Made by a program: the position numbers and the translations under genes. Below the pieces are notes generated by a model. That model did no database searches. It saw nothing but the letters and a program-made list of their open reading frames with translations, and was not told the origin of the DNA. A stretch of DNA of 64,000 bases, from the NCBI RefSeq assembly GCF_032854445.1, contig NC_088300.1, positions 15,691,570-15,755,569 of the forward strand. The letters are read 5' to 3'. This stretch comes from Liolophura sinensis. Taxonomy: Eukaryota > Mollusca > Polyplacophora > Chitonida > Chitonidae. This document shows, piece after piece, positions 1 to 64,000 of this stretch (the first letter of the stretch is position 1; every line of letters starts with the position of its first letter).

Positions 1-181
1 AAAACTTGAAACATAACAATATGTTTTGCTCTAGAAATTTTGAACGCTGATTCTTTACTCAAGAAGAGTGCAACCACCTTTTGAGTTCTTTTCTAAACAA
101 GCGCTGAGTTTGGCTTTTTAAACACTTGTAATTTATGACTGAAGTCTTAAGTTTCATAATAACTACGAGCCCAGCCAGAGT

Positions 182-700
182 ACATGTAGATTACACGTCA
201 GTGATATGAACTAATAGAGTATCACGACGATAACTAATTCTGGCTTTTATAACCTTAACTTGTTAGAGGCCTCATGTAGATAGTATGGACCTATAAGTTG
301 TCAAGAGACGACATTACTTTCGGGTTTGTATGAGCTTAACTATTTATTGAAGATATAGAACCTGTATGTGACGCAAAACATCAAGCGCTGACCTGTAAAA
401 ACTTTTTGTTATTTGTTACATATATTTTCTGTCGATGGTATAAACCTATATGTACATATTTATGATGCCTGTTAATAACACCAGTTAAGTTTTGGAATGT
501 ATAAGCTAAAGATGTTTCTTGTTATGTAGATTCCATGTCGATGGTATAAACCTATACATGAACGAATGGCTAGAGACAACGTCACGTTTCGGCACCTGCG
601 TGCTTAACTTGTTTTTTGTAGATGCAGATTACATGTTGATGGTGTGAATCTATGTTATGCCCGCGCGACATTAATTTGTGGTTTCTATACAGTTGACGTT
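182..700. repeat. Degenerate tandem repeat, ~85-105 bp unit
   Basis: Diverged copies begin with a shared block resembling GTAGATTACATGT followed by GATGGTATAAACCTA. They start near 185, 270, 425, 525 and 620. Several copies go on to an AGAGACGACATTAC- or AGACAACGTCACG-like block and then GCTTAACTTGTT. The copies differ widely, so the array is old. No coding potential is seen. Confidence 0.5.
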
Positions 701-704
701 TTAC

Positions 705-1945
705 TTTAATAAACTTCATTTTGCCAGTATGAACCCACGTGATGCCTTGACCACGTGAAGCCCAGCTTCTATATAAGCCAAGTAAAAATGAGGGTTAAAC
801 TCTCAAAAAGCATTTGTACCCCACGTAGTCTTGTTTACGCTTTGCCTCATCACGTGTGTCTTCTCACGGAACTATTTAATCAGCATTTATCCATAAAATT
901 GTTCTCGGTTTTGGATAGAATCATGCTGTACATTCTCTAGATAAAGAGAATGCATGTGTATAAAGTATTGTTTGAGACAAAGGTTGGAATGGATTCTCTG
1001 TGTTTTCTGACATCATTTCCTGCCTCATCACCGTGACCCCAGTGACCTCAGCTTTGTTCAAGATTTCTGTACAAGATGTGCTAGTGGTGACAATGATGTA
1101 AAGCGAAAGGTGGAGAGCGACGCACGCGCTGTGAGGAGTATGGCCAAGTAGAGGCTTGGATAGTGTATTCTTATATACATGTTCGGGATGCTTGCCGACC
1201 AAGCGCGTCCAAATGTAGGCTATAAGTTCGAGGTTGTTTCACGTGAAATCTTACACGTTACAGGCTTATGATAGAGGCATGGAAAGCTCGGTTGTGTAAT
1301 GCATGTATTAAAACTACCTGTTTGATCTAAAGCATAGGTGAAGTATATGTTTATCTGTACAGTTTATATCACCTAACTGTACTACTGATCGGGTCATTCT
1401 GATAATGTTTATGATTACGTCCATGTTTCGGGTTATTATTTACACTATCGACATAAACAAGAACATACTCGATGAACATCCCAAAAACTTGACCCGGGTA
1501 CATGTAGTGTCAGTATAAGCACTATTCTAACATTAATTCCTTTAAGACCATACTCCCGAATTTTCACTTAAAGAGACACAGGATCGATTGTGTTTGGCTG
1601 ATGTGAGAGATAGGCAAGCCGAATAAGCTGAATTTTAGGTAGGCCTACTGTACCTTTATTCAAGTGTGAGCAAGGTTGCTGGGCTCAACCCAGGAAAACC
1701 TTATATCCACTGCCAGCCAGTCTTCGTCAACTCTGCATCCCTTTGAGGCCTTGTCACAGTTACACTTATTTAAGGCAACCTACGAACGAAAAGTCGCAGG
1801 TAATCGTCGTAAATCTTCGACTGATCGCTCTGTATATCGTAGGGAATCTGGGCGAAAATCTGGGCCAGTTTTGATGAATCAAAAATAATGCCAGTTGTCC
1901 CACGTTCGTTATAAGTTCATTGATGGCGTCATTTCTGACTAGACC
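705..1945. other. Intergenic, nothing recognised
   Basis: Short open frames occur on both strands, but none has a recognisable domain, compositional bias or flanking splice sites. I see no RNA gene and no repeat of note here. Confidence 0.5.
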
Positions 1946-1947
1946 TC

Positions 1948-2195
1948 ATTTCACGTGGTTTTTGTTGCTTACCGAAAGTCAGTATATACTGTCGTACTGG
2001 TTTGATTCAAACTACATACGACACAAACCACTAGCCAAGAAGTAAACAGAGGTTGGAACACTCTTGACGCCTAACATGGACATCTACATAGATATGTACT
2101 AGTATCATTTCACGAGTTCTTTGTGGCATACCGAAAGCCGACACATTTTTATAGAGTGGCTCCTTTCAAACCACAACATCCAGTGATATGTGTGT
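1948..2195. repeat. Diverged ~155-bp direct duplication
   Basis: Two segments, about 1948-2035 and 2103-2190, share in the same order a TTTCACG block, a TTTGT(T/G)GC block, ACCGAAAG(T/C)C and TTCAAAC(T/C)AC. They look like an old tandem duplication. The function is unknown. Confidence 0.4.
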
Positions 2196-2752
2196 ACGTA
2201 GAAACAGCTATACTGGTACATACACTTAATTCTTTTCGCCTTTCGTCTCACTCCTTTTGAGGGTTTTGTATAGCCTACATTCTGATAAACTGGCTACTTG
2301 TGTGTATTGCACATTGCAATGTCACATTGAATGAGTGTATGCTGCAGTCATGTTTTGAGTAGTATGAAACAGTATAAAGGTTTTTGCGAGAATGGAAAAA
2401 TATTGGTCAAACAAACGAGGCCATGCATCTTTCAAATATATCACATGATTATCATTTAAGTTGACCTACGTTTATAGATTAAAAGCAAGAAATATAAACT
2501 TTTCGAGAGGACAAAGCATGCAGACTAAGTAAAAGAAACGGAAATGACGAATAAAAAACCATATATCATGAAGGATAATTTAACTTACATGTATGTTGTC
2601 TATACCCTTTGTCACAAACTAGCACAAGCACTGACACCTCTATCAGTTTTGGAACTCAAAAGACTGGATTTTAAAGGAGAAGAAAATTTAAATATCAAAC
2701 CAATACCTATGACCAGGTGCATACCATAAAAACAATTCTAATATGTACTTCA

Positions 2753-2815
2753 AGTTGATAAATTATAAATAAAGTCTGTGCCAGAGTTGATAAATTATAA
2801 ATAAGGTCTGTGCCA
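2753..2815. repeat. 31-bp direct repeat, two copies
   Basis: Two adjacent copies of a block that begins AGTTGATAAATTATAAATAA and ends GTCTGTGCC start at 2753 and 2784. They differ by a single base (AAAG/AAGG). Confidence 0.7.
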
Positions 2816-4000
2816 AAATCCTCTGTGGGCGACTCCATTTTGCCCAAGAACTAGTCCTGAAGTCGTCTGTGTTAGGAGGAGAATTGCCGTCGGAAACCGC
2901 CGAAGTGCAGTTCGTACATTTGCGTTAGAAATCTTCTTCCTAGAAGGTAACGGATAGTACAGTTGGTTTTTTAACGACTCTCATTGGCTGAGAGGCAACA
3001 CACCCCCAGCATAAATTACAAGATATTGCCAGCTTTGCCGTTTTCAGACTTTACGTGTATGGCGAGGAAAAATCGCAAAATTATGCAGCAGGCACCACCA
3101 GATGGAAAAAATTGTGCTCTTTTCAGCCTATAGTGTCATTGTTTTAAGTTTTCTTCTGCGCTAGCACGCTATTCCTCGCAGTCACGAAGGCCCCTGATCT
3201 TCTAACGTAGTCTCTTCATAAAAATGTGAAACAGCTATAGAAATGCCGTGTCGGTTGTTAAATACTGACAATAGCAACGTGCCAAAATATTGAATCATCG
3301 AGTGCCATATCATACAGGGCCATTTATCTGCCAGCTCCCCAGTGTACTACAGTCATTTATTTTCTATACAAAAAGAGTTTAACACAGTTCATGGTCTAAA
3401 CCAGTTTAGCCGCTATTAATATACATTGCACTGTGTACGTGTTTCAGTTTACCTTGCATGTGCGTGTCACATTTCACCAAACAGCAGGCGTCCTTATCCT
3501 TGATAATATTGATCGTGAATAGCAGTTTCATTGGCCACCGCCTTGATGACGATACGCGACTATTTATATAGACTTATGTCATTTGTGTGATACGTATCAG
3601 TATATTTACAGACTTAGCTCATCTGTAAAGCTAAGATATAAGTTAAGAAGGAGGAAGATAATAGAGCAGGCCTATAAATCGACTGGCAAATTATACTATA
3701 AACCGTATTTACAGCTCCTTACACAAACTAGAACACTGAGTATTGTGAGTATGGTGAACATCATTATTTTCATGACCTTCCAATGAATTAAAATCGAAAT
3801 AAAGTGACCGCTCGAAATAACGAAGAGTTATGTGTTAAATATAACATTTGCCTGTCACTGATCACGCAACCAATAATTAATATGCAAAAATTCGATAGAT
3901 CAGTGCAAGTATCGATAGGTTGATTATTCTTCTAAATGCCTATTCCCATCAGGTATAGGATAGTATATACACGTAAGGCATGGCCCATATAGCTTAGCTT
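2816..4000. other. Intergenic, nothing recognised
   Basis: This is mixed-composition sequence with no supported exon. The stretch around 2820-3200 is less AT-rich than its surroundings, but I could not fit it to a known RNA or protein. Confidence 0.4.
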
Positions 4001-4008
4001 ATATTTAT

Positions 4009-4020
4009 TGATTTATTGAT

Positions 4021-4051
<31 letters not shown>

Positions 4052-4175
4052 TTTTAGTTAGTTAGTTATTGGTGTTTTACGCCGTACTCTAGAATATTTC
4101 ACTTATGCGACGGCGGTATGGTGAGAGGAAACCGGGGGAAACCCACGACCATGCGCGTGTTGCTGAAAGACCGGC
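4009..4175 (-). mobile_element. SINE family 1 fragment, beside a (TTTA)n run
   Basis: A TTTA microsatellite at about 4009-4054 abuts the signature of the commonest SINE in the window: GGTGTTTTACGCCGTACTC, AATATTTCACTTATGCGACG, GAAACC and ACCCACGACCAT. On the minus strand this is the SINE 3' half; the tRNA-like head is missing. The TTTA run is probably an expansion of the element's simple 3' tail. Confidence 0.75.
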
Positions 4176-4302
4176 ACATTTATAGTCAATACATATTTAT
4201 TGTATGCTTACACATTCTGACAAACCCAAGGTAGCCCGAAAAGAATGTTTTTTGCACAAGTGTAATTATATATTATTATACTGACGACCAGGAAGAACTA
4301 TC

Positions 4303-4553
4303 AACACTCAGAAATTTAATCTGTTAAATTTAACAGAAAGTATGTGAATGATGCAAAATGTATTCTATTATTATAGCATAATATTGTATCATATTCAACA
4401 TAATATTATATTACTCTAATAAAATCTTTATGTTGAATTAATAGAATATGTGTGTTATATTTAACAGAATATTCGGCTGCAATAACAGAATACACTAGCA
4501 TCACTCAGACAACAGACTTTCTGTTAAATTTAGCTGGTTAATTTTTTAGTGAA
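4303..4553. mobile_element. Palindromic MITE, copy 1
   Basis: The element has long terminal inverted repeats. The left end reads CACTCAGAAATTTAATCTG then TTAAATTTAACAGAAAG. The right end is its reverse complement, with the conserved internal motifs CTGAGTGATGCTAG and TATTCTGTTATT. The AT-rich centre also forms a palindrome. No open reading frame is present, so it is a non-autonomous DNA element. It belongs to the same family as 26541-26768, 34731-34876 and 35850-36091. Confidence 0.7.
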
Positions 4554-4559
4554 TGACTG

Positions 4560-5565
4560 AGGGTTTAGTTGAAAACGCTGATTGCTCTTTGAGCCTTATA
4601 CCTGTTATCAAAGTGATGCTTGTCTATATGTGCGTTGGTGTGTACATATATATTCTCCAGAATTACGACAGCATGCATGCGGCAAGTGTGAAAAGCAGTT
4701 ACATAAAGACACGGCTAGTAAATATTCGGCATTGTGTTTACCTTCGGAAAAGAGTAAGTCTAGTCACGACTTGAAGTGCTTTACATCCGTGACAATGTCA
4801 GTCGTCATTCACATCTCTACAAATACAACACGCTGAATGTTTGGGTTACGGATTGTGTTATATTTATGTATATATCCAGTATAGGGGCATTTTATGGGGA
4901 TTTAATCTTCTTGTCTTCCTAGCGTTTAGTCTACTGCATGGGTTTTAGTATCTTGCGTGAATTATAGTATCTGGTAAGCCCGGTGTAATTTCGAAAGCAG
5001 ATTTTGCGAGCGTTTTACAGACTTTGAGGTATTTCATAAAGTTTTATCCTTTTTGAAATTTGGCGACGCTTTGGAAACGTATATACTTCAGCACTGTGAC
5101 ATAAGTACATGTAAAAAAAAAATAAGTATATTAAACACAATTCCTATTCAAAATTTCATGAAGAAAACATTAGTAATAATTTGCAAAAGAAACACAGTTT
5201 TGCAACTTTCACTGGTGTCAGGAAGAGCTTGTGCTAAAATATCATGCCGATGCAAACCAGTTGCATCTCACCCATGCTGTAAATGCTATTTAAACCATGC
5301 TGCCAAAAGGCCTCTCGTCCCTAAAATCTGCGTCAACCCTCCCATACAGCTATATATATGGGAATTGATTTACTGATAAAAAAACAAAACAAATACAGTT
5401 GCTGTAGCTAATAACCTAAACCCTAAATTTGCATTCCTGAAGTCTTTGAGTAGTCCAATAAAGTTCTTGAACTTCCACGCAGTCTTTCCTGGCTCGACTA
5501 GGACTAATAACGCCAAGAGTCTTGTCAGGCAGTGTCCACTGTTCCCTGCACCCTTCTATAACTGA
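4560..5565. other. Intergenic, nothing recognised
   Basis: Open frames of 70-107 codons occur here, but they show no domains, no repeats and no splice-site context. I regard them as chance frames in AT-rich DNA. Confidence 0.45.
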
Positions 5566-5569
5566 ATCG

Positions 5570-5800
5570 TCTTTTGTACGCAGCTCTCGTGAACATTTAC
5601 GGGTAATGTCTATAGCCTCCTCCATTCTTAGCTGTATCATCTTTTACACAGCACTCGTGACATTTACGGGTAATGCCTAAAGCTTCCATTCTTAGCTGTA
5701 TCATCTTTTACACAGCACTCGTGACATTTACGGGTAATGCCTAAAGCTTCCATTCTTAGCTATATCATCTTTTACACAGCGCTCGTGAATATTTGGGACT
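5570..5800. repeat. 66-bp tandem repeat, about 3.4 copies
   Basis: The unit contains ACACAGCACTCGTGACATTT, ACGGGTAATGCCTAAAGC and TTCCATTCTTAGCTGTATCA. The two central copies are almost identical and the outer copies are diverged. The short minus-strand open frame overlapping it is not supported as a gene. Confidence 0.85.
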
Positions 5801-8800
5801 TCACTGTGTCCCATCAACTCGTACGGCCGTGTGTAGGTCTTATTATCCCTTAAATAGGACTTATGAACTTTTCACCTATACATGAGGACAATCATGTTCA
5901 AAAATGCATAGAGGAAACAGGGCTGGGAGGAAACGCAGAAACTATGTTTAAAAAAAAAACGACTGCATTTTACAGGAGAGGTGAAATATTCGAGAGTAGG
6001 TTAAATAGTGCAAAACATAAAAAAATGAAATATGACAACTTGTCTTAATCTGCACAGTGATAGAATAATGTTGCATTTATTCTATATAAAAGACACTGCG
6101 CTTTTTAAAAAAAATCATCATGTGATTTCTTTTTTCTTCGAAAATATCACATCTATTTGGACAAGCGTAATAACTAAAATAAAGCTGAAGCTATCTCGAA
6201 CTTGTTAAACGTAGCCTGCGATTACAGATCTCACTCCCAGTCTGGAAATAACAAATAAATTTACCTGTTGTCAGCATGTTGTTTTTATATTCTGTACTGC
6301 ATGATGGAAACGTCGTCACCTTTAGAGTGAGTCTTCTAAGCAGCTGCTCTATCCGATGGACATGTAATCAAGATGATCTGTCAACCCAACTTGTCCATAG
6401 CCCTACATATATAGGCCTGTGTGTATATGCTTGAGGACTTACACAGTAATAGGTAAGTATGCCCCAAATTTTTACTTCCTGGTTCCTGGGGCAAGGTCAG
6501 TGTATTGTTGGTAGACATAGATGCACATATATGTTTGACCCGAAGATCAACCAACATGATGGCAGTTACCTGGGTACTCATTACCTCAGAGCATTCAACG
6601 CGCTGTTTTGTTATTATTTTATTAAATTTTTGTCGTAAACCATTTTGATAACAATGCTATTATTTTTCCTTTTCATCAGTTTGAGTTTAAATTAGCGTGG
6701 CAACGTGAACGCTTGTTTCGAGCTACAACGTTTTCTCGTTACTTTTACTTACAGTCTCTCTCTTCCTGGCTTTAATTATTTACTCCTTTATTATTTTATT
6801 TAAATGTGTTTGTGAACCAAATCTTGACAGTGATGTAAAGCCCTTCAGCGTTAAATATAAAATTGCACTGAAATGACCCTTAACGTTTTCAGACGATATA
6901 TTTCCTTATCTGTTGTAAGTGGTTTGGAAACTTCGCCTGGTATATTCCATACAGGTGAACAGAAAGCCTTTTCTTGTGCTCTGTCCCACGCTAGCCAGTT
7001 GTCATGAACAAACGCTTTGATTCATAAACAAGCATTCACAAACGCAAGCACTATATTATATAGAAAGACAAACTGAAATACATGCAATTTTGACTTCCTG
7101 GGTTAAATCGGGGGACTACTGGAACCGAGATATTTTAAAACACGATTCCCACTGTGTGAAAGTTGCCAAAGTATATACGTTAGGATAACACAAATTGAAG
7201 CATGATTTGCATCGATGCAGAGGAATGAAAAAGGTCAAAATATTACTATATTTTTGTGTTTATTCCCTTGAGTTCGCCATGTTTTTTATCGAAATTCGAT
7301 ATTAGAGTTTAAGACACGATTTAACACAATAGTATCAAGAGTCAACACCATATAACGTCCTTTGATAACGGTATAATATTATATATATTCATTTGACATA
7401 TACCACACTCAAATTTGTACACTTATACGATGGCGATCAGTTCCATTCAGAGTGGAGGAAACCAGAATGAATGTAGATATTTTTGTATACTGGGTATTTT
7501 GGACCACATTTTGGTATCCTGAAAAAAAAAATCAAAAAGAAAAATAATAAAGACCATATTTACAAATAACTTTTCACGTGTTTTTTTTTCTTTTTTCATC
7601 TGAAATTTGCACCATTCGTACGTTTTCTTCCCCTTTAATACGCATCCTGATTAATTAAGCCTATAGATCAGCAATGCGACGTTTACACATATACACACAG
7701 CTGGGTTTTTTTTTTTACAATAGTGGCTCTGTGGAATAGACTGCATGGTAATCAACCAGCCAAAGCAGATGTTGGTGGATTGTCCTATCGTTTTGAAGAA
7801 AATTCGCGTTGAGAAGCGGTCTTTCACATTTCATGAGCCGTATCCCGCGCCGTGTGAGTCTGTCTCTGTTAAGCTTCCCTGCCCTCTTCTCTTTCTATAA
7901 CCTCCCAGATAATCTCAGCATACTCTGAAGAGTACCGGATATGGCTGACTATTATCCTTCATAAACTCTGCCTGCGAAACAAAAAGCAAGATAACTCATT
8001 TCAAAGAAACGACAAAAAATAATATAACCTAAGTTATTTCGGATGAAGGATGAAAACAAACCTAAGGGTCACGAGAGTCTAGTCTCTGACGTGGTTGGTA
8101 ACTCGTTAAATGAAGCTGAAACTAGGAATTTTTACGAGTCCGTGGGATACGCCATGTTAGAGAAACCGGAAAAACGATGTCACATCATTCGTGCCTGCGT
8201 TCTTCAATCTAATCTAAGACAAAACGCATAGATGGGTTTACATGACGTCGACGTCGCACCTAGAGAAAACATAGGTCTCCTGGCGTTAAGTAATTCGCGT
8301 GTCATTGATTTAAAGTGATAACATGAAATGCCTTATCTGGGCTATGCAAATTAATAAAATAGTAAGGCACGCTTTTAAAACTTAGGGTAAGATATTTATC
8401 AATCCATATATTTACATCTAGTGTTCTTTTCTGTTAAGCATTTACATTACAACATATCACTATGTGAAAACCAGTGTCCGCACATCCAATTCAAAACGCC
8501 TACTGACGTGTATGAATGAACACAATACATATCACATGTGTTAATCAGACGTGTAGGTGCTATACAAACATTATCCTCTGTTACCTATTAGTAGCCCTAT
8601 ATACTTAAATAGTACAAATAAGAAAATAATTCTGAACTTTGGTTTAATAAGCAGTTTTATGGTTTAGGCCTTTTGAAACCATGTGAATAACAAGAACAAC
8701 AGTGTAAACCTTCGCAACTCCCTGTTTGTTCTTTTAGCATGGATTGCAGTTTGGAAAGGTCGTCCTGTCCTTTAGCAACTTTCTGATCTGTTTTACTGTC

Positions 8801-9680
8801 TTACGTCAAGATCAAAAATATTTGAAAAATAAAAGTTAAAAACATACAAAATTTAAACATTTTTTTTATATATATATAAATATCTTTTTCTTCAATATAG
8901 AAATGGCCTTGCATGTAAACAACTCTTTTCCATTTTAGTATAGACCTTATCATTGGTTTGTTGCTGTAGAGGGGCCTAATACTCTCCACAATGGATCAAA
9001 GATCGTTATACAAAAATATATGTATATACTGTAATTCTTCAACCTTTGCGAATTTTTGCAAGGTGTAAATTCAAGCATACTGGAAGGCATTATTTTGTGT
9101 GGACTGATAAACTTATACTTTTTGTGAAGCCCTGAAATCCAACCAATGTAGTTATGTCTCCTAAAATCAAATTAAAAATGTTTATAAATTGCACTGAAAG
9201 TTGCTCTTGCATATGCCAAAGGGTTGAGGAATTAGGTACCAGGATTAAATAACTGGGAAGAATAATCTTTGCTTTCCAGACAAAAAGGGTATATATGCAT
9301 CGGAAAAATAAGTAAATTGCTTTTTGTATTTGAATAGGATGTAATTAGGAAAACATTGGAATATGGTGTGCTGTGATCTAACAGATACTTCCCTATAAGT
9401 GGTACTCGTCCAACTTGCATGCAAGGTTGTGATTCAAAAGCTGCACTTCAGGCCTGGCTAGCTGGGAAAGTGTTCATGTATTGTCCAAGAATAAATGTCA
9501 AATTTCATAGAAGCATGACAGATCATGAGCTCCATACTCTTCACTGTACCATACACACCACGCATGCGTCATATGTATGGTAGAAGGAATTAAATTATTC
9601 CCGCAAAATGACCACGTATATATATTAGTATGATGTAAATTATTTGGAAGCTGGGTTGTCTCATGGTTACCCATGCAGTA
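5801..9680. other. Intergenic, no supported gene
   Basis: This is AT-rich sequence with homopolymer runs and short (TA)n stretches. Several 60-67-codon open frames exist, including a polar one at 8043-8231, but none has conserved features or splice context that I can defend. Confidence 0.45.
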
Positions 9681-10021
9681 AGCTACATAGCGTAACAATG
9701 GCATGCTATATAGCGTAACAATGGCGTGCTACATAGCCTAACAATGGCGTGCTACATAGCCTAACAATGGCGTGCTACATAGCATAACAATGGCGTGCTA
9801 CATAGCGTAACAATGGCGTGCTACATAGCATAACAATGGCGTGCTACATAGCCTAACAATGGCATGCCACATAGCCTAACAATGGCGTGCTACATAGCCT
9901 AACAATGGCATGCCACATAGCCTAACAATGGCGTGCTACATAGCCTAACAATGGCGTGCTACATAGCCTAACAATGGCGTCCTACATAGCCTAACTATGG
10001 CATGCTAAATAGCCTAACAAG
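9681..10021. repeat. 23-bp minisatellite, about 14 copies
   Basis: The unit is approximately AACAATGGCGTGCTACATAG plus CCT. Variants alternate CCT, CGT and CAT at the end and GCGTGCTAC with GCATGCCAC in the middle. Variant types are interleaved rather than clustered, which fits repeated unequal exchange or slippage. Confidence 0.95.
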
Positions 10022-10895
10022 GATACATATTTTGTGGAATAGTATGCCTAACTGAAAATAAACTGGAAAAATATCGAGTAGCCCATATGGCCATTAACTA
10101 TTCCGTGTGTTACAATATAAATCTACAGCGGTCGTGTGTAACTTTACTGGATGCATATTTCCACACTGTCGTCCAACGTTGTTCAGATGATACCAACTTG
10201 TATGCTGTAGAAGAAGAAAAAAATTCCACATGGATTCAACTCTGTAAATTAAAGTTTGATTTCTGGCCATTAACAAAGCAAATTATTCATTACTCCAGAA
10301 CAACAACAGAATATCTAACTATGACGAATCGAACAGCTACCACACACACACACACAGTTTATCACACAGGGCCTCATATGTGAATGTGAATGATATGATG
10401 AGTCATTAAAAATTTGACTTCAATAGGTTCAACCACTGCGTCAAATACCATCGGGATAAGCTCAAAGTACGATATGAGCTCATGGGCTTTACAGACTATC
10501 TTCCTTGTTATATGTTGTTCATGTAGGTGTCACGGAGAAGAGACCGGGTCAAACCAACCTGCACTGGTATTGGAGTTCGAGCTTTCATTGTTGCTCTACA
10601 TAGAATTGTATTTATATGTAAAAGGCTATCTGTTTGCAGTTACGCCTATGTTAACTTGCCATTGCCACATCCCCTACATATTAGCCTACCATAGGCCTAG
10701 TTTATACTTTGCTCTGTTTCTCATTTTCACAAAGCTGCATTTTCTTTCAAGAGCAACCGGCATTAATCACTATATCAAAGTAAGTCTGGAAATGATAACA
10801 TTTTCGGCATAGATATTTGTCCCATTTGCTGGGTAAAGCCTGGAAACAGTGGACGAGTTGAGACCAAATTTTGGAAGGTTTCCTCAACAGGTTCT
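10022..10895. other. Intergenic, no supported gene
   Basis: Overlapping open frames of 98 and 132 codons occur at 10087-10383 and 10414-10812. Neither resembles a known protein. The second contains hydrophobic stretches that read like translated AT-rich sequence rather than a designed membrane protein. Confidence 0.4.
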
Positions 10896-10899
10896 TTCA

Positions 10900-11245
10900 C
10901 ACATAAAGTTTACCGCCATACACACGTGTGTTGCAAATAGGCATTCTCCCCCACACGTGTACGTGTGCACACGACATTTACAAATTGGTTCTCTCCCGCA
11001 CACAGGTACGTGTGTACAAGACATTTACAAATAAGTTTACTCCCACACACAATTACGTGTGTACAAGACATTTACAAATAAGTTTACTCCCACACACAAT
11101 TACGTGTGTACAAGACATTTACAAATATACTACGTGTATGCAGGATGTATACATGATATTTACAAACAAATAGGCTTACTGCCATATATAGGTGGATGTC
11201 TACATGATATTTACAAATAGGCTTACTGTCATACCTACGCGGATT
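10900..11245. repeat. 47-bp minisatellite, array A
   Basis: The unit is roughly TACGTGTGTACAAGACATTT followed by ACAAATA, AGTTTACTCCCACACACAAT. About seven copies are present, degrading at both ends. The core ACAxGAxATTTAC(A/T)AATA and the 47-bp spacing are shared with the array at 12040-12870, so the two arrays are related. Open frames across it are by-products of the repeat. Confidence 0.9.
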
Positions 11246-11707
11246 TATCCCATAAATGTTCATTTTTCCAGGTAATAAAGGCATGACATATCGTTTTGAT
11301 ATGCACCACGTGCATATAAATTCGGACATTTTGATTGATCCGTGTATCTTTTCAATTATCAAATCGACCAATCAAAAGTTACAACTCTACTACTTTTTTG
11401 TACAACTTTTTCTTGTCATCTGCAAATGTCAAAATTGCCCCTTTTCAACCAGGAAATATCGTAAAGATTGACAAAAAAGGGCTCACCAGAGTTATAAATA
11501 AATATTACAAGTCCTTATGTAAATAATTCTGTCTGTACTGTATCATACTCCGCTATGACGCTTCACTTGACCTATACATGTGATATCACTACGCGGTTAG
11601 ACGTCGGCGCAGTTTGCGAAAAGTTTAAATCTTAATGATTTTTTCCGCCATAAATTTACTATAAGGCATAATGGGATAAATAGGATATGAAATTCGTGAC
11701 ACTCGCC

Positions 11708-11783
11708 ATCAAATTTATTAAACTCGAGTAGTCGTTTTCACTTGAACAAATGAAAACTTCTACTTTCGTTTAATAAATTTGAT
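11708..11783. repeat. Hairpin inverted repeat, ~32-bp arms
   Basis: ATCAAATTTATTAAAC on the left pairs with GTTTAATAAATTTGAT on the right. The inner arm continues through a TAGTCGTTTTCA / TGAAAACTTCTA pairing around a loop of about 10 bases. It could be a miniature element or a structured spacer. A separate 16-bp perfect palindrome, TGTCCGTGCACGGACA, lies at 11910-11925. Confidence 0.7.
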
Positions 11784-12039
11784 ATCTTCGGGTCATTCAT
11801 TGTTAACGTGGTGTCCGTTTCCGGATATTTTGCGGTCAGCCTTTTATACCGTTGTGTAACCTGTTTTTACGTACGGACAGTTGGGAACTGGTCAGTCGAG
11901 TTTGGGCGGTGTCCGTGCACGGACATGAGGGCTTGGGGACGACTGGAATGTGTGAGGCGAAAAGCCAGAGTCAATAAATGTTGAATTGCATTGACTGTGT
12001 TGGCGTATCCTTATATATCCACGGAGTATTTCACACTCA

Positions 12040-12870
12040 TTACATATCCAGTATGGATGTAGGCCTATACATGTTATTTACAAATATGCTTATTCCCACA
12101 CAAGTACGAGTTTACTGAGGACATTTACAGACTTCTCCCATTCACCCATATGGTGGGTTTTGCCTATACAGGACCTTTATGAATAGGCTAGTTTATTCCC
12201 ACACGCGTATATACGTGCAATTTTCAAATAGGCGTACCCAAATACACCAGTAGGCGCATACGGGACAAATGTACTTACTTCCATGAACACGATGATGTAT
12301 ACAGAAAATTTACCAATAGGCTAACTGTCATACACCGGCGAGTGTTTACAGGACATTTACTAATAGGACTACTGCCATACATAGGTGGGTGTATACAGGA
12401 CATTTATGAATAGGCTAGTTTATTCCCACAGGCGCATATGGGACAAATGTACTTACTTCCATGAACAGGATGATGTATACAGGACATTTACTAATAAGCC
12501 TACAGCCATACATAGATGAGTGTATAGAGGACATTTACCAATAGGCCTACTACCATACATAGGTGGGTGTATACAGGACATTTACTAATAGACCTACTGC
12601 CATACATAGGTAGGTGTATACAGGACATTTACTAATAGGCCTACTGCCATACATAGGTGGGTGTATACAGGATATTTACTAATAGGCCTACTGCCATACA
12701 TAGGTGGGTGTATACAGGATATTTACTAATAGGCCTACTGCCATACATAGGTGGGTGTATACAGGACATTTACTAATAGGCCTACTGCTATACATAGGTG
12801 GGTGTATACAGGACATTTACCAATAGGCCTACTGCCAAACAGGATTAGGAACGTGTACAGGCCTACAAAT
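12040..12870. repeat. 47-bp minisatellite, array B
   Basis: The unit contains ACTGCCATACATAGGTGGGT, GTATACAGGACATTTACTAA and TAGGCCT. The central copies (about 12540-12830) are nearly identical, while copies toward 12040 are strongly diverged. The unit is homologous in its ACAGGACATTTAC core to the array at 10900-11245. Together the arrays bracket about 0.8 kb of unrelated sequence. Confidence 0.92.
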
Positions 12871-13287
12871 ATGCTTACACTTCCACACACGAGTACACCA
12901 GCGCACACATATGTACATGTATGCATACGCATATGATACCATTGCACGAAGCCATGCAATGGGCCTACATAGGTTAAAATAAAGTTCACAGGCTTTCAAT
13001 ATTAGATTTCAACATATCAAATAACTTCACACCAGATTAAATGACAACAAAAAATTTGAGAAAGGTTTATAGGGTTTGCCGATAAATGAAAATGTTATTA
13101 TAAATCGGCCTATATTCTCAAGCCCTATATAGTCTGCCTTTGTAGCACCCTATATTGCCCTTTGGACATGCCCACACATAGACCAGTAGATAACGCCTGC
13201 AACTTTATGTATGTTAAAACTTTAAAATTTTCATGTATATTTTGATACCGGGGCCACAACGACATTTCTGACATGCCGCGCGGTAAA

Positions 13288-13447
13288 TAATTTATTTTTT
13301 TATTTATTTGTTATTTGTTATTTGTTATACGGCGTGTTATACGCCGAACAGATTGTGGTACCAAAGATTATTTCACATATATGACGGCGGCCACGGTGGG
13401 AGGAAAGCGAGCAGAGCCCAGAGGAAACCCACGACCATCCGGATAAT
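13288..13447 (-). mobile_element. SINE family 1, diverged fragment
   Basis: Recognisable blocks are TATTTCACATATATGACGGC, GGCCACGGTGGGAGGAAA, GCAGAGCCCAGAGGAAACCC and ACGACCATCC, preceded by a TTATTTG-rich tail. The GGTGTTTTACGCCG block is rearranged. The tRNA-like head is not preserved. Confidence 0.7.
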
Positions 13448-13499
13448 ATCAGTATTAAATCAGAAAACAAAGTCTGTTTCGCGGTCGAATGGTTAAGAG

Positions 13500-15150
13500 G
13501 CTTGTCTTTCAAGAGGCTTAGCCAGGAATTAATCCTTTTGATTCACCAACACTCATTGTTTCTGTCAATAAGGGGTCGAAGACGACTTGCCTTGCCTTCC
13601 ACCGATGTGATGGGTTGGCCTAATTATACGCACGTGGGGAAATTAGTGAGTAGGTCTATGGTAGGTTGCCAAATATATGGCCACATATCACCATTTTTCT
13701 CTTTTCTATACGACAAATGATTTAGTTTGATACATGTTATGAAAGCATTTATGTAAATCTTCCAGATGTACACCACAAGTATTTTCCACTATTTTCAACG
13801 AATTCCAGACAAGTTTCCAGCCGCCATTCGGCGTGACAGACTAGTCAAGCACTCGGTTCGGCTATCTCGGCTATCCAATTTTCTGTTTATCATGCTATTA
13901 CACTTGATATAATACGCGCTTTACGTTTGTACATAAAATATAAAAAAATATATATATAAAATTCATATATAAGCTACAATGTGTACAAGTGGTAAACTGT
14001 CAACAAGAAAAAAGTGGATATACCTAAATACTTGTAAAATTATTCCATTACGGTGGTTGTTGGTTTATTCACTCCCGTTTCCTTCACCTCTAAACTTGGC
14101 CACCGTCATGTAAGTGAAAAAACACGGTGTTAGCGACCACTGAAATAAACAAATAATCTAATCCAATCATTGAGTTGTCTTGTTTAATTGACTTTCAATA
14201 TACTGACCCAAATATCCTGAAAATAAAAAAAAATAAAAATACACACACACTATATACCATGTAGAAGTTCGCATTCCCGTCACATAAACGCAGACACAGA
14301 CATTTCGACAAGCGTGAACTTAAAACAGTCTGATAGAGTGTAGCATCCAAATGTATCACAAGTTGAAATAATGCATGGGAAATAGACCATGTCTCAGATA
14401 TATCAAATATGTATACTGAATATCAAAGATTAATGTTATGTAGCGTTATGTGTTCACTGGAACGGTCTCAATTTATTTCCATATCATACGACTTAAAACA
14501 TGTTGAATATAGCACCCTCCTGGGTGTTTAATAACCTTGTCCCAGATTTATCGCTGTTTTAACATTGAAAGAAAAGTTGGAAATTCGAAATTAGTTTTTT
14601 GTTTTCGACAAGGACAATGTTGAATACATTTGCAACAACAGCTGCCCATTTAACAGTCACACATATCAGAAGGTGAACAACCGCTACACGTGTGAGTACG
14701 CCTTTCTTCTGTTGAATATCTATTAAATTTAACCATCAACAGTTGATGAAAACAAAGATTGTTTTCATTTTTTATCACCTTGGTAAATTCAGTTTCAGAT
14801 GCGTTACCGGTACTCGACAAACGAGAAGTGTCCCACAAAATGAGAGAGTAGGCTCCTTCCTACACCATCGATTAGTCCGACGTAAGGTAAATATGTCTCG
14901 GAAATGGTTACAGGCTTTTTATTGTTTGTGTGAACACCATTTGAAACTTGGTAAATGGGCCCTCTTTTTAAGAGATTGTTACTTAACATATTAAATTCAT
15001 TTTTCTAAATACTGCGTAGTCGTAGCTTCAGTCTGGGTCTTTGTTTAGCTATAAAATAATGATATAAAACTTTCAGTATGTCATCTTGAAGGCAACCCTT
15101 CATCAGTGTTTGGAAATGGTCTGACCAGTCTATTTAAGTACATGCATGTG
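13500..15150. other. Intergenic, nothing recognised
   Basis: This is AT-rich DNA with short CA and A-rich runs near 14220-14250. No supported exon, RNA or mobile element was found. Confidence 0.45.
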
Positions 15151-15154
15151 GGGC

Positions 15155-15415
15155 TAGTTATTTATTTATTTGATTGGTGTTTTACGTCGTACTCAAGAAT
15201 ATTTCACTTATACGACGGCGGCCACCATTATGGTGGGAGAAAACCGGGCAGAGCCCAGGGAAAACCCACGACCATCCTCAGGTTGCTAGCAGACCTTCGA
15301 ACGTATGGCGGGAGAGTAAGCCAGGATGAACTGGACTTAAACTCATAGCGACAGCATTGGTGAGAGGCTCCTGGGTTATTACGCTGCGCTTGCGCGCTAG
15401 CCAACCGAGCTGTAT
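15155..15415 (-). mobile_element. SINE family 1, near full length with tRNA-like head
   Basis: This is the best family-1 copy. Read on the minus strand it starts with a tRNA-like promoter: an A-box-like CTCGGTTGGCTAGCGCG near 15410, and a B-box-like GAGTTTAAGTCC near 15340. The conserved body follows (GGTCGTGGG...CCGGTTTTCTCCCACCATAATGG) and then the tail CGTCGTATAAGTGAAATATT plus CTTGAGTACGACGTAAAACA. On the plus strand it therefore begins with the AT-rich tail. It has no ORF and is a retroposon mobilised in trans by a LINE. Confidence 0.85.
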
Positions 15416-15460
15416 GTTGAGTGTTTTCTGATATACGTATACATATTTAAATGAATGTGT

Positions 15461-15463
<3 letters not shown>

Positions 15464-15513
<50 letters not shown>
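15464..15513. repeat. (TA)n microsatellite
   Basis: About 25 TA dinucleotides lie here, followed by a short CA run. The Ile/Tyr open frames across it come from the repeat. Confidence 0.97.
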
Positions 15514-15519
<6 letters not shown>

Positions 15520-15521
<2 letters not shown>

Positions 15522-16803
15522 CACACGTGGAATTGAGACTGTTGCTGCGTACATGGCATTTCACAACTTTAAAACACAACAGAAGATCCGAAAAGTCTCA
15601 GTCATTTTTTTTATTTATTCACGTTATTTAGATGTGGCTTTCGGTTTTTGAATGGTTCGAGTTTAAATGGAGCCGTGAAGGGGGCAGTCGATGATGAAGT
15701 AATTTGATCTATATGGTAAACTGTTTACGGTATTATCACACTGAATCCAGGTGATGTTCTTTTAGCGACAGAAGTGGATATCGACTTAGGTATGTTCAAT
15801 TTATTGGTGTTTTGAAAGTGCCTCGTCGTCCGTGGCGTTAAATGGTTAAACGTTACAACGACGCCTATGGCCTACAAATAGCAGTGTATCGTTTGACTTG
15901 TTGAACTAACATGCTCCATGCCCTTTACAAATTTTTACAGGTATCTGCCTTGGCTCAGCTAAGTCAGAGCTCACTTATCTCCCTTGGAAGACATTGTCTC
16001 CTTTCATCTCGTCGCTGTGGACGATTTTACGTTCTTAAAAGATGTTTAAATGTAAGCTTTCAATGTGTGCTGGCAATATTATAGTTGAAGTAACACTTAT
16101 CTGTAGTTTACTGATTCGTGTCAGTAGTTTAAAAGTATCGTGATCAAATGAGGAATTACCACGCTGCAGATATGAAGTTGACGAAAAGTGGACCCGTTGT
16201 CGCGTTCTATGGCTTAAAAAGTTAATATGATCACAGACGCTTGCTGCAGCCAAAATGACGATCTGTATGTACATACATGTAGTTAAGAGAAAGGAAATGA
16301 CAGTTGGCACCAGTACTTTCCTAAATTGTCCTGTCTTCCGCCAATATAGACTTACACTGCTCATGCCTACGTCACAAACATACCAGTACCTACCGGTATG
16401 GTGATGTTCGTCACTAACTCGCCAAAGGTCTGTGGCTTACCCAGGGCTTTCTTCCACAAGTAAAACATAGCACGAAGTGAAAGATTCTTTACTACCGGTA
16501 TGGGGTTTAACAACAATCATACAATAGAAGTTTTCATTCCTCGGTTATGGTTCTTCTGAACTCACCTGGTTCCCGTATAGTTTTGAATCTGAGATAAATA
16601 TTCACCAACAAGTATCAGCTGATCTAGAAAAGTCAATCAAGCAGATGCCTCTTTCGTTGACCATATTGATTTTATGTCTTTTTGAAGTGAAACAGTCATG
16701 TCATCCACCTTTTTATTGTAAAAAGTATTTTTATTTGTTTGACTAAGGGTGAAGTGGAAAACACCGGATCCAGATATTCTAAGTAATAACCTGTCATAAA
16801 CCC
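15520..16803. other. Upstream region of the RS-rich gene
   Basis: No exon is recognised. A sequence near 16425-16460 (AAAGGTCTGTGGCTTACCCA) resembles the SINE-like relic at 18400-18560. A pyrimidine-rich stretch followed by AG at 16746-16747 could be the acceptor for an exon carrying the RS-gene start codon, so the true 5' UTR exon and promoter may lie here or further upstream. Confidence 0.35.
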
Positions 16804-19044
16804 ATGGAGAGGGAAAGGTATAGCAGAGACAGAGCTCACAAGCCTAGGGAGCTTAGTGAAACAAGATCCTCATTTAGCCCTCATCGTGTACCTGGTAATT
16901 CCAAGGCTGAGAGAAGTCACAAAGATTCTCACAGAGAAAAGGGTGAATCAGATGAGAAAAGAGGAGATAGTGGGCATGATGACTACCATAGAAGAACGAC
17001 CAGTAGACAAGCCGAATCTCTTGAGAGGAGACATGCTGATTACAAAAATGAAGAGTGGCGTATTAAAAGGATAAGTAGTCATGAAGACTCTCATTGTAGC
17101 AAAAGTGAAAATCACGAAAGAAGAAAAAGCCATGATCTTGCAAGTGGAAGAAGACGAAGTGAAAGTCATGAAGATGCTTATGAAAAGAAAGGTGGGTATT
17201 GTGAATATTTTCGTGGAAGAAAAAGTAGTGGAAATCATGAAGATTTGGATAGAAGAAAGAGTGATGGAAGTCGTAGAAAAAAGAGCAGAAGTTGTGAAGA
17301 TGATGATGAATTGCACACCAGGAAACGGAGGTCAGACAGAAGTAGAAGTAGCAGCTCTGAATCATCAGGACAAGGTATGTATCTATCAGGATTTATTGTC
17401 TGAGAGGTTTTACACATTTTAGTTAATATCTATGTTTGACATTTAACGTTCTGTAGAGGGATACCACCAATGAGGTAAACTCAGTTTATACATAGGCCCT
17501 CTGCTTGCTATAATCTTTTGTAATTCCTAGAGGTTTTGAGATTCAAAACTGTACACAGTAAGAAGAATTAGACATTTGATATACCCGGTAGGAAAGCTAT
17601 CGATATCGATGAAGAAAGGGCCACTTAAATTATCTTTGTTCACTATATAACCTTTGGTAGTTGCTGAAGAGTTTAAGATTTTCAAAATCTGTTATGTAGG
17701 ACCTTCACACAGGAAAAAGAGGTCACGGTCTACCTCCTCAGACACGGGTCAGTCAAGTTCCTCTAGCAGTAGTAGCCAGTCTTCAGGTGAGTGGGGTAGG
17801 TGTTTAGGTCACCTGTCCAGAAATGTGGGGGGACGTGGGAATGATGGGGCCGGGATCTGCCTGTCTGTCCATCTCACACCTGACCTGTTTTACCTGTGTC
17901 TTTATACAACTAGTACAGCTCACAGGTATCCATGCATTACATTGATTTGGCAACAAGAAAATAATTTTTTTCTCCATTTACTCAAGAAATGTATTTATAC
18001 ATTATTTTTCCAGAATGGACAGTGTGTGTAAAGTTTGTGTTTGTTACACCCATTTAATACAAGGTCATCTCGTAAGTGCTATGGGATTATTTTGATCTTA
18101 AGATTGGTGGTTTTTCATTTTAGATGACGAAAGGAAGAGGAGGAGACAAAGACACAAACATAAGGTAGACATGCATATTAATTTTTGCGATGTTTTTCTT
18201 TATCTCTTTGCCTAGGGATATTGTCATGGTAGCAACAGTCTCACTGTCTGTCTGTCCAGTTCCTTGTAAACACTAAATCTTACTGTTCAGTTAATCAACT
18301 CCAAATACATTTGCCCATTCACAGCTACTTTCAGTCCTGCTGGGGGCATTTCTTGTTGGAATGGCTATTAAGGAATTGATTGACTCCTTGTAAATGTCAG
18401 GCCCTTGATCACTGAGCTTGTGACTTTGAATTCATATCTTGCTGTCCCAACTGCGGCTTTAGCTCCAGAGGTTTGTCTGGCACCTGGCAAAGGTCTGTGG
18501 TTTAGGCATACACCAGGCACTTCTGTTTGTTCCACCCTGAACATTATAGCTGTCATACATGTGTAACTACAGTTTCTTGAGCATAATATTAAACACTAGT
18601 CAGGTAGTAAATAGATTTGATCCTGTTATTCATTTAAGCCTCTGTTTTTTTAGTCGATACGGATGGTAATATCATTTACTTGCATCCATTTAGTGCTGGT
18701 AATGAACTCTGCTTATGACAGAGCAGCATTATGTCCCCTACACAGTATTTTGCTATGATCAGATATTTTCAGTTATTGCACATACTAAAAAATGCAAAGT
18801 AAGTTGTAAACAAAAACTTCCAACTCCTGTAAGTACTTAAATTCGCTGGTCTCTTCTCTTTATTGTGGTGGGCGTGGCTTCGTAATGTGATCTGTGGGGC
18901 TTGAAAATGATTGACATGGGCCTGAAATTGATTAACATATGGCATGGTGTTCCTGGTCACCATGACAGAAAGGGAAGAAGAGTAAAGGGAAAAAGCACAA
19001 GCAGAAGAGTAAAGGTTCTGAACCTGTCCAGCTGTCTAAGGTGA

Positions 19045-19105
<61 letters not shown>

Positions 19106-21399
19106 CAACCTTCACAAACCAGTTAAGATGAACAGGTAGATATGAAAAGCAAAATTGACTATTACAGTTTATTGTTCAGGAAAGTTTCAGGGCACCAGGA
19201 ACAATCTTCTTCTTAAGGATTTTAGTTTTTAACCAACCCATGGTTGAGTTGCCTGATTATCGTTTATGCTATATAATTCGGCTTTTGTTCTGCTGCAAAA
19301 ATAGTTAGGCTCCTGACTATTGAGGTCGCGTGTTCGAATCCAGCGGTTACCGCGTTTTTAGCGTTTTGCCAGTAGGTTTGTCAAGTACCTTGTCAAGGGC
19401 GATAATGTACTCGCTATACTCCGCCTTCCTAGTGTACTTGAGTACACAAATGAAGTACATGTATACCCGAAATCTGCGTACCAACAGTTTAAAGAAAGTC
19501 TTCTCTAACACCTGTTACATGTAGTGTAATCTAATGTTTTAATCCTCAAGATCGATGTTCATGTTGATAAAGGTAATCTCGCTTTCAAAAAACCACAGTA
19601 GTAATTTATACATGTGCTAGAAATTACACATGAACGCTTTTCGTTTGAGGGGAGAAAACTCTCGGTATCCGTTTGTCGGTATCTTGAGAAATGCATTACT
19701 AAGTTATGACTTACAGTACATACTGAAGCGTTATCATTGGCTGTGAGATGCTACATGGGAATCGTACACGGAGCATAACCTTTTTAATCTTGTTAAATTT
19801 CGCTCAGTTTTCCCTACTGTATCCTTGGGTTTTGTCCACAGGCTTATGTGTATAGAGATGACTTAAAAAATTCGTTTCTAGATTTAGGTACTTGCAAACA
19901 GTGGAACCTATTTATACGTGATATTACCGGAATGGCTACAGAGAAACGCAGTGTAATGAACTAAATGAAGTAAAGCAACAGATTTACTGCCCTGGTCGAT
20001 CTCCAGGCATCCGCTAAGTATAACCATGCCACAACTGACAACCGCGGCGTCACACATGTTTTCCCGCAGGTCGGTTTTGTCCTATAACCTTATTTAAACG
20101 ATGCCAATATCTAATGGATTCTAGTATACAAAAGCGAATATATGACTATCATTGAGAACCAGTACACAGAATGACATTGAAGTTTTCATTCATGACACAT
20201 GGCGACACATCAGGTTGTAAGTTTTTAGACGACGAATTTGATGCTTGTTGAGTTATTTCCAGTCAAACATTTTGAGCGCCAGTTCATCTAGAAACTTGAG
20301 AAACTAATCCCAGGGTTCTTCACTGATCTTTTATCACAACCCTATGCCGAGCAATAATCCATTTTCAGGACGAATTAGAGATTGTTGTTGTGGCTTTGGT
20401 TGATTGTCTACGTCCGAACATAATGGCGAAGTTCTGTCAGCTGATGAAAGCTGGTCATGTATGACATGTTTTGCCGGAGATTACCGAGTGTTGGCGGAGA
20501 GTATGCATAAAATCAGGATCATTAACTAATGACTTCAAGTATCACATTTTTCAGATTTATGTGCCCCTTTTAAACTTTATACTTACTGTAGTTTATGAGT
20601 GAGAGAAATCAGTCAGAGACTGGAAGGAGCGCAGTGTCCGGGAAGAAAATCAAGCTGAAGTTGAAGAAAAGCAAGCAGGACAAGGAGGTGTGTAAAAATA
20701 CATGTACATGTATATTGGCTGATTTTCCTATCTCATCACTGGTCAGTGTGGTCTCGTGGCAAATGGAGTTGGTCTATTCACAAAACACAGGTTGATAGTT
20801 TTTACCGCCCATCATGAGATGCCCCTTTAAACGAGTAAAATTTCAAAAACTCCAACTCTACAACATGGATTCTTGTCGAAAATGAGCCGTAAATTCATCT
20901 GGAGATAATTTTGGTAGAAGGAAAACAAAATCTGAATTGACGAGAAATTCAACTATAAAATCTGAAGCCAAATGCCGCTGTTCGCATGGCAAATATATAA
21001 AATTAAGAGTCTCTCCGCTCCATTACATAAATATAGGCAAAGAATTTTTACTCCTAATTCAGTTCGATAACCTCTGTCATTTCGCGAAACTGTCAACGGG
21101 TGTATTGTTACAGTGGCAGAATGTCTATCATCTCAGGCTCTAAATCCATAACAATAGTGTTCAAGCCATCCCTCTGCCATCTGTTGTACTAACAGGCACA
21201 AAATTCTGACAGAGAGTCAGTAAAAATCCTGTTTATTCCGAATTTCCGTGACAACAACTAAGTTTTGTGCTACGAATCAAAACTAACAACCGCAGCTGAA
21301 AGAAGTTCTGTATTCCTCCATTGTATTGTTTATGCCCTTTTGTTTCAGAGAGATAAAAACCGAGCGCAGATACTAGACTTCCTCAACGCAGCAATGTGA
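16804..21399 (+). CDS. Arg/Ser-rich (RS-domain-like) nuclear protein, six exons
   Basis: I assemble six exons: 16804-17374, 17700-17786, 18124-18164, 18969-19040, 20592-20687 and 21349-21399. All introns are GT-AG and the phases match, giving 305 residues. The start follows an in-frame TAA. Residues 1-190 are hydrophilic, with an imperfect ~20-residue repeat built on (R/K)(R/K)xSxS(H/C)ED. Residues ~175-222 are Ser-rich runs with KKRSRS, residues ~223-260 are Lys/Arg-rich, and the C-terminus is a compact KKIKLKLKKSKQ then NRAQILDFLNAAM. This composition is typical of splicing-associated nuclear proteins, with the Ser/Arg runs as SR-kinase substrates. No RRM, zinc finger or other folded domain is visible, and I could not name the family. 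The function is inferred from composition only. The intron chain is well supported; the 5' end is less certain. Confidence 0.75.
18370..18565 (+). mobile_element. Probable relic of a third SINE-like family, intronic
   Basis: Lying in intron 3 of the RS-rich gene, this stretch has GTGACTTTGAATTCATATCT (a decayed B-box-like start), GGCAAAGGTCTGTGGTTTAG, CACCAGGCACTTCTGTTTG and TTCCACCCTGAACATTATAG. The order is the one seen in molluscan SINE bodies, but the copy is highly diverged and has no clear target-site duplication. Confidence 0.35.
19048..19098. repeat. (TA)n microsatellite in an RS-gene intron
   Basis: About 25 TA units begin within ten bases of the exon 4 donor (GTGAGT at 19041). The closeness of a length-variable repeat to the 5' splice site is notable. 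Confidence 0.97.
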
Positions 21400-21969
21400 A
21401 CACAACTACTTGAAGAGGAGAGTCTGTATTGTCTTTGGAGAAAACCTGTGATGTTGCCAAAAATATTCAGAAAACCACGCGCTTTTCCTGCACTAAATTC
21501 TTGTATATCGAATCAGAACCCCAAAGCTGGGTTTTATCCATGAAAATTTCCCGAATTTTGGAAAGATATGAAATCTCCCTGTGCTGTATACAGGAGGATG
21601 TGATGATATTTTTGAATTTTTTTTAATTGGCTAGTTTGAATTGATCCAGCGATGATTCGCGAAGCACTGAAGAGTCATTTCCAGTGATACTGTTCACTTT
21701 GTTTATCATCTATTGGCCAATAAAATATTTTGTACTCTCTGCCATATGGTGTCCTGCTCAGATTTGTTTCTTGAATGTTCGGAAACTCTGTATTCAAAGT
21801 AAGTACCCCCATGTTAGTTGCATGGTTCAACACTGATGAGATTGGTCTCTGTGGTATTTACAGCGGAATCTTCCTGGCGGTGACTAAATTGTGCATAGGC
21901 CTGGTCGCTCCTGTGTTTTTACAAGAAATAGCCTGATTTCTACCAATTACTACAAAACAGAATGTAATT
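21400..21969. other. 3' flank of the RS-rich gene
   Basis: This is the probable 3' UTR and downstream flank. An AATAAAA motif at about 21719-21725 (CCAATAAAATATTTTG) is a plausible polyadenylation signal. No other feature is seen. Confidence 0.45.
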
Positions 21970-21971
21970 TT

Positions 21972-22240
21972 ACTTGCTGCTGCGTCGCATGGCGCTTAGC
22001 ATTAAGAGGCTAGAGCAAGGAAACATGACTGGTTGGTTCGGTGTCAGTATAATGTTACTGAGTGGGGTGTCGTGTCTGGTGTCTTTGGCATGATACTTCA
22101 GTGATGGCAATACATTGGCGGCATGGACTCGCCCTGTCACAAGAAGACACAGGATATGTACAGACACTTGATGACCCCTCGTCGTCATATGGCTGAAAAA
22201 TTGCTAAGTACGACGTAAAACCCAAACATACATACATAAC
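21972..22240 (+). mobile_element. SINE family 2, head-truncated, plus orientation
   Basis: The body and tail of the second SINE family run on the plus strand: GGTGTCAGTATAATGTTACT, GGGTGTCGTGTCTGGTGTCT, GGCATGATACTTCAGTGATG, CCCCTCGTCGTCATATGGC, then TGAAAAATTGCTAAGTACGA, CGTAAAACCCAAACATACAT. The tRNA-like head is missing, which is typical of 5'-truncated retroposons. Confidence 0.8.
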
Positions 22241-23195
22241 TAGTCCTGGACAGGGAATATGTAGGTTCCCCTGTTATCGCTGTTTATGGGGCTGTGTGAC
22301 AAATAAGTGGTCGATGACACTCGTCTGTATATCACATGTAGGAAAGTTCGTCAGTAACTGGTAGTGTTTTACCCTGTATTCCGCGGATTTCATATTCCCT
22401 GAATCCACATTACATGATGCTGAAGGGTTTACAAAGGAACCATGAACAAAGAAAAAATTGGAATTTTTCTGTAATGGTAAGAAATGGCGTCCATAACATA
22501 CATGAAACAACATGACAGGTATTTTTGGTGTGGTGTTTTACACTTTGCTCAAGGATACTTGAGCAAAATGGATATGCAACGCCTTGAAGAAACCATCGTA
22601 TGGATATATCCAGATAAATGGCGAATTTCCTAACCTAAAGCAGCAGCCCCATTAACCATTAAACACATTACCTCATTGGTCAGGGTAACTATTCTGTTCA
22701 GTGGTAATAGATTAGGGGAAAGTTACTATCTGCATGGCGCCGCCGGTTGATCAAGGGCGGCATCTGTGTTAAGAATATCAGAATTATTTCAAATGTTCAT
22801 CTTCATGTATTTGGAAAGAGAAACACTCGTCGGATGATATATGGCCAAATGTTTGCCTTCTAAAAACTCCATGACGTTTGTGGGTTAACTTTGTAGATAT
22901 GGGAATATATAGTAAAGGAGTATTTAATGAGGAAAATGTGGCGAAAGTAATCAGCATAGGAAAACAGTGTCAATTATTTTCTTCTCTTCTGTCTTGCTTG
23001 AATAAAGGGGCCTATCATAGGCCTAAGTTCCATTGTTTTTAACGGACAGTTGTAAGCGCTTTGAATTCATATTCGTTTGCTGGTTAACAAGATCACACTG
23101 TTGCTGGGATGTCTGTAGAAAGTCAGGGAAATTAATTTAGCAATGTCAACAAATATATTGCGTAGATCACATCTTAGTTCTTAGAAAACGAAATA
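22241..23195. other. Intergenic, nothing recognised
   Basis: I found no supported gene or repeat in this stretch. Confidence 0.45.
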
Positions 23196-23282
23196 TCCTC
23201 CCACCATAATTCTGGCCGCAGTCGTATAAGGGAAATATTCTTGAATGCGGCGTAAAACACCAATGACATAAACAAATAAATG
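23196..23282 (+). mobile_element. SINE family 1 tail fragment
   Basis: CCCACCATAATTCTGGCCGC, AGTCGTATAAGGGAAATATT and CTTGAATGCGGCGTAAAACA are followed by CCAATGACATAAACAAATAAA. This is the 3' third of the element in plus orientation. Confidence 0.8.
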
Positions 23283-23519
23283 CAAAATGAAACATAAAAA
23301 CGTTTACGAGTACAGTATCTGGCTAAGACGGTTCGGTCGTGAATGAATCATTACACGATGGCTAGTCCGAGAGACTTAGGATTATTAATTACCTGTCCGC
23401 ATGATCAAACGGTACTTTTACATTTCCACAGCTATAAAGTTTTTGTTACAATCGGGGATAAGGGCCTTTCTACAGTCCAGAGAGCCTTGTGCAACCAGCA
23501 TTCGATGAATGACGATCTG

Positions 23520-23618
23520 CGTCAGCCACCACCCACCATAATGCTGGCTGCCATCGTCTAAGTGAAATATTCTTGAGTACGGCGTGAAACATCAAATAAA
23601 GTAAATAAATTAACTAAC
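23520..23618 (+). mobile_element. SINE family 1 tail fragment
   Basis: CCACCCACCATAATGCTGGC, TGCCATCGTCTAAGTGAAAT and ATTCTTGAGTACGGCGTGAA are followed by ACATCAAATAAAGTAAATAAAT. The element is in plus orientation and 5'-truncated. It lies only ~240 bp from the previous copy and 30 bp from a full SINE family 2. Confidence 0.8.
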
Positions 23619-23649
23619 TACATATAGTGGATGGGCTGGCTGAAAAGGA

Positions 23650-24024
23650 GTGCTTGGAGTGCTTGGAGTGCTTGGGGTTTTAACGTCGTACTCAACAATT
23701 TTTCAGTCATATGACGACGAAGGAATCATTAGGGTGCATGTACGTGTAATGTGCCTCCTTGTTGCAGGACGGATTTCCACCGCTCTTTTATTTAGTGCTG
23801 CATCACTGAGACGACTTACCGAAGGCAAGTAAGCTGCCCCGCCCGAGCCATTATACTGATACGGGGTCAACCAGTCGTTGCACTATCCCCTTCACGCTGA
23901 ACGCCAAGCGAGGAAGTTACAACTTCCTCTTTTAAAGTCTTAGGTGTGACTCGACCAAGGATTGATCCTGGATCTACCGGTCCCGAAGCGGACACTCTAC
24001 CAACTGTGCTATCCGGGCCGGTCA
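23650..24024 (-). mobile_element. SINE family 2, full length with 12-bp target-site duplication
   Basis: This 375-bp element is flanked by perfect copies of GGCTGAAAAGGA at 23638-23649 and 24025-24036. On the minus strand it opens with a tRNA-like head: ATAGCACAGTTGGTAGAG as the A box and GGATCAATCCTTGG as the B-box region. The body follows and then the tail GACTGAAAAATTGTTGAGTA, CGACGTTAAAACC. A short (GTGCTTGGA)n expansion sits at its 3' end (23650-23680). Intact duplication and promoter boxes make it one of the youngest insertions here. Confidence 0.92.
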
Positions 24025-24039
24025 GGCTGAAAAGGAAGA

Positions 24040-25845
24040 TGCTAGACTGTATGCCCTTTGTCATCGGCCATCGATAATGGACATTCCAGGTCAGTAATCA
24101 TTAAACAAGGTTCAGTATACACATCACCAAAGAACTCAACATGTATGTAACATAAAGTAAAGAGAAGCAGTAAACAGTTTTTCAGTGATAATGAAAAGGC
24201 GCAAGGAATGTTCTGTAGGCGAATTAATTAAGTTAGTATCGAAATTGTGAACCATGGCATGCTAGTTCATTAGGGATTCGTTAGTTAAATTATTCTTTCA
24301 TTTGAGCTTTGAATTGTAATTGTTCGTATGTTCACGTGGCGATCTTATTCGGCACGATAAATATGCTGCCCGCAGCCCTGGTTAACCACAATTATTAAAG
24401 CACAGACCCAGAGATTTTGTTTGTTTTGTCCATATTTACTCAGTAAAGAACTGAACTTGAAGTGAATGCGCTGGATGGAATATGCTTAATACATTAGTTT
24501 TTGTAGTAATACCTAATGATGTTGGTTTAAAATCGTCACATGTACTACACACAAGATTTGGCAAATGCTACAAAGCAAGATGTTGTGCTCGCCATGTGCC
24601 GAATTGGTTGTATATTATAGCTATTCAAGCAATTAACAATGTCAAAATTGAAACTCCTGTCCATTTCACAGGTAAGCCTTATCTTTGTACAATTATAAAT
24701 CCAAGTAATATATATCTGGAGAGTCTGTTGTTTCTATTAAATCAAGTGAAGGTAGGTATATTTGTGCATTTCTACATTTCTTTAGCATACAACCTGTGCA
24801 TCCTGTGGACCCGAAGAAGACTCTGTTGCTTTTAGAGTAAAGGCCGTAGCAATGCATAATGGAATTGTGTCAAGACCCACAAAAGCACTGAGTCAGCATT
24901 TGGGAATGTCCTCGTTTGTCACCCACTTGGCTTGCAGGAAGTTCATATTTATAAAATGTCTCGAATCTGGATATAATTTTTAACAAGATGACAAGCTATT
25001 TACAAACATAAAAAAAGTTTACCATGTTATTTTCATGGCAGTTTTTTCCTGTCAAAATTACTGCAAGAAGCAATACATTGTCATTGTTTTGCTGCTTATT
25101 TTCAGGCTTGTGTCTGAGCAGCTCTGCTATAGTGAAGCACGTTTTTCCTTGCTGATCGCAATGACCTCAGTTTGACTGGATACGTCAAAGAGTATCAGCA
25201 GTTGATCCAGATGAGGATTATGACTGATCACGGAAGACCGAACACTAATCGTGTAACTGGATTAGAGTACACGCTAAGGACGTTAATTGTTTCCTATGAG
25301 CAGGTCTAGGTAACTCTTGGTTTCCAGGAGTTCCTGGTCGTTGAGACATGATCATTGTGAAATGTCCTCCATGGTCAGATTACGCTTAGTCTCAACTGAT
25401 GTCCTTCGTAAAGACTTCCAGTAAATGGAACATAATGTCCATCTGAATTTTACCACTGTCAGTTTTATATAGCGCATGTGCCTATCTGATGTGACACTCT
25501 TACTTATTTAATATCATTGTTAATCGGGCTAGCGGTGGCTTCAAGCTGTCTTATCCGACGCTTAATGGAAGCACAACGGTTACTATCAAGGAAAGCATGT
25601 GTCTGGCAGCTTTTTATTTTATATTTAACTGTCACTGGAACTATAGACCCGCTTGTTTCCGTTCTCTGGCTCGCATGTACGTGCCTTTTATCTTGACTTG
25701 TGAAGAACTAGCATTTGCTACCACTGTATCACATGTAAATTTACTTGTGTACATTGTCATGACCACATGTAGAATGATTGTCTTTGCATTTGCCCATTGA
25801 CGATTTCCACTGACAATCTCTCTTTTGATGTTGTAATTTCGTATT
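24040..25845. other. Intergenic, no supported gene
   Basis: An open frame of 117 codons at 24482-24835 and one of 95 codons at 25641-25928 show no recognisable domain. I do not call a gene. Confidence 0.4.
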
Positions 25846-26545
25846 TTACATACTTTCTTAATTCTTTGGTGGTTTGTGATGAACGTCGTTATGGAATTGG
25901 CCTTGCTATTATTGACGTGGATGTCCATTTTGGTTGACGGCTGATATATGAATTCTGTTTCATCGCATAGATTCCTAATGCTCTACCCTTGTGTTTGTGG
26001 CAATGCAAACAAGGTTTCTTGGACACTTATATCTTTAGTAGGTTATGTACATGGGTTTCTCGTATAAATCAAAGTGGCAGCCTGCGTGATGTTCAAATGA
26101 ACGCTGGCCGTCGGGGTGCGTATTTGTTACTAAGTATTGTCAGAAATCTGTAGGTTTACTAGTCTAGTTTCTTATGAAATGGCACTACTTTTTCACCAGC
26201 AGTTGTCCGCGTATGCTGTGTCACCTTGACCCTTTCGGTATAGGTTACTCTGTACTGCGCTGTGAGATTATTTGACACAAATATGTCGAACTTCGACGAC
26301 GACAGTATGTTCGCTCAACAACAGAAAATTGATACGTCAGATTTTCGTAGGTGGAAAAAAGGGTTGGCAATTTGGATAGAACGTTCCTTGCGTCTTTCCG
26401 TTATCATGTAAACTGTTGACTGATTTTCTTTGCATAAATTCGTCCTGATTTCTTACTTTGTATGCTTGGTGGTTTGAGTAGAACGTTGTTTTGAAGATTG
26501 GCCTGAGGATTATTATCCATAAGGCATGGTTGATGGCTGGTCACT
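25846..26545. repeat. ~100-bp dispersed repeat, two or three copies
   Basis: Segments near 25850-25945 and 26450-26545 share a TTGGTGGTTTG start, then GAACGTCGTT or GAACGTTGTT, GGAATTGGCCTT or AGATTGGCCTG, and TGGTTGA(C/T)GGCTG. A third partial copy (TGGTTTGTGTTAAACGTCGT) lies at 26768-26806. The element type is unknown. Confidence 0.5.
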
Positions 26546-26768
26546 CAGAAAATTAATCTAATTTTAATTCAGAAAGTCTGTTGTCTGAGTGATGCTACAT
26601 GTATTGTGATATTACAATAGATTATTCTGCTAAATACAGTACATATATTCTGTTAATTCAATATAAAGATTCTATTAGACGAACACGATATTATGTTGAA
26701 TATGACACAGTATTGTGTTATAATAACAGAATGCATTCTAGCGTCATTCAAACAACAGATTTTCAGTG
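26541..26768. mobile_element. Palindromic MITE, copy 2
   Basis: The left end CACTCAGAAAATTAATCT, AGAAAGTCTGTTGTCTGAGT, GATGCTA pairs with the right-end ATTCTAGCGTCATTCAAACA, ACAGATTTTC. The internal AT-rich palindrome is similar to copy 1. Confidence 0.7.
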
Positions 26769-26811
26769 GTTTGTGTTAAACGTCGTATTGGAATTGGCCT
26801 TGCCAAAGATT

Positions 26812-26910
26812 AACTTTCCCCCGGTTTCCTTCCACCATAATGCTGGCCTCCGTCGTATAATTGAACTATTCTTCAGCACGACGTAAAACACAAATCAAAT
26901 AAATATATAA
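26812..26910 (+). mobile_element. SINE family 1 tail fragment
   Basis: CCCCGGTTTCCTTCCACCAT, AATGCTGGCCTCCGTCGTAT, AATTGAACTATTCTTCAGCA and CGACGTAAAACACAAATCAA are followed by an ATAAATATATA tail. Confidence 0.8.
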
Positions 26911-28335
26911 ACCCAAGACTACGTGGGAAATCCTTGAGTCAGTTACTCAATATGCGCCTGACCTTGGAGACAGTGTCATGTATTGTGAAGGTGATGTTGT
27001 GTGTCACCGTTATAATTATACTGTTACATCATCCATGCAGGCATGATGACTCGTGAGATAAGACTAACCTTCTGCCTAAAGGAATCTAAGATCTTCTGCC
27101 CTCTGACTTCCAGTAAACACACTTTCACGCTACGTGACGTCTCTGTCAAGCCCACCTGGATTTGCGGTAGGCCTCGAGAAAGTCAATATATAAACCGCAC
27201 CGTCACAATTAAATCTTTATGTATTTTTTTTGTAATGTCTCTGCCGTTAAACCCATATAGGGCATGTCGTGAGACCGGAGATAAGCCTATTTATAGTATA
27301 CCTTACAGCTAAAATACATGTGTAGGCGTTTTGTTCCTGGTAAACTGTTTAATGCACATGTGGAAATATGCTTATGTCCATGTATCTGACTGATACTTAC
27401 GGTGGCTTGTTTGAGGGGTGTGGGTTTATGTTTCTGCAGTTTTCCTTTCATCAAAAACACCTTAATTAGTAATACAAATTACACAGATTCATCATATGTG
27501 TAATTACGATATACCGAGAGTAGGCCCCTACTTCATTATGGATTAAATTTTTCCTATATCTAGATTTATTTATGTTATGAGAGAGGAGATTATCAAACCA
27601 CATACAGAATGAAATAGCCATGTTACAGTGGATGCTGATACGTGTTGCTCAATAGGTGAATTTGGAACCTAATCTCATTTATAAGAATGGTGATTTGTAA
27701 TACGCAGTATGATGTCCATTAAACAATTACTGCCATTGTGGATTGATAATACCCGACAAGCAGTAGTAAAAATCCCGGCCTGGCAGCTCCTATATGTAGA
27801 TTACGGCCTGAAGCAGGCGTCCAGCGAGCGCTCGAGACAGATCAAGATGGATTCAGACACGAATAACACTAGACCAGTGTATCCTTTGTGTAGCTTGTTC
27901 TAAGAGAAACCATGGAATTCTTTGATATGAAATAAATGTAACAAATATGTCGTCAAAGCACATTGACGTCATACTCATCACTTTTTTCAATTATGAACAC
28001 AGTGAGGTCAGTTTTTGTTGGAAATCAGATTGCCCGAGGGAAACCAGCGATTTTTGGCAAGTTACTGGAACATCTCTGGCAGAGTTGTTCAATGGGTTCT
28101 CGTAGAAGACAAATCCAGTACGCCTTTGAACAAACAGGCCTCCCGTTCAAAACCAAAACACAACAGTAAAAAAATAAATCATCACATACAAGGGGCATTA
28201 ATAGCATTTTATTTTCCCACCCGGATCTCCATAGATCAAACAGAATAACATGAAATTCAATCATGCCTTCGCCTTGTTTGTCGACAATTTACCAAATGGA
28301 AGCTGAAAATAAAGTGTATTTGCCTACCATCACCA
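26911..28335. other. Intergenic, no supported gene
   Basis: Small overlapping open frames are present, for example 27043-27312 and 28015-28248, but there is no convincing coding signal. Confidence 0.4.
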
Positions 28336-28339
28336 CCAC

Positions 28340-29785
28340 AACAAAGGGTAGTGGGTTCCATATGAGGACAAAACGGGCTGAAGGGCCCTCATGTCCCCAA
28401 ATTACTCACCCATGGGCCCCATTTCTTTTTATTTTGGAAAGGCCCGAATGGGCTGACCGAAGTATTTCCAAAATGGGACCATTACTCTTTTCCACACGTG
28501 TGGCCCATATGGCTAAGCCCAAGTAGATATCATATGGGGCCCTTATCCTTTTTGACATATGTAGCCCCTATGGTTAAGCCCAAGTAGACCTAAATCCGAA
28601 ATGGGACCTTACCCTTTTCCACACGTGTAGCCCGTATGGCTAAGCCCAAGTAGATATCATATGGGGCCCATATCCTTTTCCACATATGTAGGCCCAAGTA
28701 GGCCTAAATCCGAAATGGGACCCTTACCCTTTTCCACACGTGTGGCCCATATGGCTAAGCCCAAGTAGATATCATATGGGGCCCTTATCCTTTTTGACAT
28801 ATGTAGCCCCTATGGTTAAGCCCAAGTAGATCTATATCCGAAATGGGACCCTTATCCTTTTCAACATGTGTAGCCCGTATGGCTAAGCCCAAGTAGATAT
28901 CATATGAGCCCATATCCTTTTCCACATATGTAGCCCCAATGGTTAAGCCCAAGTAGGCCTAAATCCGAAATGGGACCCTTACCCTTTTCCACACGTGTAG
29001 CCCGTATGGCTAAGTCCAAGTAGATATCATATGAGCCCTTATCCTTTTCCACATATGTAGCCCCTATGGTTAAGCCCAAGTAGGCCTAAATCCGAAATGG
29101 GACCCTTATCCTTTTCCACACATGTAGCCCCTATGGCTAAGCCCAAGTAGGCCTAAATCCGAAATGGGACCTTTACCCTTTTCCACACATGTAGCCTGTA
29201 TGGCTAAGCCCAAGTAGATATCATATGAGCCCATATCCTTTTCCACATATGTAGCCCCAATGGTTAAGCCCAAGTAGGCCTAAATCCGAAATGGGACCTT
29301 ACCCTTTTCCACACGTGTAGCCCGTATGGCTAAGCCCAAGTAAATATCATTTGAGCCCATATCCTTTTCCACATATGTAGCCCCAATGGCTAAGCCCAAG
29401 TAAGCCTAAATCCGAAATGAGACCCTTACCCTTTTCCACACGTGTAGCCCGTATGGCTAAGCCCAAGTAGATATCATATGAGCCCATATCCTTTTCCACA
29501 TATGTAGCCCCAATGGCTAAGCCCAAGTAGGCCTAAATCCGAAATGAGACCCTTACCCTTTTCCACACGTGTAGCCCGTATGGCTAAGCCCAAGTAGATA
29601 TCATATGAGCCCTTATCCTTTTCCACATATGTAGCCCCAATGGTTAAGCCCAAGTAGGCCTAAATCCGAAATGAGACCCTTACCCTTTTCCACACGTGTA
29701 GCCCATATGGTTAAGCCCAAGTAATTCCCAAATAAGACCCTTATCCTTTTCCACATATATAACCCATATGGTTAATCCAAATTCT
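28340..29785. repeat. ~127-bp satellite-like array with two alternating half-units
   Basis: From ~28490 to 29770 about ten higher-order units alternate two related halves of ~60 and ~67 bp. Half A runs TAAGCCCAAGTAGATATCAT, ATGAGCCCATATCCTTTTCC, ACATATGTAGCCCCAATGG. Half B runs TAAGCCCAAGTAGGCCTAAA, TCCGAAATGGGACCCTTACC, CTTTTCCACACGTGTAGCCC. Diverged edges extend to ~28340 and ~29785. CATATG and CACGTG palindromes recur at fixed positions. The unit size is shorter than typical centromeric satellites. Confidence 0.95.
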
Positions 29786-30104
29786 CAAATGGGCCAGTAA
29801 TACTGTGTTATTTGCAACCGTGTATAATCGAGGCTTTATCTATACATCGCTGTTTAATCAGTACAGAATACCCCAGCAAATTAATTTCTTATTGAAGGTC
29901 ACATGATTTTCTCCTGCTGAGTTCAGAGTTGGTTATGGTTGTTATGCTTGTTTGTTTGTTTACTTACGCTGGTTTTCGTTTCTTGTCGGCTGGAAAGAGT
30001 TAAACGTGATATGATGTGACACCACAAATATGCTCATTTATACAGGTATATACAGGTATCCCTAAAAAACCTGTCTGCCCGGTTCAGATGGCGATGGTAC
30101 TCCG

Positions 30105-31055
30105 GGAGCTCGCAGAGGTTTATCGGTCATCTACGAAAGGTTTGACACATTGAATATACAGAACCATGCGTTAAAACGCAAAAATGGTGATTTTTAAGTG
30201 CGGCAGCCGTGCAAGGCCCTCTACTAATGGGATGGAAAGTATCCCAAATTTTATCGGCCACGATCGCGTACTAGGATGAAACTCATTTTATGCATTCCAT
30301 ATGAAAACTTGATCGCTAAAAACCAATTCTTAAGTCCCCAGCTCATGCACTAAGCCATTTAAGAACCGTCTAATTAACGCTAACCATGACTTTTATCGGT
30401 CATGTCACATGCGAGGAAATTTTTTTTTGCAAAAGATACCTTGAGATGTGCTCATTATAAAATGGTAATTCTTAAGTTCCAACTCCATGTTAAAAACCAT
30501 TTTAAATTCTTAAGTCCCTAGGCCAGGTAAATATTGCCCTTTGACCCGTTCTTAAATGGTTTTCAGCATGGAGTTTGAACTTAAGAATGACCATTTTATA
30601 ATTAGCATATCCCAAGGTATCTTTTGGTTTAAAAAAGTCCTGGTAGGCGACATGACCGATAAAAGTCATAATTAGCGTTAATTAGACCGTTCTGAAGTGG
30701 CTCAGTTCATGGGTTGGGGACTGGTTGACATAAGGAATGTATAATTTATTTATTCATTTGATTGGTGTTTTACGCCGTACTCAAGAATATCTCACTTATA
30801 CGACGGCGGCCAGCATTATGGTGGGAGGAAACCGGACAGAGCCTGGGGGGGGGGGGGGGATGTATAAAATGAGTTTTATCCTCGTACGCGATCGTGACAG
30901 ATAAAATTTGTTTTGGGGTACTTTCCACCCCTAGAGAACGGTGCACGGCTGCCGCACTTAAGAATCACCATATTGGCGTTTTAACGCATGGTTCTGTACG
31001 TTCAATGTGTCAAACCTTTCGTATGCGACTTGACCGATAAACCTCTGCGAGCTCC
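30105..31055. mobile_element. Fold-back (long inverted repeat) element, interrupted by a SINE
   Basis: The left arm (30105 to ~30512) and right arm (~30551 to 31055) are inverted copies of each other. Termini are GGAGCTCGCAGAGGT and its complement ACCTCTGCGAGCTCC. Internal paired blocks include AAGGTTTGACACATTGAATA, CCATGCGTTAAAACGC and CCATTTTATAAT. Only ~40 bp separate the arms. Removing the SINE at 30745-30859 leaves about 830 bp. It has no ORF, so it is a non-autonomous fold-back element or very large MITE. Arm mismatches show it is not recent. Confidence 0.85.
30745..30859 (-). mobile_element. SINE family 1, 5'-truncated, nested in the fold-back element
   Basis: ATGTATAA occurs on both sides, at 30737-30744 and 30860-30867, as a target-site duplication. 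Tail, GGTGTTTTACGCCGTACTCA, CTTATACGACGGCGGCCAGC and ATTATGGTGGGAGGAAACCG are all clear. The element ends in a run of 15 G at about 30845-30859, an odd expansion at the truncation point. Confidence 0.92.
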
Positions 31056-31630
31056 ATGACTATGGGTGCAGGGTTGGATTTGTCATTTTCAGTGTCTATT
31101 AACAACGTCAGACCTGACCTGCATAATTCAATACCTGTAAGCTGGTGAACTGTGCGGTGAGATCCAGGTTAATCATACATTGATAAGGAATTTTATGTGA
31201 CACAAATCAAAGAAAAATACACAGCTGCAGGCCAGTAATGAGCGTATGGCGTCTCCATGGTAACAAGGTAACAGCAGCCTTGCGATCGATGCTAATACAG
31301 ATGTAGGATAGCCCCGAAGCCACGCGTTGACTTTCCATAAATGACATGCGCTTTGAGAGTTAAGTTAGGGGATTCCCCTGAGAAAGCCCTGCCCCTCCTG
31401 CCCTTCGTGTGTTAAAAGTTTCCAGCTTTTAGACGTCTCTCCTCGCTTTTCATTGTACTACACCATACGGTTTTCCTCGGCGAGCTGCTGCAATGGATCT
31501 GCTCACAAAGAGTTACATGGACCGTAACAACTGGTTTAAGTGACAATGAACTTACCTGGATGACGTCAGCGGTTGTGTTGAAAATCTGCATCTGTAAACG
31601 ACCTCAAAATTTACGCGGACACGGATTGGC
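31056..31630. other. Intergenic, nothing recognised
   Basis: I see no supported gene or repeat here. Confidence 0.45.
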
Positions 31631-31631
31631 A

Positions 31632-31632
31632 G

Positions 31633-31703
<71 letters not shown>
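31632..31703. repeat. (TA)n microsatellite
   Basis: This is the longest TA run in the window, about 35 dinucleotides. The Ile/Tyr open frame across it is an artefact. Confidence 0.97.
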
Positions 31704-31705
<2 letters not shown>

Positions 31706-34700
31706 CAGAAGATCTCTCAAATTGCTGAAAGTTTACGCAAATAAATTATTCATTTGTAAAGTGATATATTTTAATCGTACATTAAAACTGTATGTAAGTT
31801 CGACCTGTAAACAAACTGGTTAGGCTTAGCCACGTTTTTGTGCGATGCCTTCAGTCTCAGCCAGTGACCCTTGGATGATACAGCACTTGACATTTAATCT
31901 CTAACAACACATGCTATTATAAAGCGTAATAATAGCCATTCTTTCTTTGCATGACAAGCTCTTCAAGCAAATCCTGCGGATAATAGCTGCTCCTTGATCT
32001 CGTTAGGCGTACCTTGGGGCCGAAGTGTGGGTTTCTGTTCATCCGCCTTACCTTGTCGTCTCATAAAGGAGACTATTATGCCCATTTTATTCAGGTAAAT
32101 GATGAGGTGTGATTATCCCAGGGGACCGGATAGACGATGTGATTACCAAGGGCGGGTTGTCAGCAAGCACATCATTGCTACCTGATGCTGTAGCCACAGG
32201 TCTCGGCCAACAGCGATTACTGATGGGTGATGTCATGAAGATCAGAGGCCTTCGCAATGCTCTGTAATTACATGACACTTAACCTGTCCGCACAGCAGCT
32301 TACACCCCCAGATATAATCTGGGTTAAACTGCAGAAAATAAAAGTGTTGAATTGTAGATCATGTAGAGAAGCATTTTCAAAACAATAGTGATAGTATTTA
32401 TTAACAAGCCATACACTTTTACTCAGAATATATGGAAACATGAGAACGTCGAGCATTTTACGAGATATCAGAGATGTAAAGACGCAAAAAATATTTATTG
32501 TTAATACATGTTTTGTTGTAAATTTTGACGATTTGTTTCAACGTTGTGAGACTATTATAATAGATGGCTACGTCATCTCATTCTAGTAAACCATGTATAG
32601 GAATGGTGGAAACTCGAAAAATAAACATATCGGTACAAATGCACGAAGTAGTCACTTTACGTTATATTTTCATTTTATAAAAATGATATACATTTAATAA
32701 TTTATTATAGTCACATAGTTTTTAAGAGTGCCACCTTGACAAAACGATCTTGTCCACGACATTACGAACACCGTTCTGTATTCTGTACTATCAACACTGC
32801 AAACATTTTCCTAGCACTGTAAACGTATTTTCAATGGCAATATAAACAGTTTCATCCGTACTGAAATTTGAAGAAATGTACCACAGACAAACTAAACCAT
32901 TCATCGGCTTTATAATAAATAATATCATCAAACTGGTAATTTAAATACACTGAAGAGTTATATGAGCACGAGTACATAATAGTATTAACACAGTAAAACT
33001 ATACCATCATCCGTATGCACGATTCAAATGATGATGGAAACGGTAGACTACCGGTGTAATAGCTTGATTATTAATACGAATGTGCCATCATGATGTTAAA
33101 CTTTCTCATCTTCATATGGCAGCGTCACCAACACAGTAGGCGCTAATTGTATCGGTGTGTAGCCGTACAGATGTTGTAATTTACAATAAAACTCTTAATT
33201 GTACATCATTCACTTGATACATGATACGTTCATTATTTTTATGGCTTGTCACCACTAAAGATTTGAAGGAGGCATAGATCAAGTAATTAGAATAAAACTG
33301 CAAACCAGATACCAATAAATTATACTGTTGTCATTGATGTCGCTCTTCTCATTCAGCTAAGAGTTATCTGTACGTGGAACGTAATCATCTGCGAGTTATG
33401 CGACAACGTGTGCTGTGATCTAAAAGTTTGGGGACTGCTTATTAGGCGTCCACCTGTGCGTGCAGTCCTAGTTTTCTCATTGTGCCCCACATAGATCGAT
33501 GTAAAGGTACTCCGTTAACATACCTGACCAGGTAAACACAGGTGTGTATAGCCGAGTGTAGAGGTCGCTCTGTCAGGGCCTGTTAGCGGGCCAGGAGCTC
33601 ACCATGATCGTCATGTTACACGTTAATGAGCTGGAAAACGTGTTACCGTGATTAAGAAGGTGATAATAATTCTGCAATCTGACTACAAGACCTAAGTCAA
33701 GTAAGTAAGATGTATACCTTTATACCTATCTATGGCTGAACTACCTAGGTGTGACTCATGGGACCAGCCAGTAGCTGTGGGTAAACCTGACAGTAGCAGA
33801 GTTAGTGAAATACAAACATATATAAATGAGCAAGTAATTAAGCGATAAGAGTCACTTTATGACTCGGAATTGGCATTTTGTTATGAAGTATTCATATGTA
33901 TACATCAACTTCGGCAACAAGTCTCACTGCGGAGCTTAATAGTTAAATTGGAGTGTTCTTAACATGAAAGGAGGGGCGTCTAAATAGAGCGTTTATGACT
34001 CTGTCAGAGCTCTCTCTTTATCAACCAGAAATAAAAAGTTGTCCCTTCTGTTAAAAATTCAGTTTCAGTTATTGACATTTACAAACGCTATAAGACAAAC
34101 ACCTGTAATTTTTTGTATGTTTTGGTGGTTAGTTCAAAACGGGTTTTGGTTGAGTGAGGCTTCCGCCTGGGTGATGTCATCTCCGTAAATAGGGCGGGCG
34201 ATTTCCTGCGCTACCTGTGCGTGTCTCCGTGCCCAGGCGGCCCGGCTTGTCCGGCCAGTCAGCTAGACAACATACGGCAACGGGGGTGAATCAATACAAG
34301 GCCGATTCTCTCTCTGTTTTGTTACGGCTTAGCTTGATCAATACAGCGCGCCTTTCCTTTCACAAGTCGACGCCTCACAAAGGCTCACTGCTTAAGTAAA
34401 TAAACTACAGAAGGTTCAGCGTTGACATTGCACCCGATTACCTCATGCACGCAACCCAGGTTCGAGCTGTAACCTATACATATACCATGGCCACATCGTC
34501 TAAATCTCTCTTCGTCTAAAGTTTAATGATTTGATGACACACTTACTTCCCCAAGAAGATACCTACTTTTACCCGTGTTTTAGTTTCTTTAAACCATTTA
34601 AATGAATACAAACCAGAGCATTAACACGCAGAGGTTCTGTCATTTGGACATGCATCCGCCTTGTATAGGGAAAATGCCTTCACTTGGTTAAAATTAAACG

Positions 34701-34730
34701 GATGATCGTTTCATGATGTGCGCATGGTCC
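31704..34730. other. Intergenic, no supported gene
   Basis: Three kilobases hold no exon I can defend. The stretch at 34180-34400 is GC-richer than its surroundings and has a 60-codon open frame, but no splice context or known domain. Confidence 0.4.
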
Positions 34731-34876
34731 ACTCAAAAACATTAATCTGTTAATTTTAACAGAAAGTCTGAGTGATGCTAGAATGTATTCTGGTACTATA
34801 ACACCACATTCTGCTGCAATAACATTCTAGCACCACTCAGACAACAGAATTTGTGTTAGATAAATTTCTTTAGAGT
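34731..34876. mobile_element. Palindromic MITE, copy 3 (short form)
   Basis: The ends are CACTCAAAAACATTAATCTG, TTAATTTTAACAGAAAGTCT, GAGTGATGCTAGAATGTATT and, on the right, ATTCTAGCACCACTCAGACA, ACAGAATTTG, then TTTAGAGTAG. It is shorter than the other copies because most of the AT-rich centre is missing. Confidence 0.75.
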
Positions 34877-35849
34877 AGCTTCACATCGCATGGCTTGATG
34901 ATTGCTCGCATGACAATGTCAATTATAGGGCAGACTGTATATGCATATACAGATTTAAACATACTTCGTTATTCTTATGATGTTCTGATGATTACTGCTT
35001 TCATATTTTCATAAGTAACATTTTACTGAATTAACAATTGTGTTAAAAGATCCTTGTCAAAGAAGCTACCCTAAAGATAGACGGTTACACATTCAGAGAC
35101 GCTATTTTTTTTTTCAACAATATAACCCATATAAACCCAAAATATAGTAAAATACAAAAATGGATGTTTTTAAGAAACAAATTCGCCAGATAGCCTCAAT
35201 GTAGACTTATGTATACATAGCTCTGCATGTCTCGTTGGAGCACAATGCAAATGTCACCAGACATGACTATTCACTCAGGCAAGGCAATCAGACATCAAGG
35301 TTACTAGCAAAGCCTCAGATGAGGAAGTACTATGGAGCTTTGAAGCCTTTAAGATACAGTGTAATATAGACTCGGAATTTTAACCACTTTTATACCAAAT
35401 CGTTACAAATTCTGTCGATCTTTTTCCAGATTTTTGACAAGCTGAGTGAATGACGGGTCAAATGAGGGAATTTTCTGGGTTTGTTCGAAACACCAGTAAC
35501 ACATGGCTCCCTACTGTAAGTATATATGTCTACCATTTGTATAACTGAAAAATGTCACGATTTACTGTATCATATATGCAGATAAATGTTCTACTTGACA
35601 CTGTTCAGTGTCCAATTGCCGAGTATGTGTCGGTCATAATACGTCAGCATTGGGACATGGACTATTGAACTAGATCTGATTAGGCTGTTACTTCCTTATT
35701 ACCCTGACAAAACTGCATGCACTGGTATGGGGGGAAAATAGAACACTTCATGTACCATAAATGTATTTCTCGTGAGAAGCGAATATCCACGATAATTCTG
35801 CGGAAACATGAACGGCGTACCGTCGGATAATTTGTCAACAAAAAATAAC
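34877..35849. other. Intergenic, nothing recognised
   Basis: No supported feature lies between the two MITE copies. Confidence 0.45.
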
Positions 35850-36091
35850 CAAATAAAAAAATTATTCTGCTAATTTTAACAGATGGCCTGTTGTGCGAGT
35901 GATGCTAGATTGTATTCTGTTATTATAACACAATACTGTCATATTCCTCTAATATTCTGTTAATTTTAATATTGAATTAATAAAATAAGTGTTACATTTA
36001 ACAGAGCAAACTGCCACAATAACAGAATATATTCTAGCATTACTCAGACGACAGACTTTCTGTTAAAACTAACGGATTAGTTTGTTGAATG
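35850..36091. mobile_element. Palindromic MITE, copy 4
   Basis: The left end TTCTGCTAATTTTAACAGAT, GAGTGATGCTAGATTGTATT, CTGTTATTATAACACAATAC pairs with the right-end AATAACAGAATATATTCTAG, CATTACTCAGACGACAGACT, TTCTGTTAAAACTAACGGAT. It is close in size to copies 1 and 2. Confidence 0.75.
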
Positions 36092-36905
36092 AAGTCTTAA
36101 CTGAGAAATACAGATTGTCTGACATGAGGCCTCATTATGAAATATTCTGTGAACCTTCAGTGGAAGGTTTACGCGTTAGTGTGATGGCCATGATATAAAT
36201 GCCAAAAACCGATACCTTTCATATACATTTTTCAAGACATCAGGTACAGTGTTTTATTATCCCCGTTGGTGCCTCTCTGGAAATCAGTCAACCCTGTTTA
36301 AATAACAGTATTGTGGTTTTAACTATTTGAGATATTTTACAAAGAGTACAGCTTTATGAAGACACAGTCTCACAGTATATCAAAATACACACAAAAATAT
36401 GTCCAGTCGTACTGAATTAAACAGTTTTTAAAGTCATGTCTGAGTGGCTCATGTGAATGAAAGTACGGTAAAACGTAGAAAGCTTATTTGAAAGAGTTTA
36501 CGTCAGTTGGGTGATCCGCGTGGGTGAGGTCCAATACCGTGTAATTGTCAATATACGGTCGCAGTTGTAAAGCGCCTTAGAGGTAAACAATTCAGTGGTA
36601 TAATCAGGGGGCTTAGTACATATAAACACAGAAATCTACTAGTTCTGTGGTTATTAAAACCATGGTAGATCTCAGTATGAACCGTTTACAATTAAACCAT
36701 AAAAGAGCCGATGAGCTTTTTTAAGCACATTGCGCAATTAATATGACATCCTCAGCTGTCATTAAACGCCTCAGTGAGAAGTACGGGATGTGCTACCTGA
36801 GACGCTTCATTAACAAAGAATGTCCTTTTTATCTGTGAGTCGATAATAAGAAGGTAAAATAAGAAGGCAAGAGGAAGAAGCCAAAAAAGATGACGTCATC
36901 CCAAG
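36092..36905. other. Intergenic, nothing recognised
   Basis: No gene or repeat was identified in this stretch. Confidence 0.45.
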
Positions 36906-36910
36906 AGTGA

Positions 36911-37050
36911 AAGGCATGTAGGCCTATACATAGTGCTAAAAGGCATGTAGGCCTATACATAGTGATAAAAGGCATGTAGGCCTATACATAGTGATAAAAG
37001 GCATGTTGGCCGATACATAGTGATAAAAGGCATGTAAACACAGTGATAAG
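36911..37050. repeat. 29-bp tandem repeat, about 4.5 copies
   Basis: The unit is AAGGCATGTAGGCCTATACA plus TAGTGATAA. The first three copies are nearly perfect, and the fourth and fifth degrade. Confidence 0.93.
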
Positions 37051-37090
37051 AATGTGGAGCCGATTCCACGATGCCATTTCTGACTTAGGT

Positions 37091-37210
37091 CAAAATTCTC
37101 ATCAATGTTATCTAAAGACAAAGGTGTCCAAAATTCTCATCAATGTTATCTAAAGACAAAGGTGTCGAAAATTCTCATCATTGTTATCTTAAGACAAATG
37201 TGTCCAAATT
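37091..37210. repeat. 38-bp tandem repeat, three copies
   Basis: The unit is AAAATTCTCATCAATGTTAT plus CTAAAGACAAAGGTGTCC. The first two copies are identical and the third has a few substitutions. It starts only ~40 bp after the 29-bp array. Confidence 0.93.
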
Positions 37211-37727
37211 TCAACACCCTGTACCAAAAATTAAGCATTGTACAGAGTTTTTAAATTTTGACTTAAGTCAGATAGGACTTTGTGAAATCGGCCCAACGTG
37301 TATATTGTGATAGTTGACCACATTTAACACACCAGATCATATTTTATATACTTTGCTGGGCTGATTTTCTAAATTTTATGCGTGAAATGTTAACGATATT
37401 GACAAATTTACACAATTTTTCTGTAACAGTAAATGTAGATGATGAAATCTTTCTGTCACAGGAAATGTTTGATTCATTCGGCACGTGAAAATGTCTTTTT
37501 GGGGTTCCATAACACCCAATTCGACTTCTTTGGACTTCTGTACCAAGATTTTGAAGTTTAAAACCGAACTACCTGTGAGGTGTAAACTTGCAGGGTTTCT
37601 TGTGAAATGTGCTATTAGATACTGGCACCCGGAAACTAAATTGAATATTACATAATAACGAACACTGGCTAAATAGCTCGTTTTTTCCGAAACAAGGGGA
37701 AAAACATCCTGTGACAGATTAATGAGG

Positions 37728-37857
37728 CACGTGGGTAAATATTGCCAAAACAGACTCAAACACGTGGGTAAATATTGCCAAAACAGACTCAAACACGTGG
37801 GTAAATATTGCCAAAACAGACTCAAACACGTGGGTAAATATTGCCAAAACAGACTCT
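37728..37857. repeat. 33-bp perfect tandem repeat, four copies
   Basis: Four essentially identical copies of CACGTGGGTAAATATTGCCA plus AAACAGACTCAAA start at 37728, 37761, 37794 and 37827. Because 33 is a multiple of three, both strands show an 11-residue periodic open frame, which I treat as a by-product. Each unit carries a CACGTG E-box, a forkhead-like GTAAATA and a TTGCCAA half-site. Confidence 0.95.
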
Positions 37858-40144
37858 CGAGGTATTGTATGTCGTCTTGCCTATATGGCTCCAGGTTGAC
37901 CCCTTAGGGCTGTCATTTCCATTCATGCCTGAGTTAAGTGGTACAGGATGGGTTTGTTGCATAGTGATTGCTCAGGTCCTATATCTATTACAGGACGGGA
38001 TCACTTTGCTGATATAGGCGCCTTCTTGTCGCAGTAAGTTTGACCTCTCTGCCGTGTGTACGAAATGAGTCACAGTAACGATTTTTTTTTTTGCGCATAT
38101 CTAATCTTAGATGTAACAATTCATGTCAAACACCTTGTGTCAACAAGACTGCTTTTTATTTACTTCTGAAGCCAATTTTATTTATATGCATTTCTCTAGA
38201 GTATATGCATGGTGTTTAATTAATAAACATCATGTTGCCGGGCATTACCTGTAGCCAACTCCTCTATCACTCACTGTTGTGGAATTATGGTGGTAAATAT
38301 GGCTTCAAAGCTTTTATATACTGACGGTTGTAAAGAGGTGTGCGGTGTTTTTTCTCTCTGTTGTTTTCTCCCAGTTTATTGCCTACACTACTTTAGTAAG
38401 CACTCCATTATTTCGCCCCATATAGCTTTTGGACAGCATGATGTGAACACTTCCAGTAGACAAAACGGTGTATGTTGCACATTCTAGAGAATGAATTAGC
38501 CATAAAAGTTATTTACGTATAAAGAATTACTGTACGGATTTTTGTCAGCACCGAAAGCCCCTTTTTTTTTCTTGGAAAATGTTGATGTAATCAAGGTTCT
38601 TTGGTTGCTATAAACTTTGATACTTGCTTAGTGCCACTTCATGAAAGTGGACAACCATCCATGTTAAATAGAATGATTCTCTGATCAGCTGTGAACAGTT
38701 TTACAAGTAAGAAGAATGACATTTTTGTTTTGATTGAAAATTTTGTTCAGATATTTGGCATAACATAAGTCTTACAACAAGAACGTTTCACCACAAGCGA
38801 TATAGCGATATTCTTGAAGAAAAACATACCAATAGCGTGTTATATCTGCGATGGGAGCAAATTCCCAGCGGTTATACTACAAGTAGCCAATGGAAATTTC
38901 TTTTAGCTCAATTGGTAGAATGATGGATTTTCGAATGTGAGATCTGAGCTCAAATCCCGTTGTGACCCACAGTGGAAATCTTAAACATGTAGCAATAACA
39001 GTAAGCAGAAATGTTCAAAAAGCAGCTTTTAAAGTGAAAATATAAGCCTTTTGAAAACAACATATATGTACATTTTCTATGCCGTCATTTAGCATTGTGT
39101 ATTGGGACACTGAGAATTAAGTCAGATCATGCTGTCCTGTCAAACGGCAATATGCACAGACAAACAGGCACTTGACGTTTCCTATTCAGCATCTATTGTT
39201 GACGTTTTAAATTTATTGTCCTTGGGCACACTATACTCTTTAACCCGTTCATAGCAGGCTTAAGCGATGTATCTTTAATATGAAAAAAGAGACGTTTAGT
39301 TAGAAGTTGTAACTTCCTATTCTAGTTTGAAGACTAAAGTTTGTAACTTCTGACTAAAGGTCTCTAATATCAACCTTGTTATTGATCTAAAAATGGAATG
39401 TTCCAGTTCATATACATGTAAGTGTAAAATTCAAGAAATTTAATTTAGGACGTGAAACAAGGCACAAACTAGTTTAGAATTTTACCAACAATCACACATT
39501 CAGTTATGCTTCAGCGTTGTACTGTCTTGCAATTCGTATACAGCCTTTGTGAACGCAAATAACAATGTAACAATTGTCGAACAATTAACTGTAATCCATA
39601 TTTCGTTGTCTTCGTCTTCACCACGAAGAAAGTGTATAAAAATGCTTACGTAAAGGTGTAGATCAGTATATACATTAATATTGGTAATAATCCATTAAAT
39701 TCATGTGCTCCTTATATTAGTCGCTGCTGTAGTAGGTGGTGCACAAGCCGCGTCTTCAAATTTAAAACATGGTTGCGGGTTTCTCGCTCTACATAAATAT
39801 GCCAACCTTCGTAACAGAGCTATATGTATTTGAAAAGGTTTATCCAAAAATCATCATAAATCAGAGGTTAACGCATCATTGTGACCTGTGAAGCCGTAGC
39901 CTTTGAAGCTGTAAGTTTGTTGTATATGTTCCTAAGTCAAATGTGTAATCGACCTGCTTATTGGGTTAACTATGTTCGGCTGACGTTGAATGCTTCATGT
40001 CAGTATTTCAGCGTTCATTGTTTAATGTGAACTTGGAACACTCCATGTGTATATTGTATATCATTTAAAATAATTCATCCACAATCCTCCACAATTTGTC
40101 GATATCTTGAAAATTGTTAACGGTCGTGGTCTCACGTAAATATA
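37858..40144. other. Upstream region of the ZU5/death-domain gene
   Basis: No upstream coding exon (Ig, thrombospondin or signal peptide) was found. At 38903-38972 a tRNA-like head (TAGCTCAATTGGTAGAATG then GAGCTCAAATCCC) suggests a truncated tRNA-derived SINE; it folds too poorly to be a working tRNA. Confidence 0.4.
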
Positions 40145-40213
40145 TTGAAATTCCTGGTTTTGAAAATGAAAGGGGAGACAAATTCGCAAAGTCTGACTGA
40201 TGTTTTCGTGCAG

Positions 40214-43200
40214 GTGAAGACCGAGGTGGTGAGGGACGTGACAAGCACGATGGCCACGGACCCCGCAGACGACCCATCCGAGGCCCCCAGCATGGATATT
40301 GTGACAGTGGTGGTGCCCGTTGTTGTTGTAGCTGTTGTGCTCATTATGGCGCTGGCCATCTTCATCTACTGGTACTGCTGCAAGAGGAGGAAGGAACTGA
40401 ATAAACAGGCTATTGCAGAGGTAAAATCAAAAATTCATTGTCAGCGTGCAAGCCGTCCTTCCCCTAAATGCGACTTGTAGCTGAGTCAACTTTTATTTTG
40501 GCTTGTTTTAATTTCGAGGTTTCAAAATACTGGGTTAATCCTTCACTTATCTTGATTTTTACCTTAAAACCAATTAAGCAGCACATATAACCCTGGCAGC
40601 AGAGACTGAAGCCTTCTCCAAAATAAATCGAAAGGCTAACTATATCCATGTTCTTCTTCTCTGTTGAAGCATGCTCTATGTCGTCAGACTGTCAAAGATC
40701 ACCCCACTTCAGTGTACACTGTGGAAAAAAACTTCGTAAGTCCGATCGTCGCATTGAATGTGACATCTGAAAGGCGCCTGCGGTATTCTGGGGAACCGGC
40801 TGTTTCGTCGCTGCCAACATCCGGGCGATCAGTATCCTACGACTGCCTGGGAGATCGCGACAGGTGCCAGCCATGGCAAGGTCTTCGCAACTCCGTCGCT
40901 TCTGACAATGGCTACTATGTGCCTGATGTTCTGCACTCGTCCACATCGCAGCTGAGTCAGAGCGTGGAACCAAGACAAAGTTTCCTTCAGGATTCAGAAT
41001 CGACACCGGAGAGATCTCTGAGCAGTGACCACATAGAGGCTCGCTTCTGGCCAGGTGTCGGTCGCAGACCCGTCAGTAAAGCCTCTAGTTTAGGCAGAGA
41101 TAGTGGTCTAGGAGGCAGTCAGGAGACATGTCTATCTTATCAAACAGATCTGAAGGCGTCCTTGTCGAATTTCAGCATGTGCTCCTCAGAGGCAGAGTAT
41201 GATTTGGAATTGTACTCTGAAAGACCGAAGTCCCTGCCACCTATGTGTGGCTCTCTAGCTTCAACAGAGGTACAGAAAATCGAGCATATACCACTAAGGA
41301 GCATGTATCCCTGTCTTCCTCGTCTCGACGAGAATGACAATCAGCCAGATGTGTACAAACACATACAGTCACTTCGAGACAAGTTTTACACCTTAAGAAA
41401 CCAAGCCGGTGCCCCTCGAGACGAAGCCCCTCGTCAAATCATGGGAACGCCAAATTTCGTAATTGGAATATTTGGCACGGAAGGAGGGCATCTGCAACTC
41501 TTTGACGGTTCCGCAACGCTGGCTATTCCCCAGGACGCCCTACCCTTTGAGCAGGAGGTGTACCTGTATGCTTATTATGAGAACGCCTGCATAGATGGCA
41601 AGTCCTACCTGAGAAGAGTGATTGAATGTGGGCCTGATGGACTTGCCTTCAAGACGCCAGTGTGCCTTAGTTTTATACCTAGACTCATTCCGTGTGACGA
41701 GAATGAAAGTGAAACTGATGTGGATCTCAAAGTAGTATTCAAGAATAACGAACCAGACTCATGGCGATCTCTAAAAAAGAGTGAATCGTTTTTTCATGCG
41801 CAGCACGAATTTGTATCAATACATGTGGATCATTTCACGCGGTTTACTGTGGAACCGGCCGGCGGATCCGTCCAGCTGGCGGCCGGTGCTTCCTCTGCAC
41901 ACGTCACCAGTCCACACAATCAGCCCACGGAGTCCCGAAAGTTCTATGTGTCTGTGTACGTGGGGCAAGCCCTTAATGGCGTCAACGAGTACAGGGTGTG
42001 CTTCATAGAAAAAGATAAGGACAAGTTACAGGTAAAAAATTACTTATGTATACAACGATAGTCTGGTCTACCTCATCACCGATATACCATAGCGGATTAC
42101 TTCGTAAACATCATTGATACACTAAAACTCAAATAGGTCTCATCCTAGAATCCATTCGAAAACATTCCAAGACTTTTTCGATGGCCAAATAATGCAAACC
42201 AGGAGAAATAATATTGTCTTGTTGATATTTTTTAGGCGCACAACAAGAACATGAATCAGGAAGGGTTCCGCTCAGCAGTTGCCTCTCCCAAGGCATTCAG
42301 TTTGACGTCTGAAGGCCGTGATGTTCGCATAGAAATACCGTCTATACATGGATGTGAATTTAAAAGCTCAAATACAAAACATGTAAGTGTAGATAGTTGA
42401 GCCACCATGTTCTACAGCTCATCTTCCGTGCCTTTCCTCAGCGACACTGTAGTGTGGTCACCACACTTCGTCAACAGTGAGTATGTTCTGGTTGTGCCGT
42501 GGGAAAATTGACCTTAAGGAACTGTGCTTTCAAATCAACCTGTATATATGAAATTGGCAACTGATGTTTAGGTATAATGCACATTTTAACTTGCTGCTTC
42601 TAAAACTGGCTCATTATCAAATATTGATTTACTTATCAGCTGTTGCTAAGACCAACAGATTTGTTCTGTAGTGTACGGAGCACTAGTTTCACCTCCGGTT
42701 TTGTTGGTTTTCCAGGTGGTTCCAATTGACGAATTTGATGACCAGACAGTGGAGGACATTGGTCCTCCCTGCAGGCACTTTCTTTTGGGTTTGGCTAAAC
42801 CAAATACAGGGGGGCTCTTTGAGGTGGCTGTATTCCAGGAGAATGTTCATGACAAAGTGCTGACCTTCTGTGTCAGCATTAACCATAACGCCATCAAAGA
42901 TAAGGTAAGATCAGCTGTACTGTCCATATATAAGAATTAAGTTACTCATGTCTCCCAAGCGGTCTCACTTCTTAAAGTATCCACGTTCATACGTGAACAA
43001 ATGTAAACCCGAAGTTTTTTAAAGTGTTTAAGAAAATGTCAACGGCATAAATGCATTTATTCAACACTTTATTTTTCGTTAAATCTTTTCAGTTGTCACA
43101 TGACTCTAGAGAGTTAACCCACCAAGATGTCCTGGAGTTTTTGGCGGGAAACCGTCTGGCCAAATACGATCCGAACGTGTGTTTTCCAAAAAACATGAAA

Positions 43201-43989
43201 CTGGACATCTGTACGAAGGTGGAGGGTTTGCAGACACACGGATGGTACAAACTAGCGGAAGCGGCGCAAATACCAGGAAACAAATACAAATGGTTGGAAT
43301 CCTATGTCAGGGAGAAGCATGTAACACCTTGCTATGTGGTGTTGGACTTTATCGAAGCCAAACTGATCGCCAAAGATGTAGGCATTGGGAAAGCCTGTGA
43401 TCAGCTTACTCAAATGTTAGACAGATCTGGGTTCGAAGTAGCAGCTGATTTCTGCAAATCCTGGAAAGTTGAATTGTTAAAACAACGGAGTCATCACAAA
43501 GAAAAAGGAGGGCGAATGTCCTTTGGAAGGCGAGACGATTATGCCAATCTTTCACCAAGTCGCGAGGAACTAGGAACAATCCCAGAAGAGAGTAATACAT
43601 CTCGGACACAAACTAACACTCGCGGGGAAAATAGTCCCGCCTCACGAAGGCCATACAATATGACGCTGGAACTTCGCCAAGGGCCAAATGGTGGTGTCGG
43701 TTTACCATTGAGCACATATCACCATTTGGAGAAGCAGTTTAGTTCGGATGTTTCCCCTACGCTTCTCTTGGACAACTCTGGTATGGGACATGGAAACTCT
43801 TTACCGTCACCCAGTCAAACTCCGTTCGCCATCAGTCGTGCACACGATTCTATGCCCCAAAGCACCCGAAGGCCCAATAAAGTGCTAGTAAAGGGAAACC
43901 GCGAGAAATCCGGGCGCAACGATAGCGGGATTGGTAGTGATATAGCTTCTCCAGTGGACTCCGAGGGAGACAGGAGCAGCCATATATAA
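40214..43989 (+). CDS. Membrane-anchored ZU5-UPA-death-domain receptor, UNC5/UNC5CL-like
   Basis: Exons 40214-40420, 40670-42031, 42236-42382, 42716-42904 and 43093-43989 all join in phase 0 with GT-AG introns. A start at 40250 has a strong Kozak context (A at -3, G at +4) and gives 921 residues. Residues ~17-41 are one hydrophobic helix, with an acidic side before it and CCKRRKELNK after it, so an N-outside anchor. A Ser-rich linker follows, then ZU5 (~318-452; GGHLQLFDG, ECGPDGLAFKTPVCLSF), UPA (~478-623; FYVSVYVG, DIGPPCRHFLL), a death domain (~655-748; GWYKLAEAAQIPG) and a disordered tail. This order matches UNC5 cytoplasmic regions. The absence of an ectodomain fits UNC5CL-like proteins, which signal through the death domain. 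Upstream exons may exist: the AG before 40214 is a good acceptor, and the alternative ATG at 40145 lacks signal-peptide character. Confidence 0.87.
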
Positions 43990-45490
43990 AACAACAGGAT
44001 GTATGGCTTGCCAGATAAACAGGTCTACAGAAAGGCAATGTTCAGCCCCAAGCACCTATGGAAGCTGACAAACGTCCACCGGTGGCGAAGACATGAAGTC
44101 AGACATGCGCAGTATGATAACGCCACGGTGAATCTAACTTTTCTCGTACTGTACCACATTGTTGTGCCTTCCGCTTCTTTATAAACCCGTATTATGGACA
44201 TTCCTTTGAAGGAACATATTTCTTACCTGAACATTTGCTACAATATGGATGGCAGCCATCTATGCACATTGTGCACATTCTAATTTTTTTTTAACCGTTC
44301 AAGACAAAATCAGTGACCTAAGCAATCTTCGCAACAAAAGCTTAACACGTTCAGCGTAGAATAATAATGCCTATCAGAGTAAAAGTAAGCAAAAAATATT
44401 AACTGAAACATGGTCATATTTGGGCACATATGGGCTTCTTAGTTCGGGTCCCGCACAAAGGAAATAACGATCCCCGGGGAAGGATGGGGCTTTCGGTTCC
44501 TCAAAACCCGTGATAACATCACCAAAGGCACTATCCTGTTGGTCAGAGTTGAGCTAGTGCAGCGAATAACGTAATTCTGTTAAAATATATATACATTCCC
44601 CATTGCCCTTGTGAAATGTTTGTGGTGATTGCCCATGACGAGCTGGATTCCAGAAAACCTTAACACAGGATACCACGTGAAACTTCGAGGACACCCCTCT
44701 TCAAATGTTACTACATTTCTTACCAGAAGACCATATCTACTGTTGTTTTGAAATTTTATACCACGTTCATAAAAAACGGCTTTTGTGTCCATTTTTATTC
44801 AAGATTTCATATTTTACTATGGATTCAGCTGCATATGAAATGTTTGCGTCAATCAGGTACTTGTACATTAGCAATACATACAATGGTTGTGACTCTCAAG
44901 TGCTTATATGTAAATATTTGATTTTATCGAAAAACGTTGAAATTGTACATTTACAGGTATTATATATATTTACCAACTATATTTCAATGAATATTTTGTA
45001 TAGTTTCGGTCTAGATATACTTTGGAATAACACTGTATGTATACCATGTAAAAATGATCTTAGAAATTTTTTAAAAACATATTGTTTGTTGATAGGGTTG
45101 TCAGACATACATATATATGGGCTATGGGCCATGCAACGTGAACGATAATGCCTGAGCACTGATACCGGTATGCTGTAACCGTCCTTATGAATATGCAGAT
45201 TATCTTATCTCGTCCAGTCATATAAAGAGTTCTATAACTTTCTCAATTTCGTCCTCAACCCAAGCAGTGCGTAGGTTATCTGTCTTGTTTCGTATTAGTC
45301 GAGTGTTGGCTCCAGTGTGACTTACAACTATTTATGCATCACAAGCTGTCCATTTATATTCCTTTTTACATACAGGTTGTGTTTGCCATTGGTAGCAACG
45401 TGTTTAACAGCTGGGTTTTAAGCCAAGATTCGAATAATATTCTTGTACAGAAGGGTAAACAAATATAATAAACATAATAAAATTATCGTT
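43990..45490 (+). other. 3' UTR and polyadenylation region of the ZU5/death-domain gene
   Basis: After the stop codon comes about 1.5 kb of AT-rich non-coding sequence. Two AATAAA signals at 45467-45472 and 45476-45481 mark the likely end. A segment at about 45085-45240 (GTCCTTATGAATATGCA, TCTCGTCCA) is repeated downstream of the pseudogene. The 147-codon open frame at 44705-45148 is not supported as a gene. Confidence 0.55.
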
Positions 45491-47430
45491 TTTGGTTTTG
45501 TGTGAGTGGTTTTGTGACTGTTCGCTAAAGAAAGCAAAGAGTGTGTCTTAAATACTTTATATAAAGCCCTGCTCACACAGACAACATTTGGTGTCGATAG
45601 AAGGATTTTCAGATCTCGGTGTCAGATGATCTAGAATATCGGTTTCCCCTCACACGGGCCAAATTTGTTGTTTTCTTTAATGACGTCAACATGCTACATT
45701 CAAAGTCATGTGACCGCATAATATGACGATACATCGGTATTAGAATCCAAGTTGTCCTTGCTCGAATGACATTTCCTGATCGGTTGAATCTGTGCCAGAC
45801 ACATTTGTTTCCGAATTTTTCAGAGCCGAAAATCATAAACAATCTGACTCTTTGGATCAGGTTTTTCCAGTAATTCAGTCAGTAATTCGTACTGTGGTTA
45901 CCCACCCAATAGTAAAATTTGAAGATTGCATCAAAATGACGATATGAAGAAATCGACAACAAAATCAACATTAGGAGATGTTGTCCATGTGCTCTGGGTT
46001 TTATTGAGAGATCCGTGAGAATCACCTTGCGTGATTTTTAAAGCAACAATTTGGTCTTAATTTGATTTGTTGGTGTTGGGACTCCGTTCTCAAAAATATT
46101 CCGATCGGCTGTCGGCGTTGTGATGGAGAATCCCCAGTACCAGGGGTGACGTCGAAAAGGTTACACGTATTCTTGAGCAAATATTAAAAGTTGAGGCGCC
46201 GATACATTGGGTTTAAACAGCACATATACGAAGAAAGCGAAATGGTTTATAAAAAATCTTAAAAGTGGGCGTGGCAGTTTGAAGTGCCTAGAGTCCGGAA
46301 GTTCCGGTACTCTAGATTGCCGTATATGAGATTTCAGCCATTTTGGAGCATCTAGAGGTGAGGTCTGAAAGCTGTAGAGCCGTAAAAGTGACATGCTGAT
46401 AGTGAAAGAGTTTTAAAAGCTCAAGCCTGCACATTAAAGGGACTTAAAGTCGCTTATAGTGATATCCAATGTTGAGGCACTGAGACACGGGGATTAAAAC
46501 GTACAGACGCGGAAAAAGTGACAGGTTGAGAGCCAGGTGGGGCGTGGCGTTTAAAAAGTCTATCCAAACACATAGGCCTAGGCCCGGGAGGCTCGGCAAC
46601 CCAAGATGGTCGATCGTGCAGACGAGTTTCCATCTATTCAAAGTTAATTGGTACCCGGACACGTGAGTCTAAAAGAGTAGGGAAAACTGACAAAAAATTT
46701 AAAAGATAAGAAGTCAGTACGTCGAGTTCAGATGGATCCAAGTTTATCATTGGAGCCCCCAACTTTTATTTGACAGACACAGATGAGCGTCTTTGGCCAA
46801 AATTTTTCACTACCAGTATGTAAAAAGCTTTGCAAAAGCCTTATCTGATCGACAGAAAGCAAACAATTTCTAAATTCTTAACATACTTTTGAATACTTTC
46901 TTGTTTCACATTATTTATGAAAACCAGAGAATCTAAATGGAGATTTAAACTGTATGGTAACCAAAGTTGTGTATTTAGCAAGACGCAATTAGAGATAAAT
47001 AAAAATCAATATAGAACTTAATCTGTTTGATTAAGTAAAGATTTTTATCTAGTCTTTTTAGTTCATTTTACTGTAGGAAATGTGAAAGAACCAAAATATT
47101 AGAATGAGGCAAACCAGAATATACTATGTACTTCCTGCCGGATCAAGCTCTCGGCCACCCTCATCCCCCCATTCCCACCCCAACTCCGCCTCACCCGGTA
47201 ACGACGCCACCGATTAAGAAAGTCATAGCGTTTACAATTGTTCCGGAAGATATCACTTCCTGAATCAAAATGGCAGCTACATGCTATTTGCATCATAAAT
47301 AAAGTAGATAAGCCGTTTACAACTACGGTTGATACTTTTTATCCCTAGTCATCTCCCCAAATTAGGCTGACTTCAAAGAATTAACACATGAAACCACACG
47401 AAAAGTGTTTTTGTTGAAATCTTGAATTAG
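45491..47430. other. Spacer between the receptor gene and its duplicate
   Basis: No gene is seen. Two diverged ~90-bp blocks start near 46189 and 46472. They share TTGAGGC(G/A)C, ATTAAAAC or TTTAAAC, a GAAAAAGTG-like block, and GTGGG(G/C)GTGGC then TTT(A/G)AA, and look like an old duplication. Confidence 0.4.
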
Positions 47431-47434
47431 ACAT

Positions 47435-50400
47435 ATGATACATGTAAGAAATATTTCTCTTAAGTTGTACCAACTCTTAAGCACGAGAAACCAAGATAAA
47501 TCTCAGGGAAAAGCCTGTCCCCAGATAATTGGAACTCCAGATTTTGTCACTGGAATATTTGACGCCGATGGAGGGTCATCTGCAGCGCTTTCCACAGGGC
47601 TGGGTATTCCCCCAAAATACCTTGCTCTTTGAGCAGGAAGTATACCTGTATCCTTACTACGAGAACTCTTGCAAAGGCGACAAGTCCTACCTGAGAAAAG
47701 TCACTGAATGTGGGTCAAACGGGCTTAAATTCAAGACATCAGTCTGCCTTAGTTTTATACGCACGTATACTTCATGCGACTCGAATGAAATAGATACAAA
47801 ACTCAAGGTCGTATTAAAAAATAATGATGCAGATTCATGGCGATCTCTAACACAGAACGAATCGTTTTTTTCAGTATCTGTGGATCACTTCATCCGATTT
47901 ACCGTGGAGCCGGTCGGTGGATCCGTCCAGCTGGCGGTCGAAGCGTTTTCTCGGCATGTCACCAGTTCATTCAATCAGCCCACGGAGTCCCGGAAGTTCT
48001 ATGTGTCTGTGTACGTGGGGCAAGCCCATTGTGGCGCAACCGAGTACAGGGTGTGCTTCATCGAAATATGTAACAAGTTAAAAGGTGACTCTGGAAATAT
48101 TTCTCGGTTTGCTTCGTTTATTCAATAATTCGTGGCATTCCCTTCATCAATAGCACTGAATTGATTTATCTGTATACCTAATCAGTTGTAAACGCAGTAT
48201 TTCAACAATTTAAATCCACATATACGACGGCGTGCAGATTTACGGGCGCAGGAAAGTTACCTGAGTACACGACATAAACAGCGGCCGTTTGTCAGATACC
48301 AGTCAAACTTTTTCCTAATTTTAAGTCGCACAAGTCATTGGTCAGATATTGGTCCATTTTATCCAGTCCACCGTTTTATACCAATGAGCCAGAGACGATC
48401 CATATTAAAGAAATTAAGCCAATTACCAGAGGAAAAACTTTGCACAGGATTGTGTCTCATTTTATACATTGAATGCAAATTTAGACTTTTTCAACACTGA
48501 TTCCAGGTGCGCAAAAAAAGCAGAATAAATAAAATTATGTGTTTTACATTTTTGCAGATCCTCAACAGTAACATGAAGAAGGAGTTCCATTAATCTGTAT
48601 TCTCTCTCAAGCCCTTCAGTCTGACCCCTAGGGACATGACGTTCGCATATAAATACGGCTCATGCATGGGTGCGAATGTAATAGCGCATGTACAAACAAT
48701 GTACGTGTATTCAAACAATGCATCAACCTGCTATTCAAATATCGCTACTTCTTTTTATTTAACGACACGTGTTATATCGACATATTCCTAGTAGAGAGTA
48801 CACGTTGAGAATAATTTCAAGTTTCTACGTTGTTATACATGTGCTTATGACCTTCTGTTGTGATAAGCCTAGATCTCATTCTGAACTAGATAGATGTAGG
48901 TAAGCCACACGAGCAGTTACTGCGAAACAAAAAAAATACCAAGATTTATGTAGTGAAATATATCGGCGTGATGATTAAATATCCTGTGGAGATGTAAATA
49001 CCATATATACTTTGTTTGGTGTGTTGTGTACGAGATACTTTTGCCGTTTTCTCTATTCTTTTTCCCATTCTGATCAGGTATGAAAAGCTGCAGTTTTCGG
49101 CCACACTCCCAAACTCCTCGGGGTGCAGTCCACGTCATTGCCGAATTCCACTTCCTTCACTTACGGGTTGTATGTTTTTTTTTTTCAGATCATTCCCATT
49201 GACTAATTTGACAGTCAGGCCGTGGACGACATTGGTCCGCCCCACAGGCACTTTTTTTTTTTTTCGAGTTCACCAAACCAGACGCAAGCAGGCTCTTTGA
49301 GGTCACTGTGTTCCACGAGAATGTCCATGACAAGGTCTTGACGTTTTGTGTCGGAATTAACGACAAAAATTATCGTTGATATAAAATCACTTGTTAAACG
49401 GCAAACCTTCTCTGATCACATGATCATTTCTGTCGAAATGCCCGACAAGAAAGTACAAATCACATTCTTGAGAGAACTAGGCCTACTGTAGACGAGAGTA
49501 AGATAGCACTTGCGCGCAGTTACTTGCCATTGGCGTATACATATTCGCCACAAAAATGGGGAAGCATTTAAAATAATCTCAACATGGCGGTGCGCAGTAA
49601 TCTGACAACGACCGATTGTTTCGTTTTACTTTCTTGAGCAGCTATGATCTGTTAGGAAAACTTGAACAGATAAACAAACTTTATTTTGAGCTTGTCGCAT
49701 GTGGTTAATGTCTGGTCAGGTCAAGTTAACAACGCACTAGTATAAGGAAAGGCATGACTCTTCCTGAATTGTGAAAACAAAAAGGAGCATATGTATCTTT
49801 GAGCTGATAAGTTGAGTTGAGTTGTACTTTGACCTAAGTCCGACGAAGAGCAAATAAATAAGATTAGTGGTGTTTTAGAATGTTGAGGGTGTATTTGTGT
49901 GAATACATTCTTAAACAGTTAACAGATATTTAAATATCAATGCTCACGTCACACTGTGGTTTGAACTATCGACTATTTTACTAGAATTGAAGGACAGTAC
50001 TCTATTGTACAATTTATCATGAGTACAGACAGTGAAACAGCGCCTATGCGCGGATTGAATCACATGTACAGGAGACTCAAAAGTTCTTCGTTTATCTTCT
50101 TAAAAGACAAGAAACCTTGAATTATTGCTTCCATTTTAGTCACTCTGAAGATTATTTCACTTCAATGACGGCTTGTCAGTAAAGTCATATATTTCTGTGT
50201 TTTACAGAAATAAAGCGCATTTTAAATACATTCACTTCATGTAAAATCCCCTATATGCGCAACCACACAATACACAAGTGAAATCCATTGTTAAAAATCC
50301 AGCTGCATAATATTTTTAACAATCAACCGTTTACTCTACGTTTTGTCCCTTTCCCTACCCTGTTCAAGTCGCCATTCTTGGGGAATCACGAGGACGTGAA

Positions 50401-51460
50401 AAAAGCCACCGGAAGTGAATGTAACTGGGAGAAATGGACACAGACCCCCATTACAACTTCCGTGTACGAATGTAATTCTGTGTATTTTAGGGTGTAAAGT
50501 ATTTTTTTGCTGCCAGCCTGCCGTTTTCGGTGTACAGGTGCATGCTTGGTATCAGAATGCAGGAAAATAAGCTTTGGGCAGGTATGAGTTTTACTGATGA
50601 AATGTGAAATTCTGGGCGAGAGGACACGCCTCTTGGCGTTGCAAGGCACCCCTCCCAGCTGCCGGCTTAGAAAGGTCCAGATTTTGATGGTCAACCTATG
50701 TGAAGATTTTAATGGCTTCTTTCTCACAGGCTGTGTCAGGAATGCACCAAAGCTTACTGGCCACGGAATGTTTGGGGCTGAGCTACAGCGCTAAACGTTA
50801 ACATTGTCTCTTATGGAAAATTAATGGGGGTGTGTGGCCAGCATAAGCGCTATCCATCTCCGGGATACAGGGAATATCCTTTTATAGTCTAGTGGTAGAG
50901 TCGAGGACTGAAAATCCGGAGGCCGCTGCGTCATTTCCCCATTTGGCATGTCTGGTCACAATATATCTCCGTTTCAGGTCTTAATAAAGACCTGTGTTAT
51001 ATTTTCACCCCGGGAAATTAACCCTTAAGGAGTTTTTGGCGTGAAAACGTCTAGTCACTTAGCAAACGTCTGCTTCCCCCAAAACATGAAAATGGATATA
51101 TGTACAGTGGTGGAAGACTCGCACATAGATGACTGGTACAAATTAGCTGAGGCGGCGCAAATCCCCGGGAACAAATCCAGGTGGCTAGTATCGTACGTCA
51201 GTAGAAAGCAGGCAACTCCTTGTTATGTGGTTCTGGACTTCATCGAAGTACAACTAATCGCTAAGGACGCAGGTGTTGATAAAGTCTGGTCAACTTGGAT
51301 GTTAGACAACTGTGGATTTGGAGTGGTGGCTGATGTTTGTAAATCCTGGAAAGCTTACTTGTTAAAACACCAGAGTCCTCACAAGCACAAACCAAACGGA
51401 ACAAATATCTTCACCTGTCGCCAAGATAACGCCACCAAAATAACTAATTTAGAATGTTAA
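47435..51460 (+). pseudogene. Decayed tandem copy of the ZU5-UPA-death-domain gene
   Basis: Four blocks match the neighbour in order. Exon 2 3' part is at ~47470-48070, exon 3 at ~48559-48708, exon 4 at ~49198-49380 and the death-domain exon at ~51015-51460. Lesions are many. An inserted T near 47566 shifts the ZU5 frame. Exon 3 meets an in-frame TAA at ~48591. Exon 4 has GAC-TAA just after its start, a T13 run that breaks the frame, and no donor. The death-domain exon has TGA after GAGTTTTTGGCG. The TM exon and linker are not recognisable upstream, and the Ser-rich tail is lost. Homology resumes in the 3' flank (51770-51925). A tandem segmental duplication that decayed is the simplest reading; a few lesions in homopolymers could be sequencing errors, but not all. 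Confidence 0.88.
50880..50945 (+). mobile_element. tRNA-like SINE head, relic
   Basis: ATAGTCTAGTGGTAGAGTCG and AGGACTGAAAATCCGGAGGC look like a tRNA D-arm and anticodon arm, but the B-box region is decayed (GCGTCATTTCCCC). It lies in the pseudogene's last intron. It is not a functional tRNA. Confidence 0.4.
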
Positions 51461-52080
51461 GACAAGGAAGAAAGTGATAATGGCGCGTCATCTGACTTTG
51501 TTACTGTCGCAACCAACATTGGTAGCTCTTCATCAACCACAACAGCTGTTGGAAAATGCAGTGCTTATGAAAGCATAAACGATGAGCAGACTTTCAGCTG
51601 GTTATGTGCAAATATTTTTTTTTATTGTTGTAAAACGTTAAAATTGTGCATAATGTACACACGGACATTATGTGTATTTACAATTGAATATAAATGATTA
51701 GTTCCCATAGTTATTATATGCATATGTAATGTTACAACTCCTTATGTATAACATGTAAGAACTGTTTTGGTAGATATTAAAATGCACTGTTTGTCGATAG
51801 GATTTCCAGCTATACGTATTCTTATAACCTAACATTTACCTGCGCACCAATGGTATGACAGTCCTTATGAATATGCATGTCATATCATCTCGTCCAAGTA
51901 AAGGAGAGTTCAATAGCTTCCCATATTTTTGGTGTCTAACGCCACAATCAAAAATATTTCTCTTAAACGACATAATGATAAGCTGTGAGAATCATGAAAC
52001 TTAAAAAAGATAACGGTAGTCTCACCTGATAAACATGCATCATCAACATATAACACACGCACTGTTATAACATGTATGTT
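51461..52080. other. 3' flank of the pseudogene
   Basis: The 51770-51925 part is homologous to the 3' UTR of the intact gene, including GTCCTTATGAATATGCA then CATCTCGTCCA. The rest holds no recognised feature. Confidence 0.55.
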
Positions 52081-52082
52081 AT

Positions 52083-52382
52083 GTATGCATGAGTTTCTAC
52101 GTCGTACTTCGCAACTTTTCAGCCACATGACGACGAGGAATAATTAGGTGTTTGTATGGACACTGTGTCTTCTTGTGACACAGCGAGTGAATGCCGCCAA
52201 ATCGTTGCCGTCCCTGAAGGCATAACACAAAATGCCGGAGATACAAGGCACCTCACCTTGTCACATTATACTGACAACAAGCCAACCAGTTCGGCTTCCT
52301 TGCTCTAGCCTCATAGTGCTGAGCACCAAGCGAGGCAGCAACAAGTACCCTTTTCAAAGTCTTTGGTATGGCCCTACCCGGG
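52083..52382 (-). mobile_element. SINE family 2, partial
   Basis: In minus orientation, TACGTCGTACTTCGCAACTT, TTCAGCCACATGACGACGAG, CACATTATACTGACAACAAG and GCCAACCAGTTCGGCTTCCT through to CAAAGTCTTTGGTATGGCC are clear. The tRNA-like head stops where a family-1 SINE begins at 52393. Confidence 0.85.
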
Positions 52383-52392
52383 TTGACTGTTA

Positions 52393-52514
52393 TTTATTTA
52401 TTTGATTGGTGTTTTACGCCATACTCAAGAATATTTCACTTATACGACGGCGGCAAACATTATGGTGGGAGGAAACCGGGCAGTGCCTGGGGGAAACCCA
52501 TGAGTTGACCTGGA
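52393..52514 (-). mobile_element. SINE family 1, 5'-truncated, flanked by 10-bp target-site duplication
   Basis: TTGACTGTTA flanks the element at 52383-52392 and 52515-52524. The sequence between holds the TTATTTATTTGATTGGTG tail, TACGCCATACTCAAGAATAT, CTTATACGACGGCGGC, CATTATGGTGGGAGGAAACC and GGGGGAAACCCATG. It landed next to or inside the family-2 element. Confidence 0.9.
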
Positions 52515-52524
52515 TTGACTGTTA

Positions 52525-53335
52525 ACTCAAAAGATAACAATATTATCGGTAATAAGGATTACACTTTCTGAATGAAATAGATTCTAGTGCTAAATCTGTT
52601 CCAGTATCGAACCACCAAATCGCCAGTAATATTTGTCAACCATCTATACCACTCTACCAACAGTCCTCCCACAAAAATAGGAGGTAAAGTTGACCCGACA
52701 GATTACGGCTTACACACATTACACCTCTACTTATCAGAAATGACAAAGCTTCCTTGCCCCCATATATCAGATATATCCAACGACGGAAGATGTGTAATAG
52801 AAAAAGATTTTAATACCCTGCTAAAACTGTAAGACGCAAAATGGATCGCTCAAATGATTGGAATTCAGATAGCATATGGTGAGAAATTCTGAACGATAAC
52901 AATTTTATAGACGAAGAAGTATATCTCTTTCAATATATCTATTCACGCCACGTTCTCACACTTTCCATGGAAACTGTATTTGTCGCCGTTCGAACGGGGA
53001 AATAACTCTTCTACGACTACAGCGAAAACTATGCTTTAGTCATCTCCCTTGATGGGACTGATCTCCAAAAGCGCCAGTTTTACAAAGAGCCAGTAAGTGA
53101 AGTACATGGTAAAACATAGCTGGCCATGGTGCATGCGGTGCCACACCTAAACTATCACCACAAATTATCGATGAAACGTTCCCGTGCTAATGTTGTGCGC
53201 AAACAATAAAGCCTCTGTTTGGCGCATCAGAGCGGTAAAAGCGACATGCTACTCGGGCTACTCTGAGTAATACCAGAGAAATACCGCACCAGATTAATCC
53301 TATAAGCTCCTAAGATCAGCATTTAGAATGACAAG
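52525..53335. other. Intergenic flank between the SINE pair and the CCDC97 3' end
   Basis: No gene is seen. The minus-strand polyadenylation signal of CCDC97 is plausibly the TTTATT (AATAAA on minus) at 53342-53347, which would give a 3' UTR of about 265 bases. Confidence 0.4.
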
Positions 53336-53609
53336 ATGAAATTTATTAAAATGTTCAATGACAAAGTTACAAGTGACGAAGGATCTTTACAGCTTATAAC
53401 AGTAAACTCTTCAAAATAATAGACTCCAGTATACTGTTTGTGAAGAATGCAAAATCAACTCGCAACCAACTCAGGATTCTGTCTAATCAGTTCATATGTA
53501 CCAAGTTGTATGTATGTGTTGTTCAGTAACAAGTCACCAACAGATTAACAGAAACAAGGTCACAGTTACAAGTTATCAGTGTCCTTCGCCAAGTACCACT
53601 GGATGTTTC

Positions 53610-56600
53610 TCAACCTTTCCCAACTGTGACTGCATCCATGGACTCTGTGTCGTCATCATCAAAGTACCTCTCCTCTTCATCCTGCTCACGTATCTTCAGA
53701 GAATCATAGTCAGTGTTACCGTCCACCGTACTGCAAAACAGAATCACAGTCAACGTTACCATCCACCGTACTGCAAAACAGAATCACAGTCAACGTTACC
53801 ATCCACCGAAAAATAGAATCATATTTAGTGTTACCGTCCACAGTACTGCAAAATAGAATCATAGTCAACGTTACCGTCCACAGTACTGCAAAACAGAATC
53901 ATAGTTAGTGTTACCGTCCACAGTACTGCAAAATAGAATCATAGTCAGTCTTACCGTCCACAGTACTGCAAAACAGAATCATAGTCAGTGTTACCGTCCA
54001 CAGTATTGCAAAATAGAATCATAGTCAGTGTTACCGTCCACAGTACTGCAAAATAGAATCAGTCAGTGTTACCGTCCACAGTACTGCAAAACAGAATCAT
54101 AGTCAGTGTTACCGTCCACAGTATTGCAAAATAGAATCATAGTCAGTGTTACCATTTACAATACTGCAAAACAGAAACATAGTCAGTGTTACCATCCACA
54201 ATACTGCAAAAACAGAATCATAGTCAGTGTTACCATCCACAGTACTGCAAAACAGAATCATAGTCAGTGTTACCGTCCACAGTATTGCAAAATAGAATCA
54301 CAGTCAGTGTTACCATCCACAGTACTGCAAAACAGAATCATAGTCAGTGTTACCGTCCACAGTATTGCAAAATAGAATCATAGTCAGTGTTACCATCCAC
54401 AATACTGCAAAACAGAATCATAGTCAGTGTTACCATCCACAATACTGCAAAACAGAAACATAGTCAGTGTTACCATCCACAATACTGCAAAACAGAATCA
54501 TAGTCACAATTAACTTCCACAATATTGCAGAATAGAATGACAGGATACCATCCACAGTACTGCTAAATAGAATCATAGTCAGTGTTACCGTCCACAGTAC
54601 TGCAAAACAGAATCATAGTCAATGTTACCGTCCACAGTATTGCAAAATAGAATCAGTCAGTGTTACCATCCACAGTACTGCAAAATAGAATCATGGTCAG
54701 TGTTACTGTCCACAGTACTGCAAAACAGAATCATAGTCAGTGTTACCGTCCACAGTATTGCAAAATAGAATCATAGTCAGTGTTACCATCCACAATACTG
54801 CAAAACAGAAACATAGTCGGTGTTACCATCCACAATACTGCAAAACAGAATCATAGTCAGTGTTACCATCCACAATACTGCAAAACAGAAACATAGTCAG
54901 TGTTACCATCCACAATACTGCAAAAGAGGATCATAGTCACAATTAACTTCCACAATACTGCAGAATAGAATGACAGGATACTGTCCCCCATGCTGCAAAA
55001 CAGAATCACAGTCAGTGTTACCATCCATGTACTGCAAAATAGAATCATAGTCAGTGTTACCATCCACAATACTGCAAAACAGAATCATAGTCACAGTTAA
55101 CTTCCACAATACTGCAGAATAGAATGACAGGATACTGTCCACCGTACTGCAAAATAGAATCATAGTCAGTGTTACTGTCCACAGTACTGCAAAACAGAAT
55201 CATAGTGTTACCATCCATGTACTGCAAAATAGAATCATAGTCAGTGTTACTGTCCACAGTACTGCAAAATAGAATCATAGTGTTACCGTCCATGTACTGC
55301 AAAATAGAATCATAGTCAGTGTTACCATCCACAATACTGCAAAACAGAATCATAGTCACAGTTAACTTTCACAATACTGCAGAACAGAATGACAGGACAT
55401 TATTGACATTATTGCAAAACAGAATGACATCATCCACAGTACTGCAAAATAGAGCGACACATCCAGTGTTACAGTCCACAGTATTGCAAAGTAGAATCAT
55501 AGTCATTGTTAACTTCTACAGTACTGCAATATAGAGTGACAGGACACCGTCAACAGTACTGCAAAATAGTATGACATATCCAGTGTTAACGTAGACTGTA
55601 TTGCAAAATAAAAAGACATACTCATTGTTACCGTTCACAGAAATGCAAAATATAATCATAGTCACAGTTAATGGCAGTCAAGTTTGTGGGTGGAAACCAT
55701 AGAGCCTATAGTATACTACTGCCCTCTGAAATATACAATGGACCTTATTATGAGACCATCTGACTCCTCAGCTATGGCATCAAGAGCTTAATTCGAACAC
55801 ACTACATGTAACCCACTACTAACTGTCAAACTGTCTATCCTGTCCACTGATGAACCTCTCCTGTACTTACGTTGCTTATTAAAATACCTCAGACAACGCC
55901 TACATGCAACCTACCAGCACTCAAACTGTCTATCCTGTCCACTAATGAACCTCTCCTGTACTCAAGGTGTTTCTCAGAATACATCAGACAACACCTACAA
56001 CACACACCTGTAGTCAACCCGTCTACCCTGTCCACTGAGCCTCTCCTGTACTTAAGGTGTTTCTCAAAATATCTCAGACAACACCTAATGTAACCCCACT
56101 GTACTCAAACTGTTTATCTTTGTCCACTTATGAACCTCTCCTGTACCTAAGGTGTTTCTCAGAACACCTCTGACAACACCTGCATGTGCCCCTACCTGTA
56201 GTCAAACTGTTTATCCTGGCCACTAATTAACCTTTCCTGAACTCAAGATATTTCTCACAATACATCAGACAACACCTACATGCAACCCACCTGTAGTCAA
56301 ACTGTCTATCCTGTCCACTGATGAACCTCTCCTGCATAATGTGCAGAAACTCTTCTCTAAGCAACCGTTTTTCATCTGCAGAAATCTGCGGCTGATCACC
56401 TCCTTCATTTTCTGGGAAAAAAAAAATCAATTTAAAGGGAAGGATGAAAAAGAAGTTAATCAAACCAAAGAACTTATTCCATTAAGTCAGTGTTGTTAAT
56501 AAACTGAAATACATGTAAGGATATCAAGAATCAGAAACAGTTATCAAAAGGTTAGATTTACTTCTTTAGATCTTATCTTACCTTATGTTTTTTTTTCTGA

Positions 56601-59600
56601 CAGACTGATCACCACATTACATTAAGAAATAATTAAACGAACATTACAACTTCTATCTGTTTGCAGCAGTAAAACTAGAAGCGGACTGCTGTCAAAGTAA
56701 CTTCAATAATGCAGTATCAAACATGTCTTTTAATCGTGAATGATTTGTTTGGCCACGGGATCTGCCATGGTTAATGGAACATGCAAATAAAACGAACAGG
56801 CAAAACAAGGTTCATGTAAGGTCAGTGGAACCAGCTGCTGTCTCAGGTTTACAGAGGAGTAACTTACACCTGATTTTTTAAGAAATTGATGACATTACAG
56901 CATTTTTGATTTTCTCAAAGTGCACAAGTTTGCTCTCTTTGAACTGTGATATCTAAGTTATGGAACATGAGGAAAATAAAAAGGTTCACTTTTTAAACTT
57001 TACATTGTATGTGGTATATTTCATTGGTGCATATATGCATTTGGTCTACTGTTTCTTTTGGTTTTAATGGACTCAAACCAGTAAAGAAGATGGGGACTAA
57101 AGGACTCAAACCAATAAAGCAGATAGAGACGGAGAGACTCAAACCAGTAAAGAAGATGGGGACTAAAGGACTCAAACCAGTAAAGCAGATAGAGACAGAG
57201 AGACTCAAACCAGTAAAGCAAATGGGGACTAAAGGACTCAAACCAGTAAAGCAAATAAGGACTGAGAAATTCCAGTCAGTAAAGAAGATGAGGACTGAGA
57301 GTCTCACACCAGTTACCAAATATGGGATGAGAGACTCAAACCAGTAAAGCAAATAAGGACTGAGAAAATCCAGTCAGTAAAGAAGATGGGGACTGAGAGT
57401 CTCACACCAGTTACCAAATACGGGATGAGCGACTCAAACCAGTAAAGCAAATAAGGACTGAGAAAATCCAGTCAGTAAAGAAGGTGGGGACTGAGAGTCT
57501 CACACCAGTTACCAAATACGGGATGAGAGACTCAAACCAGTAAAGCAAATAAGGACTGAGAAAATCCAGTCAGTAATGAAGATGGGGACAGAGAGTCTCA
57601 CACCAGTTACCAAATACGGGATGAGCGACTCAAACCAGTAAAGCAAATAAGGACTGAGAAAATCCAGTCAGTAATGAAGATGGGGACTGAGAGTCTCACA
57701 CCAGTTACCAAATATGGGATGAGCGACTCAAACCAGTAAAGCAAATAAGGACTGAGAAAATCCAGTCAGTAATGAAGATGGGGACTGAGAGTCTCACACC
57801 AGTTACCAAAAACGGGATGAGCGACTCAAACCAGTAAAGCAAATAAGGACTGAGAAAATCCAGTCAGTAATGAAGATGGGGACTGAGAGTCTCACACCAG
57901 TTACCAAATACGGGATGAGCGACTCAAACCAGTAAAGCAAATAAGGACTGAGAAAATCCAGTCAGTAAAGAAGATGGGGACTGAGAGTCTCACACCAGTT
58001 ACCAAATACAGGATGAGCGACTGAAACCAGTAAAGCAAATAAGGACTGAGAAAATCTAGTCAGTAAAGAAGGTGGGGACTGAGAGTCTCACACCAGTTAC
58101 CAAATACGGGATGAGCAACTCAAACCAGTAAAGCAAATAAGGACTGAGAAAATCCAGTCAGTAATGAAGATGGGGACTGAGAGTCTCACACCAGTTACCA
58201 AATATGGGATGAGAGACTCAAACCAGTAAAGCAAATAAGGACTGAGAAAATCCAGTCAGTAATGAAGATGGGGACTGAGAGTCTCACACCAGTTACCAAA
58301 TACGGGATAAGTGACTCAAACCAGTAAAGCAAATAAGGACTGAGAAAATCCAGTCAGTAAAGAAGACGGGGACTGAGAGTCTCACACCAGTTACCAAATA
58401 CGGGATAAGTGACTCAAACCAGTAAAGCAAATAAGGACTGAGAAAATCCAGTCAGTAAAGAAAATGGGGACTGAGAGTCTCAAACCTGTAAGCAGATGAG
58501 GACTGAGAGAATCAAACCAGTAAAGCAGATAAGGACGGTGAGACTCAAACAAGTTACCAGTTTAGGACGACGAGACTCAAACTAATAAGCAGATGAAGAC
58601 AGAGAGACTCCAACCACCTGAGAGATTCATCAATTGAGCAAGTGTGGTAAGAGAAACTTACCTGCCTGTGTACAGTCGTCCTGGCGCATCCCCTCCTCCA
58701 CACCCTCATCTTCTTCATCACTGTCTGATTCCTCCTCCTCCTCCTCTTGACCCTCCTGTCAAAACACAACTTGTTTAATCAAAAGCAACATGCCAACGCA
58801 TGTTATCATTCCAGTAACTTCAATGAAAAGGATTAAGAAAAAACTGCAAAATGTTCTGGTCATCATAGAGGATTTAAGTCTGCTTAGAGGATTTATAGGA
58901 AAAGATCTCTAAAAATCAAAACAGGCATCACAGGAAGTTTATCCAACTCTAATCGCAACACTGAATGTTGGAATAACTCTTTTTACCCATGAATAAAAGA
59001 TTACTGAAATAATGTTTCCAAAATTCCTTCTTTCTGGTGAACATTAGAAAAAATAGTGATGTGATGTGATGTCAGAGGTCCTAGATACCATCAGTATGGC
59101 TCATAAAGCCCACCACAGTATTCACATATTTGAATGCCTTTAAAAAAACCTGGAAAAATATATGAAATCATTTTCACGCATAGTTTCAATATGATGAATC
59201 TTACTTCATATTTAGAGGATTTCACTCTAGTAAGAGAATTTAACTCTAATTAAAAAAATCTTACCTCCATATCCCGCAAGTTCCTATATAATTGGTTTTC
59301 TTCTTGTTGAGACAAATGTTTCATCAGAATATTAGAAAAGCTTAGATCTGATTTGTCAATTTCAGCCTGTCTTTCCTGTTCAGTCAAATGCTGCCCTATC
59401 ATCTGTTCATACAAATATGGATCCCTCCACTTCATTTCTGCATCACTGAAATATTCACCACATTCCACCATGCTCTTCATTGCCTGAAAACGACGATTTT
59501 TGACAGTCAATTTGTTTTTAGTTGAATTTAGCCTGTCTGAAATTTGTGTCAAATAGAAATCAATTTCATAGTTTCCTTTCAGAGGACTGAAGTATTCCAA

Positions 59601-59858
59601 GTCTTCACCCACAAGGAATTTGCAGTATCTTGACAGGAAGGTCACAGGGTTTTTCTCCAATATTGCTGAAGCAATACTTGACTTTTCCTCCAATGTTAGC
59701 TCAGGATCTCCTCTCTGCTGATGTTTAAAGTGTGCATCCGTCTGGCACAGCCTTTCCAGCATTTGTTCACGCACCTCAATCCTCTGTAATTCACTAGAAA
59801 CAGCTGCCATGGAAACAGACTCTTTTTCCAAGTTATCATCACTGTCTGCTCCTGCCAT
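53610..59858 (-). CDS. CCDC97: CCDC97, coiled-coil domain-containing protein 97
   Basis: Four coding exons on the minus strand, 59858-59265, 58755-58662, 56411-56291 and 53730-53610, join in matching phases (0, 1, 2) to give 309 residues. Exon 1 carries the conserved core, including NRRFQAMKSMVECGEYFSDA then LYEQMIGQHLTEQE. Exon 2 is an acidic Glu/Asp stretch. Exon 3 has LLREEFLHIMQERFISGQD and QFDY. Exon 4 has STVDGNTDYDS, then DEEERYFDDDD, and a short tail. Motif order and junction match my memory of vertebrate CCDC97 (about 340 residues). The protein is nuclear; proteomic links to the SF3B/U2 snRNP have been reported but I cannot check them here. An AG acceptor at 59873-59874 just before the ATG implies a non-coding first exon. 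Introns 2 and 3 are filled by minisatellites. Confidence 0.93.
53733..55670 (-). repeat. 40-bp minisatellite of duplicated 3' splice junction, CCDC97 intron 3
   Basis: On the minus strand the unit is TATGATTCTGTTTTGCAGTA then CTGTGGACGGTAACACTGAC. It equals the last ~10 bases of intron 3 plus the first ~30 bases of exon 4, which encode TVDGNTDYDS. About 45-50 copies run head to tail up to the functional acceptor at 53731-53732. Most keep TTTTGCAG, so most keep an acceptor AG. The first copies next to the true exon share its TACGGTGG variant, while the bulk read TACTGTGG. Copies near 55400-55670 are the most degraded. Confidence 0.95.
55800..56335 (-). repeat. ~95-bp tandem repeat of duplicated 5' splice junction, CCDC97 exon 3/intron 3
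   Basis: Six copies (one functional, five intronic) are centred on junctions near 56291, 56196, 56099, 56008, 55916 and 55821. Each holds the last ~45 bases of exon 3 (GAGAGGTTCATCAGTGGACA, GATAGACAGTTTGACTACAG) plus ~50 bases of intron. Donor sequences after the junction are GTGGGT (true), GTAGGG, a shifted GTGGGG, GTGTGT, GTAGGT and GTAGTG. Confidence 0.9.
57060..58600. repeat. Higher-order minisatellite (98 bp made of three ~32-bp subunits), CCDC97 intron 2
   Basis: A ~30-32-bp subunit (GGACTAAAGGACTCAAACCA, GTAAAGCAGATA) is simple at 57065-57260. From ~57290 to 58480 it becomes a 98-bp trimer with GTCTCACACCAGTTACCAAA, TACGGGATGAGCGACTCAAA, CCAGTAAAGCAAATAAGGAC and TGAGAAAATCCAGTCAGTAA; about 12 units. 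Degraded subunits extend to ~58600, near the exon 2 donor. Unlike intron 3, no exon sequence is included. Open frames across it are by-products. Confidence 0.95.
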
Positions 59859-60594
59859 TCTGATTAAAATTTCTGAAAATAAAAAAAAAAGAAACTGTAA
59901 GTGATCTTACCTAATTTTAACAGAATCTATACACACAAAACCTGTTATGTTACAGATATATTCATTTATCTGATTGCTGTCTAACCCCTCACTCAAGAAT
60001 TTTTCAGTATTATAGGTGAAGGTATAAACCACTGACCCTTGGTTTGCTAGCGAGAATTTATGCATGTTTATTCATTTCAATAAACAACACACTAGCCTTG
60101 GAGTACATTTACCCACACAATACTACCTGGGCGTCTTCTGGGCTTTAACATGAGACATGAGATGAATGAATGATAATCATCTGTCAAATGGTCATCAGTT
60201 GTCACCTTATAAGTCACCGCTCCAACAAACTGGTGAAGCTAATTTTCTCATTATTACCACCGATGTTTGCTGTTTTCCGCCCTTTGCAACTTTTTCAAAA
60301 TGGGTGGATGCTTGTACAACTGTTGGCCCTACGTCTGTAACGCGGGTGACTGACACTCTATTCTGATCTATACAGTGTAAACACGGTTACTAGATGACGA
60401 AAACTGGTCACCTGATGCGATTTACTGTGGCCAGGACTAATGCAATACAACATTACTTACAGCATAATATGGACTGCATAAACGATGACAAATTTTGCTT
60501 CACCGGATCCTAAAGCTACAAAGTGGAATGTCAGATAAGCAGATGTGCCGTAGACAAGGTGTCTCCAAAGTATATTTTAGTCGTTCTCCCTACA

Positions 60595-60645
60595 CCTTCA
60601 CAAGGGCGCCGCCATTTTGACACTAACTCGGTAGTCACGTGATGT
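60595..60645 (-). promoter_or_regulatory. Probable CCDC97 promoter / first non-coding exon
   Basis: On the minus strand AAAATGGCGGC (60608-60618) is a YY1-type element of the kind found at the 5' ends of housekeeping genes, and a CACGTG E-box (60636-60641) lies 20 bp upstream. The region is GC-richer than its surroundings and sits ~740 bp upstream of the coding exon, which has its own acceptor. The donor of the first exon is not certain. Confidence 0.5.
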
Positions 60646-60935
60646 GTATCCGTCAACGCACCAGTGAGTGGGCGCTGTGAGTTGTGGCTATCGACTGAGT
60701 CACCTAACTCGGCTTAACCATATCCTATGCACCTAATTCCAGCGGCAAAAAGTAGTCTGTTTATGTTTGGAGAAAGAGACGGGAAAAAAGCAACAGAAGG
60801 TTATCATAACGAGGCAAAAATATTCCTATAAGCCAGTGTATTTCTCCAAGCATAAATTGTTACCGTTTTTTTTTTTACTCTTTGGTCTTGTATGAGATGG
60901 TCTGCCAGCAACCTATGAATGATAGTGACTATCCC
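60646..60935. other. Upstream flank of CCDC97
   Basis: No gene is seen. It may contain more promoter sequence for the minus-strand gene. Confidence 0.35.
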
Positions 60936-60939
60936 TCGG

Positions 60940-61040
60940 GCTCTGTCCGCGGTTTCCCCCACCATAATGCTGTCCACCATCGTGTCCGTAATATATTCTT
61001 AAGTACGGCGTAAAACACCAATCAAATGAATAAATAAAAA
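60940..61040 (+). mobile_element. SINE family 1 tail fragment
   Basis: TCGGGCTCTGTCCGCGGTTT, CCCCCACCATAATGCTGTCC, ACCATCGTGTCCGTAATATA and TTCTTAAGTACGGCGTAAAA are followed by CACCAATCAAATGAATAAATAAA. It is in plus orientation. Confidence 0.85.
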
Positions 61041-61203
61041 ACATATCGCGAACTTCTCGATATGTTCATATATACAATGTATTTGTTTTCTTTTTAGTTA
61101 TACCCGGTACGTTATTTGGAGCTTACGCTGACTTCAGTAATATTTCGGCCGTATCACGGCAGTATCTCCTTGTACGGATAACATCAGTATGAAATGATTT
61201 TAC

Positions 61204-61256
61204 GGTTTTTTTTTTTTGGTTTTTTTTTTTGGTTTTTTTTTTTGGTTTTTTTTTCT
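61204..61256. repeat. (GGT10-11)n poly-T repeat
   Basis: Three to four runs of 9-12 T are separated by GG at a ~12-base spacing. Confidence 0.9.
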
Positions 61257-64000
61257 TGAAATAACGATAATATTGCATGTCTGATTCATTTTACGTATCC
61301 AGTAAGTGCATCCAATACTTACTTTCGTATAAACGCAGTCTACCATTTGTAACCTATGTAGTCTGTTTCACGTGTATTTCACATAGTCAAATATTTAAAA
61401 AATCAAAATGTGTAAATTTCTCAATTGTTTTCGTTTATCCAGTTAAAGCATTGTAGGCGTATATCTTCAGGCAGAGGAAGTGGACCGTAGCCATAAGTCT
61501 ACTCAACCGCTGGTGCAAAGCCTGCACAGATGGCATACGGTGGCGTAGGCTAAACATAGCTATGTAAAATAATCCTGGGCGAGCTATGGAAACGACCATA
61601 TTAGCTCCCTACGGGAAGTTGTAAACAGTAAATGACAGTTGACATGTGCAGACATCTATACCTTTAGACAATGGTCCGATTTGATGTCCACGCCATGGAA
61701 ATGGAAATATTCTGTCGATTTCCAGTATCAGCGTGGTAGGATTTATTTCCATCCCCCATATAAACTATTTATATTAAATTTTTGTTAACCCCTTTTACTG
61801 GCAGATACTAACTTTCAGCTTGACAACTGTAATGCATCTGACCATCTTAACTGGACATGTAGCTGTTTTTAAAAATATTTTGTTTGTATATACAAGTATA
61901 GTCACATGTAATGCTTTTGGGTTTATTTGATTACACTGGTATATAGTCTAATCTAAAATAAATACTTGTTTATTAAAATAAAGAATAATTTGACGTGCTT
62001 GAGATACAAAAGGTGTAGCGTTTGTTTACCATAGAAGATAGACCCATAAAGACGATAGAGACACCTTCCACCGTGAATGGTTGTCACAGTGGTTCAACAG
62101 TTTTTTTTTAAAACGCTTTGCGAGAGGCAGGTATGCATTCTATCAACAACAGTAAAGTCCAGTGGACAGTTATCCACTAATACGTTACCCTTAGGCACCG
62201 TATAGTTTAAAACACAAAATCTGCATGAAAAACATGAAATGAACCACACCAATATGCAGACTGTTGATGCTATTTTTTGAGGTTATTTTTGTTTTCTTCC
62301 TTTTTTTTTTTTTGGCGAGGATAGGCTATACGCTCTACATACAATTATTTGTACATATATGTAAAGATTGCCGGTATATAATCAACAATGATAGCTTTAC
62401 ATGAATTATATTAAGACAGAGTTGCTATAATTTACATTGTCTTTGCACAATATACACTTCGTCTTTTTGACTGGCGTATATAGGCTTGTAATAATCAAGT
62501 GCCTATAAAAGCCCTAAACTGAAAACTCCACATTTAGATTCACTTTCATGGCAGAATTTCACGTAGGAAGGTAGGAATGTTTATATCCATGTAATTAGGC
62601 TGTTCCTACGTGATCACCTGCTCATTAACACAACCCGATAAGTCTGTTATATACCTATATGTGGCTTATATGTAAGTCGGATATATGTACATGCAATAGG
62701 CATTTGTATGCTCACTACAATATGGCTGATATTTTGCCGATATGGCGTTAAGCCATAATCATTCATTCATTTCTATGCAGTATATATATATATATATATA
62801 TATATAGCGGCCAATACTTATATACCCAATTACTCATATACATGAAAGGAACAGGTAAATATCGACATCCGCTCTTATAAGATGACCTGTTGATTCCGAT
62901 CTAACCTGTAACTGGGATAATTAATTCAGCATACTAGTGTATTTGATACTAATCTTTCGTATAATATGCGCTGTGGAGTTCATTTCTTACCGAGTGGTCC
63001 TGGGGCGACTTAAAGTAAGCCAAGCAGATAACAGGGCGCTTGGATTGTTCACTAAACACTAATTTATCGTCATGATTTACCATGAATAAGGTGAAAAAAG
63101 TAAAAAAAAAATATTCCATGACAAATTCTAATAAGTGAAGGTCAAAATGTTTTATAGGGACTGTTTTCTCCTTATATGTATATAAACCCTGGACATTCAG
63201 CTAATGTTAAGGTATAGGTAAGATTGAAAATCGCTGCTAAATATATACGTATATAGTGAACCCACGTTATATGCATATTTATCACTACACTCTGCATAGG
63301 ATGATAAGTTAATAGAAATGCAAATTAAAAAATTATCAGATTAAAATGTTCTGTTAGCAATGGGCGTACAGCAACGTTCCCGATGCTGTCATGTGATGGT
63401 ATGTGTCATGTTTGCCTATACAGATTAAAATCTTAATTGAATAACGTTAACGTATTTATTAAGGGATACACGTATTTTTAAATTGTTTATCATGACTGAC
63501 AGGATACCTCTGTTTATATTTCGTCTGTACGCCTACTATAAATCGATTGATTCGAGCGATCGTTGTAGCTATTTAACCAACTTGAGAAGTACATTTGTGC
63601 ATAATAATGTGAACTGCGCGTTAGAGCACTGCGTGGGTCACCGGCAAAAGTTTCAACTGGTTTACTACAATCCAAGCAAAACTGACCCTGTGAAAAGTGT
63701 TACGGCGATTGCAGAACCATAAATAGTGCAGCACAGCATCCACCGCAACGCTAGTGGGGACAGTTTAACTAATTCCCTCTTCTCCACTTCTCCCTTACAA
63801 AATAAAGACGCCTTGGGCCAGCCGTATTGGAGCGTGACTCGACTTCAGTTTTTCATCCTTGTAACAAAACCTCACGGGTACTCTTATAAAGCTGGTGGTC
63901 CAGTGAAAGAGTTCTGTTCTGAAGGCACAAGGAGTCAGAAGAGATAAGGACAGTCATCCTCCCACCGAAGACAAGAACAGAAGGTACCTTAAACCATTAG
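61257..64000. other. Intergenic to window end, no supported gene
   Basis: The stretch is AT-rich, with a short (TA)n at about 62780-62805. Two adjacent open frames at 63483-63722 and 63726-63947 (79 and 73 codons) are less biased than most chance frames, but have no domains or splice context. They could be the start of a gene beyond the window. Confidence 0.4.

Follow-up and report, generated by a model that had tools for sequence, protein, structure and literature searches.

Tandem copies of its own borders fill most of intron 3 of CCDC97 in a chiton

How does a gene find the correct 3' splice site when the intron before its last exon is filled with copies of that site, and how could such an intron have come about? 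This question is raised by a gene on the minus strand of a window of 64,000 nucleotides from Liolophura sinensis (contig NC_088300.1; all positions below are those of the window). The genome paper initially called the species L. japonica, a name that was changed in a correction. A preliminary description of the window claimed that the gene is CCDC97, that its intron 3 is built from some 45-50 tandem copies of the intron's own acceptor plus the start of exon 4, and that only the last copy yields the complete protein. Each of these claims was examined along with possible explanations of how the intron arose and how it is tolerated.

Two boundary-spanning arrays in intron 3

The identity of the gene was confirmed by the gene model and by a match of its 309-aa product to Pfam PF09747 (E 3.6e-44). 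The model contains four coding exons, all on the minus strand: exon 1 (coding part from the ATG, 59265..59858), exon 2 (58662..58755), exon 3 (56291..56411), and exon 4 (coding part, 53610..53730), the last also supported by an alignment of homologues. Introns 1, 2, and 3 measure 509, 2,250, and 2,560 bp. Exon 3 ends with TTTGACTACAG at the donor GTGGGT. The authentic exon 3-4 acceptor was located by protein homology across the junction and by the gene model; its AG ends at 53731 and exon 4 begins at 53730. Together with the preceding unit and the exonic last copy, it occupies 53691..53770 (minus strand). The sole AATAAA between 53640 and 52900, at 53342..53347 on the minus strand, is the likely poly(A) signal.

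The 3' end of intron 3 is a tandem array at 53731..55652 (minus strand), as defined by TRF, by splitting the sequence at its acceptors, and by BLAST. TRF reported a period of 40 with 43.1 copies at 53700-55390, and overlapping or adjoining rows extend the array to 55652. Acceptor splitting, for which the pattern was adjusted by eye to retain diverged units, gave 50 units, 49 of them upstream and the last being exon 4 itself, with exon-side starts running from 55640 to 53730. The unit length is mostly 40 bp, with others of 30-42 bp; units of the array within the intron range from 35 to 42 bp. The number of copies first proposed is confirmed. Each unit consists of the 3' splice site (TTCTRTTTTGCAG) and a copy of exon 4 bases 1-31. 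This composition, also anticipated by the preliminary description, was recovered by BLAST of exons against introns: the start of exon 4 matched intron 3 in 37 pieces of 20-31 bases each at 84-100% identity, whereas 200 first-order Markov randomizations of this intron together yielded 1 match to any exon. When the units were aligned with exon 4, the exon differed from the unit consensus by 1 base over 31.

An AG is present in 38 of the 50 units, the real acceptor included, and was lost in the other 12. The intron thus carries 37 AG-bearing upstream copies, so dozens of acceptor-like copies do exist, but not every unit is one. Divergence is greatest in the units at the upstream edge, and the units next to exon 4 have variants of their own; identity hardly drops with distance. 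We also observed that CAGTACTG, a perfect palindrome, crosses the junction in many decoy copies, while the last two acceptors read CAGTACGG.

The opposite end of intron 3 holds another array, which the preliminary description omitted. A 95-bp unit containing the end of exon 3 and the donor is repeated 5.4 times at 55825..56334 (minus strand; TRF and BLAST). Exon 3, which extends to 56291, is the first copy, and five further copies are intronic. Accordingly, BLAST found exon 3 bases 78-121 (~44 bases) five more times in intron 3. The GT at the donor position is kept in three of the five intronic copies, and these three score 8.9, 9.4, and 8.1, compared to 9.7 for the real donor, on a rough splice matrix built on general metazoan rather than chiton frequencies. 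Between the two arrays lies a mostly unique remainder (55653..55824, minus strand) that was delimited by eye and has no TRF row; its last ~30 bases resemble, by eye, a decayed unit. By the TRF intervals, arrays bearing the intron's own borders make up ~93% of intron 3 (466 + 1,922 of 2,560 bp). Similarity between an exon and an intron was found by BLAST in 2 of the 12 CCDC97 pairs, namely exon 3 with intron 3 and exon 4 with intron 3.

Arrays of this kind are known. Tandem repeats spanning an exon-intron boundary have been described as "mirages" in the Adh3 and globin genes of amphioxus, at both 5' and 3' boundaries (PMC3087553), and troponin C and PGBD5 have been added as amphioxus mirage genes (PMC3902484). 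The preliminary statement that no case this extreme is described is therefore not supported as far as the kind of array goes. The chiton arrays have the same hallmarks: both are tandem repeats of minisatellite size (periods 40 and 95), the unit of each spans a boundary and holds exon as well as intron sequence, and many but not all units keep the AG (38/50) or GT (3/5). In the available text of the two papers, the amphioxus mirages (BflGb6, BflGb9, and Adh3, with troponin C and PGBD5 cited) likewise span one exon-intron boundary, either 3' or 5', and likewise contain many AG- or GT-bearing units of which the outermost copy is the working exon edge. Their units measure 10-160 bp and show patchy homogenisation. 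The differences are in scale, placement, and phylum. BflGb6 has 6 and 3 units in two haplotypes, whereas the chiton 3' array has about 50. The two amphioxus globins are described with a single such boundary per gene, whereas in chiton CCDC97 both ends of one intron are affected and the intron is ~93% filled. Finally, amphioxus are lancelets and the CCDC97 arrays belong to a mollusc.

Consequences of an upstream acceptor and the marking of the true one

We translated from exon 3 into every upstream copy that keeps an AG; none of these 37 readings reached the C-terminus DEEERYFDDDD. Twenty of them terminate 18 residues past exon 3 and the longest continues for 93 residues. The quick stop that had been predicted is therefore the commonest outcome, but other readings run on considerably further. 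The predicted loss of the conserved C-terminus, in contrast, holds for every AG-bearing copy. Residues Y292, F293, D294, E289, and D287 are nearly invariant when the window's protein is aligned with the catalogued Liolophura protein P0001 and 23 other homologues picked from 81 matches. A functional protein therefore needs the last copy; the reading frames and the homologues both support the earlier view that this copy alone gives the conserved C-terminus. A stop codon without a downstream exon junction is not expected to trigger the classical form of junction-dependent decay. Since exon 4 is the last exon, no junction would follow the early stops, and decay of that kind is not expected for such transcripts.

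We looked for a feature that would mark the true acceptor. On the same matrix, with its non-chiton frequencies, the real acceptor has a score of 8.8, which is equaled or exceeded by 21 of the 37 decoys; a stronger true site was thus rejected. The branch-like motif is TTGAC at the real acceptor versus CTGAC in 20 of the 37 decoys. The CAGTACTG palindrome, which lies over most decoy junctions and is broken at the real one, prompted the idea that RNA structure hides the decoys while leaving the true site open, and gave it no support. This idea was rejected using RNAplfold: among 39 acceptor-like sites, 1 of them outside the array, the real AG ranked 16 or 12 and the real branch region 38 or 34. 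Because its strength, branch-like motif, and predicted accessibility are all unremarkable, preferential use of the real site is not explained by the acceptor itself.

The difference lies downstream. A 30-nt window of exon 4 starting at 53697 (34-63 bases into the exon) contains 6 GAR triplets, compared to a maximum of 2 in the array, whose units lack this stretch. Among the minus-strand windows sampled from the 64 kb, 0.04% reach six such triplets. Purine-rich stretches of the GAR type are typical of exonic enhancers. The GA-rich stretch may also reflect only the conserved acidic codons of exon 4. Since the real acceptor is not marked by its own sequence and the difference is downstream, we infer that it is chosen through an exon enhancer together with definition of the terminal exon.

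Origin of the arrays and alternative explanations

If the array acceptors served a purpose, their splice signals should be constrained. We did not detect such selection by column variability in this one genome: across the 49 upstream units, the mean variability of the branch-like, polypyrimidine, and CAG columns was 0.084 versus 0.104 for the other columns (permutation p 0.32), so the splice columns are as variable as the rest. An excess of variation at third codon positions was looked for in the array units and not found, and therefore coding constraint in the array is not indicated. Counted by parsimony, the acceptor losses amount to 3 changes, but the underlying tree of 40 columns is too weak to be relied upon. 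Unconstrained splice columns and the lack of a codon-position pattern favor passive expansion, as judged from one genome.

The most probable explanation, in our view, is that the arrays are neutral mirage minisatellites at both ends of intron 3 and that the true acceptor is favored by exon 4 itself. The 3' array would go back to ~40 bp duplicated in tandem where intron 3 meets exon 4, and the 5' array to a duplication of ~95 bp where exon 3 meets intron 3. Both could then have been enlarged within the intron by unequal exchange or slippage, to ~93% of its length. The outermost copy of each array would stay the working exon edge, maintained by selection on the protein, and the inner copies would be passengers that happen to carry acceptor or donor signals. 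A functional mRNA would require the last acceptor, which may be favored by the purine-rich, enhancer-like stretch 34-63 bases into exon 4 and by the shortness of a terminal exon that ends at the nearby poly(A) signal. Some use of upstream copies would lead to truncated protein.

A truncated protein has in fact been catalogued. The best database match of the CCDC97 product was the L. sinensis protein P0001, which is identical over 87% of the query. It is labeled "isoform X2", is 270 aa long, and ends with FDYR directly after exon 3, without the conserved C-terminus. P0001 was the only catalogued Liolophura CCDC97 protein found, and its cluster holds 4 member sequences. When the 92-aa peptide of exons 2-4 was used to look for RNA-derived proteins, no candidate match came up. 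The X2 isoform may be a sign that mis-splicing does occur, and not only rarely. Between 56290 and 40000 there are 30 AG sites that would give the FDYR-stop ending, two of which, at 56195 and 56117, are in intron 3. The first is an AG/GTAG junction in the second 95-bp unit (56195..56196, minus strand), where a possible splice would produce the FDYR-stop of X2. The isoform could be explained by a 95-nt splice at the array, by a distant exon, or by an allele with one unit fewer.

The first of these would make X2 the product of a real splice from the exon 3 donor to 56195, and the array would be a newborn intron or a point of re-splicing, comparable to intron gain through tandem duplication. We regard this as possible but rather unlikely. 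The site is among just 30 with the required ending in the 16 kb downstream, the excised segment would be GT...AG, and the junction would restore a donor (8.9 on the matrix). However, the pyrimidine tract at 56195 is poor (6 of 13), a more distant exon could equally provide the ending, and an isoform X1 is not among the catalogued proteins found. In addition, if an allele were shorter by one 95-bp unit, its unspliced RNA would pass for RNA from which 95 nt had been spliced. Such mimicry could occur because, according to the available portion of the genome paper, the RNA was taken from another individual.

A second possibility is that the arrays are a splicing device, in which the copies hold U2 and U1 in unproductive complexes, delay or divert removal of the last intron, and thereby set the level of full-length CCDC97. 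Intron 3 does have 22 acceptors scoring at least 8.75, the real one included, compared to a mean of 1.3 and a maximum of 6 in Markov sequences. The catalogued truncated isoform and the 21 of 37 decoys at least as strong as the real site also fit such a device. CCDC97 is a putative partner of the SF3B branch-site complex, so the device could act as autoregulation. However, a literature search for a link between CCDC97 and SF3B or the spliceosome found papers that mention CCDC97 and none that were functional, and a search of solved structures for the SF3B link gave no match. The array splice signals lack constraint, and the known mirages, in the available text of both papers, are said not to interfere with regular splicing (PMC3087553, PMC3902484). 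We consider this device quite improbable. Its most elaborate form is highly doubtful: a decoy field made of dozens of branch-site/acceptor copies and a few donor copies would titrate the splicing machinery, the rate of last-acceptor use would report branch-site recognition and set CCDC97 output through intron retention or truncated isoforms such as X2, and array length would be a heritable dial.

Two further explanations were considered. An assembler that expanded or scrambled the arrays is very hard to credit: tandem arrays are generally error-prone, but the HiFi reads given in the available portion of the genome paper average 8,347 bp (14x), exceeding both arrays combined, and many substitutions distinguish the units from each other. 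It is likewise scarcely believable that the array is removed stepwise through micro-exons, using the donor-like GTAAC that each unit carries 11 bases in; the 3' array does hold 33 donors scoring at least 4.8 versus a Markov mean of 11, and a potato RdRp donor, in the available text, derives from the exonic part of a comparable duplication (PMC4974935), but such sites make weak donors (mostly 4.8-5.1 where present), the same motif also occurs in exon 4, the acceptor that follows each array donor is only ~29 nt away, and 11-nt inserts would disrupt the frame.

Relation to known systems and other features of the window

The boundary arrays of intron 3 also find partial parallels outside amphioxus, as described in the available parts of the respective papers. 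The minisatellite of human IFI6 (G1P3, 6-16; Turri 1995) likewise supplies several splice-site copies at an exon edge, but these are donors rather than acceptors, its repeat units serve as alternative donors, and few sites are used (PMC4526556). Expansion of boundary minisatellites in human segmental-duplication genes likewise alters intron structure and splicing; those repeats average 30-bp units in four copies, belong to recent paralogues, and have produced novel introns supported by RNA (PMC2812944). In the potato RdRp gene, a duplicated segment likewise crosses the 3' end of an intron and the start of an exon, with branch site, tract, and acceptor (PMC4974935). There, one duplication gave a new working intron, whereas the chiton arrays offer only the 95-nt candidate.

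Our searches of the open-licence literature found no mirage from a mollusc, no intron with mirages at its two ends, and no array approaching fifty copies. As far as that literature shows, CCDC97 intron 3 is an extreme form of mirage, combining a mollusc host, both intron ends, and about fifty copies, and the phenomenon reaches from lancelets to a mollusc. This suggests that minisatellites at exon borders contribute more widely to the growth of introns and to the origin of new splice sites. The locus is also a natural competition experiment: 37 upstream acceptor copies, many of them near-identical over 40 bases, face one donor, and the full protein comes from the last acceptor only. Because so many copies compete for one donor, RNA reads could measure directly how the spliceosome picks among like acceptors. 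The candidate determinants of that choice are proximity, exon enhancers, and terminal-exon definition.

A tandem array (98 bp repeated 14.9 times at 57070-58616 by TRF) likewise takes up most of intron 2 of CCDC97. It was rejected as a mirage since BLAST found no similarity between the 98-bp array and the flanking exons. This intron has 3 strong acceptors (at least 7.7), fewer than the Markov mean of 9.1, and 29 weak donor-like sites, above the Markov mean of 7.5. Elsewhere in the window, a gene with a ZU5 domain (Pfam ZU5, E 7.6e-8) lies at 40640-43989, and another stretch that partly resembles it follows at 47529-51460. The two are 65% identical over 175 aa and 59% identical over 134 aa, and the second stretch is possibly a decayed tandem duplicate of the gene.
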